This document shows, one piece after another, positions 1 through 64,000 of a DNA stretch of 64,000 nucleotides. Origin of the DNA: Staphylococcus sp. IVB6240 (GTDB lineage: Bacteria > Bacillota > Bacilli > Staphylococcales > Staphylococcaceae); NCBI RefSeq assembly GCF_025558425.1, contig NZ_CP094718.1:1240001-1304000 (forward strand), written 5' to 3'. The notes beneath the pieces were generated by a model. It had not been told where the DNA came from. It was given only the letters and a program-made list of their open reading frames with translations, and ran no database searches. Both the position numbers and the translations under genes were made by a program. Position 1 is the first letter of the stretch, and the number at the start of each line of letters is the position of its first letter.

Positions 1-1
1 A

Positions 2-91
2 GCGACAAAGCAACTCGACTTATTATCAAATGATGCGCTAAAACCTCTTTTCCAAAAGATTATTAATAAATTACAACATCGAATGCGTTAA
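2..91 (+). CDS. hepT: Heptaprenyl diphosphate synthase component II, C-terminal end (partial)
   Basis: An open frame enters from the left edge and stops with TAA at 89-91. Its last 29 residues have the pattern KATKQLDLL, then ALKPLFQKIINKL, ending HRMR. This resembles the helical tail of long-chain trans-prenyl diphosphate synthases, with a small residue followed by spaced leucines and a basic end. In staphylococci and bacilli the gene just before ndk is the large subunit of heptaprenyl diphosphate synthase, which makes the menaquinone side chain. The assignment rests on this short tail plus the neighbour. No catalytic motif is inside the window, so it is tentative. Confidence 0.55.
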   Translation, partial: ATKQLDLLSNDALKPLFQKIINKLQHRMR

Positions 92-98
92 TTTCAGA

Positions 99-130
99 TT
101 GAAAGCGCTTTACTAACGTGGTAGTATATT
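99..130 (+). promoter_or_regulatory. ndk promoter with overlapping cre-like site
   Basis: TTGAAA at 99-104 and TAGTAT at 122-127 are 17 bases apart and fit a sigma-A promoter. TGAAAGCGCTTTAC at 100-113 matches the CcpA operator consensus at 12 of 14 positions and overlaps the -35 box. Catabolite control of ndk is an inference. Confidence 0.5.
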
Positions 131-161
131 GTTGTATGTTTATTAATAAGGGGGATTTTTC

Positions 162-611
162 ATGGAAAGAACTTTTGTAATGATTAAACCAGATGCAGTA
201 CAACGTAAACTAATTGGAGAAATTGTTCAACGCATCGAACGTAAGGGGCTAAAATTAGTCGGTGCTAAGTTGATGACTGTATCTCAATCATTAGCAGAAA
301 CACATTATGGCGAACACAAAGAAAGACCATTTTACAATGATTTAATTAGTTTCATTACATCAGCACCTGTATTTGCGATGGTAGTAGAAGGTGAAGATGC
401 GGTCAATGTATCTCGTCATATCATTGGGGCTACAAATCCAACTGAAGCTTCTGTAGGCACAATTCGTGGTGATCTTGGCTTGACAGTAGGACGCAACGTA
501 GTTCACGGATCAGATTCTGTAGAGTCAGCAGAACGAGAAATTGCTTTATGGTTTGACGAATCAGAAATTAGTTCATACACATTACCTGAAGAAGTTTGGG
601 TATACGAATAA
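162..611 (+). CDS. ndk: Nucleoside diphosphate kinase
   Basis: This 149-residue protein has the usual length of a bacterial Ndk. It moves the gamma phosphate from ATP to other (d)NDPs through a phosphohistidine, balancing nucleotide pools in the cytoplasm. The N-terminal [12 protein letters not shown] strand and the active-site segment NVVHGSDS, with the phosphorylated histidine at residue 115, are both present. AAGGGGGA at 148-155 precedes the ATG. The gene has its own promoter and a terminator directly after it, so it is probably monocistronic. A cre-like sequence over its -35 box suggests carbon-source control. Confidence 0.97.
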
Positions 612-622
612 TACATGTTATG

Positions 623-650
623 GGTAGGTCGATTAGACCTGCCTTTTTTG
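623..650 (+). terminator. ndk rho-independent terminator
   Basis: GGTAGGTC at 623-630 pairs with GACCTGCC at 636-643 (one wobble), followed by TTTTTTG. Confidence 0.85.
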
Positions 651-721
651 TTTGGTTGTATCAATTTTTAGCGTTTGATATTTTAGTCATTAAAAGCGAT
701 AAAGTTTTTTGAAGTTTTCTG

Positions 722-946
722 TTAATTAAATAAATAATTTATGCTATGATGTAAGACATATCTCATTCCGAAATAAATAAGATAATAGAGACAACTGATA
801 TACAAAATAAAAGTAGTACACAGGGGTGAAACATTATAAGTGTATTCGTTGGGCAACCTATCAACAGTGTCCCAACCTTATATTTTATTTATTAATTTTC
901 CAGCCCCAATTTTTAAATAAATCGTTATAAAGGGAGTGTTATACAT
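722..946 (+). promoter_or_regulatory. aroC promoter and long structured leader
   Basis: The 335-base gap between ndk and aroC holds no gene. TTAATT at 722-727 and TATGAT at 745-750, with TG one base upstream of the latter, form an extended -10 promoter with a 17-base spacer. The predicted leader is about 190 bases, unusually long. It contains GTTGGG and CCCAAC arms at about 848-880, and a separate GGGG/CCCC pair. I see no T-box sequence and no terminator in it. Confidence 0.4.
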
Positions 947-2113
947 ATGAGATTTTTAACAGCAGGAGAATCACATGGTCCGCAATTAACAGTCATTGTT
1001 GAAGGATTACCCGCTAATATGAAGGTAGATATTGAAAAATTAAATCAAGAAATGTATAAGCGACAAGGGGGATACGGTCGTGGTAGACGTATGCAAATAG
1101 AAAAAGATAGTGTTGAAATTGTTTCAGGTGTTCGCCATGGTTATACACTAGGTAGTCCCATTACCATCGTGATTAAAAATGATGACTTCACACATTGGCG
1201 TAATATTATGGGAGCTGCACCTATCTCTGAGCAAGAAGAAGCAGAGATGAAACGTGTGATTACAAAGCCAAGACCTGGACATGCAGACCTAGTTGGTGGT
1301 TTGAAATATCAGCATCGTGATTTGCGTAACGTACTTGAGCGTTCATCTGCACGTGAAACCGCTGCACGAGTAGCAGTAGGGGCCCTATGCAAACAACTCT
1401 TACAACAACTTGATATCGACGTGTATAGTCGTGTTGTTTCAATTGGCGGCATTAGTGACAAACCTGAATATGCCATTGAAGACATCATCAATCATGTTGA
1501 TAGCAATGATGTTCGTGTTGTTGATGAAAACATTGCACAACAAATGCGTGATAAAATCGACCAAACGAAAAAAGACGGTGATTCAATTGGAGGCGTTGTA
1601 CAAGTCATCGTCAATCATATGCCTGTGGGTATTGGCAGCTATGTTCACTATGATCGCAAGTTAGACGGCCGTATTGCACAAAGTGTTGTTGGGATCAATG
1701 CTTTTAAAGGTGTATCATTTGGTGAAGGATTTGCAGCCGGAGAAAAATTAGGTAGTGAAATCCAAGATCCTATCCATTACGATACAGAAAATGGGTACTA
1801 CCGTGCTTCCAACCATCTAGGAGGACTAGAAGGTGGTATGTCAAACGGCATGCCATTAATTGTGAACGGTGTCATGAAACCTATTCCAACTTTATATCGT
1901 CCACTCGCATCAGTTGACATCAATACGAAAGAACCATTTAAAGCAACAATTGAACGTTCTGATAGCTGTGCCGTTCCAGCAGCGAGTATTGTCTGTGAAC
2001 ATGCCGTTACATTTGAAGTGGCACGTGCATTGTTAGAAGAATTTGAATCAAATGATATATCAATTCTAAAAGATCAAGTAGACAAGCGCCGTGAGATGAA
2101 TATTAACTTTTAG
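947..2113 (+). CDS. aroC: Chorismate synthase
   Basis: This 388-residue enzyme removes phosphate from 5-enolpyruvylshikimate-3-phosphate to give chorismate, the last shikimate step. It needs reduced FMN. The family signatures GESHG near residue 8 and [14 protein letters not shown] near residue 134 are present. Length is normal for the Gram-positive monofunctional form. AAAGGGAG lies just before ATG at 947. It opens an aroC-aroB-aroA run on one strand with gaps of 14 and 16 bases, so the three genes are probably cotranscribed. Confidence 0.97.
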
Positions 2114-2127
2114 TAGGAGGCCTCTTG

Positions 2128-3186
2128 ATGAAATTAATGACAACTTATGCGAATGATAACTATCCAGTGATTGTCGCAAACCAAGCAATTGATTCTTTAG
2201 CACAGTTCGCAACAAACTATCAGGATGTCTTTCTATTTATAGATGAAAATGTAGAAGCAAACTGGTCCTCAAAAGTTCAAAATGCCACTCAACAAGGTAT
2301 TACAAAAACCTTTATTTTACCAAGTGGCGAACAACTGAAAACACTTCAACATTATGAACTTTATATGGAACAGCTACTTTCCTTTCAACCAACTCGAAAT
2401 ACATGTTTAGTTGCTATAGGGGGCGGTGCTGTAGGTGACTTTGTGGGCTTTTTAGCCGCAACATTATTACGTGGTGTTGACTTTATACAAGTGCCTACAA
2501 CGATTCTCGCCCATGATTCAAGTATTGGTGGGAAAGTAGGTATTAATGCAACACATGGCAAAAACTTAATCGGTGCTTTTCATAGACCTGCAGCTGTGTT
2601 GTATGATTTGGAATTTTTAACATCATTACCACAAAATGAAGTATTGAGTGGTTACGGTGAAGTCTATAAACATGGTTTATTGAATGGTGCAGATTCTGTA
2701 AAAACTTTAGAGACGACTTATCCCAATCTTTCTGCATTATTAAAATTAACGAATATGGAAGCACACCTCATTGATGGTATTCAAACAAAACTCAATATCG
2801 TCGTTAATGATGAAAAAGAGAAGGGGCAGCGTCAGTGGCTGAATCTGGGCCATACTTTTGGACATGCTGTGGAATATCAAACAAAGATACCACACGGTCA
2901 TGCTGTCATGATTGGTATTTTATATCAAATGATTGTCGCGAATCTCATGCTACAAGCTAATCATCCAGTACAACATTATTATGATTATTTCAAACAACTG
3001 GGATACCCACTTCAAATGATTGAATCACTGAATTTTGAGCCATTATTAAAATTGATGAAACAAGATAAGAAAAATAATCAAATAGGTATTCGTATGGTAC
3101 TTCTAAAAAATATAGGACAACCAACTGTAGAAACTGTACCGATTCATATATTAGAACAGGCGTTTAATACTTTAAAATCATATTGA
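2128..3186 (+). CDS. aroB: 3-dehydroquinate synthase
   Basis: This 352-residue NAD- and metal-dependent enzyme converts DAHP to 3-dehydroquinate, the second shikimate step. The nucleotide-binding loop [11 protein letters not shown] and the motif [12 protein letters not shown] are visible, as is the metal-ligand histidine segment [12 protein letters not shown] chose ATG 2128 over the TTG just before it because GGAGG at 2116-2120 is then 7 bases away, and because S. aureus AroB starts the same way (MKL). It follows aroC by 14 bases. Confidence 0.96.
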
Positions 3187-3202
3187 AAGGAGTCGAACAC
3201 AT

Positions 3203-4495
3203 ATGACCACATTGATTGATGTAAAGGGTCCATTAAAAGGAGAAATCACTGTTCCAGGTGATAAATCTATGACGCATCGAGCAATTATTCTATCATCATT
3301 AGCAAAAGGGCGTTCAGTGATTCATCAGCCACTACTCGGTGAAGATTGTTTACGTACAGCTGAAATCTTCCGTTTATTAGGTGTTTCTATTGACGTAAAG
3401 ACAGATCAAATCATCGTAGACTCTCCTGGTTATAAAAACTTTAAAACACCACATCAAGTTCTGTATACAGGTAATTCAGGAACAACAACACGATTGTTAG
3501 CGGGTCTATTAGGTGGTTTAGGCATTCAAAGCGTCTTATCTGGAGATGAATCTATTGGTAAGCGCCCAATGGGACGTATATTAAAACCTCTTAAACAAAT
3601 GAATATTGATATTTCAGGTATAGACAACGACTTTACACCACTTATTATTCAGCCGAGCCAAGTACGTGGGATTCAATATCTAATGCCGGTTGCAAGTGCA
3701 CAAGTCAAAAGTGCCATATTATTTGCCGGTCTATTTGCTGATGAACAAACTGAAATAACAGAGATTGATATTTCTCGAAATCATACAGAAACCATGTTTG
3801 CACATTATGGTATTCCTATTGAAACAAGTCCGTTACATGTCACGTTACCAGAGCATGGTATCACACACATTCAACCAGCTGATTTTGATGTTCCTGGAGA
3901 TATCTCATCAGCCGCTTTCTTTATCGTTGCTGGTCTCATTGTGCCGGGCAGTGATATTACAATACATCATGTTGGCATAAATCCTACACGAGATGGTATC
4001 CTAGAGGTTGTCAAAAATATGGGTGGGAACCTCACAATTTTTAATGAGACAACAGGCCCTGAACCAACGGCATCCATTCGTGTACAGTACACACCAAACC
4101 TTAAAGGAACAGAGATTAGTGGGAACTTGATACCAAGATGTATTGATGAACTACCAATTATTGCATTACTCTGTACACACGCTCAAGGTTCAAGTATGAT
4201 AAAAAATGCTGAAGAATTAAAAGTTAAAGAAACCAACAGAATTGACACAACTGCCAACGAATTAAACAAACTCGGCTTATCACTCGAACCGACACATGAT
4301 GGACTGATTATTCATCCGTCTGCTGTTTCTAAAGTAAGTGAATTAGACAGTCATACAGATCACCGTATTGGCATGATGTTAGCCATTGCGACAGTTTTGT
4401 CACAATCGACATATCAAATTAGCCGCTTCGACAGTGTCAACGTGTCATTTCCTGGTTTTTTATCTGTGTTAAAACAATTAGAAAATGAGGGATAA
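3203..4495 (+). CDS. aroA: 3-phosphoshikimate 1-carboxyvinyltransferase (EPSP synthase)
   Basis: This 430-residue protein joins phosphoenolpyruvate to shikimate-3-phosphate. It shows the N-terminal GDKSMTHRA motif (substrate-binding Lys and Ser) and the [10 protein letters not shown] motif near residue 95. Its alanine at the position after [10 protein letters not shown], and its overall sequence, look like the class II enzymes of Gram-positive bacteria. GAAAGGAG precedes ATG. Its stop codon lies 2 bases before the start of the next gene, and AATGAGGG at its end doubles as the ribosome site of that gene. Confidence 0.96.
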
Positions 4496-4496
4496 C

Positions 4497-5738
4497 ATGC
4501 AAGATATCTATAAGTTAATCGATGAGATCAATAGTCAAAAGTTAGACGACATCAATAGCCGTGTGGAACAAGCCATTCAATCTGATAATGATGAGGCTTT
4601 ATTCTTACTCGGCGAGACATTATATCGTTTTGGATTGATGCCACAAGGATTGGACGTTTTTAGAGCATTATATATGAAATATCCAGATGAAGCAGATGTA
4701 TTGATTTACTTCATTGAAGGACTCATTTCAGAAAATCATACTGACGAAGCATTAGAATACCTAAACGATGTAGAGTTAACACCTGAAAGATTGATGTTAG
4801 AAGCTGATTTATATCAACAGATTAACATGACAGATGTAGCTATTGATAAAGTACAACAAGCCATTGATATGCAACCATCTGATCCGATTTTACATTTCGC
4901 TATTGCAGAACTATTTTATTACGACGGACAATATTTACGTGCGTCACGTGAATATGATACCGTGCTTGAAGCAGGAGAACATATTGTAAATGGTGTGAAC
5001 ATTTTCTCACGTCTTGCTGATAGTAGCTTACAAAGTGGGAACTATTCAGATGCCCTACAATGGTTTGAGGAAATTCATGAACAAGAGATGACATCAGAAG
5101 ACTACTTCAAAAAAGCCATTGCTTTCGATAAAAATGATTTAACACAAGAAGCAATAAAAATCGTGCGTACTTTATTACAAAAAGACCCTGATTATATGCA
5201 AGCATATTTTTATTTACAACAGCTTTATGAAAATGAAAAAGCCTATGAAGATGCCATTGAAATTGGTAAAGAAGGATTACGCTTAAATCAATTTTATAAA
5301 GAATTAATGTATTCAACGGGTGCATTACAAGTCGAACATGGCGATGCAGAAGATGGAGTAGCATTACTTAAACAAGCTTTAGAAATTGATCCCGCTTACC
5401 AAGAACCACTTATGTTACTTGCGGATTATTATCGCAATGAAGAAGATAATGAAGGACTTATCTCATTAATTCAATATACTGAAGAAGATGATATGGACCC
5501 ACAATTCATGTGGCAAATTGCCTATGCGTTAGGGGAAGAAGAACGCGATAAAGAGGCGCAACATTTCTATGCACTCGCACACGAAACACTGCATAATAAT
5601 ATTGACTTCCTTGGTGATTACTATCATTATGTCGTTGAGATTGGAGATACAGCAACACGTGATAAACTGTTGGATCGATTGATTGAATTAGAACCTAATA
5701 ATACACAATGGCATGAAGAACGTGACCGATATTTATAA
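4497..5738 (+). CDS. Tetratricopeptide repeat protein (YpiA-like)
   Basis: This 413-residue protein is almost entirely helical TPR repeats. Spaced motifs such as [22 protein letters not shown] and [19 protein letters not shown] recur about every 34 residues. There is no signal peptide, so it should be a cytoplasmic scaffold. A TPR protein at this place after aroA is also found in Bacillus (YpiA) and Staphylococcus; its function is not established. ATG 4497 is preferred to an in-frame ATG at 4485 because GAGG at 4487-4490 then sits 6 bases upstream. Its 3' end overlaps the next gene by 26 bases. Confidence 0.85.
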
Positions 5739-6300
5739 TATAGAGACACCATTTAACACATCTTTAAACATAGAAAAAAAACAATTTATTACGTATTTAC
5801 TCTCACACTATACGTTCAAGTCTCGCATTAGCGTATGGTTACTGAATTATATTAAAGCAGATAAACAATTATTGGATGATGTTCGTTTTGTTGATCAATC
5901 AATCGAACATCATCCGACTTTAATATTGTCAACAATCCATTCAAAAGAAGTTGCCATTCAATATCGAGATGATGAACAAAATCTCATTAATTCAGATCAA
6001 ATCTTTTATGCTGTTATTCATAAAGGACAACCGATAGATATCAAGCTTCAGTTTGAAAATGAGCAAACAAGAGATGATAAATTAGATCATATTTTACTCA
6101 GTCAATTACTACAACAATCAAATCACTCAGAATATATGGGGGATTTGTATCATATTGGACTTTCAACACAAACAGAGCAGTATTTATTGTCAATGCTGTC
6201 GTCACATATTGATATAAGTCTTACGATGCATGATGCTGAGTCTTTTTATTATTTCACACGCTTACGCAACACCTTGAAGTTACGTAAACACCATCATTAA
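5713..6300 (+). CDS. YpiB-like UPF0302 family protein
   Basis: The 195-residue product resembles the UPF0302 proteins found at the same place in S. aureus and B. subtilis. The conserved block [14 protein letters not shown] near residue 36 and a C-terminal [13 protein letters not shown] are visible. Function is unknown. It is soluble, with no membrane segment. The start is uncertain: ATG 5713 lies inside the preceding gene with no clear ribosome site, and GTG 5722 is an alternative. Translation may be coupled to the TPR gene. Confidence 0.8.
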
Positions 6301-6324
6301 ATTTTGTATTACGAGGTATCATTT

Positions 6325-6912
6325 ATGTCTCTTAAAGAACTTATACGTGCATTCCTGTTTTATAAGCCATTTTTATATTTTATACTTTTCTGTAATGTCT
6401 TAGGAACGATATATGGATACATTTGGTATGACTCACAACTATCACAAACACCTTGGTATTTTTGGCCATTTGTACCTGACAGTCCAACTGCGACACTTTT
6501 TTTATCAATCAGTTTACTATTATTCATCATGAATAAGCAATCAGCCATCATCGATACGCTGGCTTTTGTTACTTTATTTAAATATGGCATATGGGCTGTC
6601 ATTATGAACTTCATGTTATTTTATGAAGACAATACGATCTATATTACAGGTGTCATGCTCATTATGTCTCACGGTGTGATGGCCATTCAAGCATTGATAT
6701 TTTTACCGAGGTTTTGCTTTACGTATGGTAGCCTTGCTTTAACAATGATATGGGTGATTCATAATGATGTGATTGATTATGTCTTCCATCAATATCCGGT
6801 TTATGGCTCATTAGCAAGTTATGAAAATATTATTGGATATATTGCATTTTGGTTATCAATGATACCGCTTCTGTATGTCATTTTAAAAATCAAACAGCGT
6901 ACAAGTAAATAG
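6325..6912 (+). CDS. DUF1405 family membrane protein (YpjA-like)
   Basis: This 195-residue integral membrane protein has about five or six hydrophobic segments. The conserved opening FLYFILFCNVLGTIYGYIWY is followed by WYFWPFVPDSP, typical of the DUF1405/YpjA family. No function is known. The TPR, YpiB-like and DUF1405 genes run head to tail with small gaps and probably share a transcript. ATG 6325 is chosen because GAGG at 6313-6316 is 8 bases upstream; an in-frame ATG 21 bases earlier lacks such a site. Confidence 0.8.
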   Translation: MSLKELIRAFLFYKPFLYFILFCNVLGTIYGYIWYDSQLSQTPWYFWPFVPDSPTATLFLSISLLLFIMNKQSAIIDTLAFVTLFKYGIWAVIMNFMLFYEDNTIYITGVMLIMSHGVMAIQALIFLPRFCFTYGSLALTMIWVIHNDVIDYVFHQYPVYGSLASYENIIGYIAFWLSMIPLLYVILKIKQRTSK

Positions 6913-6963
6913 TTTGACCCTTATACATGAACCACGTAAAATATAACAAAAGGAGTGAACAAC

Positions 6964-7659
6964 ATGTCTTTAGTTTCAATGATAGTATATTTTGCCATCA
7001 TTATGATTCTTCCAATGTATGCACAACACAGTGTAAAATCTAACTATGAAAAATACTCAAAAGTAAGATCAACTAGTGGTAAGACAGGAAGAGAAGTTGC
7101 ATTAGAAATATTACATGCAAATGGTATACATGATGTAGATGTTAAAGAAGGTAATGGCTTTTTAACAGACCATTACGATCCAAAGAATAAAGTTGTCGTT
7201 TTATCACCGGCAAACTATAGTCGTCCAAGTGTAGCGGGTACAGCCATTGCGGCTCATGAAGTTGGACATGCCATTCAACATTATGAAGGGTATTTCTTCT
7301 TACGTTTCCGTTCAGCACTTGTTCCAGTTGCAAACTTAGGTAGCTCATTATCATATATCTTTATTATGATGGGCGTTGTTTTGACTGCAATGAATAGTGC
7401 TTTTGGAACTTCAGCATTATGGATTGGTATTTTCTTAATGGCGTTTGCAGTGTTATTCTCAATTGTTACTTTACCAGTTGAGTTTGATGCAAGTAAACGT
7501 GCCATGAACCAAATCAAAAAAATGCAAATTGTAAATGAAAAAGAATACAAACATGCAGGACGTGTGTTACGTGCAGCAGCTATGACATATGTTGCAGCAA
7601 CAGCTGTAGCGGTAGCTGAGCTATTACGCTTTATCTTACTTGCACGTTCACAAGAATAG
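6964..7659 (+). CDS. YugP-type membrane zinc metallopeptidase
   Basis: The 231-residue protein has an N-terminal membrane segment, then a zincin motif AAHEVGHAIQH near residue 98 whose HEVGH carries two zinc ligands and the catalytic glutamate. More hydrophobic segments follow near residues 120-170 and at the C-terminus, with a conserved LPVEFDASKRA segment that should supply a further ligand. This matches the YugP neutral zinc peptidase family; the natural substrate is unknown. ATG 6964 follows GGAG at 6952-6955. A strong terminator follows, and the gap before it suggests an independent transcript. Confidence 0.85.
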   Translation: MSLVSMIVYFAIIMILPMYAQHSVKSNYEKYSKVRSTSGKTGREVALEILHANGIHDVDVKEGNGFLTDHYDPKNKVVVLSPANYSRPSVAGTAIAAHEVGHAIQHYEGYFFLRFRSALVPVANLGSSLSYIFIMMGVVLTAMNSAFGTSALWIGIFLMAFAVLFSIVTLPVEFDASKRAMNQIKKMQIVNEKEYKHAGRVLRAAAMTYVAATAVAVAELLRFILLARSQE

Positions 7660-7663
7660 TCTT

Positions 7664-7695
7664 AAAAGCTGAAACGAAATGGTTTCAGCTTTTTT
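7664..7695 (+). terminator. Terminator after the YugP-like gene
   Basis: AAAAGCTGAAAC at 7664-7675 pairs with GTTTCAGCTTTT, giving a 12-base stem and a T run. Confidence 0.9.
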
Positions 7696-7697
7696 AT

Positions 7698-7987
7698 GTT
7701 TTAAAAACAGAGGTTGAGATTTTGAAGGGAACACTTGAAATTGAGTAGAACTCGAACAGCGATCTAAATTGATTTCCAAGTACACAAATATATAATGGCT
7801 CAACCACAAAATACATCTCCAACACTTTCTTCATATTAATCTTCACTTTTAATAACCTCTCAGAACGATACAAATCTTAAAGATTCTTTCCCCAATTTTT
7901 TATTTGTTTCAATAAGCTTCAAGAATTGCCCAAGGCGCCATATACATGTATCATAAAAGAGAATGCTTAAAAGAAAGAGGTCGTATC
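7698..7987. repeat. Intergenic region with degenerate copy of a dispersed repeat
   Basis: No gene is visible. GGTTGAG at 7712-7718 and CTCAACC at 7799-7805 form terminal inverted arms. Between them, at 7741-7763, is TTGAGTAGAACTCGAACAGC, which resembles the TTTGAGCAGAA core of the repeats at 22.6-22.8 kb and 30.8-30.9 kb. The rest of the gap, to the ribosome site of the next gene, shows nothing I recognise. Confidence 0.4.
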
Positions 7988-8308
7988 ATGTCAAAATCTA
8001 TGTATGATATGCAACAAGAAGTAGATGCTTATATTTCACAATTTAAAGCGGGGTATTTTTCACCACTCGCTAACTTAGCACGCATGACTGAGGAAGTCGG
8101 CGAACTTGCACGTGAAATCAATCATTATTACGGAGAAAAACAAAAAAAAGAAAGTGAAGCAGCGAATACAATTGAAGCAGAATTAGGCGATAATCTATTT
8201 GTATTACTTTGTATTGCCAATTCATTAAATATTGATATGACAGAAAGTTTTAATCAGACGATGCACAAGTTTAATACACGTGATAAAGATCGTTTTGAAA
8301 GAAAATAA
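7988..8308 (+). CDS. MazG-like nucleotide pyrophosphohydrolase (YpjD family)
   Basis: This 106-residue protein fits the all-alpha NTP pyrophosphatase family related to MazG and dimeric dUTPases. The acidic metal-binding pattern EEVGELAREIN near residue 36, followed by EAELGDNLFVLL, gives the expected ExxE and ExxD pairs. The likely role is hydrolysis of non-canonical nucleoside triphosphates, but the substrate is unproven. AAAGAGG precedes ATG 7988. It directly precedes bshA with a 13-base gap, a linkage also seen in Bacillus and Staphylococcus. Confidence 0.82.
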   Translation: MSKSMYDMQQEVDAYISQFKAGYFSPLANLARMTEEVGELAREINHYYGEKQKKESEAANTIEAELGDNLFVLLCIANSLNIDMTESFNQTMHKFNTRDKDRFERK

Positions 8309-8321
8309 AGGAGGTCTTTTC

Positions 8322-9455
8322 ATGAAAATAGGGATTACTTGCTATCCATCTATCGGGGGGTCAGGTGTTATTGCAACTGAGTTAGGCATCTTGATGGCTG
8401 AACGTGGTCATGAAGTTCACTTCATCACGTCAAATATGCCATTTAGACTCAATAAACCGATTCCGAACATCACGTTTCACCAAGTTGATGTGAACCAATA
8501 TGCAGTTTTTCAATATCCACCATATGACATCTCTTTAAGTACGAAAATTGCAAATGTCATCAATGAATATGATCTTGATGTCCTGCATATGCATTATGCA
8601 ATACCACATGCGATATGCGGTATTCTTGCGCGACAAATGTCGGGTAAAGATATTAAGATCATGACGACATTACATGGGACTGATATTACTGTATTAGGAT
8701 ATGATCATGCTTTGCGAAATGCCATCAAATTCGGTATTGAACAAAGTGATGTTGTCACAAGCGTTAGCCAATCATTGAAAGATGAAACGTATGAAATCAT
8801 TCAGCCTAATAAAGATATTGTGCCGATTTATAATTTTGTACGTGAATCAGAATTCCCAACAGAATATCAACCTGAATTAAAGGCTAGCTATGGCATTCCT
8901 GATGATGAGAAGGTCATTATTCATGTTTCAAATTTCCGTAAAGTCAAACGGATTGATACAATTCTTGATACGTTTAATCTCATACGACAAGAAACAAAAG
9001 CAAAACTATTACTTATTGGAGATGGTCCGGAACTGCTGGATATGCGTGAAAAGGCACGTGACTTAAACATACTTGATGATGTTTTATTCTTAGGAAAACA
9101 AGATTGTGTGAGCAATTTCTATCAAATATCAGACCTAGTACTCCTAATGAGTGAAAAAGAAAGTTTTGGTTTAACACTACTTGAAGCTATGACAACTGGG
9201 GTTGTTCCAATTGGTACTTATGCTGGTGGTATTAAAGAAGTCATTAAACATGGGGAAACGGGTTATTTAGTAGAAGTGGGTGACAGTGAAAAAGCAGCTG
9301 AATATGCCTTGAAGTTATTGTCAGATCCAAAGCTATACAAGACATTACAACAAAATATGATTAAAGATGTGACTGAACGCTTCCATTCTTCAATTATCGC
9401 TGATCAGTATGAAGCACAATATCGTGAAATGATTGGAGACATTAATCATGCATGA
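8322..9455 (+). CDS. bshA: N-acetyl-alpha-D-glucosaminyl L-malate synthase
   Basis: This 377-residue GT4-type glycosyltransferase carries out the first step of bacillithiol synthesis, joining UDP-GlcNAc to L-malate. The N-terminal glycine-rich motif CYPSIGGSGVIATELG and the C-terminal donor-site motif EKESFGLTLLEAM (EX7E) are clear, and HMHYAIPHA is typical of BshA. GGAGG lies close before ATG 8322. It overlaps cca by 8 bases. A bacilliredoxin gene elsewhere in the window (32514-32948) uses the product of this pathway. Confidence 0.95.
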   Translation: MKIGITCYPSIGGSGVIATELGILMAERGHEVHFITSNMPFRLNKPIPNITFHQVDVNQYAVFQYPPYDISLSTKIANVINEYDLDVLHMHYAIPHAICGILARQMSGKDIKIMTTLHGTDITVLGYDHALRNAIKFGIEQSDVVTSVSQSLKDETYEIIQPNKDIVPIYNFVRESEFPTEYQPELKASYGIPDDEKVIIHVSNFRKVKRIDTILDTFNLIRQETKAKLLLIGDGPELLDMREKARDLNILDDVLFLGKQDCVSNFYQISDLVLLMSEKESFGLTLLEAMTTGVVPIGTYAGGIKEVIKHGETGYLVEVGDSEKAAEYALKLLSDPKLYKTLQQNMIKDVTERFHSSIIADQYEAQYREMIGDINHA

Positions 9456-10659
9456 GAAAGAAAAATTTAATGCTGCATTGCCAGTGATGCAGCAGCTTGT
9501 TGATCATGGATACGAGGCATATTTTGTAGGGGGATCAGTGCGCGATTTTTTAATGCAACGTCCGATTAATGATATCGATATGACAACGAACGCAATGCCT
9601 GATGAAGTAGAGGCACTGTTCGATCATACCATACCTATTGGGAAAGAACATGGTACCATCAATGTTGTATGGCAAGACGATCATTATGAAATTACGACTT
9701 TCCGTACTGAAGGAGACTACATTGACCATCGACGTCCAAGTGAAGTGACTTTTGTACGAGATCTATATCAAGATGTTGAACGCCGTGACTTTACAATTAA
9801 TGCAATAGCCATGGATCAAAATTTTAAGATAAAAGATTATTTTAATGGTCAACATGATATTCAAGAGAAAATCATCCGTACAGTAGGAAATCCTATAGAA
9901 CGCTTTGAAGAAGACGCATTACGTATTTTAAGAGGACTGCGTTTTCAATCACAACTTGGCTTTTCCATTGCACCAGAAACATATGAAGCAATGATGAAAC
10001 AAGTGTCTGATATTGAATACCTTGCAATAGAACGTATCATGGTGGAGTTAGAAAAGTTATTATCTGGTCTTTTTGTTGAAAAATCTTTTGAATCACTACA
10101 GTCTATCAATGTATGGCAATTTCTTCCTTATTTTAAAGCTTATGATATGCAAAAAGTCCGTATACATTCACCCGTGACATTACCACAATTTTTAGCCATC
10201 ATCATGTACCAAATGAACAATCAATCTGTGAGTACAAGACAATTAAAACGCAGTAAAGATGAAATCAGGCATGCCGAGCAATTACTCCGAGCAATCCAAC
10301 AAGCACCAAGATTATCAACACAAAATGAACTACGCCAATTTATCTATGATTTTGGTAAAGCATGTTGTTTGGAGCTATTATCCTTGCAATCTGTTTTAGA
10401 ATTAAATGGCATTCCAACAGTATCCACATTGATATTTAATACCCAAACCATTGAAGAAATATGGCGTGATTTAACCATTAAAAACCGCCAACAATTAGCT
10501 GTTGATGGTAAGATATTGATGACTGTGTTTGATAAAAAAGCAGGACCTTGGTTAAAAGAAACATTGCGATATGCTGAGTGTGCTGTCGTTCAAAATAAAG
10601 TAACCAATATAGAACAAGAAATCATTGAATGGGTGAAACAAAATGTCGAAATATCGTGA
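9448..10659 (+). CDS. cca: CCA tRNA nucleotidyltransferase
   Basis: This 403-residue class II nucleotidyltransferase adds or repairs the 3' CCA end of tRNAs. The head domain shows GGSVRDFL, the metal-binding DIDMTTNA pair of aspartates, and RRDFTINAIA; the base-selection helix EDALRILRGLRF follows. ATG 9448 overlaps the end of bshA by 8 bases and has GGAG 9 bases upstream. It overlaps birA by 17 bases, so bshA-cca-birA look translationally coupled. Confidence 0.95.
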   Translation: MHEKEKFNAALPVMQQLVDHGYEAYFVGGSVRDFLMQRPINDIDMTTNAMPDEVEALFDHTIPIGKEHGTINVVWQDDHYEITTFRTEGDYIDHRRPSEVTFVRDLYQDVERRDFTINAIAMDQNFKIKDYFNGQHDIQEKIIRTVGNPIERFEEDALRILRGLRFQSQLGFSIAPETYEAMMKQVSDIEYLAIERIMVELEKLLSGLFVEKSFESLQSINVWQFLPYFKAYDMQKVRIHSPVTLPQFLAIIMYQMNNQSVSTRQLKRSKDEIRHAEQLLRAIQQAPRLSTQNELRQFIYDFGKACCLELLSLQSVLELNGIPTVSTLIFNTQTIEEIWRDLTIKNRQQLAVDGKILMTVFDKKAGPWLKETLRYAECAVVQNKVTNIEQEIIEWVKQNVEIS

Positions 10660-11617
10660 TCAAATTCTTGAATTGCTAACGAATGCGCAACCGGAATATG
10701 TATCTGGACAAATGATTGCCGAACAACTAAATATTTCACGTATGACTGTTAAAAAAGTGATTGATCAACTTAAATCAGAAGATGTCTCTATTGATTCTGT
10801 TCATAAAAAAGGACACCGATTAAATGCTTATCCAATGACATGGTATAAAGGTATTTTACAAGGATTGCTACAGGAACAAACTTTAATTCAAACCATTGAG
10901 ACGTTTGAATCAGTGGCGTCAACACAAGATATTGCCAAACATATGTTAATTGATCATTCTGAAAGCATGTTGATTTTAAGCGATGAACAAACGGCAGGAA
11001 AAGGACGTTTCAAACGCCCTTGGCAATCTTCAAAAGGGAAAGGGATTTGGATGACACTTGTGTTACGTCCCAATATCCCATTTTCAATGCTTACAACATT
11101 TAACTTATTTATATCATTAGCTATTTGCCACACCATTCAACAATATGTTGATGAAAAAGTTTCAATTAAATGGCCAAATGATATTTATATCGGCGACAAT
11201 AAAGTGTGCGGATTTTTAACAGAAATGATTGCGAATGCAGATGGTATCGAAGCAGTCATTTGTGGTATTGGAATCAATGTAAACCAACAACAACATGACT
11301 TTGACACATCTGTACCACTCAAAGCAACAAGTATCCGTCAACACCGTCATACAGATGTTGAGCTTTATATATTTATCCGTGATCTTATCTTAAATATTGA
11401 GCAACGCTATGAACAATTTTTAACAGAGCCTTTCAGTCATATAAAAGAAGAATATATCGCTGTTTCAAATATTTGGAATCGTCGACTACGCTTCACTGAA
11501 GGAGATAAACAATTTTATGGAAAAGTCATAAAAATTGATGATGACGGCTTTTTATATGTATTAGATGAAAAAGGAGATCTTCACCGCCTTATGAGCGCGG
11601 ATATTGAAATCCCATAA
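10643..11617 (+). CDS. birA: Bifunctional biotin operon repressor / biotin-protein ligase
   Basis: The 324-residue protein has an N-terminal helix-turn-helix (about residues 20-45) and a C-terminal ligase domain. It should biotinylate acetyl-CoA and pyruvate carboxylases and repress biotin genes. The ligase shows SIKWPNDIYIGDNKVCGFL and CGIGINVNQ. The biotinyl-AMP loop reads GKGRFKRPW, whereas the usual form is GRGR (S. aureus GRGRF). The second residue is thus Lys rather than Arg, while the second Arg of the motif is kept. ATG 10643 overlaps the end of cca. Confidence 0.94.
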   Translation: MSKYRDQILELLTNAQPEYVSGQMIAEQLNISRMTVKKVIDQLKSEDVSIDSVHKKGHRLNAYPMTWYKGILQGLLQEQTLIQTIETFESVASTQDIAKHMLIDHSESMLILSDEQTAGKGRFKRPWQSSKGKGIWMTLVLRPNIPFSMLTTFNLFISLAICHTIQQYVDEKVSIKWPNDIYIGDNKVCGFLTEMIANADGIEAVICGIGINVNQQQHDFDTSVPLKATSIRQHRHTDVELYIFIRDLILNIEQRYEQFLTEPFSHIKEEYIAVSNIWNRRLRFTEGDKQFYGKVIKIDDDGFLYVLDEKGDLHRLMSADIEIP

Positions 11618-11646
11618 GCGTATTGTGAAAGGAGGGGGATGACAGA

Positions 11647-14349
11647 ATGAATTCAACGAGATATGCCGTCGTAGACCTTGAGACGACAGGAAACCAAGCC
11701 TATACTGATGATATTATTCAAATCGGTATCGTATTTATTGAAAATCATAAAATCATCGATAAATACCAATCAATGATTAAAACAGATAAAGAAATCCCGA
11801 CATTTATCCAGGCGCTTACAGCTATTGAAAATGACATGTTGACTCAAGCCCCTTATTTTCATGAGATTGCTAATGAATTATTTCAAAAATTACAAGGTTG
11901 TATTTTCGTTGCACATAATGTCAACTTTGATTTAAACTTTTTAAAAATTGCCTTTGAACAATGTCATATCACTTATCAACCTACTCGAGTGATTGACACA
12001 TTAGAAATGTTCAAAATTGCTTTCCCATCAGAAAAAAGTTATCAATTAAGTGAGCTGGCAGATGCTCTAAATATTCCTTTAACACAAGCACACCGAGCAG
12101 ATGAAGATGCTGAGACAACGGCAAAAATTATGCTTTATGCCTTCGAAAAGTTTGAGCGATTTCCCATTGAAACGAAAAAGCAGTTATATTATTTAAGTAA
12201 AAACCTTAAATTTCATTTGCATGACTATTTCTTTGAACTTGTACGACTTCATGTTTCAAAAAAAGCTGTCTCGTCACATTTAAAACAATTTGAACAAATA
12301 TTTTATAAACCAATGCGTCTCTTAGAAAAGTCTCATATTGATTTTGATGGTGATTTGAACACTTTATATCAAAAAGTGATCAATCATGCTGGATATCAAT
12401 ACCGTGAAGATCAACGCTACCTGGCAGAAGTTATTCACAATCAACTCTTGCATAACGAGAATGCACTGATTGAGGCGGAAACAGGTAGTGGTAAGTCATT
12501 GGCATACTTATTAGCAGCTGTCATGTATTATCTAGAAACAGAAGAACATGTAATGATTTCGACCAATACAAAGTTGTTACAACACCAATTGCTGGAGAAT
12601 GATATACCACTCCTTAATAAAGCTTTAAATACGCATATTAATGCATGCATGATCAAAAGTAAACGAGATTACATGTCACTAGGCTTAGTCCAACAAATTT
12701 TACGCGACGAAACAAATAATTATGAAGTAAACTTACTCAAACTTCAATTACTTGTATGGTTGTTAGAAACAAATACAGGCGATGTACACGAGCTTAATTT
12801 ACGTGGGGGGGTACAAATGTATCTCGATCAAAAAATCGAAACATATGTGCCTGTTCGGAGAGATGTGGACTATTATTATCAAATGAAGGTACAAGCACCG
12901 AATATTCAAATTGGTGTGACCAACCATGCACATTTATTACGATCATCTTCAGAAAATATGATTTATCAATTATTTAATCATTGTATTATGGATGAAGCAC
13001 ATCGTTTACCTGACTATGCTTTAGATTGTGCTGTACATGAAGTAGGCTATGCAGATATTAAATATCAACTCGGTCTTATCGGCAAAACTGAAAATGAAAA
13101 GTTGCTTGGCCAAATTGATGAACTTGAACAATTGCGTATCAAAGGGAAATTAGACATTGCCCCTATGAATGTATTTTCAATCAAACAGGATATAAGCGAA
13201 ATACATGAAATGAATGAAGCTTTGTTTGAAAATATTTATTCGCAAATTGAGCCTGAACAATTACATAATGATGAATCATCAAAACGCTATTTTCACTACA
13301 ACTTAAAAAATGAAGGTATTTTAAGTCTAATTCAACAATTAAACAAGAAGATCCTTCTGACACTGTTACATTTTGAAACGATTAAACATAAAACCGTCAA
13401 AACATTACGTAAACAACTCTTGAATATCGTTGCGCAATTGAAACCTTTTGAAGAAGGGTTAAAGGCACAAAAAGTGTTTTATATCTCACTTAAAAATTTG
13501 GATCAAAAAGCAACAATCAGATTGCATATTAAAGAAATGGATGTCAAAACTGTTTTAACTGAAAAATTGTTGTTACAATTCAAATCTCTTACATTTATTT
13601 CAGGTACTTTAACATTTAATCAGTCATTTACAGCCTTTCAAAACTGGTTCAAAGAAGGGACATCATTTAATCAATATCAAATACAATCTCAGCCTGTAAA
13701 ATATGATAACGGTTATCTCTTTTTGCCAGATGATATTGAGGCATTTGATTATCAAAATTATGACAATTATATTCAAACCATTGTTGAATATATTACGCGT
13801 TACGTGTCGACCATAAATGGTAAGTGTCTCGTTTTATTTACAAATTATCAGATGCTTTATACAGTCATGGAATATCTCAATGAAATAGAACTATTTGATG
13901 ATTATGTGATTCTTGCACAACAGCAAAGTCAAAATCAAAAAATCATCCAGCAATTCAATCATTTTGAAAAAGCTATTCTTCTTGGAACTAGTAGCTTTTT
14001 TGAAGGATTCGACTATCAAGCAAATGGCGTAAAATGCGTGATGATCGCTAAGCTACCATTCATGAATCAACACGCAACAAAACCATTTTTATTAAAAGAC
14101 GAATTCTCTAATATTTTTAAAGATTATATTTTACCTGATGCTGTCACTCGTTTTAGACAAGGTCTCGGTAGATTGTTAAGAAATGAGAAAGATAAGGGCA
14201 TTATCGTTTCATTTGATAATCGTTTAACGAGTAGTCGATTTAAATCGTTTTTCCAACAAACCATAGAACCTTATCATCAACAGACAGGGAATATTGATGA
14301 TTTTGAAAAGTGTCTTAAACAGCTCGACCATCAAGTCGTTAAACATTAA
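11647..14349 (+). CDS. dinG: DinG-family protein with 3'-5' exonuclease domain
   Basis: The 900-residue protein fuses an N-terminal DEDDh exonuclease (VDLETTG near residue 9, HNVNFDLNFL near 97, HRADEDAETT near 158) to an XPD/DinG superfamily 2 ATPase core. The latter has Walker A EAETGSGKSLAY near residue 279 and MDEAH near 448. I see no four-cysteine iron-sulfur cluster pattern between the Walker motifs. From recall, S. aureus DinG likewise lacks the cluster and acts as a nuclease rather than a helicase. A strong GGAGGGGG site precedes ATG 11647. It follows birA by 29 bases. Confidence 0.92.
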   Translation: MNSTRYAVVDLETTGNQAYTDDIIQIGIVFIENHKIIDKYQSMIKTDKEIPTFIQALTAIENDMLTQAPYFHEIANELFQKLQGCIFVAHNVNFDLNFLKIAFEQCHITYQPTRVIDTLEMFKIAFPSEKSYQLSELADALNIPLTQAHRADEDAETTAKIMLYAFEKFERFPIETKKQLYYLSKNLKFHLHDYFFELVRLHVSKKAVSSHLKQFEQIFYKPMRLLEKSHIDFDGDLNTLYQKVINHAGYQYREDQRYLAEVIHNQLLHNENALIEAETGSGKSLAYLLAAVMYYLETEEHVMISTNTKLLQHQLLENDIPLLNKALNTHINACMIKSKRDYMSLGLVQQILRDETNNYEVNLLKLQLLVWLLETNTGDVHELNLRGGVQMYLDQKIETYVPVRRDVDYYYQMKVQAPNIQIGVTNHAHLLRSSSENMIYQLFNHCIMDEAHRLPDYALDCAVHEVGYADIKYQLGLIGKTENEKLLGQIDELEQLRIKGKLDIAPMNVFSIKQDISEIHEMNEALFENIYSQIEPEQLHNDESSKRYFHYNLKNEGILSLIQQLNKKILLTLLHFETIKHKTVKTLRKQLLNIVAQLKPFEEGLKAQKVFYISLKNLDQKATIRLHIKEMDVKTVLTEKLLLQFKSLTFISGTLTFNQSFTAFQNWFKEGTSFNQYQIQSQPVKYDNGYLFLPDDIEAFDYQNYDNYIQTIVEYITRYVSTINGKCLVLFTNYQMLYTVMEYLNEIELFDDYVILAQQQSQNQKIIQQFNHFEKAILLGTSSFFEGFDYQANGVKCVMIAKLPFMNQHATKPFLLKDEFSNIFKDYILPDAVTRFRQGLGRLLRNEKDKGIIVSFDNRLTSSRFKSFFQQTIEPYHQQTGNIDDFEKCLKQLDHQVVKH

Positions 14350-14445
14350 AATCTATGCGAATGCTATATAATTTTTTATGAACGCTAGATGTACCAATTA
14401 AGTTTTGTTAAAATAATAGCAGTAAATAAAATAGGAGATTAATTT

Positions 14446-15738
14446 ATGAAAACAACTATTAAAGAAGCAAAAAATCATATTGGAAAAGAAGTAACAATTG
14501 GCGCTTGGCTTGCCAATAAACGCTCAAGTGGTAAGATTGCATTTTTACAATTACGTGATGGTACAGGCTTTATGCAAGGTGTTGTTGTTAAATCAGAAGT
14601 TGGGGAAGAGATTTTTAAAACAGCGAAGTCTCTTACGCAAGAATCTTCTATCTATATCACTGGAGAAATTACAGAAGATCAACGTTCTGACTTAGGCTAT
14701 GAAATGCAAGTGAAAGAAATTGAAGTCATTCATGAAGCACATGACTATCCAATCACACCTAAAAGCCACGGTACAGAATTCTTAATGGACCACCGTCACT
14801 TGTGGTTACGTTCTAAAAAACAACACGCTGTGATGAAGATTCGTAATGAAATCATCCGTGCGACTTATGAATTTTTCAACGACAATGGTTTCACAAAAGT
14901 GGACCCACCAATCTTAACAGCAAGCGCACCTGAAGGAACAAGTGAATTATTCCATACAAAATACTTTGATGAAGATGCGTTCCTATCACAAAGTGGTCAA
15001 CTTTATATGGAAGCTGCCGCTATGGCACACGGCAAAGTATTCTCATTCGGCCCAACATTCCGTGCTGAAAAATCAAAAACACGTCGTCATTTAATTGAGT
15101 TCTGGATGATTGAACCTGAAATGGCATTCACAAACCATGCTGAAAGTTTAGAAGTACAAGAAGCTTATGTTTCATTTGTGGTTCAATCTGTACTTAAAAA
15201 TTGTGCACTTGAACTGAAAGTATTAGATCGTGACACATCAAAACTTGAAAAAGTGGTTGCACCATTCCCACGTATCACGTATGATGATGCCATTACATTC
15301 TTACATGAAGCAGGATTCGATGATATCGAGTGGGGAGATGACTTTGGCGCACCTCACGAAACAGCAATTGCAAATCACTATGATTTACCTGTATTTATCG
15401 TCAACTATCCAACAAAAATTAAACCATTCTATATGCAACCAAACCCAGAAAATGAAGACACGGTATTATGTGCAGATTTAATCGCACCTGAAGGATATGG
15501 TGAAATCATTGGTGGTTCTGAGCGTATCAATGATTTAGAACTATTAGAATCACGTATTAATGCACACAACTTAGACCCAGAAAGCTATCAATATTACCTA
15601 GATTTACGTAAATATGGTAGTGTACCACACAGTGGATTTGGTTTAGGCTTAGAAAGAACAGTGGCTTGGATTTCTGGTGTTGAACACGTTCGTGAAACAT
15701 CACCATTCCCACGTTTATTAAACAGATTATACCCATAA
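14446..15738 (+). CDS. asnS: Asparaginyl-tRNA synthetase
   Basis: This 430-residue class IIb synthetase has an N-terminal OB-fold anticodon domain (residues 1-110) and a catalytic core. Motif 2 [21 protein letters not shown] and motif 3 [10 protein letters not shown] are visible. The absence of the lid insertions of AspRS and the sequence similarity to staphylococcal AsnRS support asparagine specificity. TAGGAGATT precedes ATG 14446. The leader is short, with no T-box. A terminator follows at 15790. Confidence 0.95.
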
Positions 15739-15789
15739 GAAACTAACATAAAGAAGCACTCTCTTTATAATGTTTATAGATGATATATC

Positions 15790-15828
15790 AACCCATTGAA
15801 AGCAGCTTTTACGTTTTCAATGGGTTTT
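15790..15828 (+). terminator. Terminator between asnS and dnaD
   Basis: AACCCATTGAAA at 15790-15801 pairs perfectly with TTTCAATGGGTT at 15815-15826, followed by two T bases. Confidence 0.75.
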
Positions 15829-15921
15829 ACAATGACATGTCATCTTCAAATCAATTGCTATCAAGTCATGTCAAAATAAGTTATGATATGAATGCATACG
15901 TGAAATAAGAAGGTGAATCCA

Positions 15922-16611
15922 TTGAATATTCATGAATTAAAAACACGACCTTTTGTATGTCGTTATGAACTTTTAGAACATTATTCAGATCTCGGACTTA
16001 ATGAATCTGAACTTATTATTTTAATGAAAATTTTATATGCTTATGAAGTCAGTAATGAACAACCACCGATCGATCAGTTACAAAAGGGAACAACTATGCA
16101 GGGTTCTGAAGTAACAATGATCATTCAGAAGCTGATTCAACTCGGGCTACTAGAAATGAGAGTAGAGAAGAATCATGATGGAAAATTAAGTGAATATATT
16201 AACTTAGATGGTTTCTATGAAGCACTTTGCCAAGTTCTTGAAAACATTGAATCAAATAACGAGAAAATGGATAAAAAACAAGCATTTAAGTCACTTTTTC
16301 AAAAAATTGAACAAGGTTTTGGCAGAACATTATCTCCCATTGAATATGAAACATTAAACAAATGGTTAGATGTTAATCAGTATGATTTCACCATTATCAA
16401 TGCAGCTGTTGATGAAGCACTCGCACATAATAAAACCAGTCTTAAATATGTAGATCGAATCTTATTGAATTGGGAAAAAAATAATGTACGTACAGTGAAT
16501 GATGCGAAAACAATTCGTGCAAAATTTAATAAACAGCAACCCGTTGTTAAGAAGATTGAGAACTTCCCAAAATTTGATTGGTTGAAAGGAGAAAACCCAT
16601 TTGATCAGTAA
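15922..16611 (+). CDS. dnaD: DNA replication initiation protein DnaD
   Basis: This 229-residue primosomal protein has a winged-helix N-terminal half (LGLNESELIILMKILYAYE) and the DnaD C-terminal domain FGRTLSPIEYETLNKWL, with the later motif ILLNWEKNNVRTV. It helps load the replicative helicase with DnaB and DnaI. There is no ATG. TTG 15922 has AAGGTG 6-8 bases upstream, and GTG 15913 is a less well spaced alternative. The end overlaps nth by 11 bases. Confidence 0.92.
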   Translation: MNIHELKTRPFVCRYELLEHYSDLGLNESELIILMKILYAYEVSNEQPPIDQLQKGTTMQGSEVTMIIQKLIQLGLLEMRVEKNHDGKLSEYINLDGFYEALCQVLENIESNNEKMDKKQAFKSLFQKIEQGFGRTLSPIEYETLNKWLDVNQYDFTIINAAVDEALAHNKTSLKYVDRILLNWEKNNVRTVNDAKTIRAKFNKQQPVVKKIENFPKFDWLKGENPFDQ

Positions 16612-17275
16612 AAAGAAAGCACTAGAGATGATAGATGTCATTGATGGTATGTTTCCCGATGCAGAATGTGAATTGATTCATGACAATCCATTTGAACTCA
16701 CCATCGCTGTCGTATTATCTGCACAATGCACGGATAATACTGTAAATAAAGTGACAAAAACATTATTTCAAAAATATCACACCCCTGAAGATTATTTAGC
16801 TGTTCCGTTAGAGGAATTACAAAATGATATACGATCAATCGGCTTATATCGAAATAAAGCTAAAAACATTCAAAAGTTATGTCGTTCATTAATTGAACAA
16901 TATAATGGTGAAGTTCCAAATGATCATGCGAAATTAGTGGGATTAGCTGGCGTAGGGCAAAAAACAGCGAATGTTGTGATGAGTGTGGCATTTGGTGAAC
17001 CTGCACTTGCTGTAGACACACATGTTGAGCGTGTTTCAAAACGACTCGGCATTTGTCGTTGGAAGGATAGTGTCACTGAAGTTGAGCGTAAGTTAACATC
17101 CATTATACCTAAAGTACGATGGACGAAAAGCCACCATCAACTTATCTTTTTCGGACGTTATCATTGTTTAGCGAAAAAGCCAAAATGTGATGCTTGCCCA
17201 TTGTTTGAAGATTGTCGTGAAGGTCAAAAACGCTATCGTGCGGCTATACGACTAGAAGGAGGGGCAAGTGTATGA
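16601..17275 (+). CDS. nth: Endonuclease III
   Basis: The 224-residue DNA glycosylase/AP lyase removes oxidised pyrimidines. The helix-hairpin-helix LAGVGQKTANVV carries the catalytic lysine, and AVDTHVERVSKRLG carries the catalytic aspartate. A [4Fe-4S] ligand set C-x6-C-x2-C-x5-C is seen in CLAKKPKCDACPLFEDC. The start is TTG 16601, inside dnaD, with GGAG 9 bases upstream. The dnaD-nth-ypoC order is as in Bacillus and Staphylococcus, and each junction overlaps. Confidence 0.95.
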   Translation: MISKKKALEMIDVIDGMFPDAECELIHDNPFELTIAVVLSAQCTDNTVNKVTKTLFQKYHTPEDYLAVPLEELQNDIRSIGLYRNKAKNIQKLCRSLIEQYNGEVPNDHAKLVGLAGVGQKTANVVMSVAFGEPALAVDTHVERVSKRLGICRWKDSVTEVERKLTSIIPKVRWTKSHHQLIFFGRYHCLAKKPKCDACPLFEDCREGQKRYRAAIRLEGGASV

Positions 17276-17592
17276 GCATTTTAGATAAAATGACAGAAAT
17301 AGAGGGCCACTTAGATGTTTTAGCAAAATCTCGAAAAATTGGTAAGGCTCAGAGTCTTCAACCACTCGATGATTATTATCAGCTACTCATAAACTATTTT
17401 TGTTTCATTAATGATATTCAAGATATATCAGAAGCACCGCTAAATACATTGAAAATCGTTCCATTCAACTTTGATGAACGCCTCGAATACATTCAAGAAC
17501 GTAAACACCATTATATGGGCTATCAACAAATGAAAACATTAAAATCTGAATTGATAAAAATGAATGCCGCATATCGTGCAAAAAACAACTGA
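17272..17592 (+). CDS. YpoC-like hypothetical protein
   Basis: This small 106-residue soluble protein starts on an ATGA overlap with nth, so it is translationally coupled. It matches by position the YpoC proteins that follow nth in Bacillus. The central segment PFNFDERLEYIQERKHHYMGYQQM is the most distinctive part. No catalytic motif or membrane segment is visible, and the function is unknown. A strong stem-loop follows its stop codon. Confidence 0.75.
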   Translation: MSILDKMTEIEGHLDVLAKSRKIGKAQSLQPLDDYYQLLINYFCFINDIQDISEAPLNTLKIVPFNFDERLEYIQERKHHYMGYQQMKTLKSELIKMNAAYRAKNN

Positions 17593-17620
17593 TTAAGATG
17601 CACCTTAATCAGTTGTTTTT
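17584..17620 (+). terminator. Terminator after ypoC
   Basis: AACAACTGATTAAG at 17584-17597 pairs with CTTAATCAGTTGTT at 17604-17617, followed by a T run. A-rich sequence upstream means it could also work on the minus strand. Confidence 0.9.
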
Positions 17621-17633
17621 TTATACAATGACA

Positions 17634-17672
17634 CACAAAAAGGACAACATTTAAAATGCTGTCCTTTTTGTG
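17634..17672 (-). terminator. pbp2 terminator
   Basis: CACAAAAAGGACA and TGTCCTTTTTGTG form a 13-base stem just after the pbp2 stop codon, with a T run on the minus strand within the stem. Confidence 0.8.
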
Positions 17673-17673
17673 C

Positions 17674-19887
17674 TTAGTTATTACCACCAAAGAGGTTGCT
17701 GAAAAAGCCACCGCTATTGTTATTATTATTGCTATTGTTGTTACTTTGTCCTTGGTTGTTTGAATTACTTAAGTTTTGTCCATTTTGGTTTTTGTTGGAA
17801 TTACTATTTGTACCACCACTTGATTCAGTAAAGTTACTTGTTACATTACCATCTGGAGCTTGTGCTACATATAAGCTACGTCCACTACCACCAACAGAAG
17901 AAGGGCGGTCAAAATCTAAACCATCTTGTGGATTAATATCACTCATAACATCTCTGAATAAGTATTGTGGTAGTTTTTGTTCACCACTTCCAACGAATGA
18001 GTTTTCGCCATATTCTTTTACTTTGCCGAAGCCCATCCAAACAGACATTGCATAACGTGGTGTATAACCTGAAATCCAAACATCTTTAGCAGCTGAACTT
18101 GGGAGACTGTATTGTGCATATGTTTCATCTCCATAAGTACCAGTACCTGTCTTAGCAGCAACATTCACACCTGGAACGCCATTACCATAGGCTGAACCAT
18201 AAGTATCAAATGTACCTTCTAAGATTTGAGTAATCATATAAGCTGTGTAATCATTCATTGCTTTATGACTTGTATGTTCAAATTCAATCGTATTACCATT
18301 AGGCTCTACTACTTTTTTAATAGAGTGTGCCTTGTTATACGTACCACCATTTGCAAATGATGCATAAGCTGAAGCTAATTGAACTGGTGAGAATTCTGAT
18401 GAAGATCCACCTAATACTTCAGAAGGACCAATATTTGGGTTCTCATATTCTAAACCTACTTTAGCCGCAAAGTCTGTAGGAGCGCTGTCACCAGCATACT
18501 CTTTAACTGTTTGCCAAGTTTTTAAGGCTGGAATGTTAAAACTTTGTCGCAATGCATCATAAATTGTAACAACGCCATGACTGTTTTGGTCATAGTTTCG
18601 GAATGCGCCACCATCTACATAATATACAGATTCATCTTGTACAGAGTGGTTCGTAGCCCATTGGAAGTTGTCAATCGCAGGTGCATACGCTAAGAATGGT
18701 TTTAATGATGAACCAGTAGGGTGTACGTCTGTTGCTTGGTTACGTTGAACAACATCTTTATAATCACGTCCACCAGAAATCGCTGCAAGTGAACCGCTTT
18801 TACTATCAACAATTGTTGCTGCAACTTGTTGCTCATCATTCTTATAGTAGCCACCATTATCAATACGACTTTGAAGTGCTGTTTGTACATCAGAATCCAT
18901 ATGTGTATAAATCTTAATACCACTGTTTAGAATTTCAGATAAGTTACGACCTTTGAATTCTTCATGGTTCATCAATTCTTGTTTTACAAAGTTGATGTAA
19001 GAATCATACTGTTGTTTACTATCGTCTGGTTTGATTTCACGTTCTTCTGCAGATCGATCAACCAAATTCTCAGTAATTGATGTATCCTGTGCCTCCTTCA
19101 TTGCTTTATCACTGATACGGTTGTGATAATTCATTAAATAAAGTACGGTATCTTTACGTTTTTCCGCTTCTTCTGGATAGTCATAAATGTTATACGTGTT
19201 CGGTACTTGTGGAAGACCAGCAAGATACGCTGTTTCAGCTAAATTTAACTCACTTAGATCTTTGTTGAAGTAATATTTAGCAGCTGCTTTCACACCATAA
19301 ACACCATCAGAATAATAGATTTTGTTTAGATACATTTGGAAGATCTCATCTTTTGAATATTCTTGCTCAAGACGATAAGAGAGATATGCTTCCTGCGCCT
19401 TACGTTCAATGGATTTTTGATCGGTTAAAAATGTTCGTTTTACAACTTGCTGCGTTAATGTTGACGCACCTTGTGAACCAAATCCACCAGTCACATTTTT
19501 AATGACTGCACCAAATAGACGTTTATAGTCTAAAGCACCATGATCATAAAATCGATTGTCCTCTGTAGCAAGCACAGCAGCTTTCAATTGATCTGGTACA
19601 TCTTTTAAATCAACGTGTTCACGTCTGGCACCATTATCAAGCGTTTTAACAAGTGAATCATTCTGATCATATATCTTAGCTGGACTCGGATCTTGTAACT
19701 TCGCTTCATTAAAAGCAGGTGCTTTCCATGCATAATAAGCAAAGAGTAAGACACCGATTAAGGCGAGTATTACAAAAGCTAAAATACAGAAACTGATCAC
19801 CTTAATGACTGTGCGCTTAATATTTCTATTCTTTTTTTTACCGGACTTCTGTTTAGAACCATTAGAAGCCGCTTTTTTTTCCGTCAT
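17674..19887 (-). CDS. pbp2: Bifunctional penicillin-binding protein 2 (glycosyltransferase/transpeptidase)
   Basis: The 737-residue class A PBP polymerises and cross-links peptidoglycan at the membrane outer face. It has a basic cytoplasmic N-terminus, one membrane segment (about residues 30-52), a GT51 domain with the catalytic glutamate motif [11 protein letters not shown] and GASTLTQQ, and a transpeptidase with nucleophile Ser393 in SSLK and KTGTGTYG. Asn/Ser-rich low-complexity sequence forms the last 50 or so residues, ending [12 protein letters not shown]. It overlaps recU by ATGA, the recU-pbp2 operon known in Gram-positive bacteria. Confidence 0.96.
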
Positions 19888-20510
19888 ACGCGGTCCTCAC
19901 TTTCATCTAATATCAACTTATCAACTGCTTTAAGATAGTCTAATCTTGGTTGATACTGATAGGGAATATAGTAACCATTTTTTTGCACTTCTTCAACAGA
20001 TATTGACTTTTTGGTCCCATTTATATACCGTTCCCAAAAAATAATCAGCTTTTTAAAAGACAAAAGATACGTTTCATCTCTTCCTTTAAACCTAAGTAAA
20101 AGAAAAGTAATGCCTCCATGTCTGTCGACTTCACGCATATGTTCAATTTGATGTGCATGAATATTTTGTAGAGGGAATGATGTTTTATTTTTTGTCTCTT
20201 TCGCTTCAAAATCAACATGGAATCCTCGATAAATACCATTATAATCTGTTGTTGAAGGCGTTCTAAAGTAAGCCTCTTTAATGACAGCCTGACTCCGTTT
20301 AGGATAATCCACATGTACAATTTGAACAGGTGTTGGTTTTTTGTGTATGGCTGCGAGATGAATATTCAAATAATGCTTATTCGAACGTTCAATATCTTTT
20401 TCCAACGACATACCACGTCCACCATATTTAATCGTACGGGATTGTGCCTGGTTTTGACTTCCGACTTGAGTCTTATTTTGTCTAAAAGGCTTACCATTTG
20501 GATAATTCAT
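19884..20510 (-). CDS. recU: Holliday junction resolvase RecU
   Basis: This 208-residue nuclease resolves four-way junctions during recombination and chromosome segregation. The conserved block TPSTTDYNG and the PD-(D/E)xK segment [13 protein letters not shown] are present, and the C-terminus [18 protein letters not shown] is highly conserved. I chose ATG 20510 (MNYPNGKPF) because AGGTGA lies just upstream and it matches the S. aureus start; an in-frame ATG 84 bases earlier would add an unlike extension. It is the first gene of the recU-pbp2 pair. Confidence 0.95.
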
Positions 20511-20705
20511 AGTCTCACCTACATTCCATCTTTTATGTAATGAAACATAATGGATAGATGGTTTATGAAAGTTAAAAAATATAATAAGATTCATAAACTG
20601 ACATTATTGTAACATAGATAACCCATCTCTGTTACCCCAAAGCATGGTGTTATCATGTTTTGTCACAATTTATGGTACGATATAATAAAATTGGTAGGTG
20701 ATTTC

Positions 20706-21029
20706 ATGGAGAATTCAATTTGGTCATTATTGTTAGATGATGTATCGTTAATTGAAACAAAATTTCATATGGCTAGAGAAGACCACCATTTTGATTTTGA
20801 AAAAGATATTGTCCCTTTTACAAAATTGATTGATGATCACATTCATTTAATGCATCAATCTACAAATCTGTTTTTTACACAGCGTTCACGTATTGAATCT
20901 TTAATACAGCCATTATCTGTATCTTGCCATGATAAACGAACGAGTAAGAAACAATTTTTCGACCAACTTAAAACAATAAAACACGATCTCCTAACTATTC
21001 AACGACAGGTGGAAAATGGTCATGTATAA
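20706..21029 (+). CDS. YppE-like DUF1798 protein
   Basis: The 107-residue helical protein matches DUF1798 (YppE) by position, divergent from recU and upstream of ypsA, and by length. The opening [21 protein letters not shown] and the rest suggest a small helical bundle. No catalytic residues are evident and the function is unknown. AGGTGAT precedes ATG 20706. It overlaps ypsA by 8 bases, so the two are probably coupled. Confidence 0.75.
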
Positions 21030-21579
21030 ATCAATTTATGTGACAGGATATAAACCTTATGAACTTAATATTTTCAAAGAAGATGCCAAAGAAGTTTATT
21101 ACTTAAAAGCCTTCATTAAACAAAAGCTTATCAGCTATCTTGAGGAAGGTCTTGAATGGATACTGATACAAGGCCAATTAGGCATTGAAATGTGGACAGC
21201 TTCCTGTGTCATTGAATTAAAAGAAACATATCCTGATCTTAAATTAGGTATTATTGCACCATTTCAGAACCACACATCGAAGTGGCGTGAAGCACAACAA
21301 ATTCAATACCAATCAATTGCTGCAGAAGCTGATTATATAAATGCTGTGTATCATACAGATTATGAAGGCCCACATCAATTTCAAGCCGCTGATCAATTTA
21401 TGTTAGAACACACTGATATGACTATTTTAATTTATGATGAAGAACAAGAAGCGAGTCCTAAGTTTTTCAAAAAGAAGCTAGTTGATTTTATGGCACAAAC
21501 AAACTATACTTGTGATGTTGTGACATTCGATGAAATTACAAGTTTTATCGATGAATTACAGTGGACAAATGAACTATGA
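21022..21579 (+). CDS. ypsA: YpsA, DUF1273 (SLOG fold) protein
   Basis: This 185-residue protein belongs to the DUF1273/YpsA family with a Rossmann-like SLOG fold. It shows [12 protein letters not shown] at the N-terminus, [13 protein letters not shown] near residue 50 (putative nucleotide-binding glycine loop) and [19 protein letters not shown] sequence near the C-terminus. From recall, YpsA affects cell division in B. subtilis and S. aureus, which fits its place directly before gpsB. ATG 21022 is chosen because AGGTGGA is 8 bases upstream; ATG 21016 is too close to it. Confidence 0.88.
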
Positions 21580-21598
21580 ATCAAGTGAGGTGACGCAT

Positions 21599-21931
21599 AT
21601 GTCAGATGTTTCATTAAAATTATCAGCAAAAGATATTTATGAAAAAGACTTCGAAAAAACAGTCGTTCGCGGTTATCGTCCTGAAGAAGTGGATGCATTT
21701 TTAGATGATATCATTGTGGATTATCAAAAAATGGCGGACTTAAACAGTCAAGTAGTAAAACTATCTGAAGAAAATCAAAAACTAAAAAAAGAAATTGAAG
21801 ATTTACGCTTACGAGTTGCTTCAGGTCGTTCACAAGAAAGTAAGGCTTTTTCAAGTCAAGGTGTACAAAATAGTAACGCAGATATTTTGAAGCGTATTTC
21901 TAATTTAGAGAAAGCAGTGTTTGGCAAATAA
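21599..21931 (+). CDS. gpsB: Cell division regulator GpsB
   Basis: This 110-residue DivIVA-like protein links cell-wall synthases and FtsZ at the septum. The N-terminal membrane-binding domain [20 protein letters not shown] runs into [11 protein letters not shown] and a coiled coil (about residues 45-75). After a short variable linker, a C-terminal trimerisation helix [15 protein letters not shown] is seen. GTGAGGTGA lies before ATG 21599. It sits between ypsA and rnpB, as in other Firmicutes. Confidence 0.95.
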
Positions 21932-21965
21932 TCATTGCTTTTAATCACTGAGATGATATAATTTT

Positions 21966-22366
21966 GAAGTAATATTTTGGGTAATCGCTATAAATATGAT
22001 TTATAGAGGAAAGTCCATGCTCACACAATCTGAGATGATTGTAGTGTTCGTGCTTGATGAAACCATAAGTCAAGGCAATGTAAATTGACGGCAACGAATT
22101 AACCTAAGTCTCCGGATAAGGTTATAATAGTTTGAAAGTGCCACAGTGACGTAGCTCTAATAGAAATATTAGAGGTGGAACGCGGTAAACCCCTCGAGTG
22201 AGCAATCCAAATTTGGTAGGAGCACTTGTTTAGCGGAATTCAACGCATAAACGAGAAAGTATTAAATGATACTTTAGACAGATGATTATCACCAGCGTAC
22301 GAGTGCAACTAGTGCACGTGATAGTACTAAGGTACAGAACATGGCTTATAGAAATATTACAACTAG
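21966..22366 (+). ncRNA. rnpB: RNase P RNA, class B
   Basis: The catalytic RNA of tRNA 5' processing. Conserved segments include AGAGGAAAGTCCATGCTC near 22010, GTGCCACAGTGACGTAGC near 22138, GGTGGAACGCGGTAAACCCC near 22172, and ACAGAACATGGCTTATAGAA at the 3' end. GTAATATTT at 21969-21977 pairs perfectly with AAATATTAC at 22352-22360 to close helix P1, which fixes the ends to within a few bases. The layout is the Bacillus/Staphylococcus B type. Confidence 0.97.
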
Positions 22367-22371
22367 TAAAT

Positions 22372-22402
22372 AAGGCTGGGACATGCTATATGTTCCAGCC
22401 TT
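22372..22402 (+). terminator. rnpB terminator
   Basis: AAGGCTGGGACAT at 22372-22384 pairs with ATGTTCCAGCCTT at 22390-22402 (one wobble). The T run is very short, but this stem type is common in staphylococci. Confidence 0.75.
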
Positions 22403-22590
22403 CAGTGTGTTAAGCTATATTTATACAATATTTTAGACAGTAAAGCAATTATAAATTTATATGATGTTGAGACATAGTAAATCTTTAGGTTTGAAAACTA
22501 ATTACTAGTATTCAAGGTGTAGGTTTTTGGCAGAATAGGGCGCACTACTTAAAATGTTGAAAGTTGATGAAATAGCGCGTCCTGTATAGT

Positions 22591-22764
22591 TGATGAGATA
22601 TATACCAATTTTTAAAAGGTGCAGACACTGATCAATCAACAATTACACGCAATTTTCCAAAATCAAAAGCTATTAAAGCTATTTTGGTATTTCTTAGGTT
22701 CTGCTCAAAGCCAAACTACTCGCTTCACTACCTTTTAAAATAAGATTTTGTCTCCATCTCATCA
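22591..22764 (-). repeat. Large inverted repeat in the rnpB-rlmL gap
   Basis: The gap 22403-22785 holds no gene. TGATGAGAT at 22591-22599 mirrors ATCTCATCA at 22756-22764, and TTTTAAAAGGT at 22610-22620 mirrors ACCTTTTAAAA at 22730-22740. Read on the minus strand, it contains GAAGCG and then CTTTGAGCAGAA (22699-22710), the same core as the repeats at 30.8-30.9 kb. A smaller hairpin with CCAAAAT and ATTTTGG arms lies inside. Confidence 0.55.
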
Positions 22765-22785
22765 GTCAATAATAGGAGGACAATT

Positions 22786-23907
22786 ATGTATCAATTATTA
22801 GCAGTATGTCCCATGGGATTAGAAGCTATCGTGGCAAAAGAAGTACAAGATTTAGGCTATGAAACACGTGTTGAAAATGGCCGTATTTATTTTAATGGGG
22901 ATGCCGAAGCTATCGTAAAAGCCAATTTATGGTTACGCACTGCTGATCGTGTGAAATTAATCGTTGGTCAGTTTAAAGCCACAACATTTGACGAATTATT
23001 CGAAAAGACAAAAGCCTTACCTTGGCATGAAATCATCCCAGCAGACGGACAATTCCCAGTACAAGGTCGTAGTTTAAAATCTGTTCTACACAGTGTCCCT
23101 GATGTCCAAGCAATCACGAAAAAAGCAATTGTAGAAAAACTGAAGTCTGAACATGGTGTATCTGGATGGTTAGATGAAACAGGTGCAAAATTTCCTGTTG
23201 AAGTAAATGTGTTAAAAGGCAATGTCTTGTTAACAATCGATACATCAGGTTCTGGATTAAATAAACGTGGTTATCGCTTGGCTCAAGGGGAAGCCCCAAT
23301 CAAAGAAACGTTGGCAGCAAGTCTTGTTAAACTTGCAAACTGGACAGGTGATACACCATTGATCGACCCATTCTGTGGTTCTGGTACGATTGCCATTGAG
23401 GCGTGCCTTATCGCACAAAATATTGCCCCAGGATTCAATCGATCATTCGTTTCAGAACAGTGGCCAATGATTCCAGAAGGTTTATTCGATCGACTTCGTG
23501 CAGAAGCTGATGCACAAGCTGATTATGATAAAGATATTAAAATCTATGCATCAGATATCGATCCAGAAATGATAGAAATTGCTCGCCGTAATGCTGATGA
23601 AGTCGGTGTAGGCGATATCATTCAATTCGAAGTGAAAGACGTTAATACATTAACCATTGATCACGATGGTCCAATTGGATTAATTGGTAACCCACCCTAT
23701 GGTGAGCGTATTGGGGAAAGAGATGAAGTTGAAGAAATGTATCGTTATTTAGGCACATTACTTCAACAAAATCCTCAACTTTCTATGTATATAATGACAA
23801 GTAGTAAGGAATTTGAATATCTTGTAAATAGAAAAGCAACAAAAAGACGTAAATTATTTAACGGTTATATTGAAACAACTTATTATCAATATTGGGCGAA
23901 AAAATAA
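22786..23907 (+). CDS. THUMP-domain class I SAM-dependent RNA methyltransferase (YpsC/RlmL family)
   Basis: The 373-residue protein has an N-terminal THUMP-like RNA-binding region (about residues 1-155) and a Rossmann methyltransferase domain. DPFCGSGTIAIEA is the SAM/NPPY family motif I, ASDIDPEMIEIA follows, and GNPPYGERIG is the catalytic N6-adenine/N2-guanine motif. Members methylate 23S rRNA guanine (RlmL/RlmK type) or tRNA; the exact target here is not shown. GGAGGACA precedes ATG. The gene follows gpsB-rnpB as in Bacillus ypsC. Confidence 0.88.
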   Translation: MYQLLAVCPMGLEAIVAKEVQDLGYETRVENGRIYFNGDAEAIVKANLWLRTADRVKLIVGQFKATTFDELFEKTKALPWHEIIPADGQFPVQGRSLKSVLHSVPDVQAITKKAIVEKLKSEHGVSGWLDETGAKFPVEVNVLKGNVLLTIDTSGSGLNKRGYRLAQGEAPIKETLAASLVKLANWTGDTPLIDPFCGSGTIAIEACLIAQNIAPGFNRSFVSEQWPMIPEGLFDRLRAEADAQADYDKDIKIYASDIDPEMIEIARRNADEVGVGDIIQFEVKDVNTLTIDHDGPIGLIGNPPYGERIGERDEVEEMYRYLGTLLQQNPQLSMYIMTSSKEFEYLVNRKATKRRKLFNGYIETTYYQYWAKK

Positions 23908-23946
23908 TTAATCACTTAATCATTTACAAATAAAAGGGGCGATGAT

Positions 23947-24864
23947 ATGAACCATGAATCATCCTTTAAACAAGGGGTTTTTTACGCACTCAGTGCCTAT
24001 ATTATGTGGGGGATTCTCCCACTGTATTGGGCTTTAATCGATGGCGTGGATGCTATAGAAATTCTGATGTACCGAATTATTTTATCACTTATTTTTATGC
24101 TTATTCTTGTCCCTTTAACAAAACAAACACCTCAATTGGTGTCAGATATTCAGCAATTTGTCAAAACACCTAAAAAACTATTCATCATTATTTTGGCAGG
24201 CTATGTTGTGACATTAAACTGGGGGACGTTTATTTATGCGATTAATGAAGGCTATGTTTTACAGACAAGTTTAGGATATTATATTAATCCATTGGTCAGT
24301 ATTATATTAGCAATGATCTTTTTCCAAGAATGTTTTAATAAATTGGAATGGGCTGCTATTTTATTTGCAACAATGGGTGTCCTCTATATGACATTTAAAG
24401 TAGGAGAATTTCCATTTATTTCACTAATGTTAGCCTTCTCGTTTGGTATTTATGGACTGTTAAAAAAACTTGTTCCAATGAGTGCTGTGAGTAGTATTAC
24501 GATTGAGTCCATGGCTACAGCTCCGATGGCTCTCATTTATCTCGTGATCATTGGACAATCTCACGGTCTTAGTATCGGTATGAATAGTGCTACTTTTTGG
24601 TTACTATTCTCAGGGGCTGTGACAGCCATTCCATTACTCGCATTTTCAGCAGCAGCTGTTCGAATTCCATTATCATTGGTTGGTTTCATCCAATATGTTG
24701 GACCAACGCTCATTTTCCTTAATGGTGTTCTAGTATTTAAAGAGCCATTTAATATGGATCAATTCATCACATTCTGCTTTATTTGGTTCGGTATCTTAAT
24801 ATATGTTCTATCACAAGTGATTAAAATGAAACGCAAACCTAAACCGCTTCAGTTTCATGAATAA
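23947..24864 (+). CDS. rarD: RarD-like EamA/DMT family permease
   Basis: This 305-residue membrane protein has about ten hydrophobic segments in two EamA halves. The opening GVFYALSAYIMWGILPLYWALI and the GYVVTLNWGTFIYAINEGYVLQTSLGY-type region are typical of RarD. Substrate is unknown; the RarD name comes from a chloramphenicol-sensitivity study in another genus and does not prove drug transport. A weak GGGGCGATG site precedes ATG 23947. It ends in its own terminator. Confidence 0.88.
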   Translation: MNHESSFKQGVFYALSAYIMWGILPLYWALIDGVDAIEILMYRIILSLIFMLILVPLTKQTPQLVSDIQQFVKTPKKLFIIILAGYVVTLNWGTFIYAINEGYVLQTSLGYYINPLVSIILAMIFFQECFNKLEWAAILFATMGVLYMTFKVGEFPFISLMLAFSFGIYGLLKKLVPMSAVSSITIESMATAPMALIYLVIIGQSHGLSIGMNSATFWLLFSGAVTAIPLLAFSAAAVRIPLSLVGFIQYVGPTLIFLNGVLVFKEPFNMDQFITFCFIWFGILIYVLSQVIKMKRKPKPLQFHE

Positions 24865-24880
24865 CAATATAATGAATGAT

Positions 24881-24914
24881 AAACTGATGATCTTTACAGA
24901 TTGTCAGTTTTTTT
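24881..24914 (+). terminator. Terminator after rarD
   Basis: AAACTGA and TCAGTTT arms with an inner ATCT/AGAT pair, followed by a T run. Confidence 0.75.
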
Positions 24915-25073
24915 ATATATCAACATCTCATAGAAATCACATTCTGATATTTTAACTTCGCTGTAAATGCTATACAATAACAGATAAGTAGATAAAAATT
25001 TTAGAATATGTATAGATTTGAGTTGAAAAGACATAAATTTCTCAAAATCTAACAAACAAGGGGATTATACATA

Positions 25074-28000
25074 ATGAAGCATACGGAACAATTAGACATA
25101 TTGTATAAATTAAAAAAAGAAATTGAAAAGTCGGATCATACATCATTTGTTCATACCATTAACCAAATGATTAAAAAAGTATATTTAGATCATTATACAA
25201 TGACATTTGTTGGACACTTTTCTGCTGGTAAATCAACAATTATTAATAATTTAATCGGTCAAGATATTTTACCGAGCTCGCCCGTGCCAACAACCAGTAA
25301 TACCGCTTTAGTTACTGTATCAGATACGCCAGGAATTACAGCGAATATTGAAGGACAGCGATATACAGAGCTTTCTTCTTATGATGATGTAAAACAAATG
25401 AACAAAGAAAATTATCATGTAGAATCTATCGATATACGATTCCAGTCAGAAGATTATCGCAATGGTTTTAACTTCCAAGATACTCCAGGCGTCGATTCTA
25501 ACGTAAAATCACATAGCCATAGTACAAATCAGTTTTTATACACGAGTAATATGGTCTTTTACACGGTAGATTACAATCATGTACAGTCTGCATTAAACTT
25601 CCAATTTATGAAACAACTGAACCAAGCCGGTATTCCAGTCACATTCGTTATTAATCAAATTGATAAGCATAATGATGAAGAATTATCATTTGATGCCTTT
25701 AAGTCCCGTGTTTCAAAATCTTTAACAGAATGGGATATTCAGCTTGAAGAAATATTTTATGTGACTAAATTTGATCATCCAGAGAATCAATTTTCAGCTT
25801 TTAAATCATTTATGCATCAACAGGACGCAAATCGAGAACCTATTGAAGCATTTGTTTCACGAATGGTATCATTCATTCAAAAACATCAATCACAATATTT
25901 AATGGAACAAATGGAAGCATGTTTAGAAGAGTTGAATACCACAGCAGAAGCATTTGATACAGATTATAAAAGATATTTAGAGCAATCGTCTGTTCATAGT
26001 GAAGCACAACTCATTAACAATCACGATGCATTACGTGATCATCTAACCAAAAAGCGTAAAAATATCATTGATAATACCTATATTATGTCGCATGAGATGC
26101 GTGAACATATTCGTTATTATTTAGAAAGTATGACAAAAGACTTTTCTGTTGGGGGACTTTTTAATAAACGTAAAAAAATTGAGCAAGCGAGAGAAGAACG
26201 TCTTTCTACACTTATGTCAGCATTGCAAACACAAGTAACACAAGAAATCGTAAAACCGTTGCAAACAGATATGGCTTTTTTAACACGTTTTATCGATGAC
26301 ACCAACCTAAATAATAAGATTCTGAACCAAAATATTGAAATACCTTCAAACCTAGTTACAGATTTATATCAAACACAAGTGCAAATCAGTAACCAATATG
26401 TCTTAACGTTTTCAGAATCACTGATGAAACAAATTGGTCAATATGTGCAAAACATCTCTAAACCATTAGATGAAGAAATCATTTCAAATGTGAAAGCTGA
26501 AGTTCATGAAGAGACAAATAACCATGAAACTGACACATATGAGCGTTATCGTACCTTACACACATTAAAAACATCATTGGATACTGAAAACTACCAGCAC
26601 TATTATATTCATTTAGACGATTCGCTTGATAAATTGATTGACCGTACAAAAATGACTTATACACCTTCACAATCTGTCGAAAATAAAACGGAAAATATCA
26701 ACGAGCAATCAGCAGTAACCACTGATAGCCAGCAGTCAAAGCGCCATCAAATTGAAGCAGCACTTTCAACATTATCAAACTTGTCACTTTACGATACACA
26801 AGTAAACCAAATGCGAGAAACATTAAATCGTTTAGACAATCAAGTGATTAAAATAGGGGTATTCGGTACATTTAGTGCAGGGAAAAGTAGTTTAATTAAC
26901 GCATTACTTGGTGATCAATACTTAGTAAGTTCACCAAATCCAACTACAGCTGCTACCACTGAAATTTCATATGGACATCAAAATACTGTAACATTTAAAA
27001 CAAAGGAAATGCTACTGAGTGAATTAAATGATGTTGTTGAAGCTGTTGACTATCAGTTTGACTCTATCAATGACTTTTTAACACAAGACTTAACGGATTT
27101 AAAAGCGCGTATTGATAAAAATAAGCTGGCATTTATTGAAGCAATTGAAAAAAATTATACATTTTATGAGACTTTAATTGAAGATGGTTATGATCGTGCC
27201 ATTCCTAAAGAAGAGCATAGAAAATGGAGTGCTGAAGACGAATATGCGACATTTGTTAGAACCGTTCATTTACAACTCGAACATGAATGGTTAAAAGATA
27301 AAATTATTGTCGATTCTCTTGGACTTTATTCAAATAACCAACGTCACACGAATGAAACAGAAAAAATTCTTGCCTCAGCAGACTTAATTTTATATGTCAG
27401 TTATTTCAACCATGCGTTCACTGATAATGACAAAGCATTCATTGAACATATGAAAGAAATGAACCAATTAGTTGAAAATCAAGCATTTAAAATGGTCATC
27501 AATGCGACAGACCTTGCTGAAACACCAGACGACTTAGCAGCTGTTCATGAATATACGAGGGACGCATTAGCACAAGTTGGCATGCATTGTGATATTTTTG
27601 ATGTATCAAGTCGTGAAGCACTACGTGGTGGAGATCAAGGTGTTACACAATTAAAATCTGCCATTCAAACATTTGCTGACATTGAATCTAAACAAGTACT
27701 TGAAAACCAAGTCATCCATCAACTTGAAGCGATTACGCAATCACTTGATACAATGCTTCAGGATGTTGAAAGTAATGCGTTACAAGTTGAACAAAACCGT
27801 GCATACTTGAAAAAATTTGAAAATACACCGGTATTTCCTAAACAAATTTTACAAAGTGTACAAAATCAGTATCGCAGTGAACTTGAAGACCAGATTTATT
27901 ATTTAAATGAACGTCTGAATATCCAATTGCTCGATCATGTCAAAACAGTCTTTAATACGCAAATGACAGATGCCAATGATTTTAAAACGGCCAAACGTCA

Positions 28001-28520
28001 CGCAGCAAAAACATATCTTGATCAAATCCATCAAAAACTGTATTTAGAACAGACGTTAATGATTAACCGTATGAAAAAACATTTTGAAGCACAGTTCGCG
28101 CATCAATTGGCTCCAGTGATTACAGATATGTCTCAGCATCACGTGATTTTACAACCAGAAACGCAAATATCAGTAGAAGGTATTGAAGAAGCATACTTAC
28201 AACTAGATTTAACAACGTTTATCTCAGCTTTACCAAAACAACTGACGAAAAAGAACATTCTTCAGCCTAAGCAACAGCAAAAGTTACAAACTGAGATCAA
28301 AGACTTGAGTGTAGAGCAACTACAAACATGTCTGGTTGATTTAGCAAATGCGCTGAACCGATATGAAAAAGCACTAACACAATTTGCAGAACAAAAACTT
28401 CAAACATTAGAAGCAGTTGCACAACAAGAAATTGAAAAATTATTAAGCTTTGAATTAGATCAAACACAGCGTCAAACATTACAAGAAACATTACCGAAAC
28501 TTAAACAAATTTTGAACTAA
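25074..28520 (+). CDS. Two-module bacterial dynamin-like GTPase (DynA/YpbR family)
   Basis: At 1148 residues this is a head-to-tail fusion of two dynamin-like units. The first P-loop GHFSAGKSTIINN is near residue 47, with switch DTPGV near 138 and NQID near 198. The second P-loop GTFSAGKSSLINA is near residue 598, with VINATDLAE later. Long helical stalk regions follow each GTPase. The second unit has DSLGLYSNN in place of the usual DTPG. Homologues tether and protect membranes, for example after phage attack or antibiotic damage. GGGGAT precedes ATG. It is followed after 12 bases by the exonuclease gene. Confidence 0.93.
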   Translation: MKHTEQLDILYKLKKEIEKSDHTSFVHTINQMIKKVYLDHYTMTFVGHFSAGKSTIINNLIGQDILPSSPVPTTSNTALVTVSDTPGITANIEGQRYTELSSYDDVKQMNKENYHVESIDIRFQSEDYRNGFNFQDTPGVDSNVKSHSHSTNQFLYTSNMVFYTVDYNHVQSALNFQFMKQLNQAGIPVTFVINQIDKHNDEELSFDAFKSRVSKSLTEWDIQLEEIFYVTKFDHPENQFSAFKSFMHQQDANREPIEAFVSRMVSFIQKHQSQYLMEQMEACLEELNTTAEAFDTDYKRYLEQSSVHSEAQLINNHDALRDHLTKKRKNIIDNTYIMSHEMREHIRYYLESMTKDFSVGGLFNKRKKIEQAREERLSTLMSALQTQVTQEIVKPLQTDMAFLTRFIDDTNLNNKILNQNIEIPSNLVTDLYQTQVQISNQYVLTFSESLMKQIGQYVQNISKPLDEEIISNVKAEVHEETNNHETDTYERYRTLHTLKTSLDTENYQHYYIHLDDSLDKLIDRTKMTYTPSQSVENKTENINEQSAVTTDSQQSKRHQIEAALSTLSNLSLYDTQVNQMRETLNRLDNQVIKIGVFGTFSAGKSSLINALLGDQYLVSSPNPTTAATTEISYGHQNTVTFKTKEMLLSELNDVVEAVDYQFDSINDFLTQDLTDLKARIDKNKLAFIEAIEKNYTFYETLIEDGYDRAIPKEEHRKWSAEDEYATFVRTVHLQLEHEWLKDKIIVDSLGLYSNNQRHTNETEKILASADLILYVSYFNHAFTDNDKAFIEHMKEMNQLVENQAFKMVINATDLAETPDDLAAVHEYTRDALAQVGMHCDIFDVSSREALRGGDQGVTQLKSAIQTFADIESKQVLENQVIHQLEAITQSLDTMLQDVESNALQVEQNRAYLKKFENTPVFPKQILQSVQNQYRSELEDQIYYLNERLNIQLLDHVKTVFNTQMTDANDFKTAKRHAAKTYLDQIHQKLYLEQTLMINRMKKHFEAQFAHQLAPVITDMSQHHVILQPETQISVEGIEEAYLQLDLTTFISALPKQLTKKNILQPKQQQKLQTEIKDLSVEQLQTCLVDLANALNRYEKALTQFAEQKLQTLEAVAQQEIEKLLSFELDQTQRQTLQETLPKLKQILN

Positions 28521-28532
28521 AGGAAAAATAAA

Positions 28533-29414
28533 ATGAATAATCGCACATTACTGATTGATGGCATGGCACTCTTATTTCGACATTTCTATGCTACCAGTGT
28601 TCATAAAAACTACATGCTTACTTCAAACGGATTGCCAACAAATGGGACACAGGGCTTTGTACGCCACGTCTTACGTGCCATCCATGATATACAACCAACA
28701 CATCTCGCAATTTGCTGGGATATTGGGAAATCAACATTTCGAAATGAGCTGTATAGTGGATATAAACAAAACCGTCCCGAACCACCTGAAGCATTAATAC
28801 CGCAATTCTCACATGTTCAACATATTTCACAGGAACTCGGTTTCTTCAATATTGGTTTACCTAATTATGAAGCTGATGATGTGATTGGAACGTTGGCAAC
28901 ACAAATGGCGCATGATCATACTGACAACGTCTATGTGATAACAGGAGATCGTGATTTATTACAATGTACATCTAACAATATACACATTTGGCTTGTCAAA
29001 AAAGGTTTCACGGAATATTTGAAGTTTGATGAACAAGTTTTCCGTGAACAATACGGTCTTGCGCCAAAACAATTGATTGATGTAAAAGCATTTATGGGGG
29101 ATACGGCTGATGGTTATCCAGGTGTAAAAGGAATTGGTGAAAAAACAGCCATTAAATTAATTCAACAATATGGTTCAGTAGAAAATGTGATGACACATGT
29201 CGAATCATTAACACCTGGACAGCAGAAAAAAATTCAAACCGATATGGAGAATTTAATGAAATCAAAACAACTTGCTGAAATCATTTGCGATGTACCCATC
29301 CATACTAATGATTTATGGCAACAATTGGCTTATACATTAGACCTAGCACATATCATCCATGTATGTGAGCAACATGAATTGCGCGTTGCAAGAAAATATA
29401 TTCTATCATTATAA
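28533..29414 (+). CDS. 5'-3' exonuclease-like (flap endonuclease family) protein, YpcP-like
   Basis: The 293-residue protein has the PIN-like and helix-hairpin-helix layout of the 5'-nuclease domain of DNA polymerase I. Acidic residues appear in LLIDGMALLFR, NYEADDVIGTLA, ITGDRDLLQ, and GDTADGYPGVKGIGEKTA. The last replaces the common GDSSDNIPG pattern but keeps the two aspartates. It is a stand-alone enzyme that probably removes RNA primers or flaps. AAAGGAAA precedes ATG 28533. A strong bidirectional terminator follows. Confidence 0.9.
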   Translation: MNNRTLLIDGMALLFRHFYATSVHKNYMLTSNGLPTNGTQGFVRHVLRAIHDIQPTHLAICWDIGKSTFRNELYSGYKQNRPEPPEALIPQFSHVQHISQELGFFNIGLPNYEADDVIGTLATQMAHDHTDNVYVITGDRDLLQCTSNNIHIWLVKKGFTEYLKFDEQVFREQYGLAPKQLIDVKAFMGDTADGYPGVKGIGEKTAIKLIQQYGSVENVMTHVESLTPGQQKKIQTDMENLMKSKQLAEIICDVPIHTNDLWQQLAYTLDLAHIIHVCEQHELRVARKYILSL

Positions 29415-29466
29415 AAAACCAAGCGAATTGCATGTTTTATTGAACTACAATTCGCTTGGTTTTTAT
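29415..29466. terminator. Bidirectional terminator between convergent genes
   Basis: AAAACCAAGCGAATTG at 29415-29430 and CAATTCGCTTGGTTTT at 29448-29463 give a perfect 16-base stem with A run upstream and T run downstream. It serves the exonuclease gene (+) and the RNase H-like gene (-), whose stop codon lies at 29463-29465. Confidence 0.92.
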
Positions 29467-29858
29467 TGTTTTGTGACACGATATAAGGTTTGTTGCGCGA
29501 GTTGATTGGCTTCCTTGTTTTGAGCACGTGGTATCCATTTAACAAAGCATAAATCAAAGGCCTGTGATAGTTGATTAAAGCGGTCTAAGTACGGTTTAAA
29601 ACGTTTATTCTTCACAAAATTGCGATTTACGACATCTTCTATCAGTTGTGAATCTGTATAAATCAAGGCATTCGTCACTTGTAATTGTTTTGCTTGTTCC
29701 AATGCAAAAATGAGAGATTCCCATTCTGCACTATGGTTATCCATTTCACCTAAAACTTGTGAATACGTGTGACGTTCCGATTCTTCTACAATAACAACAC
29801 CACAAGTACTCACACCTGGGTTTCCTTTCGTCGCAGCATCGAAATAAATTTTCGCCAT
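29463..29858 (-). CDS. RNase HI-like (ribonuclease H-fold) protein
   Basis: This 131-residue RNase H-fold protein opens with KIYFDAATKGNPG (first acidic residue, where classical RNase HI has DGS). It has NHSAEWESLIFAL (glutamate) and IYTDSQLIEDV (second aspartate). The last expected aspartate is replaced: the segment reads NKEANQLAQ, against the classical ExADxLA. The S. aureus homologue shows the same form from recall, so the family may be a divergent or weak nuclease. The gene ends inside the shared terminator. Confidence 0.82.
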   Translation of the reverse strand: MAKIYFDAATKGNPGVSTCGVVIVEESERHTYSQVLGEMDNHSAEWESLIFALEQAKQLQVTNALIYTDSQLIEDVVNRNFVKNKRFKPYLDRFNQLSQAFDLCFVKWIPRAQNKEANQLAQQTLYRVTKQ

Positions 29859-29966
29859 TATTCATCATCCCTTACCTATAAAAAAGGGGACAAACACTTA
29901 TGAATGTCCGCAATTTTTAAAATCACTTTTTCTCATAAATGTATTGTCACCTTCATTAACGATATC

Positions 29967-30668
29967 TTAAATATCATCATCATTTATTTTACCATGTCGA
30001 TACATGGATTTCGCCCAATATCCAAATGGAACATTGAATACAGTAGATGCTAATTTTAATAAGTATGTTGTAATAAATATTTCTAAAATGACATCATTTG
30101 GTAGTGGCCCACCATAAAATGCAATCAGCACAAACAATGCAGTATCTATAATAGAACTTAATGCTGTACTTCCATATGCACGAATAATAAATGTACGATC
30201 AGATTTGAAAACCTTTTTGATCGCATGGAAGATAAACACATCGATATGTTGACCGATAATATACGCCACAATAGATCCCAATGCAATACGTGGAATAACA
30301 CCAAAGATCGTTTTTAATGCCTCTTGTGAAATATCCGCTTCACTTGGTGCGAAAGCTAACGATACTTGCATGACAGCAATCATAACGAGTGTTGATGAAA
30401 AGCCAAGCCACACAGCTTTTTTAGCCACTTTTCTCCCGTAAATATCATTCAAAATATCTGTTGCTAAATAAATAGACGCAAACATCACATTTCCTAAAGT
30501 GGCAGATATTGTAAAAATATCTACAGTTTTAATCACTTGAATATTAGCGATGATTGTCCCAATCGCAACCCAAGCATACAATCCTTGTTTGCCAAAAAAT
30601 CGAAACATGGCAACCATAAATACAAAAGTCAGGATAAATGCCCCGAGACCTACTAATTCATTATACAT
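29967..30668 (-). CDS. Queuosine precursor transporter, YhhQ/Vut_1 family
   Basis: The 233-residue membrane protein has about six hydrophobic segments. The family features ATDILNDIYGRKVAKKAVWLGF and GSIVAYIIGQHIDVFIFHAIKK are clear, and RAYGSTALSSIIDTALFVLIAFYG follows. YhhQ proteins take up 7-cyano- or 7-aminomethyl-deazaguanine. The upstream preQ1-I riboswitch (30677-30715) independently supports this substrate. AGGAGG at 30677-30682 is 8 bases before ATG 30668 and lies inside the riboswitch pseudoknot. Confidence 0.93.
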   Translation of the reverse strand: MYNELVGLGAFILTFVFMVAMFRFFGKQGLYAWVAIGTIIANIQVIKTVDIFTISATLGNVMFASIYLATDILNDIYGRKVAKKAVWLGFSSTLVMIAVMQVSLAFAPSEADISQEALKTIFGVIPRIALGSIVAYIIGQHIDVFIFHAIKKVFKSDRTFIIRAYGSTALSSIIDTALFVLIAFYGGPLPNDVILEIFITTYLLKLASTVFNVPFGYWAKSMYRHGKINDDDI

Positions 30669-30676
30669 ATTAAATT

Positions 30677-30715
30677 CCTCCTAAATTTTGATCATGCGGG
30701 TGTTTAGAAACCGCA
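30677..30715 (-). promoter_or_regulatory. preQ1-I riboswitch
   Basis: Reading the minus strand, TGCGG (30715-30711) pairs with CCGCA (30699-30695) as P1. The loop segment CTAAA (30707-30703) can pair with TTTAG (30685-30681) as the pseudoknot helix P2. The conserved ACACCC-like core and A-rich linker (ATCAAAA) are in place. P2 runs into AGGAGG, so ligand binding should hide the Shine-Dalgarno sequence: a translational off-switch for the transporter. Confidence 0.9.
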
Positions 30716-30730
30716 ATTGACAACTTATAC

Positions 30731-30759
30731 ATCATAGAACAGACAAATATAAAATTCAA
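30731..30759 (-). promoter_or_regulatory. Promoter of the queuosine precursor transporter
   Basis: On the minus strand, TTGAAT (30759-30754) and TATGAT (30736-30731) are 17 bases apart. Transcription would start shortly before the preQ1 aptamer. Confidence 0.7.
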
Positions 30760-30780
30760 CAAAAAATTTTGTATATAAAA

Positions 30781-30936
30781 GGTTGTGAGAGAAGCGTTTA
30801 GAATTTGAGCAGAATCGGAGCAATGAGTAAAATCGCTTTTTGATTTTATCGAATTGCGATATTCTGCCGAGACTTCTGCTTCTCGAACACTGATATGACG
30901 AGGTTGTGAGAGAAGGGCTTAGAATTTGAGCAGAAC
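30781..30936 (+). repeat. Tandem copies of a dispersed intergenic repeat with inverted arms
   Basis: GGTTGTGAGAGAAG starts both 30781 and 30902. Over the 34 bases ending in TTTGAGCAGAA the two copies differ at only two positions. The first copy is part of an imperfect inverted repeat (GAGAAGC at 30789-30795, GCTTCTC at 30878-30884, plus inner GCAGAAT/ATTCTGC arms). The rest of the gap 30937-31127 holds the ribosome site and probable promoter of the next gene and nothing else I recognise. Confidence 0.7.
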
Positions 30937-31127
30937 TTAAAAAAATGACTATCTGTATCTAAAATTTCATATCATGACACCTTTTTATATATTTAGTATA
31001 AACATGTCATCCACTAAAAAATAAGACTTAAAACCCCCTTAATAAACAGGTGTGAAACATTTCAATGAAGGCCTATTTCATGTTACGATTATCTTTGTTT
31101 AACACAATATTATGCGAGGTGATAGAT

Positions 31128-31313
31128 ATGTTAACAGACGAGAAAAGACAAGCGATTGAGACCATTGATACATTAATGGCTGATTATTGTACCCAATGCT
31201 TAATCAAGTCGCACCTAAGAAAAGAAGAAAGTAAGACATCAGCACATCATTTTTGTATTAATGAATGTTCTGTTGGCCAACGTATCCAAGCCTTAGGAAA
31301 ATATCTTCAATAA
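31128..31313 (+). CDS. Small zinc-finger protein (DUF2602-like)
   Basis: This 61-residue protein has four probable metal ligands, CTQC near residue 21 and HHFCINEC near residue 42, giving a CxxC...CxxxC pattern with nearby histidines. It resembles a zinc-finger protein at the same location in S. aureus. The role is unknown; a nucleic acid or protein contact is possible. GAGGTGAT at 31116-31123 is 4 bases before ATG 31128. It precedes cvfC by 30 bases and may be cotranscribed with it. Confidence 0.8.
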   Translation: MLTDEKRQAIETIDTLMADYCTQCLIKSHLRKEESKTSAHHFCINECSVGQRIQALGKYLQ

Positions 31314-31343
31314 CTCGCTGTAATATGAGGAGCGTAATAAACT

Positions 31344-32462
31344 ATGGAAATTATTAAAATCGAACCAACACCAAGTCCCAATACAATGAAAGTGATTATT
31401 TCTGAAAAACGTCAAGATAATCAATCGACAACATATACTGAAGTAAAAGAAACTCAACCTATATTTATTAATCAATTATTGACGATTGAAGGCGTCAAAT
31501 CTATTTTTTATGTTTTAGATTTTTTAGCGATAGACAAAATGCCTAAAGCTGATTGGGAAGATGTATTGCCACAAATAACAGCGATGCTTAACGGTGAAGA
31601 GACCTCTCATCAAGAAACAGCAGACACACAAGGACACTTTGGCGAAGTAAAAGCTGAAGTATTAAAATTTAAAGATATTCCTTATCAAATCAAATTAACA
31701 ACAAATAGTGAGGAACAACGCCGTCAATTAAGCGATCGCTTTATCGATGCAATGACAGCGGCACAGTTACCTGGAGATAATGTGGTATTTTTAAGAAAAT
31801 GGCATAATTTAGGTGTCCGTTATGGAGAACTGGAACAAATCATGGATGAAGTAGAAGAAGAAATGAATGCCTTATATCCTACGAGTGAATTGCAACAATT
31901 AGTTGAACGTGCACAATCAACAACATCACAAGAGATGCCCGTTAAAGAATATCAGCATGTGACGTTAGAAACCTATCAACAAGCAGAAGATTGGAAGGCA
32001 CGTTTACGTATGCTTACCGCTTTTCCAACACCTACTGAAGCTGACTATCCATTGTTAGCACATGTACTAACTGAAGAAAAGGTTCAACTTCGTCGTGAGG
32101 GTATTGTTCTCTTAAGTATGATAGAAACAAAAGACACATTACCTTATCTCTATAAAGGGCTCCAAGATAAAAGTCCAGCTGTAAGAAGAGCAGCAGGAGA
32201 CGCTTTAAGTGACTTAGGCTTTGCTGAAGCACTTCCTGAAATGGAACGTGCACTTGATGATGCACATAAAATCGTTCGTTGGCGTGCAGCCATGTTTATC
32301 TTTGATGAAGGGGGAGAAGCACAACTGGCCACATTAAAAGCACATCAAGATGATCCTGCATATGAAGTGCGTATGCAAATAAAAATGGCAATTGCACGTA
32401 TTGAACAAGGCGAAGCAGCACTTGGTTCTGTGTGGAAACAAATCGCAAATCGAAAACGATAA
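31344..32462 (+). CDS. cvfC: Conserved virulence factor C (NifU-N plus HEAT-repeat protein)
   Basis: The 372-residue protein starts with a scaffold Nfu/NifU N-terminal domain (EPTPSPNTMKVII, residues 1-85). Then comes a middle domain, FKDIPYQIKLTTNSEEQRRQ onward, and HEAT-like helical repeats at the C-terminus, for example SPAVRRAAGDALSDLG. S. aureus CvfC, required for full virulence in a silkworm model from recall, has this layout. There are no conserved cluster-binding cysteines in the Nfu part, so an iron-sulfur role is not supported. ATGAGGAGCG precedes ATG 31344. Confidence 0.88.
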   Translation: MEIIKIEPTPSPNTMKVIISEKRQDNQSTTYTEVKETQPIFINQLLTIEGVKSIFYVLDFLAIDKMPKADWEDVLPQITAMLNGEETSHQETADTQGHFGEVKAEVLKFKDIPYQIKLTTNSEEQRRQLSDRFIDAMTAAQLPGDNVVFLRKWHNLGVRYGELEQIMDEVEEEMNALYPTSELQQLVERAQSTTSQEMPVKEYQHVTLETYQQAEDWKARLRMLTAFPTPTEADYPLLAHVLTEEKVQLRREGIVLLSMIETKDTLPYLYKGLQDKSPAVRRAAGDALSDLGFAEALPEMERALDDAHKIVRWRAAMFIFDEGGEAQLATLKAHQDDPAYEVRMQIKMAIARIEQGEAALGSVWKQIANRKR

Positions 32463-32513
32463 ATGATGTTATAATATTGAATAAACACAAGTTAATTAAA
32501 GGAGCGAATAAAT

Positions 32514-32948
32514 ATGAATGCTTACGATGCATATATGAAAGAACTTGCCGCACAAATGCGTGGGGAATTAACACAAAATGGTTTTACAAGTTTAGAAACT
32601 TCTAAGTCAGTGTCACAATACATGGACGAAAGAACAGACGATGAAACGACATTTGTTGTCATCAACTCGACATGTGGATGTGCAGCTGGTCTCGCACGTC
32701 CAGCAGCAGTTGCTGTAGCAGAACAAAACGAGAAGAAACCAGATAATAAAGTCACTGTATTTGCTGGTCAAGATAAAGAAGCAACTGAAACAATGCGCGA
32801 CTATATTCAGCAAGTCCCATCTAGTCCATCATTTGCACTCTTTAAAGGTAAAAACCTTGTTCACTTTACACCACGTGAACACATTGAAGGTAGAGATATT
32901 AATGATCTAGCAATGGATATTAAAGAAGCTTTTGATTCACACTGTTAA
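32514..32948 (+). CDS. Bacilliredoxin, BrxA/BrxB family
   Basis: This 144-residue thioredoxin-fold protein carries the unusual CGC redox motif in [14 protein letters not shown] near residue 53. Bacilliredoxins remove bacillithiol from S-bacillithiolated proteins. That fits the presence of bshA in the same chromosome. YphP (BrxA) and YqiW (BrxB) are paralogues; I cannot say from one copy which this is. AAAGGAGCG precedes ATG 32514. A clear terminator follows. Confidence 0.93.
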
Positions 32949-32960
32949 TCATTTTTGAAA

Positions 32961-33003
32961 TGCTGAGACTATTTTTTCATAAATTGTCTCAGCTTTTGTT
33001 TTT
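32961..33003 (+). terminator. Terminator after the bacilliredoxin gene
   Basis: GCTGAGAC at 32962-32969 pairs with GTCTCAGC at 32986-32993, followed by T-rich sequence. Confidence 0.85.
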
Positions 33004-33062
33004 TATTTTTCAAAAACTGCAAAATCGTCTATTATAGAGGATAAAGGAAAGGGGTGAACGTC

Positions 33063-34016
33063 ATGAATCCATTTGATCAGGCATATCACGATTTATGCAC
33101 TGAAATTTTAGAGATAGGCAATCATCGAGATGACCGAACAGCAACAGGTACCATTTCCAAATTTGGACATCAATTACGATTTGACCTATCAAAAGGTTTT
33201 CCATTATTAACAACAAAAAAAGTATCATTTAAACTTATCGCAACTGAACTCATATGGTTTATTCGTGGCGATACCAACCTAAGATATTTACTACAATATA
33301 ACAATAATATTTGGAATGAATGGGCTTTTGAAAAGTATATAAACAGTTCTGACTATACAGGACCAGATATGACTAACTTTGGGCATCGCAGTTTAACTGA
33401 CCCAGCGTTTAAAGTGCAATATGATGAGGAAATGAAAAAGTTCAAGGATGCAATACTTCACGATGATGCGTTTATGAAAAAACATGGTGATTTAGGCAAT
33501 GTATACGGTAAACAATGGCGAGATTGGGTAGGTGCTGACGGCAAACATTATGATCAACTGAAAACGGTGATTGAACAAATCAAGACATCACCAAACTCAA
33601 GACGTCATATTATCAGTGCTTGGAACCCTGCCGAAATAGAATCAATGGCATTGCCACCTTGTCATACACTTTTTCAGTTTTATGTAGAAGATAACAAGTT
33701 AAGTTGCCAACTATATCAACGTAGTGCCGACATATTTTTAGGCGTTCCATTTAACATTGCGAGCTATAGTCTTCTGACACATTTAATCGCTCGAGAGTGT
33801 GGTTTAGAAGTGGGCGAGTTTGTTCATACATTTGGAGACGCACATATTTATAGTAATCATCTTGATGCTGTAAAAACACAATTGACACGTACAAGTTATG
33901 CACCACCTGAGTTGTGCATTCATACAGATAAATCAATATTCGATCTTGAATATGAAGATTTAGAAATTAAAAACTATACGTCTCATCCACCTATCAAAGC
34001 ACCGATTGCGGTGTAA
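33063..34016 (+). CDS. thyA: Thymidylate synthase
   Basis: This 317-residue enzyme methylates dUMP to dTMP using methylene-tetrahydrofolate. [18 protein letters not shown] opens the fold. The nucleophile is the cysteine of [13 protein letters not shown], and the dUMP-binding block [19 protein letters not shown] is intact. The length of the E. coli type plus about 50 inserted residues ([14 protein letters not shown] region) is usual for Staphylococcus. ATG 33063 follows GGGGTG. It is coupled to folA, 18 bases downstream, which regenerates the folate it oxidises. Confidence 0.97.
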
Positions 34017-34022
34017 TTTTGA

Positions 34023-34511
<489 letters not shown>

Positions 34512-34528
34512 ATTGGAGGCAATACATT

Positions 34529-35377
34529 ATGCAACGAATTATTGTTACAGATTCTACATCTGACTTAAATCCATCGTATATAGAAGAACATGGCATCCAT
34601 GTGATTCCATTAAGCGTTACAATCAACGGTAAATCATATGAAGACCAAATTGATATTTCTTCTGAAGACTATTTAAACTACTTAGGTGATGATTCATATG
34701 ATTTAAAAACAAGTCAACCCCCTTTAGGGAAATTTGTTGAAAAATATGAAGAATTAGCTAAAGATGACGTTGAAATTATTAGTATTCATTTAACATCTGG
34801 CCTAAGTGGGACAGTTCAAACGGCACGACAAGCAAGCGAAATGGTTGACGGTAATATCACAGTGGTGGACTCTAAATTTATCGCTTGGGGCTTAGCTTAC
34901 CAAATCCAATATTTAGTTAAATGGATTGAAGAGGGCATTCCAACTGAAGAAATTCTCAAAAAACTTGAGAAATTACAAAAAAATATCAAACTGTACGTTG
35001 TTATCGGACAACTTGATCAATTAATTAAAGGTGGCCGTATCAGTAAGACAAAAGGCTTCTTAGGAAATCTTATGAAAATTAAGCCAATTGGCGAATTAGT
35101 GGATGGCAAGTTAGAAATGATTCACAACGTTCGTACACAATCGGCATGTGTGAAACAATTGATTAGCGATTTAAAACCATTTGCTGGAGATTCTAAACTC
35201 GAAAGTGTCGGTATATCACATGCAAATGCAGAAGATTTTATGAATAAAGTAAAAGATAAAATGAATGAAACGTTTGAAATTGGTAACTTTAATTTAAATA
35301 ATACATCTCCTGTTATTTCTACACATACAGGTACTGGTGCAATTGGCTTAATCGCTTTAAAAGAAGATACATACTAA
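34529..35377 (+). CDS. fakB2: DegV-family fatty-acid-binding protein, probably FakB2
   Basis: This 282-residue two-domain DegV protein binds a fatty acid and presents it to the kinase FakA for incorporation into phospholipid. IIVTDSTSDLNPSYI opens it, ISIHLTSGLSGT contains the conserved head-group serine, and GRISKTKGFLGNLMKIKPI and SPVISTHTGTGAIGL follow. In S. aureus the DegV gene directly after folA encodes FakB2, which prefers oleate; the FakB2 name rests on position and similarity. TTGGAGGCA precedes ATG. Confidence 0.85.
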   Translation: MQRIIVTDSTSDLNPSYIEEHGIHVIPLSVTINGKSYEDQIDISSEDYLNYLGDDSYDLKTSQPPLGKFVEKYEELAKDDVEIISIHLTSGLSGTVQTARQASEMVDGNITVVDSKFIAWGLAYQIQYLVKWIEEGIPTEEILKKLEKLQKNIKLYVVIGQLDQLIKGGRISKTKGFLGNLMKIKPIGELVDGKLEMIHNVRTQSACVKQLISDLKPFAGDSKLESVGISHANAEDFMNKVKDKMNETFEIGNFNLNNTSPVISTHTGTGAIGLIALKEDTY

Positions 35378-35395
35378 ATGAAATGAGGGATGGCT

Positions 35396-35923
35396 ATGGC
35401 ATATGCAACATTAGCAGGCGGATGTTTTTGGTGTTTAGTTAAACCATTCACATCTTTTGATGGTATTGAAGAGATTCTTTCATGATATAGTGGTGGCCAT
35501 GTTGAAAATCCTACTTATGAGCAAGTATGTTCTAATACAACAGGTCATGTAGAAGCTGTACAAATCACTTATAATCCTGATGTGATATCATATGAAGAAA
35601 TTTTAGATATTTACTTTAAAACATTTGATCCAACAGATGATAAAGGGCAATTCTTCGATAGAGGGGACAGTTACCGCCCAGTCATCTTTTATCACAATTC
35701 AGATCAACAACAAGTTGCGCTAGAGAAGATTAGAAATCTAGACGTACAAGGCGTTTTTGATAAACCAATTGTGACGCCTGTTGAACCTTATAAGAATTTT
35801 TATCCAGCTGAAACACATCATCAAGATTATTATCTTAAAAATCCAGCACATTATGAACAGTATCAAAAAGGTTCAGGCAGAAAAGCATTTATAGAGAAAC
35901 ATTGGGGGGATATGCATGATTAA
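35396..35923 (+). pseudogene. msrA: Peptide methionine sulfoxide reductase MsrA, interrupted by in-frame TGA
   Basis: One frame from ATG 35396 (GAGGGATGGCT upstream) to 35923 encodes a full-length 175-codon MsrA except for a single TGA at 35483-35485, codon 30. Upstream is the catalytic GGCFWC (Cys10). Downstream, YSGGHVENPTYEQV, GHVEAVQITY, FDRGDSYRPVIFYH and [13 protein letters not shown] are intact. Relatives have Gly at the stop, as in SGYSGGH, so one GGA to TGA change explains it. Translation restarting downstream would lack the catalytic cysteine. The reading frame otherwise shows no decay, implying a recent mutation or a sequence error. Confidence 0.85.
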
Positions 35924-36344
35924 AAAAGACAAATCAGATTTAACAGATATCGAGTATCTTGTGACACAGCAAGATGGCACTGAACCACCATTTGAAAACG
36001 AATATTGGAATCACTATGACAAAGGGATTTATGTCGATAAACTTTCAGGTAAACCATTGTTTACTTCAGATGATAAATTTGAATCAGATTGTGGTTGGCC
36101 AAGTTTCTCTAAGGCGATCAATGACGATGAAATCATTGAGCTTGTCGACAAATCATTTGGTATGTTGCGTACTGAAGTTCGTTCAGAAGGAAGCAATAGC
36201 CACCTTGGCCATGTCTTTAATGATGGACCGAAAGAACGCGGTGGATTACGTTATTGCATCAACTCTGCAGCGATTCAATTCATTCCATATGAAAAATTAG
36301 AAGCACTTGGTTATGGCGATACAATTAAATTGTTTGATAAATAA
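35916..36344 (+). CDS. msrB: Peptide methionine (R)-S-oxide reductase
   Basis: The 142-residue protein reduces the R-epimer of methionine sulfoxide. [14 protein letters not shown] and the catalytic segment [11 protein letters not shown], with the cysteine of RYC, are clear. The usual extra zinc CxxC pairs are absent, which is common in Firmicutes forms. ATG 35916 overlaps the end of msrA by 8 bases. If ribosomes stop early in msrA, coupled translation of msrB could fall, although GGGGGATATGC provides a ribosome site. Confidence 0.95.
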
Positions 36345-36359
36345 AGAGGAGTGAGCGTC

Positions 36360-36863
36360 ATGTTTAAAAAGTTATTTGGAAAAGGCAATGAAGCGAGTAA
36401 AGATATTAAAGTATATGCACCAATCACAGGTGAATATGTGAAAGTAGAAGATATTCCAGACCCAGTATTTGCACAAAAAATGATGGGTGATGGTTTCGGT
36501 ATTCAACCTAGTGAAGGGAAAGTCGTTTCACCAATTGAAGGTGTTGTTGATAATGTATTCCCAACAAAACATGCGATTGGTTTAAAAGCTGATAATGGTT
36601 TAGAAGTTCTTGTTCATATCGGATTAGATACTGTTCAATTAAACGGTGAAGGCTTTGAAACACACGTAGAAAGTGGAGATCGTGTAAATGTTGGTGATAC
36701 ACTTGTTACGTTTGATTTGGATTATATCAATGCTAATGCAAAATCTACTATCTCACCAATCATTATTACAAACTTCGCTGATCACGTAGAATCACACCAA
36801 CTTCATGATGTGACGACATTAGAAAAAGGCGAAACACTTGTATTTGATGTGACTGTGAAATAA
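36360..36863 (+). CDS. crr: Glucose-type PTS enzyme IIA component
   Basis: This 167-residue cytoplasmic phosphocarrier has [37 protein letters not shown] (first active-site histidine) and [12 protein letters not shown] (phosphorylated histidine). It takes phosphate from HPr and passes it to a membrane IIB/IIC partner not encoded here. GAGGAG precedes ATG 36360; an in-frame GTG nine bases earlier overlaps that site. It lies 15 bases after msrB and overlaps yozE by one base, so the msrA-msrB-crr-yozE group is one transcript. Confidence 0.94.
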
Positions 36864-37084
36864 TGAAAGATGCCTCATTTTATCAATTTGCTTTGACAGT
36901 AAGAGGACGACGAGATGATAAAGGTGCATTTGCTGAAATGATATTCCAAGATCTTGATTTTCCAAAATATGAAACGGATTTTGATCAATTATCAAATTAT
37001 ATTGAAACAGAAGGCACTTATTCATTACCACTTTCTGTATTTGATAGCTTGTATGAAGAGTATCAAGAGTGGCTTCAGTTTTAA
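36863..37084 (+). CDS. yozE: YozE-like UPF0346 protein
   Basis: The 73-residue protein matches the YozE/UPF0346 family: [25 protein letters not shown] start, then [16 protein letters not shown] and a C-terminal YEEYQEWL. Family structures show a small helical fold, and the function is unknown. Its start codon shares one base with the crr stop codon, so it is translationally coupled. A terminator follows at 37125. Confidence 0.88.
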
Positions 37085-37124
37085 TTGACACGTTCATCCT
37101 GTCACATTGCAAATAGTATTCAAG

Positions 37125-37160
37125 AAAGGTTGAGATATGAATCATGTCCCAACCTTTTTT
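37125..37160 (+). terminator. Terminator of the msrAB-crr-yozE transcript
   Basis: AAAGGTTG at 37125-37132 and CAACCTTT form the outer stem, with inner ATGA/TCAT pairing, followed by T bases. Confidence 0.8.
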
Positions 37161-37284
37161 GAGGCATACATATATAAAGCTTATGACAGGATGGCGAAAT
37201 AACCATCATTACAATACGGACTAAAATAATTGGCTCCTATCAACATCTTCCACTTTTAGCGATTCATTAAAAAGGAGCTGAAAC

Positions 37285-38715
37285 ATGAAACCATTTAAAT
37301 CAAAAAAATCTGGAACGACAACTTATGTTCCACTGAAATATGTTGTCATAAGTATTCTATTCACCATCATCATTACAGCTGCGATCATCCTTACGATCTT
37401 ATGGTATTGGAAAAACACTTCAACGGATCCGAGTATTCAAAAAAATGCTGAAAAACTCGGTGAAGTCTATGAAGTAATTGCAACTGATTATTATAAAAAC
37501 AAAGACAAAGAATTATTACTTGAAGATGCGATAAAAGGGATGACCAAAAGTTTAAAAGATCCATATACAGAATATATGTCAACTGAAGAAACAAAATCAT
37601 TCAATGAAGATGTCTCTGGTGACTTTGTCGGAATTGGTGCTGAAATGGAACAAAAAAATGAAAAAATCTATATCGCCAGCCCAATCAAAGAATCACCTGC
37701 AGAAAAAGCGGGTATTCAACCAAAAGATGAACTCATTGCTGTAGATGGAAAACCTGTAAAAGGGAAACAATTAACTGAAATTGTTAAAGAAGTTCGAGGT
37801 AAAGAAGGAACCACTGTTAAATTATTAATTAACCGTAATGGCGATGAAAAAGAATTTTCAATTAAACGAGAAACCATTCATGTAGAAAGTGTTAAACATG
37901 AGAAACATGGCCAAACACATGTCTTTAAAATCAATAAATTCCAAGAAGGCACTTCTGATGAATTAAAAGCTGCTATTGAAAAGGCACAAAAACAAGGTGC
38001 CAAACATATTTTAATTGATTTACGAAATAATCCAGGTGGACTACTTGATGAAGCTGTCAATATGGCGAATATTTTTGTTGATAAAGGTGAAACAGTTGTC
38101 CAACTTGAAAAAGGCAAGCAAACACGTCAAATTACAACAGATCACGCACGCCTCAAAGGTATTGAAAAACTTGATGTCGGTATCTTAATGAATGAAGGTT
38201 CTGCTAGTGCTTCAGAAGTCTTTACAGGGGCATTAAAAGATCATGGTATCGCAAAAGTATATGGCGAAAAATCATTTGGTAAAGGCATTGTTCAGACAAC
38301 AAGAGAGTTCAGCGATGGCTCACTATTAAAATTTACTGAAATGAAATGGCTCACACCGAAAGGCCATTATATTCATGAAAAGGGCATTAAACCAGATGTT
38401 GAAATAAAAGGAGCAGCATATGAAAATATGAAAGTCATTCCGTCAGATAAAACTTTCAAAGTTGGAGATAAATCTGAATATATTAAATCACTTAAAACTG
38501 GACTCGATGCGCTCGGTTACGATGTCGGCGAAATGAATGAAAACTTTGATTCTACATTAGAAGAGGCAGTGCGTAGTTTCCAATCAGATCAAAAAGTGGA
38601 ATCTGATGGGGTATTCAATCGTAAAACCAACGAAAAACTAACTGAACAACTGGTGAACAAATCAACTGAAGAAGATGTCATGTTAGATCTTACACTCAAG
38701 AAAATAGGAGAGTGA
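37285..38715 (+). CDS. ctpA: C-terminal processing peptidase, S41 family
   Basis: The 476-residue protein has a short basic cytoplasmic end, one membrane anchor (about residues 20-44), a PDZ domain (about 110-195), an S41 serine protease domain and a C-terminal peptidoglycan-binding domain. The catalytic serine is in NEGSASASEVFTGAL and the lysine in GEKSFGKGIVQTT. It acts outside the membrane at the cell wall. AAAGGAGCT precedes ATG 37285. GCTCCT at 37233-37238 could pair with AGGAGC of that site. It is followed after 7 bases by the acetyltransferase gene. Confidence 0.94.
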   Translation: MKPFKSKKSGTTTYVPLKYVVISILFTIIITAAIILTILWYWKNTSTDPSIQKNAEKLGEVYEVIATDYYKNKDKELLLEDAIKGMTKSLKDPYTEYMSTEETKSFNEDVSGDFVGIGAEMEQKNEKIYIASPIKESPAEKAGIQPKDELIAVDGKPVKGKQLTEIVKEVRGKEGTTVKLLINRNGDEKEFSIKRETIHVESVKHEKHGQTHVFKINKFQEGTSDELKAAIEKAQKQGAKHILIDLRNNPGGLLDEAVNMANIFVDKGETVVQLEKGKQTRQITTDHARLKGIEKLDVGILMNEGSASASEVFTGALKDHGIAKVYGEKSFGKGIVQTTREFSDGSLLKFTEMKWLTPKGHYIHEKGIKPDVEIKGAAYENMKVIPSDKTFKVGDKSEYIKSLKTGLDALGYDVGEMNENFDSTLEEAVRSFQSDQKVESDGVFNRKTNEKLTEQLVNKSTEEDVMLDLTLKKIGE

Positions 38716-38722
38716 TGATAAT

Positions 38723-39226
38723 ATGAGACTTGCCACTTTAGCAGATATTGAACAGATTCATTTTTTAGTAGAAGAAGCCAAACAATTAATGCAACAAGAT
38801 AATAATCCACAATGGGATGCAAACTATCCCGTATTAGAAGACTTTAAAAAAGATATTCATGAACAAGCGTTATATGTTCTTGATGAAGACAATATCATTA
38901 AAGGATTTATCGTCAAAAATCGTGATATGCCAGAATGGTATGATCAATTTGATTGGCCACTTAATAGAGAACATGTATTAGTCATTCACAGACTTGTCGC
39001 ATCCTCACGCTATCCTGGCACTGCACAAATATTAATGGATTATGCTATCTCAAATGCGCAACAACAACAAATGACAGCATTACTCACAGATACATTTTCT
39101 AAAAATCAACGTGCTCAAAAATTTTTTAGGAAACATCATTTTATCAAAATAGGGGAAATGCAAAGTGATATTTTCCCCTTTGATAAAGGTGAACCATTTT
39201 ATGCATACTACAAAATATTGAATTAG
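38723..39226 (+). CDS. GNAT family N-acetyltransferase
   Basis: This 167-residue protein has the GNAT layout: an N-terminal RLATLADIEQIHFLVEEAKQ helix region, HVLVIHRLVASSRYPGTAQILMDYA-like acetyl-CoA pocket with a degenerate (R/Q)xxGxG loop, and TDTFSKNQRAQKFFRKHHF at the C-terminus. The substrate is unknown. A GNAT gene directly before murG is also found in S. aureus from recall. GGAG precedes ATG 38723. It probably shares a transcript with ctpA, murG and the PAP2 gene. Confidence 0.85.
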   Translation: MRLATLADIEQIHFLVEEAKQLMQQDNNPQWDANYPVLEDFKKDIHEQALYVLDEDNIIKGFIVKNRDMPEWYDQFDWPLNREHVLVIHRLVASSRYPGTAQILMDYAISNAQQQQMTALLTDTFSKNQRAQKFFRKHHFIKIGEMQSDIFPFDKGEPFYAYYKILN

Positions 39227-39241
39227 AATGAGAGGGAGAAT

Positions 39242-40312
39242 ATGGTTAAAATCGCATTTACAGGTGGCGGCACAGTCGGTCATGTATCCGTAAACTTAAG
39301 TTTAATTCCAGCCGCTTCAGAAAAAGGATATGAAACGATTTATATCGGATCTAAAGAAGGTATTGAACGTGAAATGATCACAACACAATTACCAGATACG
39401 CCTTATTATCCAATTTCTAGTGGAAAGTTACGTCGTTATCTCTCAAAAGAAAACGTAAAAGATATTTTTAAAGTTTTAAAAGGAATTCTAGATGCACGTA
39501 AAATTTTAAAACGTGAAAAACCACAATTAATCTTTTCAAAAGGTGGATTTGTTTCAGTGCCTGTTGTCCTAGCAGCAAAGTCATTGAACATTCCTGTCAT
39601 CGTACATGAATCTGACCTTACACCAGGCTTAGCGAATAAAATTGCCATGAAGTTTGCTAAAAAAATCTATACGACTTTTGAAGATACTTTAAAATATGTT
39701 CCTGAAAATAAAGGAGTCTTTGTAGGCGCAACAATTCGCGAAGATCTAAAAAATGGAAGCAAAGAACGTGGTTATGCTTTAACAGGATTCGAAGCATCTA
39801 AAAAAACATTACTTGTCATGGGTGGCAGTTTAGGAAGTAAAAAAATAAATGAAACGCTTCGACAAGAACTGGATCATTTATTAGAAACATACCAAGTCAT
39901 TCATCTAACAGGCAAAGGCTTAAAAGATGATCAAATTCAAAAACCAGGCTATATCCAATATGAATTTGTGACTGATGAATTAACGGACTTATTAGCCATC
40001 ACAGAAACAGTCGTTTCACGTGCAGGTTCAAATGCCATTTATGAGTTTTTAACCCTGCGCATTCCAATGCTTTTAATTCCTTTAGGGTTAGATCAATCTC
40101 GTGGCGATCAAATTGATAATGCAAACTACTTTGCGCAACAAGGTTATGCGATGACTATTGATGAATCGACATTATCAGAAGCGACAATGACGACTTCTTT
40201 AGAGGGACTTGAACAAACAAGAGAACAACTTATTGAACGTATGCAAGCATTTACAGAAAGCTATACGAAAGAAGCATTACTAGAAAAAATCATCCATGAC
40301 GGTCTATCATAA
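39242..40312 (+). CDS. murG: UDP-N-acetylglucosamine transferase MurG
   Basis: The 356-residue peripheral membrane GT-B enzyme converts lipid I to lipid II. The N-terminal loop reads GGGTVGHVSVN, where many species have GGTGGHVxP; this form is normal in staphylococci. HESDLTPGLANKIA, MGGSLGSKKIN and the C-terminal donor-binding VVSRAGSNAIYEFL are intact. AGAGGGAGA precedes ATG 39242. The gene is outside any dcw cluster, as is typical for Staphylococcus, and lies in a ctpA-GNAT-murG-PAP2 run. Confidence 0.96.
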   Translation: MVKIAFTGGGTVGHVSVNLSLIPAASEKGYETIYIGSKEGIEREMITTQLPDTPYYPISSGKLRRYLSKENVKDIFKVLKGILDARKILKREKPQLIFSKGGFVSVPVVLAAKSLNIPVIVHESDLTPGLANKIAMKFAKKIYTTFEDTLKYVPENKGVFVGATIREDLKNGSKERGYALTGFEASKKTLLVMGGSLGSKKINETLRQELDHLLETYQVIHLTGKGLKDDQIQKPGYIQYEFVTDELTDLLAITETVVSRAGSNAIYEFLTLRIPMLLIPLGLDQSRGDQIDNANYFAQQGYAMTIDESTLSEATMTTSLEGLEQTREQLIERMQAFTESYTKEALLEKIIHDGLS

Positions 40313-40322
40313 GGAGATACAC

Positions 40323-40940
40323 ATGACACAGTGGAAAAGAATATTATGTATGTTTATTTGTATGGTGTTATTTGTATTCATCGCATTTTTCCATACATCT
40401 GACTTAGGTGTATGGATTGATGATCATGTCTATAAATGGATTTTTTCAACGCATAGTGATGTCATGACATGGGTATTCCTTGTGGTTACACATATTGGAG
40501 AAGTGATAGGTATGGCCATCTTAACAACAATGATGGTGTTGTTATTAATGAAATATGGCTATCGAACTGAAGCACTTTATATAGCACTTACTATGATTCT
40601 TGCTGGTTTAACAAATCCGATTTTAAAACATATTTTTAATCGTGAACGTCCTAGTATCATGCGTTTGATTGATATTTCAGGCTTCAGCTTTCCTAGTGGC
40701 CACGCAATGGGATCAACGGCTTTCTTTGGTAGTCTCCTCTACATTGCTATTAGAATTTTAAAAGGAAAGTCAAAAGTTTTTATGATGGTGTTTTCAATTT
40801 TAATGATCTTATTAATTTGTGCATCACGTATTTATTTAGGTGTTCATTACCCAACAGATATTTTAGCAGGGATTTTAGGTGGCTTATTCTTTGTAATCTT
40901 CACTCAGATGATTTTAAGAAAACCTCTTAATATTTCCTAA
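40323..40940 (+). CDS. PAP2 family membrane phosphatase (PgpB-like)
   Basis: The 205-residue membrane protein has about six hydrophobic segments and the three PAP2 phosphatase motifs: KHIFNRERPS, FPSGHAMGS with the catalytic histidine, and SRIYLGVHYPTDILAG. Members dephosphorylate phosphatidylglycerol-phosphate or undecaprenyl pyrophosphate; the substrate here is not shown. Its place after murG would suit lipid-carrier recycling. ATG 40323 follows AAGGAGAT. Confidence 0.9.
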   Translation: MTQWKRILCMFICMVLFVFIAFFHTSDLGVWIDDHVYKWIFSTHSDVMTWVFLVVTHIGEVIGMAILTTMMVLLLMKYGYRTEALYIALTMILAGLTNPILKHIFNRERPSIMRLIDISGFSFPSGHAMGSTAFFGSLLYIAIRILKGKSKVFMMVFSILMILLICASRIYLGVHYPTDILAGILGGLFFVIFTQMILRKPLNIS

Positions 40941-40942
40941 TC

Positions 40943-40985
40943 AAATAAAAGCCGTTGCAACATGTCAGTGCAACGGCTTTTATTT
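40943..40985. terminator. Shared terminator of the PAP2 gene and the minus-strand small RNA
   Basis: A perfect 17-base stem (40943-40959 with 40969-40985) built on AAAAGCCGTTGCA, with nine-base loop and A/T runs on both sides. It can stop the PAP2 transcript (+) and the predicted IsrR-like RNA (-). Confidence 0.9.
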
Positions 40986-41109
40986 ATAAGTTTAATTTAA
41001 TATCAACGAAATTTTTATACGGGCATATAAAAGGGGATATTATTTGAAAATGACTCAATCGTTAGAACGAATAGTGTGGGGGGAATCGTTGTGATTGATA
41101 ATCATTTTC
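40943..41109 (-). ncRNA. isrR: Probable IsrR-like Fur-controlled small RNA
   Basis: On the minus strand, TTGACA (41143-41138), a 16-base spacer and TATAAT (41121-41116) predict a start near 41109. The 17-base terminator stem ends the RNA near 40943, giving about 165 bases. The RNA has no plausible reading frame but has C-rich stretches CCCCCC (41083-41078), CCCC (41036-41033) and CCC (41023-41021), suited to pairing with Shine-Dalgarno sequences. Two Fur boxes overlap the promoter. From recall, S. aureus IsrR lies between arlR and pgpB and represses iron-using pathways; position, size and layout agree. Confidence 0.78.
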
Positions 41110-41142
41110 AATTACATTATAACTCATTGAGAATAATTGTCA
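41096..41142 (-). promoter_or_regulatory. Small RNA promoter with two Fur boxes
   Basis: TGATAATCATTTTCA at 41096-41110 matches the 7-1-7 Fur consensus at 13 of 14 informative positions. TGAGAATAATTGTCA at 41128-41142 matches at 12. Their centres are 32 bases apart. On the minus strand the second box covers the -35 element and the first covers the start site. A plus-strand promoter TTGATA (41095-41100), 17 bases, TATAAC (41118-41123) overlaps and could feed arlRS. Confidence 0.75.
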
Positions 41143-41212
41143 ATTAGAAAGTTAGATTTTTTAACTTTCTCAAATAAATATTATGACTTATGATTATAGA
41201 TGAGGTGACAAC

Positions 41213-41890
41213 ATGAAAAATGTATTAATTATTGAAGATGAACAAAACTTAGCACGCTTTATTGAACTTGAATTGAAACACGAAAATTATGAAGTGGCAA
41301 TTAAAAATGATGGGCTATCAGGTTTAAACACAGCATTACAACAAGACTTTGATATTATTTTATTAGACTTGATGTTACCCGGTATTGATGGATTAGAGGT
41401 GTGCAAACGACTGCGTAAGCAAAAAGATACACCCATTATTATGATTACAGCAAAAGGGGAAATATATGACAAAGTTCTAGGACTTGATTATGGTGCCGAT
41501 GATTATATTGTGAAACCTTTTGAAATTGAAGAACTATTAGCGAGAATGCGTGCGCTTGTGAGACGTTCTTCTGATGATCAACATAGTTCAAAAGACATAG
41601 TTGAAGTCAGTGGTATCGTCATTGATAAGAGTGCTTTTCACGTTTCATATGGCGAGCAAAAAATAGAACTGACAAAAACAGAATTTGACTTACTACTCGT
41701 CCTTGCAGAAAATAAAAATCATGTCTTGCATCGTGAACAAATTTTAAATCACGTATGGGGCTATGATTCAGAAGTTGAAACAAATGTCGTCGATGTCTAT
41801 ATTCGATATTTGCGCAATAAATTAAAAGCCATTCAAAAAGAGAAAATTATTGAAACAGTTCGTGGCGTAGGGTATGTGATACGTCAATGA
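41213..41890 (+). CDS. arlR: Response regulator ArlR
   Basis: This 225-residue OmpR/PhoB-type regulator has a receiver domain with phospho-accepting Asp52 in LLDLMLPG, Thr in MITAKG and Lys in [13 protein letters not shown] winged-helix DNA-binding domain occupies the second half ([32 protein letters not shown]). ArlRS governs adhesion, autolysis and virulence genes in S. aureus. GAGGTGACA precedes ATG 41213. It overlaps arlS by four bases. Confidence 0.95.
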
Positions 41891-43260
41891 AACAACCGAC
41901 ACTAAAAACAAAATGGACACTTGTCACGACGGTCATTACCTTTTTAATTATTTTTATATTTTGTCTGTTAATTATTTATGCTGTCAGTAGCTTATTAAAA
42001 CAGCATGAACTGGAAGATGCGGAACACAGTGCAGACGAACTTTATCAGCTACTTGCTAACAAGCCTTTAAAAGATATAACACCATTAGATTTTAGTTCGG
42101 TAACAACCAATCATCAAAAAGTGATTTTATATGATCGTAATGGCACACATATTATGGAAAATGAAAATGCTTCAGATGTTCAGTTTATACCTGAATTCGA
42201 AAAGGTTTCAGACCGCAGTGTACGCATCATTAAAAACAGCCAAGGCTCATTTATTATCGTATCAAATCCAATTCATACAAATCACTTTAAAGGTTATTCA
42301 ACCATCATACATCCACTCGATGTATTTGATGATCTCCTGAACTTCATTACATATCTTGCACTTATTTTTGGTCTTATTGCATTATTTGTGACAGCAACTA
42401 TTAGTTATGCTTTTTCGGCTCAAATTACACAGCCTATTAATATCATTACAGATAAAATGACACAGATTAGACGCAATGGATTCCAAGAAAAGCTAGAAGT
42501 GCCAACAAGTTATGAAGAAACGGATGCATTAATTGATAACTTTAATAGTATGATGATGAAATTGGAAGATGCGTTTAATCAACAACGTCAATTCGTTGAA
42601 GATGCATCACACGAACTGAGAACACCCTTACAAATTATTCAAGGTCACTTAAACTTGATTCAGCGATGGGGAAAAAAAGATCCAGCCGTTCTTGAAGAAT
42701 CATTGACAATTTCACTTGAAGAAATGAATCGTATTACTAAGTTGGTTGAAGAATTACTTCTCTTAACAAAAGATGATCCGAAATCTATAGAAAATCAAAT
42801 TGAACAAGTTGATGTGAATTTAGAAATTAAAAATCGCTTGAACTCATTAAAACAAATTCATCCTGATTATCAGTTTGAATTTGAAACAAACCAAGATTTC
42901 ATTTATCTCAATATGAATGCATTTCATCTTGAACAAATTTTATTAATCTTCATTGATAATGCGATTAAATATGATCAAGAGAATCGTCATATTTGTATTA
43001 AAACAAAACATATTAATCAACGGGTCCTTATCGAAATAAAAGATCACGGAATGGGCATACCAAAAGAAGACCAAGAACATATCTTCAATCGCTTCTATCG
43101 CGTTGATAAATCTCGTTCACGACAACAAGGTGGTAATGGCTTAGGTTTATCTATTGCATTGAAAATGGTTAAGCTCTATGACGGTCACATTACTGTGAAT
43201 AGTGAAGAAGGGTCGTACACAATATTTACGATCAGTTTTAATTCTATGAAACATCATTAA
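41887..43260 (+). CDS. arlS: Sensor histidine kinase ArlS
   Basis: The 457-residue kinase has two membrane segments (about residues 13-36 and 155-178) flanking an extracellular sensing domain. A HAMP linker follows, then the dimerisation helix with phospho-accepting His242 in [11 protein letters not shown]. The ATPase has N box [17 protein letters not shown] and [18 protein letters not shown] overlap with arlR fixes the start. It ends 87 bases before odhA. Confidence 0.95.
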
Positions 43261-43297
43261 AATAACCATTTTTTGCCTTTAAATGTTCACAATTTAA

Positions 43298-43325
43298 TGC
43301 TATTATTTACTTGTAAGCGTTTTTA
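43298..43325 (+). promoter_or_regulatory. odhA extended -10 promoter and cre site
   Basis: TGCTATTAT at 43298-43306 is an extended -10 element. TGTAAGCGTTTTTA at 43312-43325 matches the CcpA cre consensus at all but one position and lies at the expected start site, suited to repression by blocking initiation. Confidence 0.65.
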
Positions 43326-43347
43326 TTCTTTCTGTGGAGGGTGGATT

Positions 43348-46137
43348 ATGAAAAACGATAAACAGGTGAGTGAAGCGCCTGTAAATTTTGGGGCTAACTT
43401 AGGATTAATGTTAGAACTTTTCGATCAATATTTAGAAGATCCTAATTCTGTATCTGAAGATTTACAAGTGCTTTTCGGCACAATTAAAAATGACAACACA
43501 TCTTATTCAAACGTATCAACACAATCGAGCTCAGGGGATAACACAATTAAACGTGTTATGCGCTTGATTGATAATATTCGACAATATGGGCATTTACTAG
43601 CTGATATCTATCCAGTAAACAGATCAGAACGTACGAATATTCCTAAGTTAAACATTGAAGATTTTAACTTGGATCAACAAACACTTGAAAAAATTCCAGC
43701 TGAGATTGTCTCAGATCATTTTAAAGACATTTATCCAAATGCTTTTGAGGCCATTCAGCGTATGGAAAAGCGATATAAAGGATCTATTGCTTTTGAATAT
43801 ACACATATTAATAATAACAAGGAGCGTGTATGGCTGAAGCGCAGAATCGAAACACCATATAAAGCGACCTTGAATGATGATGAGAAAGTTGAACTTTTCA
43901 AATTACTAGCACATGTTGAAGGATTTGAAAAATATCTTCACAAAAACTTCGTTGGTGCAAAGCGATTCTCAATTGAAGGCGTTGACGCACTTGTACCAAT
44001 GATTGCTCAAATCATTAAACGTGCAGCTGAAAATGAAATTGCTAATATTCAAATTGGTATGGCACACCGTGGTCGTTTAAATGTGCTAACACATATTTTG
44101 AAAAAGCCATATGAAATGATGCTTTCTGAATTCATGCACACTGATCCAATGGCATTTTTACCAGAAGATGGTAGCTTAACGCTCACTTCTGGTTGGACAA
44201 GTGACGTGAAGTATCATTTAGGTGGCGTTAAAAAAATCCAAACTCACGGTATTGATCAACAAATTACGTTAGCGAACAACCCAAGTCACCTTGAGATTGT
44301 TGCGCCAGTTGTCACTGGACGTACAAGAGCAGCACAAGACTACGCTGAACAGTCAGGTCAACTTGAGTCTGATTACAACCGCGCAGTACCTATTATTGTT
44401 CATGGTGATGCTGCTTATCCAGGTCAAGGTGTTAACTTTGAAACAATGAACTTGGGTAGCTTAGAAGGATATAGCACGGGTGGTACTGTTCATTTAATCA
44501 CAAATAACCGTATCGGCTTTACAACAGAGCCAACAGATGGCCGTTCAACAACTTATGCAACAGACGTCGCTAAAGGCTATGATGTTCCAATTATGCACGT
44601 CAATGCGGATGATGTTGAAGCAACAATTGAAGCCATTGATATTGCAATGGAATTCAGAAAAACATTCCATAAAGACGTTGTCATTGACATCGTTGGATAT
44701 CGTCGATTTGGTCACAATGAAATGGACGAACCTATGTTAACAAACCCATTACCATATAAAAACATCAAGAAACATGAAACAGTAGAAGTGATTTATGGTA
44801 AAAAATTAGTTGATGAGGGTGTCCTAAAAGAAGACGAAATGCAAGCAATCATGGATGACGTACAAAAAGAAATGCGTCAAGCACATGATCAAATTGATAA
44901 AAGTAATAAAAACGATAATGCTGAAATGGAACGACCAGAAAATATTGCTGAACCATTAGCAAGTAATGAGTCTGAACTTTCATATGATCGTTTAAAAGAA
45001 ATCAATGATGCAATGCTCACTTACCCTGAAGACTTCAATATCTTTGGTAAATTACAACGTATTTTAGAACAACGTCGTAAACCATTTGAAAGTGAAGAAG
45101 GTCTTGTTGATTGGGCACATGCAGAACAACTTGCTTTCGCATCTGTTATGCAAGAAGGCACACCAATCCGTATGACTGGTCAAGACTGTGAACGTGGTAC
45201 ATTCAGTCATCGTCATGCTGTATTACATGACCAAGACAGCAATAAAGTGCACATTCCTTTACAACATGTACCAAATCAAAAAGGTACTTTCTACATTCAC
45301 AATTCACCATTATCTGAATCAGCAGTTGTTGGTTTTGAATATGGCTACAATGTTGAAAATCCTTCATCTTTCAACATTTGGGAAGCACAATTTGGTGACT
45401 TTGCAAACATGGCACAAATGTATTTCGACAACTTTATATTCTCAAGTAATGCGAAGTGGGGCGAACGTTCAGGACTTACATTCATGTTGCCACATTCATT
45501 TGAAGGACAAGGTCCAGAACATTCATCAGCACGACTAGAGCGTTTCTTACAACTTGCAGCAGAAAACAATATGACAATTTGTAACTTATCAAGTTCAAGC
45601 AACTACTTCCACTTGTTACGTGCACAAGCAGCAAGTCTAGGTACTGATGCAATGAGACCACTTGTATTAATGTCACCAAAAGGCTTATTGAGAAATAAAA
45701 CAGTCGCACAACCTATTTCTCAATTCACATCTGGTGGTTTTGAACCTATCTTAGTAGGCACACATGATCCAGAAAAAGTGACAAAGGTCATTCTTGCATC
45801 TGGTAAAATGCTTGTTGACTTAAAAGAAGCATTAAGCAAAGAACCAAATGAAGCGATTGCACTTGTAGCAGTTGAAAGATTATACCCATTCCCTGAAGAA
45901 GAGATTGTTAAGTTCTTAGAAACATTACCAAATCTTAAAACAGTTGCTTGGGTACAAGAAGAACCTCAAAACCAAGGGGCATGGCATTTCGTTTATCCAA
46001 AACTTAATGACATCGTTGGTGATAAATACGAACTTGAATATGAAGGTAGACCACATCGTGCAGCACCGTCTGAAGGCGATGGCGAAATCCATAAAATTGT
46101 TCAAAATAAAATTATTGAAAATAGCTTAAATATCTAG
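43348..46137 (+). CDS. odhA: 2-oxoglutarate dehydrogenase E1 component
   Basis: The 929-residue thiamine-diphosphate enzyme decarboxylates 2-oxoglutarate in the TCA cycle and passes the succinyl group to E2. [21 protein letters not shown] (cofactor and metal), and [22 protein letters not shown] are visible, and length is normal. ATG 43348 follows GGAGGGTGG at 43337; an in-frame ATG 75 bases upstream has no such site. It forms an operon with odhB, 13 bases downstream. The E3 subunit is not here. A cre site at the promoter suggests glucose repression. Confidence 0.96.
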
Positions 46138-46150
46138 GGGGCATATTAAA

Positions 46151-47380
46151 ATGGCAGAGGTAAAAGTTCCAGAATTAGCAGAATCAATTACAGAAGGTAC
46201 CATTGCTGAATGGTTGAAAGAAGTCGGCGACACTGTCGAAAAAGGGGAAGCAATCTTAGAACTGGAAACAGATAAAGTAAACGTTGAAGTCGTTTCTGAA
46301 GAAGAAGGTACGATTCAAGAATTACTTGCTGAAGCAGGCGATACTGTAGAAGTGGGGCAAGCAATTGCAATCGTTGGCGAAGGCGGTGCAAAACCAGCCG
46401 AGAAAAAATCAGATGATAAGCCAGCTGCAAAAGAAGAAAGTGCGTCTGAACCTGAGCCATCAAAAGAAACAGAAGAATCAACTTCTTCAAATGATCGCGT
46501 TAATGCAACACCATCTGCTCGTCGTGCAGCACGTGAAAAAGGTATCGACTTAGCAGAAGTAAGCGCCAAATCAGGCGATATTTTACGCAAAGAAGATGTA
46601 GAACGTGGCAACAAACCAGCTGAGAAGAAAGAAGAGAAAAAAGCTGAAAAACCAGCTGCGCCACAAAATCCATCTAAACCAGTGATTCGTGAAAAAATGA
46701 ATCGTAGAAAACAAACAGCTGCACGTAAGTTATTAGAAGTAAGTAACAACACAGCGATGTTAACAACATTCAATGAAGTTGACATGACAAATGTTATGGA
46801 ACTTCGTAAACGTAAAAAAGAAAAATTCATGGAAGATCATAATGGTACAAAACTTGGCTTCATGTCATTCTTCACAAAAGCTGCAGTTGCTGCATTGAAG
46901 AAATACCCTGAAGTAAACGCTGAAATCGACGGCGAATACATGGTAACGAACCAGTTCTATGATATCGGCGTTGCCGTTTCAACACCGGGTGGTTTATTAG
47001 TACCAAACGTGCGCGACTGCGATAAGAAAAACTTTGCTGAGATTGAAGAAGAAATCGCAAACTTAGCTGCAAAAGCACGTGATAACAAATTATCATTAGA
47101 TGATATGATTAATGGTTCATTTACAATCACAAATGGTGGTATCTTTGGTTCAATGATGTCTACACCAATTATTAATGGTAATCAAGCTGCAATCTTAGGT
47201 ATGCACTCAATTATTACGCGTCCAATTGCAATTGATAAAGACACAATTGAAAATAGACCAATGATGTACTTAGCATTAAGTTATGACCACCGTATCATCG
47301 ATGGTAAAGAAGCTGTAGGATTCTTAAAAACAATTAAAGAACTTATTGAGAACCCAGAAGATTTATTACTTGAATCTTAA
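46151..47380 (+). CDS. odhB: Dihydrolipoamide succinyltransferase (E2 of 2-oxoglutarate dehydrogenase)
   Basis: This 409-residue protein has an N-terminal lipoyl domain (lipoylated Lys in ETDKVNVEV, near residue 42), an Ala/Glu/Lys-rich linker, and a peripheral subunit-binding domain ([19 protein letters not shown]). A second charged linker leads to the catalytic domain ending [17 protein letters not shown] perfect TAGGGGG-type site lies before ATG 46151. It is the last gene of odhAB and is followed by a terminator. Confidence 0.96.
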
Positions 47381-47403
47381 TTTATAGCTCATATTCGTTT
47401 CGA

Positions 47404-47444
47404 GCCAGAAGTGTCCATGAAAATTGGCACTTCTGCCTTTTTTT
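47404..47444 (+). terminator. odhAB terminator
   Basis: CAGAAGTG at 47406-47413 pairs with CACTTCTG at 47428-47435, with further inner pairs and a long T run. Confidence 0.9.
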
Positions 47445-47612
47445 ATTGTTTGAAGAAATGTGTATTTTGAGGATATTGAAAACTGATACATCGTATTTGT
47501 TGCCTTAGTTTGAGTTTTTTATCTCCAGTTTTTCATAAATAACAAGTATGCTTTTTCGGAGGCGAGATATATGTTACGCTATATTTAATAAACTAGAGGA
47601 GTTATCACTTCA

Positions 47613-47855
47613 ATGAATATCAATAAAAAGCTACTCGTTCCTATATTATCTGTAGGTGTTTTAATCATATTGATCAATTTTATTTTTATCCTGACAAGTT
47701 TATTTGGTTTAACAAACTACTGGCCAGTATTTCAAACGATTGGCTTAGGCCTCGTTGTATTATATGGCTTTGATGTCCTACAAAACCGTAAGCAACGTGC
47801 TATTTATTTTTATGCTGGTATCGTCTTTATTCTATTTGGTATTTTCTTCCAATAG
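47613..47855 (+). CDS. Small membrane protein of unknown function
   Basis: I do not recognise this 80-residue protein. It has two or three hydrophobic segments (about residues 8-30, 38-55 and 62-79) with short polar turns, including NRKQRAIYF, and no signal peptidase or lipoprotein motif. GAGGAG is 11 bases upstream of ATG, a little far. A five-codon frame with GGAGG before it lies just upstream (about 47560-47590). It stands alone between the odhAB terminator and the DUF6501-like gene. Confidence 0.65.
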   Translation: MNINKKLLVPILSVGVLIILINFIFILTSLFGLTNYWPVFQTIGLGLVVLYGFDVLQNRKQRAIYFYAGIVFILFGIFFQ

Positions 47856-47925
47856 CTATAAGCAAATACAGCTACAATAAAAAGGAAATTCGTTATAATA
47901 TAGAGGATTAAGTGAATCATTAAAT

Positions 47926-47969
47926 TTTGTCCATAACAAATATTTCAATGTATATCTGTTATGGACAAA
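47926..47969. repeat. Perfect inverted repeat upstream of the DUF6501-like gene
   Basis: TTTGTCCATAACA at 47926-47938 is mirrored by TGTTATGGACAAA at 47957-47969. The 18-base loop and lack of a T run argue against a plain terminator. TATAAT at 47894-47899 lies upstream, so it may be a 5' untranslated hairpin or an operator. Confidence 0.6.
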
Positions 47970-48022
47970 GTAAATAATTTATTTCATAATGAATAATGAT
48001 TGAATTTAAGAGGGTGAAGCAA

Positions 48023-48226
48023 ATGTTACACGAAAATTGGAAAGAAGTAACACCAATTAAAAAAGTGAAAGTATTACATACAAACGCCAAAAAGTTTACA
48101 GTTAGTGATATGTTAACTGTTGATAACGTCTATGATGTGGTCAATGAAACAGAAGAATATTACCAAATCATTGATAATTCAGGACATGTTGGTGGTTACT
48201 ACAAAACATATTTTGAAGAAGTTTAA
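48023..48226 (+). CDS. DUF6501-like small protein
   Basis: This 67-residue soluble protein is like a conserved short protein seen at this position in staphylococci (VTPIKKVKVLHTNAKKFTVSDML, then VGGYYKTYF at the end). It looks like a small beta-barrel. Function is unknown. ATG 48023 is chosen because GAGGGTG at 48010-48016 is 6 bases upstream; an in-frame ATG at 47996 lacks a site. An imperfect stem with AAAAAAGC and GCTTTTTT at 48248-48283 may be its terminator. Confidence 0.75.
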   Translation: MLHENWKEVTPIKKVKVLHTNAKKFTVSDMLTVDNVYDVVNETEEYYQIIDNSGHVGGYYKTYFEEV

Positions 48227-48247
48227 ACTTTATAAGTGTGATGAATG

Positions 48248-48283
48248 AAAAAAGCGATGTACAACGGTACTATCAGCTTTTTT
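48248..48283 (+). terminator. Possible terminator after the DUF6501-like gene
   Basis: AAAAAAGC and GCTTTTTT arms with an inner GTAC/GTAC pair. The stem is interrupted. Confidence 0.5.
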
Positions 48284-48352
48284 CTTATGTTTGTCATCAT
48301 TTAAAAACTTATTTTTAGCGCGATAAATCTTATTATTCGAAAGGTGATCTAC

Positions 48353-49150
48353 ATGACTCAACTAAGCACAGGTTACATTAACTCAGATAAAACTGTTTTT
48401 GGAGATGCTGAAAAATTATTCAGCCTTAATAAAAATATCTTATTAAAAGGGCCTACAGGTTCAGGAAAAACAAGATTAGCAGAAACATTAAGTGAAACAA
48501 CGAACATTCCTATGCATCAAATTAACTGTTCTGTCGATTTAGATGCTGAAAGTCTTTTAGGTTTTAAAACCATTAAAACTTCAGAACAAGGACATCAAGA
48601 AATTGTGTTTATTGATGGTCCTGTTATCAAAGCAATGCGAGAGGGTCATATTTTATATATTGATGAGATTAATATGGCTAAGCCTGAAACATTACCAATC
48701 TTAAATGGGGTTTTAGACTATCGTCGTCAACTTACAAATCCATTTACTGGCGAAGTGATCAAAGCAGCTCCTGGGTTTAAAGTGATTGCTGCAATCAATG
48801 AAGGATACGTAGGTACCTTACCAATGAACGAAGCATTGAAAAACCGTTTTGTTGTGATTAATGTTGAATATATCGATGGTGATACATTACATCAAGTTAT
48901 TAAAGCACAAAGTTTATTGCAAGATGATACATTAATCAACCAAATCATTAAATTTAACGAAGATTTACGTACAATGACGCAACAAGGACAATTATCTGAA
49001 GAAGCAGCTAGTATTCGTGCCTTAATCGATATGAGTGACCTTGCAACAGTGATGCCGATTGAACGTGCCATTCAACGTACGATTATCGATAAGTTAGAAG
49101 ATGAGCGTGAACAACAAGCTGTTAAAAATGCTGTAGAACTGAACTTTTAG
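48353..49150 (+). CDS. MoxR-type AAA+ ATPase
   Basis: The 265-residue ATPase shows Walker [13 protein letters not shown] near residue 33, Walker [14 protein letters not shown] near 100, and the sensor region [21 protein letters not shown]. It belongs to the MoxR/NorQ/CobS group, which remodels partner complexes together with a VWA-domain protein. That partner is encoded 12 bases downstream. The client of this pair in staphylococci is unknown. AAAGGTGAT precedes ATG 48353. Confidence 0.9.
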
Positions 49151-49162
49151 AGGGTGATACCA

Positions 49163-51052
49163 ATGAGCGATCGCTTTATTCTATTCAACGACGAACAACT
49201 TGACGCAATGAAAGTCATGATGTTACAAGACCTTGCACGGTTATTATTAAAAAATGAAGATACTCAAGTGAAAATTCATAAATTCCCTTATTATGATGCC
49301 ATTAATAATGAAGTCATTTGTAGTTCATTTTGGTCACATCGACCTGAAGAAATTGAACATACAGGCTTAAAAACGGATATTTTATTGGCAACTTATAGTT
49401 ATTTCAATATGTCTCCACAAATTGTTAATGAGGTCATTTTAAATGAAGAAGGGTTTCAACATCCAAAATTATACCGTCAATTATTTAAATTAATTGAAGA
49501 AATGCGTGTCTTAAACCTTATTATTAATGAACGTCCACGTACCGCTAAATTGATTAACGTACGTAGACAGATGCGTTTACAATATTGTGAGACTCAAATC
49601 AATTTCTATCAAACTAAAACGATGTATACGGATCTTTTCTTCTTAAATTTAGAACGCTCTTTCTTAACGGAAAACTTTTTTGAAGTACCGGACATTCATC
49701 CAGAAATCAATCCAGTATTGGAACGCATGTATCAATATTTGCCGGATTTCTTCAATATTCGTACAAGTGAAGAAGCCATGTATTTAACACAACGCATCAT
49801 GTTCCAAGTAGACGAGTGGCTTAAAGATGATATGTTGAATGAATATTATCATATTCCACGTCATGTATATAAAGCGCTGGATCATTTAACATTAGATGAT
49901 ATTAAGCGTATGGATGCGGCACAAACAGATGGTCAAACAGACGAAAAAGGTGACGTTGAAACAGAAGAAATTGAGTCTAAGTCTGCCGATTCTGATACAG
50001 CAGGTGGTGCCTACTTAGAGACAGAACTACATGAAGGTGAAAGTAGCGAAGCATTAAGCGACAATGACACCGCACGTGAAGGTGACAGTTCCGATGATAT
50101 GACAGATATGATATCAAAAAAAGGGAAAGGGTCTCAAGATACTTTAGAAAATGAAGAAGGCGGCTCACAAGGCCCATCATCTAGTCTGTTAGGTTTAACA
50201 GGTATTAATGCCAATGTACGTATCAAGTGGAATGTACCAACTATTTTACCACAATATACAGAGGCATATCGCCAAGTTCAAACAGATGTACAATATGAAA
50301 CAAAAGATTTAATTCATATTATCAAAAAGACGATAGACCGCGAATTCCAAGATATGCGAATGAACCTGACAAAAGGTCGCTTGCAGCGTAATCTCGTGAA
50401 TTGGTTTATAGATGATCAATATAAATTGTTTTATAAAAAAGCCGATCAAAGTCAGTCATTCGATGCAACTTTCACATTATTAATTGATGCATCTGCAAGT
50501 ATGCATGATAAAATGGATGAAACAATTAAAGGGGTTGTTCTATTCCACGAGACTTTAAAAGCATTGAATGTTCGTCATGAAATCCTTGCTTTTACTGAAG
50601 ATGCATTTGACTCAGATGAAGATGATCAACCAAACATCATTGATGAAATTATCAATTATCATCAATCTATTTATCAAGCTGAAGCACCACGTATTATGTC
50701 CTTGACGCCACAAGATGATAACCGAGACGGTGTCGCAATTCGTATTGCCAGTGAACGTCTTCTGACACGTTCGGAAAAACAAAAATTCCTTATTGTATTT
50801 TCTGATGGCGAACCTTCTGCATTTAATTATGCTCAAGATGGTATTTTAGATACCTACGAAGCCGTAGAAATGTCACGTAAATTAGGAATTGAAGTATTCA
50901 ATGTATTCCTCAGTCAAGAAACGATAACAGAAGCCATTGAACAAACTGTTCATAACATTTATGGACCTTATGCTATTTTTGTAGAAGGCGTTCAGCATTT
51001 ACCAAGTCAATTATCACCACTTTTAAAGAAATTATTGTTGAAGTCTTTTTAA
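49163..51052 (+). CDS. VWA-domain protein (CobT/NorD-like), partner of the MoxR ATPase
   Basis: This 629-residue protein has a helical N-terminal half, a Glu/Asp/Ser/Thr-rich linker (about residues 255-345) and a C-terminal von Willebrand A domain. The metal-binding MIDAS motif DASAS is in LLIDASASMHDKM, and FSDGEPSAFNY follows. The layout matches the NorD/CobT partners of MoxR ATPases. No nor, cob or other obvious client is adjacent. AGAGGGTGAT precedes ATG 49163. Confidence 0.88.
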   Translation: MSDRFILFNDEQLDAMKVMMLQDLARLLLKNEDTQVKIHKFPYYDAINNEVICSSFWSHRPEEIEHTGLKTDILLATYSYFNMSPQIVNEVILNEEGFQHPKLYRQLFKLIEEMRVLNLIINERPRTAKLINVRRQMRLQYCETQINFYQTKTMYTDLFFLNLERSFLTENFFEVPDIHPEINPVLERMYQYLPDFFNIRTSEEAMYLTQRIMFQVDEWLKDDMLNEYYHIPRHVYKALDHLTLDDIKRMDAAQTDGQTDEKGDVETEEIESKSADSDTAGGAYLETELHEGESSEALSDNDTAREGDSSDDMTDMISKKGKGSQDTLENEEGGSQGPSSSLLGLTGINANVRIKWNVPTILPQYTEAYRQVQTDVQYETKDLIHIIKKTIDREFQDMRMNLTKGRLQRNLVNWFIDDQYKLFYKKADQSQSFDATFTLLIDASASMHDKMDETIKGVVLFHETLKALNVRHEILAFTEDAFDSDEDDQPNIIDEIINYHQSIYQAEAPRIMSLTPQDDNRDGVAIRIASERLLTRSEKQKFLIVFSDGEPSAFNYAQDGILDTYEAVEMSRKLGIEVFNVFLSQETITEAIEQTVHNIYGPYAIFVEGVQHLPSQLSPLLKKLLLKSF

Positions 51053-51087
51053 AAATTGATGATATAAAATACGTATTTTATACAAAC

Positions 51088-51146
51088 AAAGGGATAAAAA
51101 CATATTTTGTGAGTAAAATTATCACGAAATAAGTTTTTATCCCTTT
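51088..51146. repeat. Long hairpin between the VWA gene and brnQ
   Basis: A 25-base stem (51088-51112 with 51122-51146) built on AAAGGGATAAAAAC has one mismatch and one wobble and a nine-base loop. No clean T run follows, so it may be a weak terminator or a mark for RNase III. Confidence 0.75.
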
Positions 51147-51263
51147 AAAACTTTATTGTATGTCAGAATACTTTTAAAATTTTCAGAAATCTTATAGACG
51201 AACAAAATTTATTGTGATAAAATGAGTCATAAATTTAAAAAGGAAGGTTTAGGAACAAGAAAA

Positions 51264-52610
51264 ATGAACAAGAACACTTTAGTCATTGGTTTTATGTTAT
51301 TTGCAATATTCTTTGGGGCTGGTAACTTAATTTTCCCGCCTAGCTTAGGTCTAGAAAGTGGACAATATTTCTGGCCATCTATAATAGCATTCGTTATTAC
51401 TGGTATCGGATTACCTTTACTCGGTGTAGTTGTAGGGGCACTTGATAAAGAAGGGTATATTGGGGCAATCAACAAGATTCATCCTGCATTCTCAGTGGTA
51501 TTCCTTGTTGTTATTTACTTAACAATCGGACCATTGTTCGCTATCCCACGTACAGCATCAACATCATTTGAGATGACAATTACACCAATCATCAATTCTA
51601 GTAGCCCACTTTGGTTATTCGTTTTCTCAGTAATTTACTTTATTGTAGTATTATACTTATGTTTTAATCCTGGTAAAATTGTAGACCGTATCGGTGCGAT
51701 TTTAACACCGCTTTTACTTATCACAATTCTTGCTATGATCGTTAAAGGTTTTATTGATTTTGGTGGCAACCCAAGTTCTTCAGCTGATCCAGAAGTATAT
51801 AAATCTAACATTTCAGGATTTACAAAAGGATTTACTGAAGGTTACTTAACAATGGATGCTATCGCAGCGATTGCATTCTCTATGATCGTTGTAAACGCAG
51901 TTAAAGCAACAGGTATCAGAACAGCTGATCAAATCTTCAAGCAAACTGCATTATCAGCAATTATTGCAACTGCAGCACTTGCTTTTATCTATATCTCATT
52001 AGGATTTATCGGTAATCACATGATCATTAGTGAAGAAACAATGAAACAATTAACAGAGAACAACCAAAATATTGGGGCGCATCTATTAATTACAATCGCA
52101 GCAACTGGTTATGGTGCATTTGGTAAATACTTATTAGGTATTATCGTAGCACTTGCATGTTTAACAACTGCATGTGGATTAGTTGTAGCAGTAAGTGAAT
52201 ACTTCCACAGTATTCTTCCTAAATTATCATACAAAACATATGTTATTATCTTTACTTTAATTAGTTTTGTATTATCAAACTTAGGATTAAACTCAGTGAT
52301 TCAATTATCAATCCCAGTATTGTTAATTATTTATCCAGTAGCGATTACAACTGTATTATTAATTTTAATTGCACGTTTTGTACCAACTCGTCGCATTACA
52401 CAACAAATTACAGTTGCTGTTGTTGCATTAGAATCTATTTTAAGTGTATTCAACACAAATGGCTGGATCAAAATGCCATTCATTGAAAGCTTACCATTCC
52501 ATGAATATTCACTTGAATGGTTCCCAATTGCAGTGATTACATTATTAATTGCATACGCTATTGGTGCTTTCGTGAAATCATCAAATATCATTGTCTATGA
52601 AAAAGAATAG
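51264..52610 (+). CDS. brnQ: Branched-chain amino acid:cation symporter BrnQ
   Basis: This 448-residue membrane protein has about twelve membrane segments and the LIVCS family features [30 protein letters not shown] and [18 protein letters not shown]. It imports Leu, Ile and Val using the sodium or proton gradient. It corresponds by position to the BrnQ3 gene of S. aureus. I use ATG 51264 ([10 protein letters not shown]), with AGGA 9 bases upstream, over the ATG at 51222 that would add an unconserved polar extension. A terminator follows. Confidence 0.93.
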
Positions 52611-52617
52611 CTAACAG

Positions 52618-52656
52618 AAAAGGCCTTGCCATCGATATGATGTGCAGGGCCTTTTA
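52618..52656. terminator. Bidirectional terminator between brnQ and telA
   Basis: AAAAGGCC at 52618-52625 pairs with GGCCTTTT at 52648-52655 with a further GC pair inside. The genes on both sides converge on it. Confidence 0.8.
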
Positions 52657-52668
52657 CTTTGTTTGATA

Positions 52669-53850
52669 TTATTTAAAGTCATTACGTTGATCTTGAGCTG
52701 TAACCAAACGTGATCGTAAATCTTGCTCTAACTGTTTTAAGTCTTTCTCAGCTTGTTGACGTTTTTGACGTCCATCTGCTTGAATTTGTAGTGTTTCTTC
52801 AATTGTTTGAATAATGTTGTCTTGTGTTGTTTTTAATGTTTCAATATCAACAATGCCACGTTCATTTTCTTCAGCTGTAATTCGCGCATTTTGACGCAAC
52901 ATTTCAGAGTTTCGGATGAGGATTTCATTGGTTGTATCCGTCACTTGTTTTTGTGCAGTGACTGCTTTATTTTGTCTGTTTAACGTTAGGGCAATTGCCA
53001 TTTGATTTTTCCATAATGGAATACTCGTTAAAATTGAACTTTGAATTTTTTCAGCTAAAGCTTGGTTAATGTTTTGAATCATTCGGATTTGTGGTGCTGA
53101 TTGCAAGGTGATTTGACGTGATAATTGAAGATCATAGATGCGTTTTTCTAATCGATCAACAAATTGCTCCATATCCGCCACATCTTGTACAGCCATTTGA
53201 TTGTCTGATGTTCGTGCCGTTTCTCGTAATTGAGGCAGTACATTTTGCGTTAAATCTTCTTTTTTACTTTCTGCCGCTGCGATATAAAGATTTAATACAT
53301 CATAATAATCCTTATTTTGCTGATACAAATCGTCAAGTAATCCCACATCTTTAATCAATTCAGACTTATTTTTATCGAGTTCAACGGAGATACGATCAAC
53401 CTGTGCACTGACAGACTGCATACGTGAGAATACTTGTTGAAGAGATGATTTAGATCTTCTAAAAACTTTCTTTAAAAGATTATCATTCTTTTGCGATAAT
53501 TCTTCTGGATCTACTTCTCTCAATTTTTTCATTAAGCTTTCTAGTGTATCACCAATAGGGCCAATATCTTTTGACTGAATATTATTTAGCATTTGATGCG
53601 AAAAACTTGAAAGATGTGATTGTGCATTTGAACCGAACTGCATTAAACTATTATTATTTAATGGTTCAATTTCCTTTGCCAACATCTCAATTTTTTGTTT
53701 GTCTTGCTCTGAAAATTGAGGTTTTGTCACTTCAACATTTTCATTTTCTGAAGGCATCATTTCTTGACTAACAGGTCCTTGCTCAAATGAATTAAAATAT
53801 TGGTCTAAAGGATGACCTGTCGTCGTTTGTGTCTTATTGTTTTGTTCCAT
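52669..53850 (-). CDS. telA: TelA/KlaA-like toxic anion resistance protein
   Basis: The 393-residue soluble, mostly coiled-coil protein belongs to the TelA family (YceH in Bacillus). It shows LLKKVFRRSKSSLQQVFSRMQSV-type helices, YYDVLNLYIAAAE and NQALAEKIQSSILTSIPLWKNQMA near the C-terminal third. Reported roles are in tellurite, nisin and beta-lactam tolerance; its mechanism is unclear. ATG 53850 is chosen, with AGGAG 7 bases upstream. It overlaps xpaC by 17 bases and is the last gene of acyP-xpaC-telA. Confidence 0.9.
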   Translation of the reverse strand: MEQNNKTQTTTGHPLDQYFNSFEQGPVSQEMMPSENENVEVTKPQFSEQDKQKIEMLAKEIEPLNNNSLMQFGSNAQSHLSSFSHQMLNNIQSKDIGPIGDTLESLMKKLREVDPEELSQKNDNLLKKVFRRSKSSLQQVFSRMQSVSAQVDRISVELDKNKSELIKDVGLLDDLYQQNKDYYDVLNLYIAAAESKKEDLTQNVLPQLRETARTSDNQMAVQDVADMEQFVDRLEKRIYDLQLSRQITLQSAPQIRMIQNINQALAEKIQSSILTSIPLWKNQMAIALTLNRQNKAVTAQKQVTDTTNEILIRNSEMLRQNARITAEENERGIVDIETLKTTQDNIIQTIEETLQIQADGRQKRQQAEKDLKQLEQDLRSRLVTAQDQRNDFK

Positions 53851-54481
53851 TAGCATGCTCCTGCTCTTTTTCATTTAAATATAGTTTTGATAGTCTCATC
53901 TCTGTGTCTAATTGATTATAATGACGTTCATTCAGACGTTTAAGATCTGCAATTAATGTACGCTTGATTTCCTCTAATGTGATGCGTGTCTGATGTAAGG
54001 CTTGTTGATCAGCAGCTGATTTCATCGGCATTTTAGCCAAGTGTGTATAACTTTCTACTAAATTCAATGCATGATCAATATGCGAATAATAGAAACTTTC
54101 AATCTGATAAAATTGGTTTGGTTTTTCTCGCACGATTTGATTAATCGTACGGGTCAATCGATAAATATCATTGACTAATTTGAAGTCTTGAATAGATCGA
54201 ACTTTTATAAAAGCTTTGAAAATACGTTTAATTTTACTTTGTGCCGCATTTATTTGATGATGAATATAGCGGTAGTCTTTACGTGATAAACCTAATTCGT
54301 TTAAATAATTTTTAGACGTTAATCGCTGAGTGGGAACATATCCTAAGACAAATCCTCCTCCACCTATTAATACATCAAATATCATTTGTATATCCAACGC
54401 AAATAAACTTGCGAAGAATGATATTGTCGCAACAGGAATTCCGACAACAACACCGAATATGCGCGATAAATTATATCTCAT
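53834..54481 (-). CDS. xpaC: XpaC-like membrane-associated protein
   Basis: The 215-residue protein has two adjacent N-terminal membrane segments (about residues 8-30 and 33-52, the second glycine-rich), then a helical cytoplasmic domain. It matches the XpaC family, named for hydrolysis of a chromogenic phosphate, though no phosphatase motif can be seen. xpaC and telA are paired in many Firmicutes, which suggests a shared complex. It follows acyP by 14 bases. Confidence 0.85.
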   Translation of the reverse strand: MRYNLSRIFGVVVGIPVATISFFASLFALDIQMIFDVLIGGGGFVLGYVPTQRLTSKNYLNELGLSRKDYRYIHHQINAAQSKIKRIFKAFIKVRSIQDFKLVNDIYRLTRTINQIVREKPNQFYQIESFYYSHIDHALNLVESYTHLAKMPMKSAADQQALHQTRITLEEIKRTLIADLKRLNERHYNQLDTEMRLSKLYLNEKEQEHANGTKQ

Positions 54482-54495
54482 CGTGATAACTTCCT

Positions 54496-54768
54496 TTATC
54501 CTAATACTTTAAATTTTTCTTCGTGTGGTACAATATTTAGTTCTTCAATTTGATGTTTTTTCACAGATGAAGCAGGGGAGGCACCATTGATAACTGCTTG
54601 CACAAACATCTCAATTTGGTTATCTTCACCTTGCGCAATCACTTCAACAAAATCATTCACATTTTGAACTGATCCAGTCACATGATATTTCAAAGCAAGA
54701 CGTTCAGTAAAATAACGAAAGCCAACACCTTGTACACGACCATGAACATTAATTAAGTAACGTTTCAT
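54496..54768 (-). CDS. acyP: Acylphosphatase
   Basis: The 90-residue enzyme hydrolyses acyl phosphates. The signature VHGRVQGVGFRYF, which has the catalytic arginine, occurs at residues 8-20. The catalytic asparagine is in GSVQNVNDFVEV. The length is normal. AGAGGTGAT precedes ATG 54768. It is the first gene of the minus-strand acyP-xpaC-telA group. Confidence 0.95.
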   Translation of the reverse strand: MKRYLINVHGRVQGVGFRYFTERLALKYHVTGSVQNVNDFVEVIAQGEDNQIEMFVQAVINGASPASSVKKHQIEELNIVPHEEKFKVLG

Positions 54769-55072
54769 TTTGTATCACCTCTTACTATAAGTATACGGAT
54801 TTTTGATATAAAACACTAATATTTAAGAATATCACACCGGTTTTTGTACAATTATTTTTATTAAATATCGTTTTCAAACAAAACCACCATACTTCTCAAA
54901 ATAGGCAAATATCAGAAGTTATACTTCTTTTTTAAATAAAGGGATTGTAAGTTCAAAAACTTGATTTTTACTGCTAAAAGTCTTAACTTGTTGAGTAGGT
55001 TAGAAAAAAGACTTTTCGCATTACTAACACATAACGATTTAAAACGTCAGTACTAATTGGGAGGACATTTTC
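54769..55072. other. Divergent intergenic region (acyP / DUF1033)
   Basis: No gene is visible in these 304 bases. TATACT near 54790 on the minus strand could be the acyP -10. A small stem AGAAGT/ACTTCT (54914-54928) followed by six T bases looks like a short plus-strand terminator without an obvious gene before it. AAAAGTCTT and AAGACTTTT near 54976-55016 form another hairpin. Confidence 0.4.
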
Positions 55073-55381
55073 ATGTGGGAACTCATTAAAATTCGTGCAG
55101 ACTACGAAGGTTGGTGGCTTTTTGATGACTGGCCAGAACACATCGTTGAAACACAAACATTTTCAAACGATGCCGCTTTTTTTAAAGCGTACGAGTCAAC
55201 AATAAAAAAAGCGAAAGAACATTATTGTAATCATTTGGTAGGAAAGCATAATATCTACGCTTTTTATAACAATTGTGATATACAATACTGTGAAGACTGT
55301 GAAGAAGATCTTCAAATTTTTTACAGTTTTATTGTGAGAAAAAATAAAGAAATTTATTTAAATATGCCATTAATAAATTGA
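55073..55381 (+). CDS. DUF1033 family protein (MsaA position)
   Basis: This 102-residue protein fits DUF1033: RADYEGWWLFDDWPEHI at the start and CDIQYCEDCEEDLQIFYSFI near the end. The CEDC pair could bind metal. The function is unknown. In S. aureus the gene just before cspA is part of the msaABCR locus (msaA), which affects SarA and biofilm; that link is by position and recall only. GGGAGGACA precedes ATG 55073. Confidence 0.75.
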   Translation: MWELIKIRADYEGWWLFDDWPEHIVETQTFSNDAAFFKAYESTIKKAKEHYCNHLVGKHNIYAFYNNCDIQYCEDCEEDLQIFYSFIVRKNKEIYLNMPLIN

Positions 55382-55547
55382 ATATAAAATTTTAATTTCT
55401 GTATTGCAAATGATACCGCCTTACTTTATAATAGAATGTAAGCAATTGCATTATTCCATATTGCAAAAAATATTGATGATAATGGAGTATTTTTTGTAAT
55501 ATGCGAATAGCGCATATTGAATTTTAGTCTTGGAGGTTTCACATATT
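55382..55547 (+). promoter_or_regulatory. cspA leader with two alternative hairpins
   Basis: CATATTGCAAAAAATA (55457-55472) pairs with TATTTTTTGTAATATG (55488-55503): 16 pairs, one wobble. AATATGCG (55498-55505) pairs with CGCATATT (55511-55518). The two stems share 55498-55503 and cannot coexist. From recall, the S. aureus cspA leader forms a long hairpin cut by RNase III. Confidence 0.65.
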
Positions 55548-55748
55548 ATGAAACAAGGTACAGTTAAATGGTTTAACGCTGAAAAAGGTTTTGGTTTTAT
55601 CGAAGTTGAAGGAGAAAACGACGTATTCGTACACTTCTCAGCTATCAACCAAGAAGGTTACAAATCATTAGAAGAAGGTCAAGCAGTTGAATTTGAAGTA
55701 GTTGAAGGCGACCGCGGCCCACAAGCTGCAAACGTTGTTAAACTATAA
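55548..55748 (+). CDS. cspA: Cold shock protein CspA
   Basis: The 66-residue single OB-fold RNA chaperone has both nucleic-acid-binding motifs, GFGFIEV and VFVHFSAI. It is nearly identical to staphylococcal CspA (MsaB), a regulator of capsule and stress genes. TTGGAGGTTT precedes ATG 55548. Codon usage is highly biased, fitting a very abundant protein. It has a long structured leader and a clean terminator. Confidence 0.97.
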
Positions 55749-55773
55749 TAAATAGATGCAATGTTGACTTAAC

Positions 55774-55808
55774 AAAAAGACGAGCACATCCCATGTGTTC
55801 GTCTTTTT
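55774..55808 (+). terminator. cspA terminator
   Basis: AAAAAGACGA and TCGTCTTTTT form the outer stem, with CACAT/ATGTG inside. Confidence 0.92.
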
Positions 55809-55962
55809 GCATTTATTGAATGATTGAAACAGTAGCAACAAAGTATATTCGAGTCCCTAAAAGAGATAGAAGACGCTATTTAAATATAGAAAATTTTGAT
55901 ACACCCTCATTAAATATTCCTCCTTTGACGCAATAAATACTCCAAGTTTGTTTGAATACAAT

Positions 55963-55995
55963 AAAAAAATGAGACAGCATCTGCCATCTCATCCT
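55963..55995 (-). terminator. lysA terminator
   Basis: On the minus strand, GATGAGA is followed by an inner GC stem, then TCTCAT and a T run. Confidence 0.8.
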
Positions 55996-56005
55996 CTTAA
56001 TTCTA

Positions 56006-57271
56006 TTATTTCACATCATTAATAATCAATTGACGTAATGATTGACGCTTAATCACTTCTCGTGCTTTACCATTAGCGACAAAGAATACAGCTGGTTTTT
56101 GAATTTGGTTATAGTTAGAAGCCATACTATAATGATACGCTCCCGTTGATAATACAGCCAAATAGTCACCACGAGACACACTTGAAGGAAGTGCCGCTTC
56201 ATGGATTAAAATATCACCAGATTCACATAATTTCCCAGCCAGTGTGACGACTTGGTCAGCCACTTCATTACGATTAACAAGCATCACTTTATATTTAGCA
56301 TCATACAGTGCTGTACGAATATGATCACTCATCCCACCATCAATAGAAATATACTTATTCACTGTAGGAATCTCTTTAATCGTACCGACTTCGTATAGTG
56401 TAACACCTGCTTCAGCCACAATAGAACGTCCTGGCTCAATACTTAATGTTGGAATAGGGTAGTTAAGTTCTCGGCACTTCTGCTTTACTGCCTGAACAAT
56501 TTCTGTAATCCCATGTTCAATATCGAATGATTGATCACCTTCAACATATTCCACACTAAAACCACCGCCTAAATTCAGTAACTCAATCTCTAATGCATGT
56601 TTGTCCAACCATTCTAACACCATTTTAGCTGTTTCAATAATGCCTGTTGTTTCTTCAATTTGTGATCCAATATGGAAGTGAATCCCTTTTAAGTTTAAAT
56701 GATGACTTTGTTGGATCATTTCAACAGCTTGTTCAGCCAGACCATGTTTTAATGATAAGCCAAACTTACTTTTTTCTTGGCCTGTTTGGATAAATTCATG
56801 TGTATGTGCCTCAACACCAGGGTTTACACGAATAAGCACATCTACAGAATCAGTCGCATACTCATCTAATACTGCAATTTCGTCTAATGCATCAACGACA
56901 AAATAACCAATACCTTGAGAGAGTGCATATTGAATCTCTTGTTTCGTTTTATTGTTACCATGGAAATGAATACGTTTAGGATCATAACCGGCTTCAATCG
57001 CTGTATAAAGTTCTCCTTCAGACACAACGTCTAAATCAAAATCTTCTTCTTCAACAAGTTTAATCATTTGAATGCATGTAAATGCTTTTGACGCGTAAGA
57101 TAATACATAGCCAATATCATTTTGTTGAAATGCTTTATGATAGCGTCTCATTTGTTCGCGAATTTGATTTTCATCATAAACAATCGTTGGTGTCCCATAA
57201 CTTTGGGCAATTGTTTTTAAGCTTGTACCATCGATTGTAAGCTCTCCAGATTTATTATAAGTAACTGTCAT
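56006..57271 (-). CDS. lysA: Diaminopimelate decarboxylase
   Basis: This 421-residue fold III PLP enzyme makes L-lysine from meso-diaminopimelate, the last step of the pathway. The PLP lysine is in SYASKAFTC; HFHIGSQI, NLGGGFSVEY, SIEPGRSIV and the active-site cysteine in LCESGDIL are present. AAAGGAG is 8 bases before ATG 57271. There is no gap to alr, which stops at 57272. It is the last gene of the operon. Confidence 0.96.
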   Translation of the reverse strand: MTVTYNKSGELTIDGTSLKTIAQSYGTPTIVYDENQIREQMRRYHKAFQQNDIGYVLSYASKAFTCIQMIKLVEEEDFDLDVVSEGELYTAIEAGYDPKRIHFHGNNKTKQEIQYALSQGIGYFVVDALDEIAVLDEYATDSVDVLIRVNPGVEAHTHEFIQTGQEKSKFGLSLKHGLAEQAVEMIQQSHHLNLKGIHFHIGSQIEETTGIIETAKMVLEWLDKHALEIELLNLGGGFSVEYVEGDQSFDIEHGITEIVQAVKQKCRELNYPIPTLSIEPGRSIVAEAGVTLYEVGTIKEIPTVNKYISIDGGMSDHIRTALYDAKYKVMLVNRNEVADQVVTLAGKLCESGDILIHEAALPSSVSRGDYLAVLSTGAYHYSMASNYNQIQKPAVFFVANGKAREVIKRQSLRQLIINDVK

Positions 57272-58342
57272 TTATTGATACTCCTTTGTTAAAGAATCTA
57301 GGTTTAATGCACTTAATTGTTCAGAATTTGCACCAACCCCTTTAAATGTATAATCATCTATTCTTAAATCTTCATTGTAAAGTGTCACAATATCTTGTGC
57401 TTTAACATCATCATCTACCTCAACAAACATATGACTCATCATCAGCGCTCGAATAGGGTAACGTTTCCCATTTATTAATACATCATGTTGTGCGCGTGTA
57501 CGTAACACACCATCTCCATAACCAATATCAACCACTGCAAGTCTCGTATTGTCTTTCTCGGCTGTGTACGCAAAACTATAGCCACAATGTTGACCAGCTT
57601 GAACTGTTCTGACTTGTAGCACATTTGCTTGAACAGTAAGCGCCTGTAATATAGACGTTCTAGAAAGTGAAGAATAGGGACGTGACCCATATAATGCAAT
57701 CCCTACACGTGCATGGGTATGATGTGGAAATATTTGTCCTTCACGAATAAAGCTCGCACTGTTCTGTGCATGAATCATATCGAACTGATAACCTTGTTTT
57801 AAAAGTGTATCTACCACTCCAATCCATGCATCACGTTCTTCTTCATAATCAACCACATCAAATTCATCTGCATAGCCAAAGTGTGTCCACAGACCTGTTA
57901 TAGTCATTTTTGGTTGTGTATTTGTATGATGGTGCTCAAGTACTTCTAATATTTCATCAAGTGTTTTAAATCCAGAACGATGTAATAAATTTTCATATTC
58001 TAAATGTACCTTTACACCTGCTAGTGCTTCTTTATTTTCATAATAAAAACTTAAAGAAGGAAGTGTCATATGAATATCATGCATTCGTACTATTTCAAAT
58101 TCATATGATGCATTCATTAAAAATATTGTCGCAGTAGGGGCGAGTTCTCGAATTTTTACAGCTTCTTTTAAAGATGTTGTGCTAAAACAACGAATACCTG
58201 ACTTCCAAAATTGTTCAACCGCAAATGTTAACCCATAATTATATGCGTTATTTTTGACAACAGCCATTAATGGTTGACCATTTTTCACTTGCTGAACATT
58301 TTTTTGAAAGATTTCACTATCTACTTGCCAAAGGGCTGTCAT
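57272..58342 (-). CDS. alr: Alanine racemase family protein (Alr2)
   Basis: This 356-residue protein has the PLP lysine in [11 protein letters not shown], where most alanine racemases have [29 protein letters not shown]-like [10 protein letters not shown] and [10 protein letters not shown] with the catalytic tyrosine are present. In S. aureus the second racemase gene, alr2, lies here in the dap operon, between the deacetylase and lysA. It would supply D-alanine, but activity as a racemase of this divergent paralogue is inferred. It overlaps the preceding gene by ATGA. Confidence 0.88.
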
Positions 58343-59493
58343 TCGATCACCTCATCATAATTGAATAATAAGCGTTCATAATAATCAGCTACTCGAATTA
58401 ATACACTTTCATTAAAATTAAGTTTTGGTGTATGTAATCCATGGATGTATCCTTTTGCTTCATCCTTTGTTCCAACGAAAACAAAATATGAAGGGGCGAT
58501 TCGGTTATAAAAACTAAAATCTTCACCAAATAAATAGGGTGTTTTAGGTTCAATGACATTCAAATGATGATGCGTTAAACTATCCACCACATATTTTTTT
58601 AACTTTGGATCATTGATAGTAGGTGGGTAACCTTCTTCAAATTTCACGTCACATTGCACATTAAATAATAGGGTGATACTTTCGGCAATTTTTTGCATTT
58701 GTTGTTGAACTTGTTGTAAGTCATGCATATCATATGTTCGGATTGTTCCTTCTAAATAGCCATGACTCGGTACCGTATTAATGGCTTCTCCTGCATGAAA
58801 TCTACCAATATGCAAAATGTTGCGTTGTAAACCATTTAAGTGATACTGTTGAATTTGTGATAATTGTATCAACAAGTGCTGCATCGCTTCTCCAGTCGAA
58901 CGGCCTTGTTCTTTATTTGCAACATGACTTGATTGTCCTTCTAAGTAAAAACGATATTCTGTTGCGCTTGCGGTAATTTCTTCATCGCGTACAACGACAG
59001 AACCTTCTTCAACAAATGGCATGATATGCACACCGTATATTGCATCAATTTTGTATGCATCTAATGCACCTGTTTTAATTAATTGATTAGCACCACCGCC
59101 TGATTCCTCAGCAGGTTGGAATAAGAAGACAACATTATGTGGTAGTTTTCCTGCATCATATAGTGCTTTACATCTTCTCACATGTAACATAAGTGCTGTC
59201 GTATGGCCATCATGACCACATGCATGCATCACTTGACCTACTTCACTACGAAAGTCGATATCATTTTCTTCATGAATAGGCAGTGCATCAATATCTGCTC
59301 TAAAAGCAATTGTCTTATTTGAATTTCCTTCTAAATAAGCAACGACACCTGTTTCTAATGGTCTTTCAAAAGGAATACCTTCAGATTTTAAAAATTCAAT
59401 AATATATTCAGTTGTTTTAAATTCCTGCAAACTTAATTCAGGATGTGTATGTAAATATCGTCGATGTTGTGTGACAAATTCTAACTCACTCAT
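58339..59493 (-). CDS. dapL: M20-family amidohydrolase, probable N-acetyldiaminopimelate deacetylase
   Basis: The 384-residue metallopeptidase-like protein shows the M20D metal motifs HACGHDGHT and [11 protein letters not shown], with the dimerisation domain between. Homologues are often called hippurate hydrolase. Its place in the dap operon with a DapH acetyltransferase suggests it removes acetyl from N-acetyl-LL-diaminopimelate. The aminotransferase of the acetylase route is not in this cluster. ATG 59493 follows AAGGAGTG; a longer in-frame start has no such site. A terminator lies just upstream. Confidence 0.85.
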
Positions 59494-59516
59494 TTGAATC
59501 ACTCCTTGGTATTTAA

Positions 59517-59562
59517 ACAAAAAAAGTGGGGCACAAAGCTTTTGACTTTTGTCCTCCCACTT
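59517..59562 (-). terminator. Intra-operon terminator between dapH and dapL
   Basis: On the minus strand, AAGTGGG pairs with CCCACTT with inner ACAAA/TTTGT pairing, then seven T bases. It ends about 24 bases before the dapL start, so dapL-alr-lysA should be expressed at a lower level or by regulated readthrough. Confidence 0.82.
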
Positions 59563-59644
59563 CGATCGATGTCTGCCAAGTCTTACATGCTTCGTCAGAT
59601 AGACAGATAAATAATATTTCTTAGTACATCATTCACTTAATTCG

Positions 59645-60364
59645 TTATTCATCAAGTTTGCGCAATGCTGCTACGATTTCACGTTTTGAATCGGCAACGT
59701 CGCTTGCTTGCTTAATGACTTTGGCTGGTGTACCTGCAACAACAGCTCCTGCAGGTACATCGTGCGTCACAATGGCACCTGCCGCAACGATGGCACCTTC
59801 ACCAACACGAACACCTTCTAAAACGACTGCATTCGCACCGATAAGGACATTATCTTCAATGACAACTGGAGAAGCACTTGGTGGCTCAATCACACCCGCT
59901 AGAACTGCACCTGCACCAACGTGAACATTTTTGCCTGTTGTTGCACGGCCACCTAATGTGGCATTCATATCGATCATTGTACCTTCACCAACGATGGCAC
60001 CAATATTAATTGTGGCACCCATCATTACAACTGCACCGTCGCCAATAACAGCGTGTTCACGAATAAATGCACCTGGTTCAATACGTGCATTCGTATTCAC
60101 TAAGTTTTTCAATGGAATTGCTGAGTTACGGCGATCCATTTCAATTTCTAATTCTGTAATTGCTGATTGATTCGCTTCATAAAATGCTTGCCAATCGCTC
60201 GCTTCACAGAAAATCACTTTAGAATCATCTGAGCCAAACACTTTAAATTGCTCTGGAAATGTCACCTCTGTAAAATTTCCGTTCGCATATACTTTAAGTG
60301 GGGTAGATTTTTTCGCATCACTAATATATTGAATAATTTCTTCAGCAGTAAAATTTTTAACCAT
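59645..60364 (-). CDS. dapH: Tetrahydrodipicolinate N-acetyltransferase
   Basis: The 239-residue left-handed beta-helix acyltransferase has an N-terminal helical domain and repeated hexapeptides, such as [20 protein letters not shown] and [15 protein letters not shown]. It acetylates tetrahydrodipicolinate with acetyl-CoA in the acetylase branch of diaminopimelate synthesis. Length and motifs match DapH rather than the succinyl form DapD. It follows dapB by 15 bases. Confidence 0.93.
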
Positions 60365-60379
60365 GTTTACTTACACTCC

Positions 60380-62969
<2,590 letters not shown>

Positions 62970-63017
62970 GTCATTCACTCCATCTTCTTCTATAATTAAA
63001 TTTAATTCATGCATTTC

Positions 63018-63094
63018 TTATAATTCAGAAAATAAACGTAAGATTTCTTTTACAAGCTCGTTCACTTTCTTAATACCTTAAATCTTACTATCAT
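63018..63094 (-). pseudogene. lysC: Probable deletion scar of lysC (aspartate kinase)
   Basis: On the minus strand AGGAGG (63106-63101) is 6 bases before ATG 63094. The frame starts MIVRF, like the MIVKFGG start of aspartate kinases, then diverges and stops after 10 codons. One frame over, KVNELVKEILRLFSEL ends in TAA at 63020-63018, looking like a true protein C-terminus. So the ends of a gene remain and its body is gone. From recall, S. aureus has lysC exactly here, between an ABC-F gene and asd. It could instead be a short leader peptide. Confidence 0.45.
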
Positions 63095-63137
63095 TATTGA
63101 CCTCCTCACGTTAGGGAAGGATCACATAATGATATAT

Positions 63138-63350
63138 AAAAAAGCAAGTCCGGTGTGCGAACTTGCTTACTCTATATACAAGTGATGCACTCCATTATTT
63201 TTAGAATAATGACAGATTCTTAGCTCTTAACCTTTGAATCCAATAAACAGATTCTGCAAAGTCTGTTTACTTCGGCATCTCACCCTTTGGATATAAATTG
63301 TTTGCAGACAAATTCATTATATCTACTCATGATTGATGCGCCTCATCAAT
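63138..63350 (-). promoter_or_regulatory. Lysine riboswitch (L box) with terminator
   Basis: On the minus strand the aptamer starts GATGAGGCGCATC (63350-63336 region), contains AGTAG, AAAGGGTGAGATGCCGAAG and TTAAGAGCTAAG, and closes with GGAGTGCATC at 63193-63184. These match the L box core. The expression platform is AAGCAAGT/ACTTGCTT with a T run at 63168-63138. Lysine binding should end transcription before asd and the rest of the operon. Confidence 0.9.
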
Positions 63351-63374
63351 AATTATTAAATTAATATGTTTCAT

Positions 63375-63403
63375 ATTATACATACTCAACGATTCTCTGT
63401 AAA
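63375..63403 (-). promoter_or_regulatory. Promoter of the lysine/diaminopimelate operon
   Basis: On the minus strand, TTTACA (63403-63398), a 17-base spacer and TATAAT (63380-63375) lie just upstream of the lysine riboswitch. Confidence 0.85.
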
Positions 63404-63570
63404 CACCAAATGCATAATTTTTTAAATTAACTGATAATTTTCTTTAAAGAATAGAGATAGTATGGGGATCATCGTTTATTTTTGTATCATATTTCACGAT
63501 GCCATGCTATCTCTATAGTCATTCTATCTTATATTGTATTTAAAAAGTTAAACAACACTTACATCTTATT

Positions 63571-64000
63571 TTACTTAGATTTCAAAATACCTTTTTCTTC
63601 TAAATAACTTTCGTATGGTATTTCTTTAGATAATCCAGTAGGGACATCTAAGTCGATGACACGATTCGCAATCGTATTGATAAATTCGAAGTCATGAGAT
63701 GTAAAGATAATAGATCCTTTAAATGTTTTCAAACCTTCATTGACTGATGTGATACTTTCAAGGTCTAAGTGGTTTGTTGGTTCATCTAAAAGTAGTACGT
63801 TAGCACTTGATAACATCATTTTACTCAACATACAACGTACTTTTTCTCCACCTGATAATACGCTTGCTTTTTTCTTAACTTCTTCACCGCTGAAGAGCAT
63901 ACGACCTAAGAAACCACGTAAAAATGTTTCTGTTTGTTCATCTTCTGGTGCGTATTGACGTAACCAATCAACAAGGTTCATATCCACACCTTCAAAAAAG
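63571..64000 (-). CDS. ABC-F family ATPase, C-terminal part (partial)
   Basis: The last 140 or so residues of an ABC-F protein run off the right edge. The second nucleotide-binding domain shows the signature VLSGGEKVRCML, Walker B VLLLDEPTNHLDLESI and switch histidine in FTSHDFEF. ABC-F proteins act on the ribosome and have no membrane domain. The short tail after the ATPase and sequence suggest the YkpA/YbiT group rather than an antibiotic-resistance factor, but the N-terminal half is not seen. The frame stays open to the window end. Confidence 0.88.
   Translation of the reverse strand, partial: FFEGVDMNLVDWLRQYAPEDEQTETFLRGFLGRMLFSGEEVKKKASVLSGGEKVRCMLSKMMLSSANVLLLDEPTNHLDLESITSVNEGLKTFKGSIIFTSHDFEFINTIANRVIDLDVPTGLSKEIPYESYLEEKGILKSK

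Follow-up and report, generated by a model that had tools for sequence, protein, structure and literature searches.

The closest described relative of the gene analyzed here is the small RNA IsrR (also named Tsr25 or S596) of Staphylococcus aureus. According to PMC9410917, isrR is present in every Staphylococcus genome screened, and Northern blots were obtained for S. aureus, S. epidermidis, S. haemolyticus, and S. lugdunensis. SucA and aconitase are described as likely IsrR targets in S. aureus (PMC11257911), and a 2026 review presents IsrR as conserved across Staphylococcus and without homology to iron-regulated RNAs elsewhere (PMC13343841). The original prediction valued the copy studied here as a comparison outside S. 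aureus, a comparison that the screen in PMC9410917 had already made and that is thus not new.

We analyzed a window of 64 kb, the whole stretch of DNA under study, and located the gene within the gap between arlR and pgpB, divergent from arlR (Table 1). Its location, Rfam match, promoter, Fur boxes, C-rich regions, and terminator identify it almost certainly as an IsrR ortholog, the identity that had been proposed from the sequence. The match to RF02578 (tsr25) spans the full model (1–181 of 181; E = 1.3e-12) with a score of 61.1 bits, 1.9 bits short of the curated cut-off of 63, and because of this shortfall a standard Rfam scan misses the window isrR. All further Rfam matches at the stretch were under their own cut-offs, the best being ohsC_RNA (36.8 bits) over the terminator end. 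In a search from which the genome of the window and its near copies were excluded, ArlR of the window was closest, among named records, to S. rostri, S. microti, and S. americanisciuri (93–95%), and we have little doubt that the gene is the isrR of a Staphylococcus related to these species.

Table 1 Features of the isrR locus in the window (positions in the window), and clade-specific pairs of acnA site and first C-rich region
Feature	Position	Strand	Basis or remark
isrR small RNA gene	40943..41109	minus	predicted ends; RF02578 match 40944-41119 plus fold
Sigma-70 promoter TTGACA-16-TATAAT	41116..41143	minus	consensus match; -35 TTGACA 41143-41138, -10 TATAAT 41121-41116
Fur box 1	41128..41142	minus	covers -35; 2/14 mismatches to TGATAATnATTATCA
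Fur box 2	41096..41110	minus	transcript start; 1/14 mismatches; also 5' arm of H1
Stem-loop H1	41044..41111	minus	first C-rich region in loop; fold z = -5.64 for 41040-41111
CRR1 (C6)	41078..41083	minus	C-run, within H1 loop
CRR2 (C4)	41033..41036	minus	C-run
CRR3 (C3)	41021..41023	minus	C-run in H2 loop
Intrinsic terminator	40943..40985	minus	perfect 17-bp stem, symmetrical; query also matches its own opposite strand
pgpB, PAP2 phosphatase gene (flank)	40296..40940	plus	ORF; homologs adjoin isrR in relatives
arlR, response regulator gene (flank)	41213..41890	plus	start 70 bp from isrR -35
acnA site / CRR1, Macrococcus-like and Mammaliicoccus			AGGGGGAAC / GTTCCCCCT
acnA site / CRR1, g10			AGAGGGGGC / GCCCCCTCT
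acnA site / CRR1, g14			GGGGGCT / AGCCCCC
acnA site / CRR1, g11			GGGGGCAA / TTGGCCCCC (one extra base)

The predicted promoter, with its 16-nt spacer, matches the consensus at all 12 positions, and no other perfect sigma-70 promoter with a spacer of 16–18 nt occurs in the window on either strand. Fur boxes were scored against TGATAATnATTATCA, which we take to be the 15-mer Fur-box consensus; sites with at most two mismatches occurred at three places in the window, namely the two isrR boxes, spaced 32 bp, and position 17367. Both boxes had been placed over the promoter, which is correct for box 1 over the -35, while box 2 proved to lie downstream of the -10, at the transcript start. The three C-rich stretches were found as runs of six, four, and three, and the terminator stem has two perfect 17-base arms (40985–40969 and 40959–40943) around a loop of 9, which a simple terminator scan with a loop limit of 8 passed over; the symmetrical terminator is probably shared with pgpB. 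As had been stated, the gene lacks a reading frame of its own, with no minus-strand ORF of at least 25 aa overlapping 40943–41143, and a single plus-strand ORF of 30 aa with a TTG start overlaps the stretch. Of 2000 dinucleotide shuffles of 40943–41142 (200 nt), one contained two Fur boxes, one a perfect promoter, and 71 a C6 run.

The predicted transcript is ~167 nt long, versus 174 nt in S. aureus. Region 40943–41109 folds at -44.8 kcal/mol (z = -8.35), with none of 200 shuffles as good, and the prediction contains H1, an H2-like hairpin, and the terminator; a separate H3, a hairpin reported as poorly conserved in sequence (PMC9410917), is absent. Covariation in H1 was nearly nil (one of seven pairs in one alignment, none of seven in another), as is expected because its 5' arm doubles as a Fur box, and conservation of that arm is therefore no proof of an RNA helix. 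The isrR -35 and Fur box 1 are just 70–85 bp from the arlR start (41128–41213), and because of this closeness Fur might affect arlR as well. Between the isrR promoter and arlR we also noted an inverted repeat, GAAAGTTA...TAACTTTC (41149–41172), partly kept in two other genomes (G045 and G074). Elsewhere in the window, the Rfam 'sRNA' S414 matched 39770–39944 on the minus strand, antisense within murG; this match recurred in a Macrococcus-like genome (L170, 64.9 bits), and its conservation may merely reflect the murG coding sequence.

Within the genus, RF02578 matched all 84 Staphylococcus genomes at E ≤ 1e-3 and none of 14 controls, with 74 of the 84 above the curated cut-off and 10 below it. 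The window copy is thus an ordinary one, one more IsrR hidden by the Rfam cut-off. We detected both flanks (arlR plus a pgpB-like gene) at 73 of the 84 loci, one of them with a partial pgpB match, and a single flank at the other 11, some of which are cut by a contig edge. A Fur-box pair with at most three mismatches per box, spaced 32–33 bp, was present in 82 of the 84 loci, the exceptions being G056 and the contig-edge locus of G079, and a C-run of at least four followed within 60 nt of a Fur box in all 84. At one locus (L158 of G033) CRR1 is down to C4 and CRR2 up to C6, an apparent exchange of roles.

RF02578 also gave weak matches in all eight Mammaliicoccus (g4) genomes, which include M. 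stepanovicii, M. lentus, M. sciuri, and M. fleurettii. Their arlR–pgpB gap holds two head-to-tail units in 8/8, each with a promoter, Fur boxes, and H1. The second, pgpB-proximal unit combines the IsrR locus and Fur boxes with CRR1 to CRR3 (8/8) and a terminator, and we count it as IsrR; CRR2, CRR3, and a strong terminator are confined to it, the first (extra) unit having neither CRR2/3 nor an evident terminator in any of the eight, and the first promoter may read through both units. G103 has lost CRR1 from its first unit, and in G104 the second unit has broken Fur boxes and TATAAG replacing TATAAT. After unit 1, all eight genomes carry an AT-rich stretch of 40 nt that barely varies and contains a 9-bp inverted repeat (columns 121–162 of alignment A3); it is more conserved than the RNA immediately before it and possibly an operator or the arlR promoter. 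S. stepanovicii, now in Mammaliicoccus, was among the inputs of the 2022 study (PMC9410917), in the main text of which we found no mention of an isrR duplication. The open-licence PMC literature yielded no publication on IsrR in Mammaliicoccus, M. sciuri, or Macrococcus and, by title and start of abstract, none on a Fur-regulated small RNA of the IsrR kind in Macrococcus or Salinicoccus.

In 16 genomes of the same family that we call Macrococcus-like (g2, g3, and g5; this name and Salinicoccus-like for g14 were inferred), an IsrR-like gene adjoins pgpB in the pgpB–arlR gap, in all 16 on the arlR strand, opposite to Staphylococcus. RF02578 at E ≤ 0.1 misses 15 of the 16, and in six relatives scanned with Rfam at the same threshold tsr25 was the only family at the isrR-like gene, matching in two. 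CRR1 is present in 16/16, and CRR2 with an intact CRR3 in 15/16; with the locus, Fur box, and terminator they thus have the features by which we recognize IsrR. The CRR1 and its flanks are the same as in Mammaliicoccus. The exceptional genome, L170 (G098), has lost CRR2 and has GCCT instead of GCCC at CRR3. The pgpB–arlR gap in g2 and g5 measures 811–858 bp and, in the two genomes listed, contains an ORF of 198–199 aa between isrR and arlR that looks acetyltransferase-like by eye.

We extended the search with a covariance model (R1) built from 47 Staphylococcaceae cores, those left of 104 after redundancy removal in alignment A1; core extraction had left out G007, G080, G090, and G091, for which the expression was too strict, and unit 1 of G100, and had produced one false row (G013). 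At E ≤ 0.01, R1 detected IsrR-like RNAs in 136 of the 157 genomes of Staphylococcales: in 108/108 Staphylococcaceae, a non-independent count since this family supplied the 47 training rows, and in 28 of the 49 remaining genomes, which supplied no training rows (g14 12/12, g10 9/9, g11 6/6, g6 1/1). It matched nothing at this threshold in 15 f3 genomes, in the listed genomes of g9, g12, and g13, or in one further genome outside the listing. The 12 Salinicoccus-like (g14) copies, all on the arlR strand, and the g6 match were in the pgpB–arlR gap, although synteny had not been used to find them; the g6 genome (G108) was set aside, having that location without a clean CRR1. Around the RNA of g10 and g11 (15 genomes), neither arlR nor pgpB was found in the fetched stretches; at the four of these 15 loci for which neighbors were listed, a glyoxalase/dioxygenase-superfamily gene precedes the RNA and has an HxlR regulator gene on its far side. 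This setting, noted at L198 (g10) and L207 (g11) and read by Pfam scan at one locus per genus, is common to g10 and g11 and would be a second home that the RNA has in each of them. Each copy in g14, g10, and g11 has a start-site Fur box and H1, together with a single C-rich loop; in all 27 genomes only CRR1 of the three C-rich regions is present and the CCCC...TGCCC part is absent, and these RNAs are classed as IsrR-like, not IsrR. Alignment A2 contains 37 of 41 selected rows, five g3 genomes having been missed by the H1 expression. A model of the H1 core (R2) found nothing convincing outside Staphylococcales among 398 Bacilli genomes. It did give matches at E ≤ 0.01 in 47 genomes outside the order, the best at 1.1e-5; ten of these matches were read by eye, all were Fur boxes with no C-run of four inside the match, and an extension beyond the order was rejected. 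E-values of both models are rough.

We propose that IsrR is probably older than the genus, with IsrR-like genes across Staphylococcaceae and three further genera of the order. In the fuller form of this proposal, which we think rather probable, IsrR is an order-wide iron-sparing RNA of Staphylococcales whose minimal version has a Fur box plus a hairpin and a single C-rich loop, and this loop and the ribosome-binding site of aconitase have evolved together; the gene would have flipped within the pgpB–arlR gap, relocated in two genera, and given rise to a tandem pair in Mammaliicoccus, with a first unit that has no terminator and is maybe transcribed into the second. The orientation of the outgroup copies hints at the arlR strand as the original one for isrR. 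In a tree of ArlR and PAP2 (50 of 51 rows used; 14 of the 84 Staphylococcus genomes selected, 13 used), Mammaliicoccus grouped with the Macrococcus-like clade at only 63%, and because of this low value a history with one flip is neither supported nor excluded.

For the targets, we read acnA start sites in 72 genomes and found that the letters flanking the G-run vary by clade, largely as CRR1 does, with Staphylococcus more varied than the other clades. In some Staphylococcus the longest acnA run is in CRR2 (10–11 pairs; G011 and G030), and in G041 a 10-nt run ends in the CRR2 C-run (labelled CRR3 by the script). In the window species, the acnA match is weak: CRR1 finds a run of only six Watson–Crick pairs there, and the whole core reaches -12.7 kcal/mol at best. 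From these sequence comparisons, aconitase is a probable ancient IsrR target, and the acnA data outside Staphylococcus would point to CRR1 as the pairing region; probing had suggested that CRR1 does not base-pair with target (PMC9410917). The suggested pairing with odhA (sucA) turned out not to be special, and odhA was rejected as main target in the window: when 60 script-guessed gene starts were ordered by plain duplex energy, without accessibility, it came 14th. AAAGGGG before ATG was rejected as a target screen in the window's genome, its 89 sites (15 in the control) being mostly general ribosome-site signal.

Chance might explain the agreement between CRR1 and acnA, if every clade simply passed down a loop and a G-rich site of its own and any C-run can pair with such a site. 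We consider this unlikely, if a serious contender. The true clade assignment ranked first of 120 by both mean duplex energy and mean longest Watson–Crick run (69 of the 72 genomes, with the second unit scored in Mammaliicoccus), but with only five clades 1/120 is the smallest value possible, and related genomes are not independent. G090, G091, and G108, without a CRR1 row, were outside this scoring, though the first two do show CRR1 and a matching acnA site. Own-genome runs reached 7–10 in all 22 Macrococcus-like and Mammaliicoccus pairs, 9 in 9/9 g10 pairs, and 7–8 in 6/6 g11 pairs, and the own loop came first on energy and run length alike for the Macrococcus-like/Mammaliicoccus and g11 sites, and on energy for the g10 site, all of which argues against chance. 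Not every clade prefers its own partner, however: the Macrococcus-like/Mammaliicoccus loop pairs slightly better with the g10 site (-21.5 kcal/mol, run 9.4) than with its own (-19.1, 9.2), the g14 loop also pairs better with the g10 site than with its own (-18.5, 8.0 versus -16.4, 7.0), and the Staphylococcus site scores -14.9 kcal/mol with its own loop versus -17.4 with the Macrococcus-like/Mammaliicoccus loop and -16.4 with that of g14. Chance is also favored by miaB, rejected as a second co-varying target, which has GGG-GGGG runs and no clade-matching flanks (8 starts read, 10 genomes searched), and by AGGGGGC before ATG, which was unselective in g14, g10, and g11 (for example, 77 sites versus 27 in the control in G146). 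By contrast, when six Macrococcus-like/Mammaliicoccus genomes were searched for AGGGGGAAC with an ATG no more than 9 nt behind it, there were 16 placements, against zero in the reversed control. These represent 14 sites, 1–4 per genome, one of them the isrR gene itself; the remaining 13 are acnA (in five of the six genomes), RNase R, a glutamate symporter, a zinc peptidase, a DUF2626 protein, one protein without a Pfam match, and, from G095, a cytochrome c, SucA, and a Rieske-domain oxidoreductase.

Another objection is that the RNAs outside Staphylococcus are not homologous to IsrR, sharing a Fur box at the start that folds back into a stem, with C-rich loops arising repeatedly. The conserved 5' arm indeed coincides with the Fur box, covariation is all but missing from H1, genes other than pgpB and arlR adjoin the RNA in g10 and g11, the CCCC...TGCCC part is missing from g14, g10, and g11, and the rough R1 E-values for g11 are only 6e-4 to 6.5e-3. 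Yet repeated origin is distinctly improbable given the shared location in the pgpB–arlR gap in Mammaliicoccus, the Macrococcus-like clade, and g14, the retention of CRR1–CRR3 in 8/8 Mammaliicoccus second units and 15/16 Macrococcus-like genomes, and the H1-core search of 398 Bacilli genomes, in which nothing outside the order was stronger than 1.1e-5 and the ten matches read were Fur boxes with no C-run of four inside the match. The stretch could also be no more than an arlR control region and a pgpB terminator, the apparent gene not being transcribed, in keeping with a symmetrical terminator at whose edge pgpB ends and with Fur boxes 71–117 bp from the arlR start. This we regard as scarcely credible, because the perfect promoter points away from arlR, RF02578 matches 84/84 genomes with a C-run after the boxes in 84/84 loci, and Northern blots exist for four species (PMC9410917).

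By analogy with S. aureus, we infer Fur control and translational repression for the window IsrR. Fur with iron would occupy the two boxes and shut the isrR promoter; under iron shortage IsrR would be made with its C-rich loops exposed, and these would pair with G-rich Shine–Dalgarno sequences and, as the S. aureus literature implies, stop translation of iron-using and TCA-cycle enzymes. Should the IsrR-like RNAs prove real, one could test across genera where an iron-sparing RNA came from and how its targets changed, and the joint changes of loop and aconitase site amount to a natural mutational test of the pairing C-rich region. This cross-genus comparison matters more than the window copy itself.

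Compared with IsrR/Tsr25/S596 of S. aureus, the window gene sits at the equivalent locus and has the same promoter, pair of Fur boxes, three C-rich regions, H1 carrying CRR1 in its loop, and terminator; it differs in its Rfam score under the cut-off. Its arlR–pgpB gap is shorter (275 bp, versus 786 bp in G006, the top RF02578 scorer), and its predicted acnA pairing is weaker. RyhB, PrrF, and FsrA are, like IsrR, Fur-repressed RNAs that lower iron enzymes including aconitase, but according to statements in PMC9410917 and PMC11257911 they are unrelated to IsrR in sequence. PrrF and RyhB are doubled in some species (PMC9410917), as isrR is in Mammaliicoccus here.
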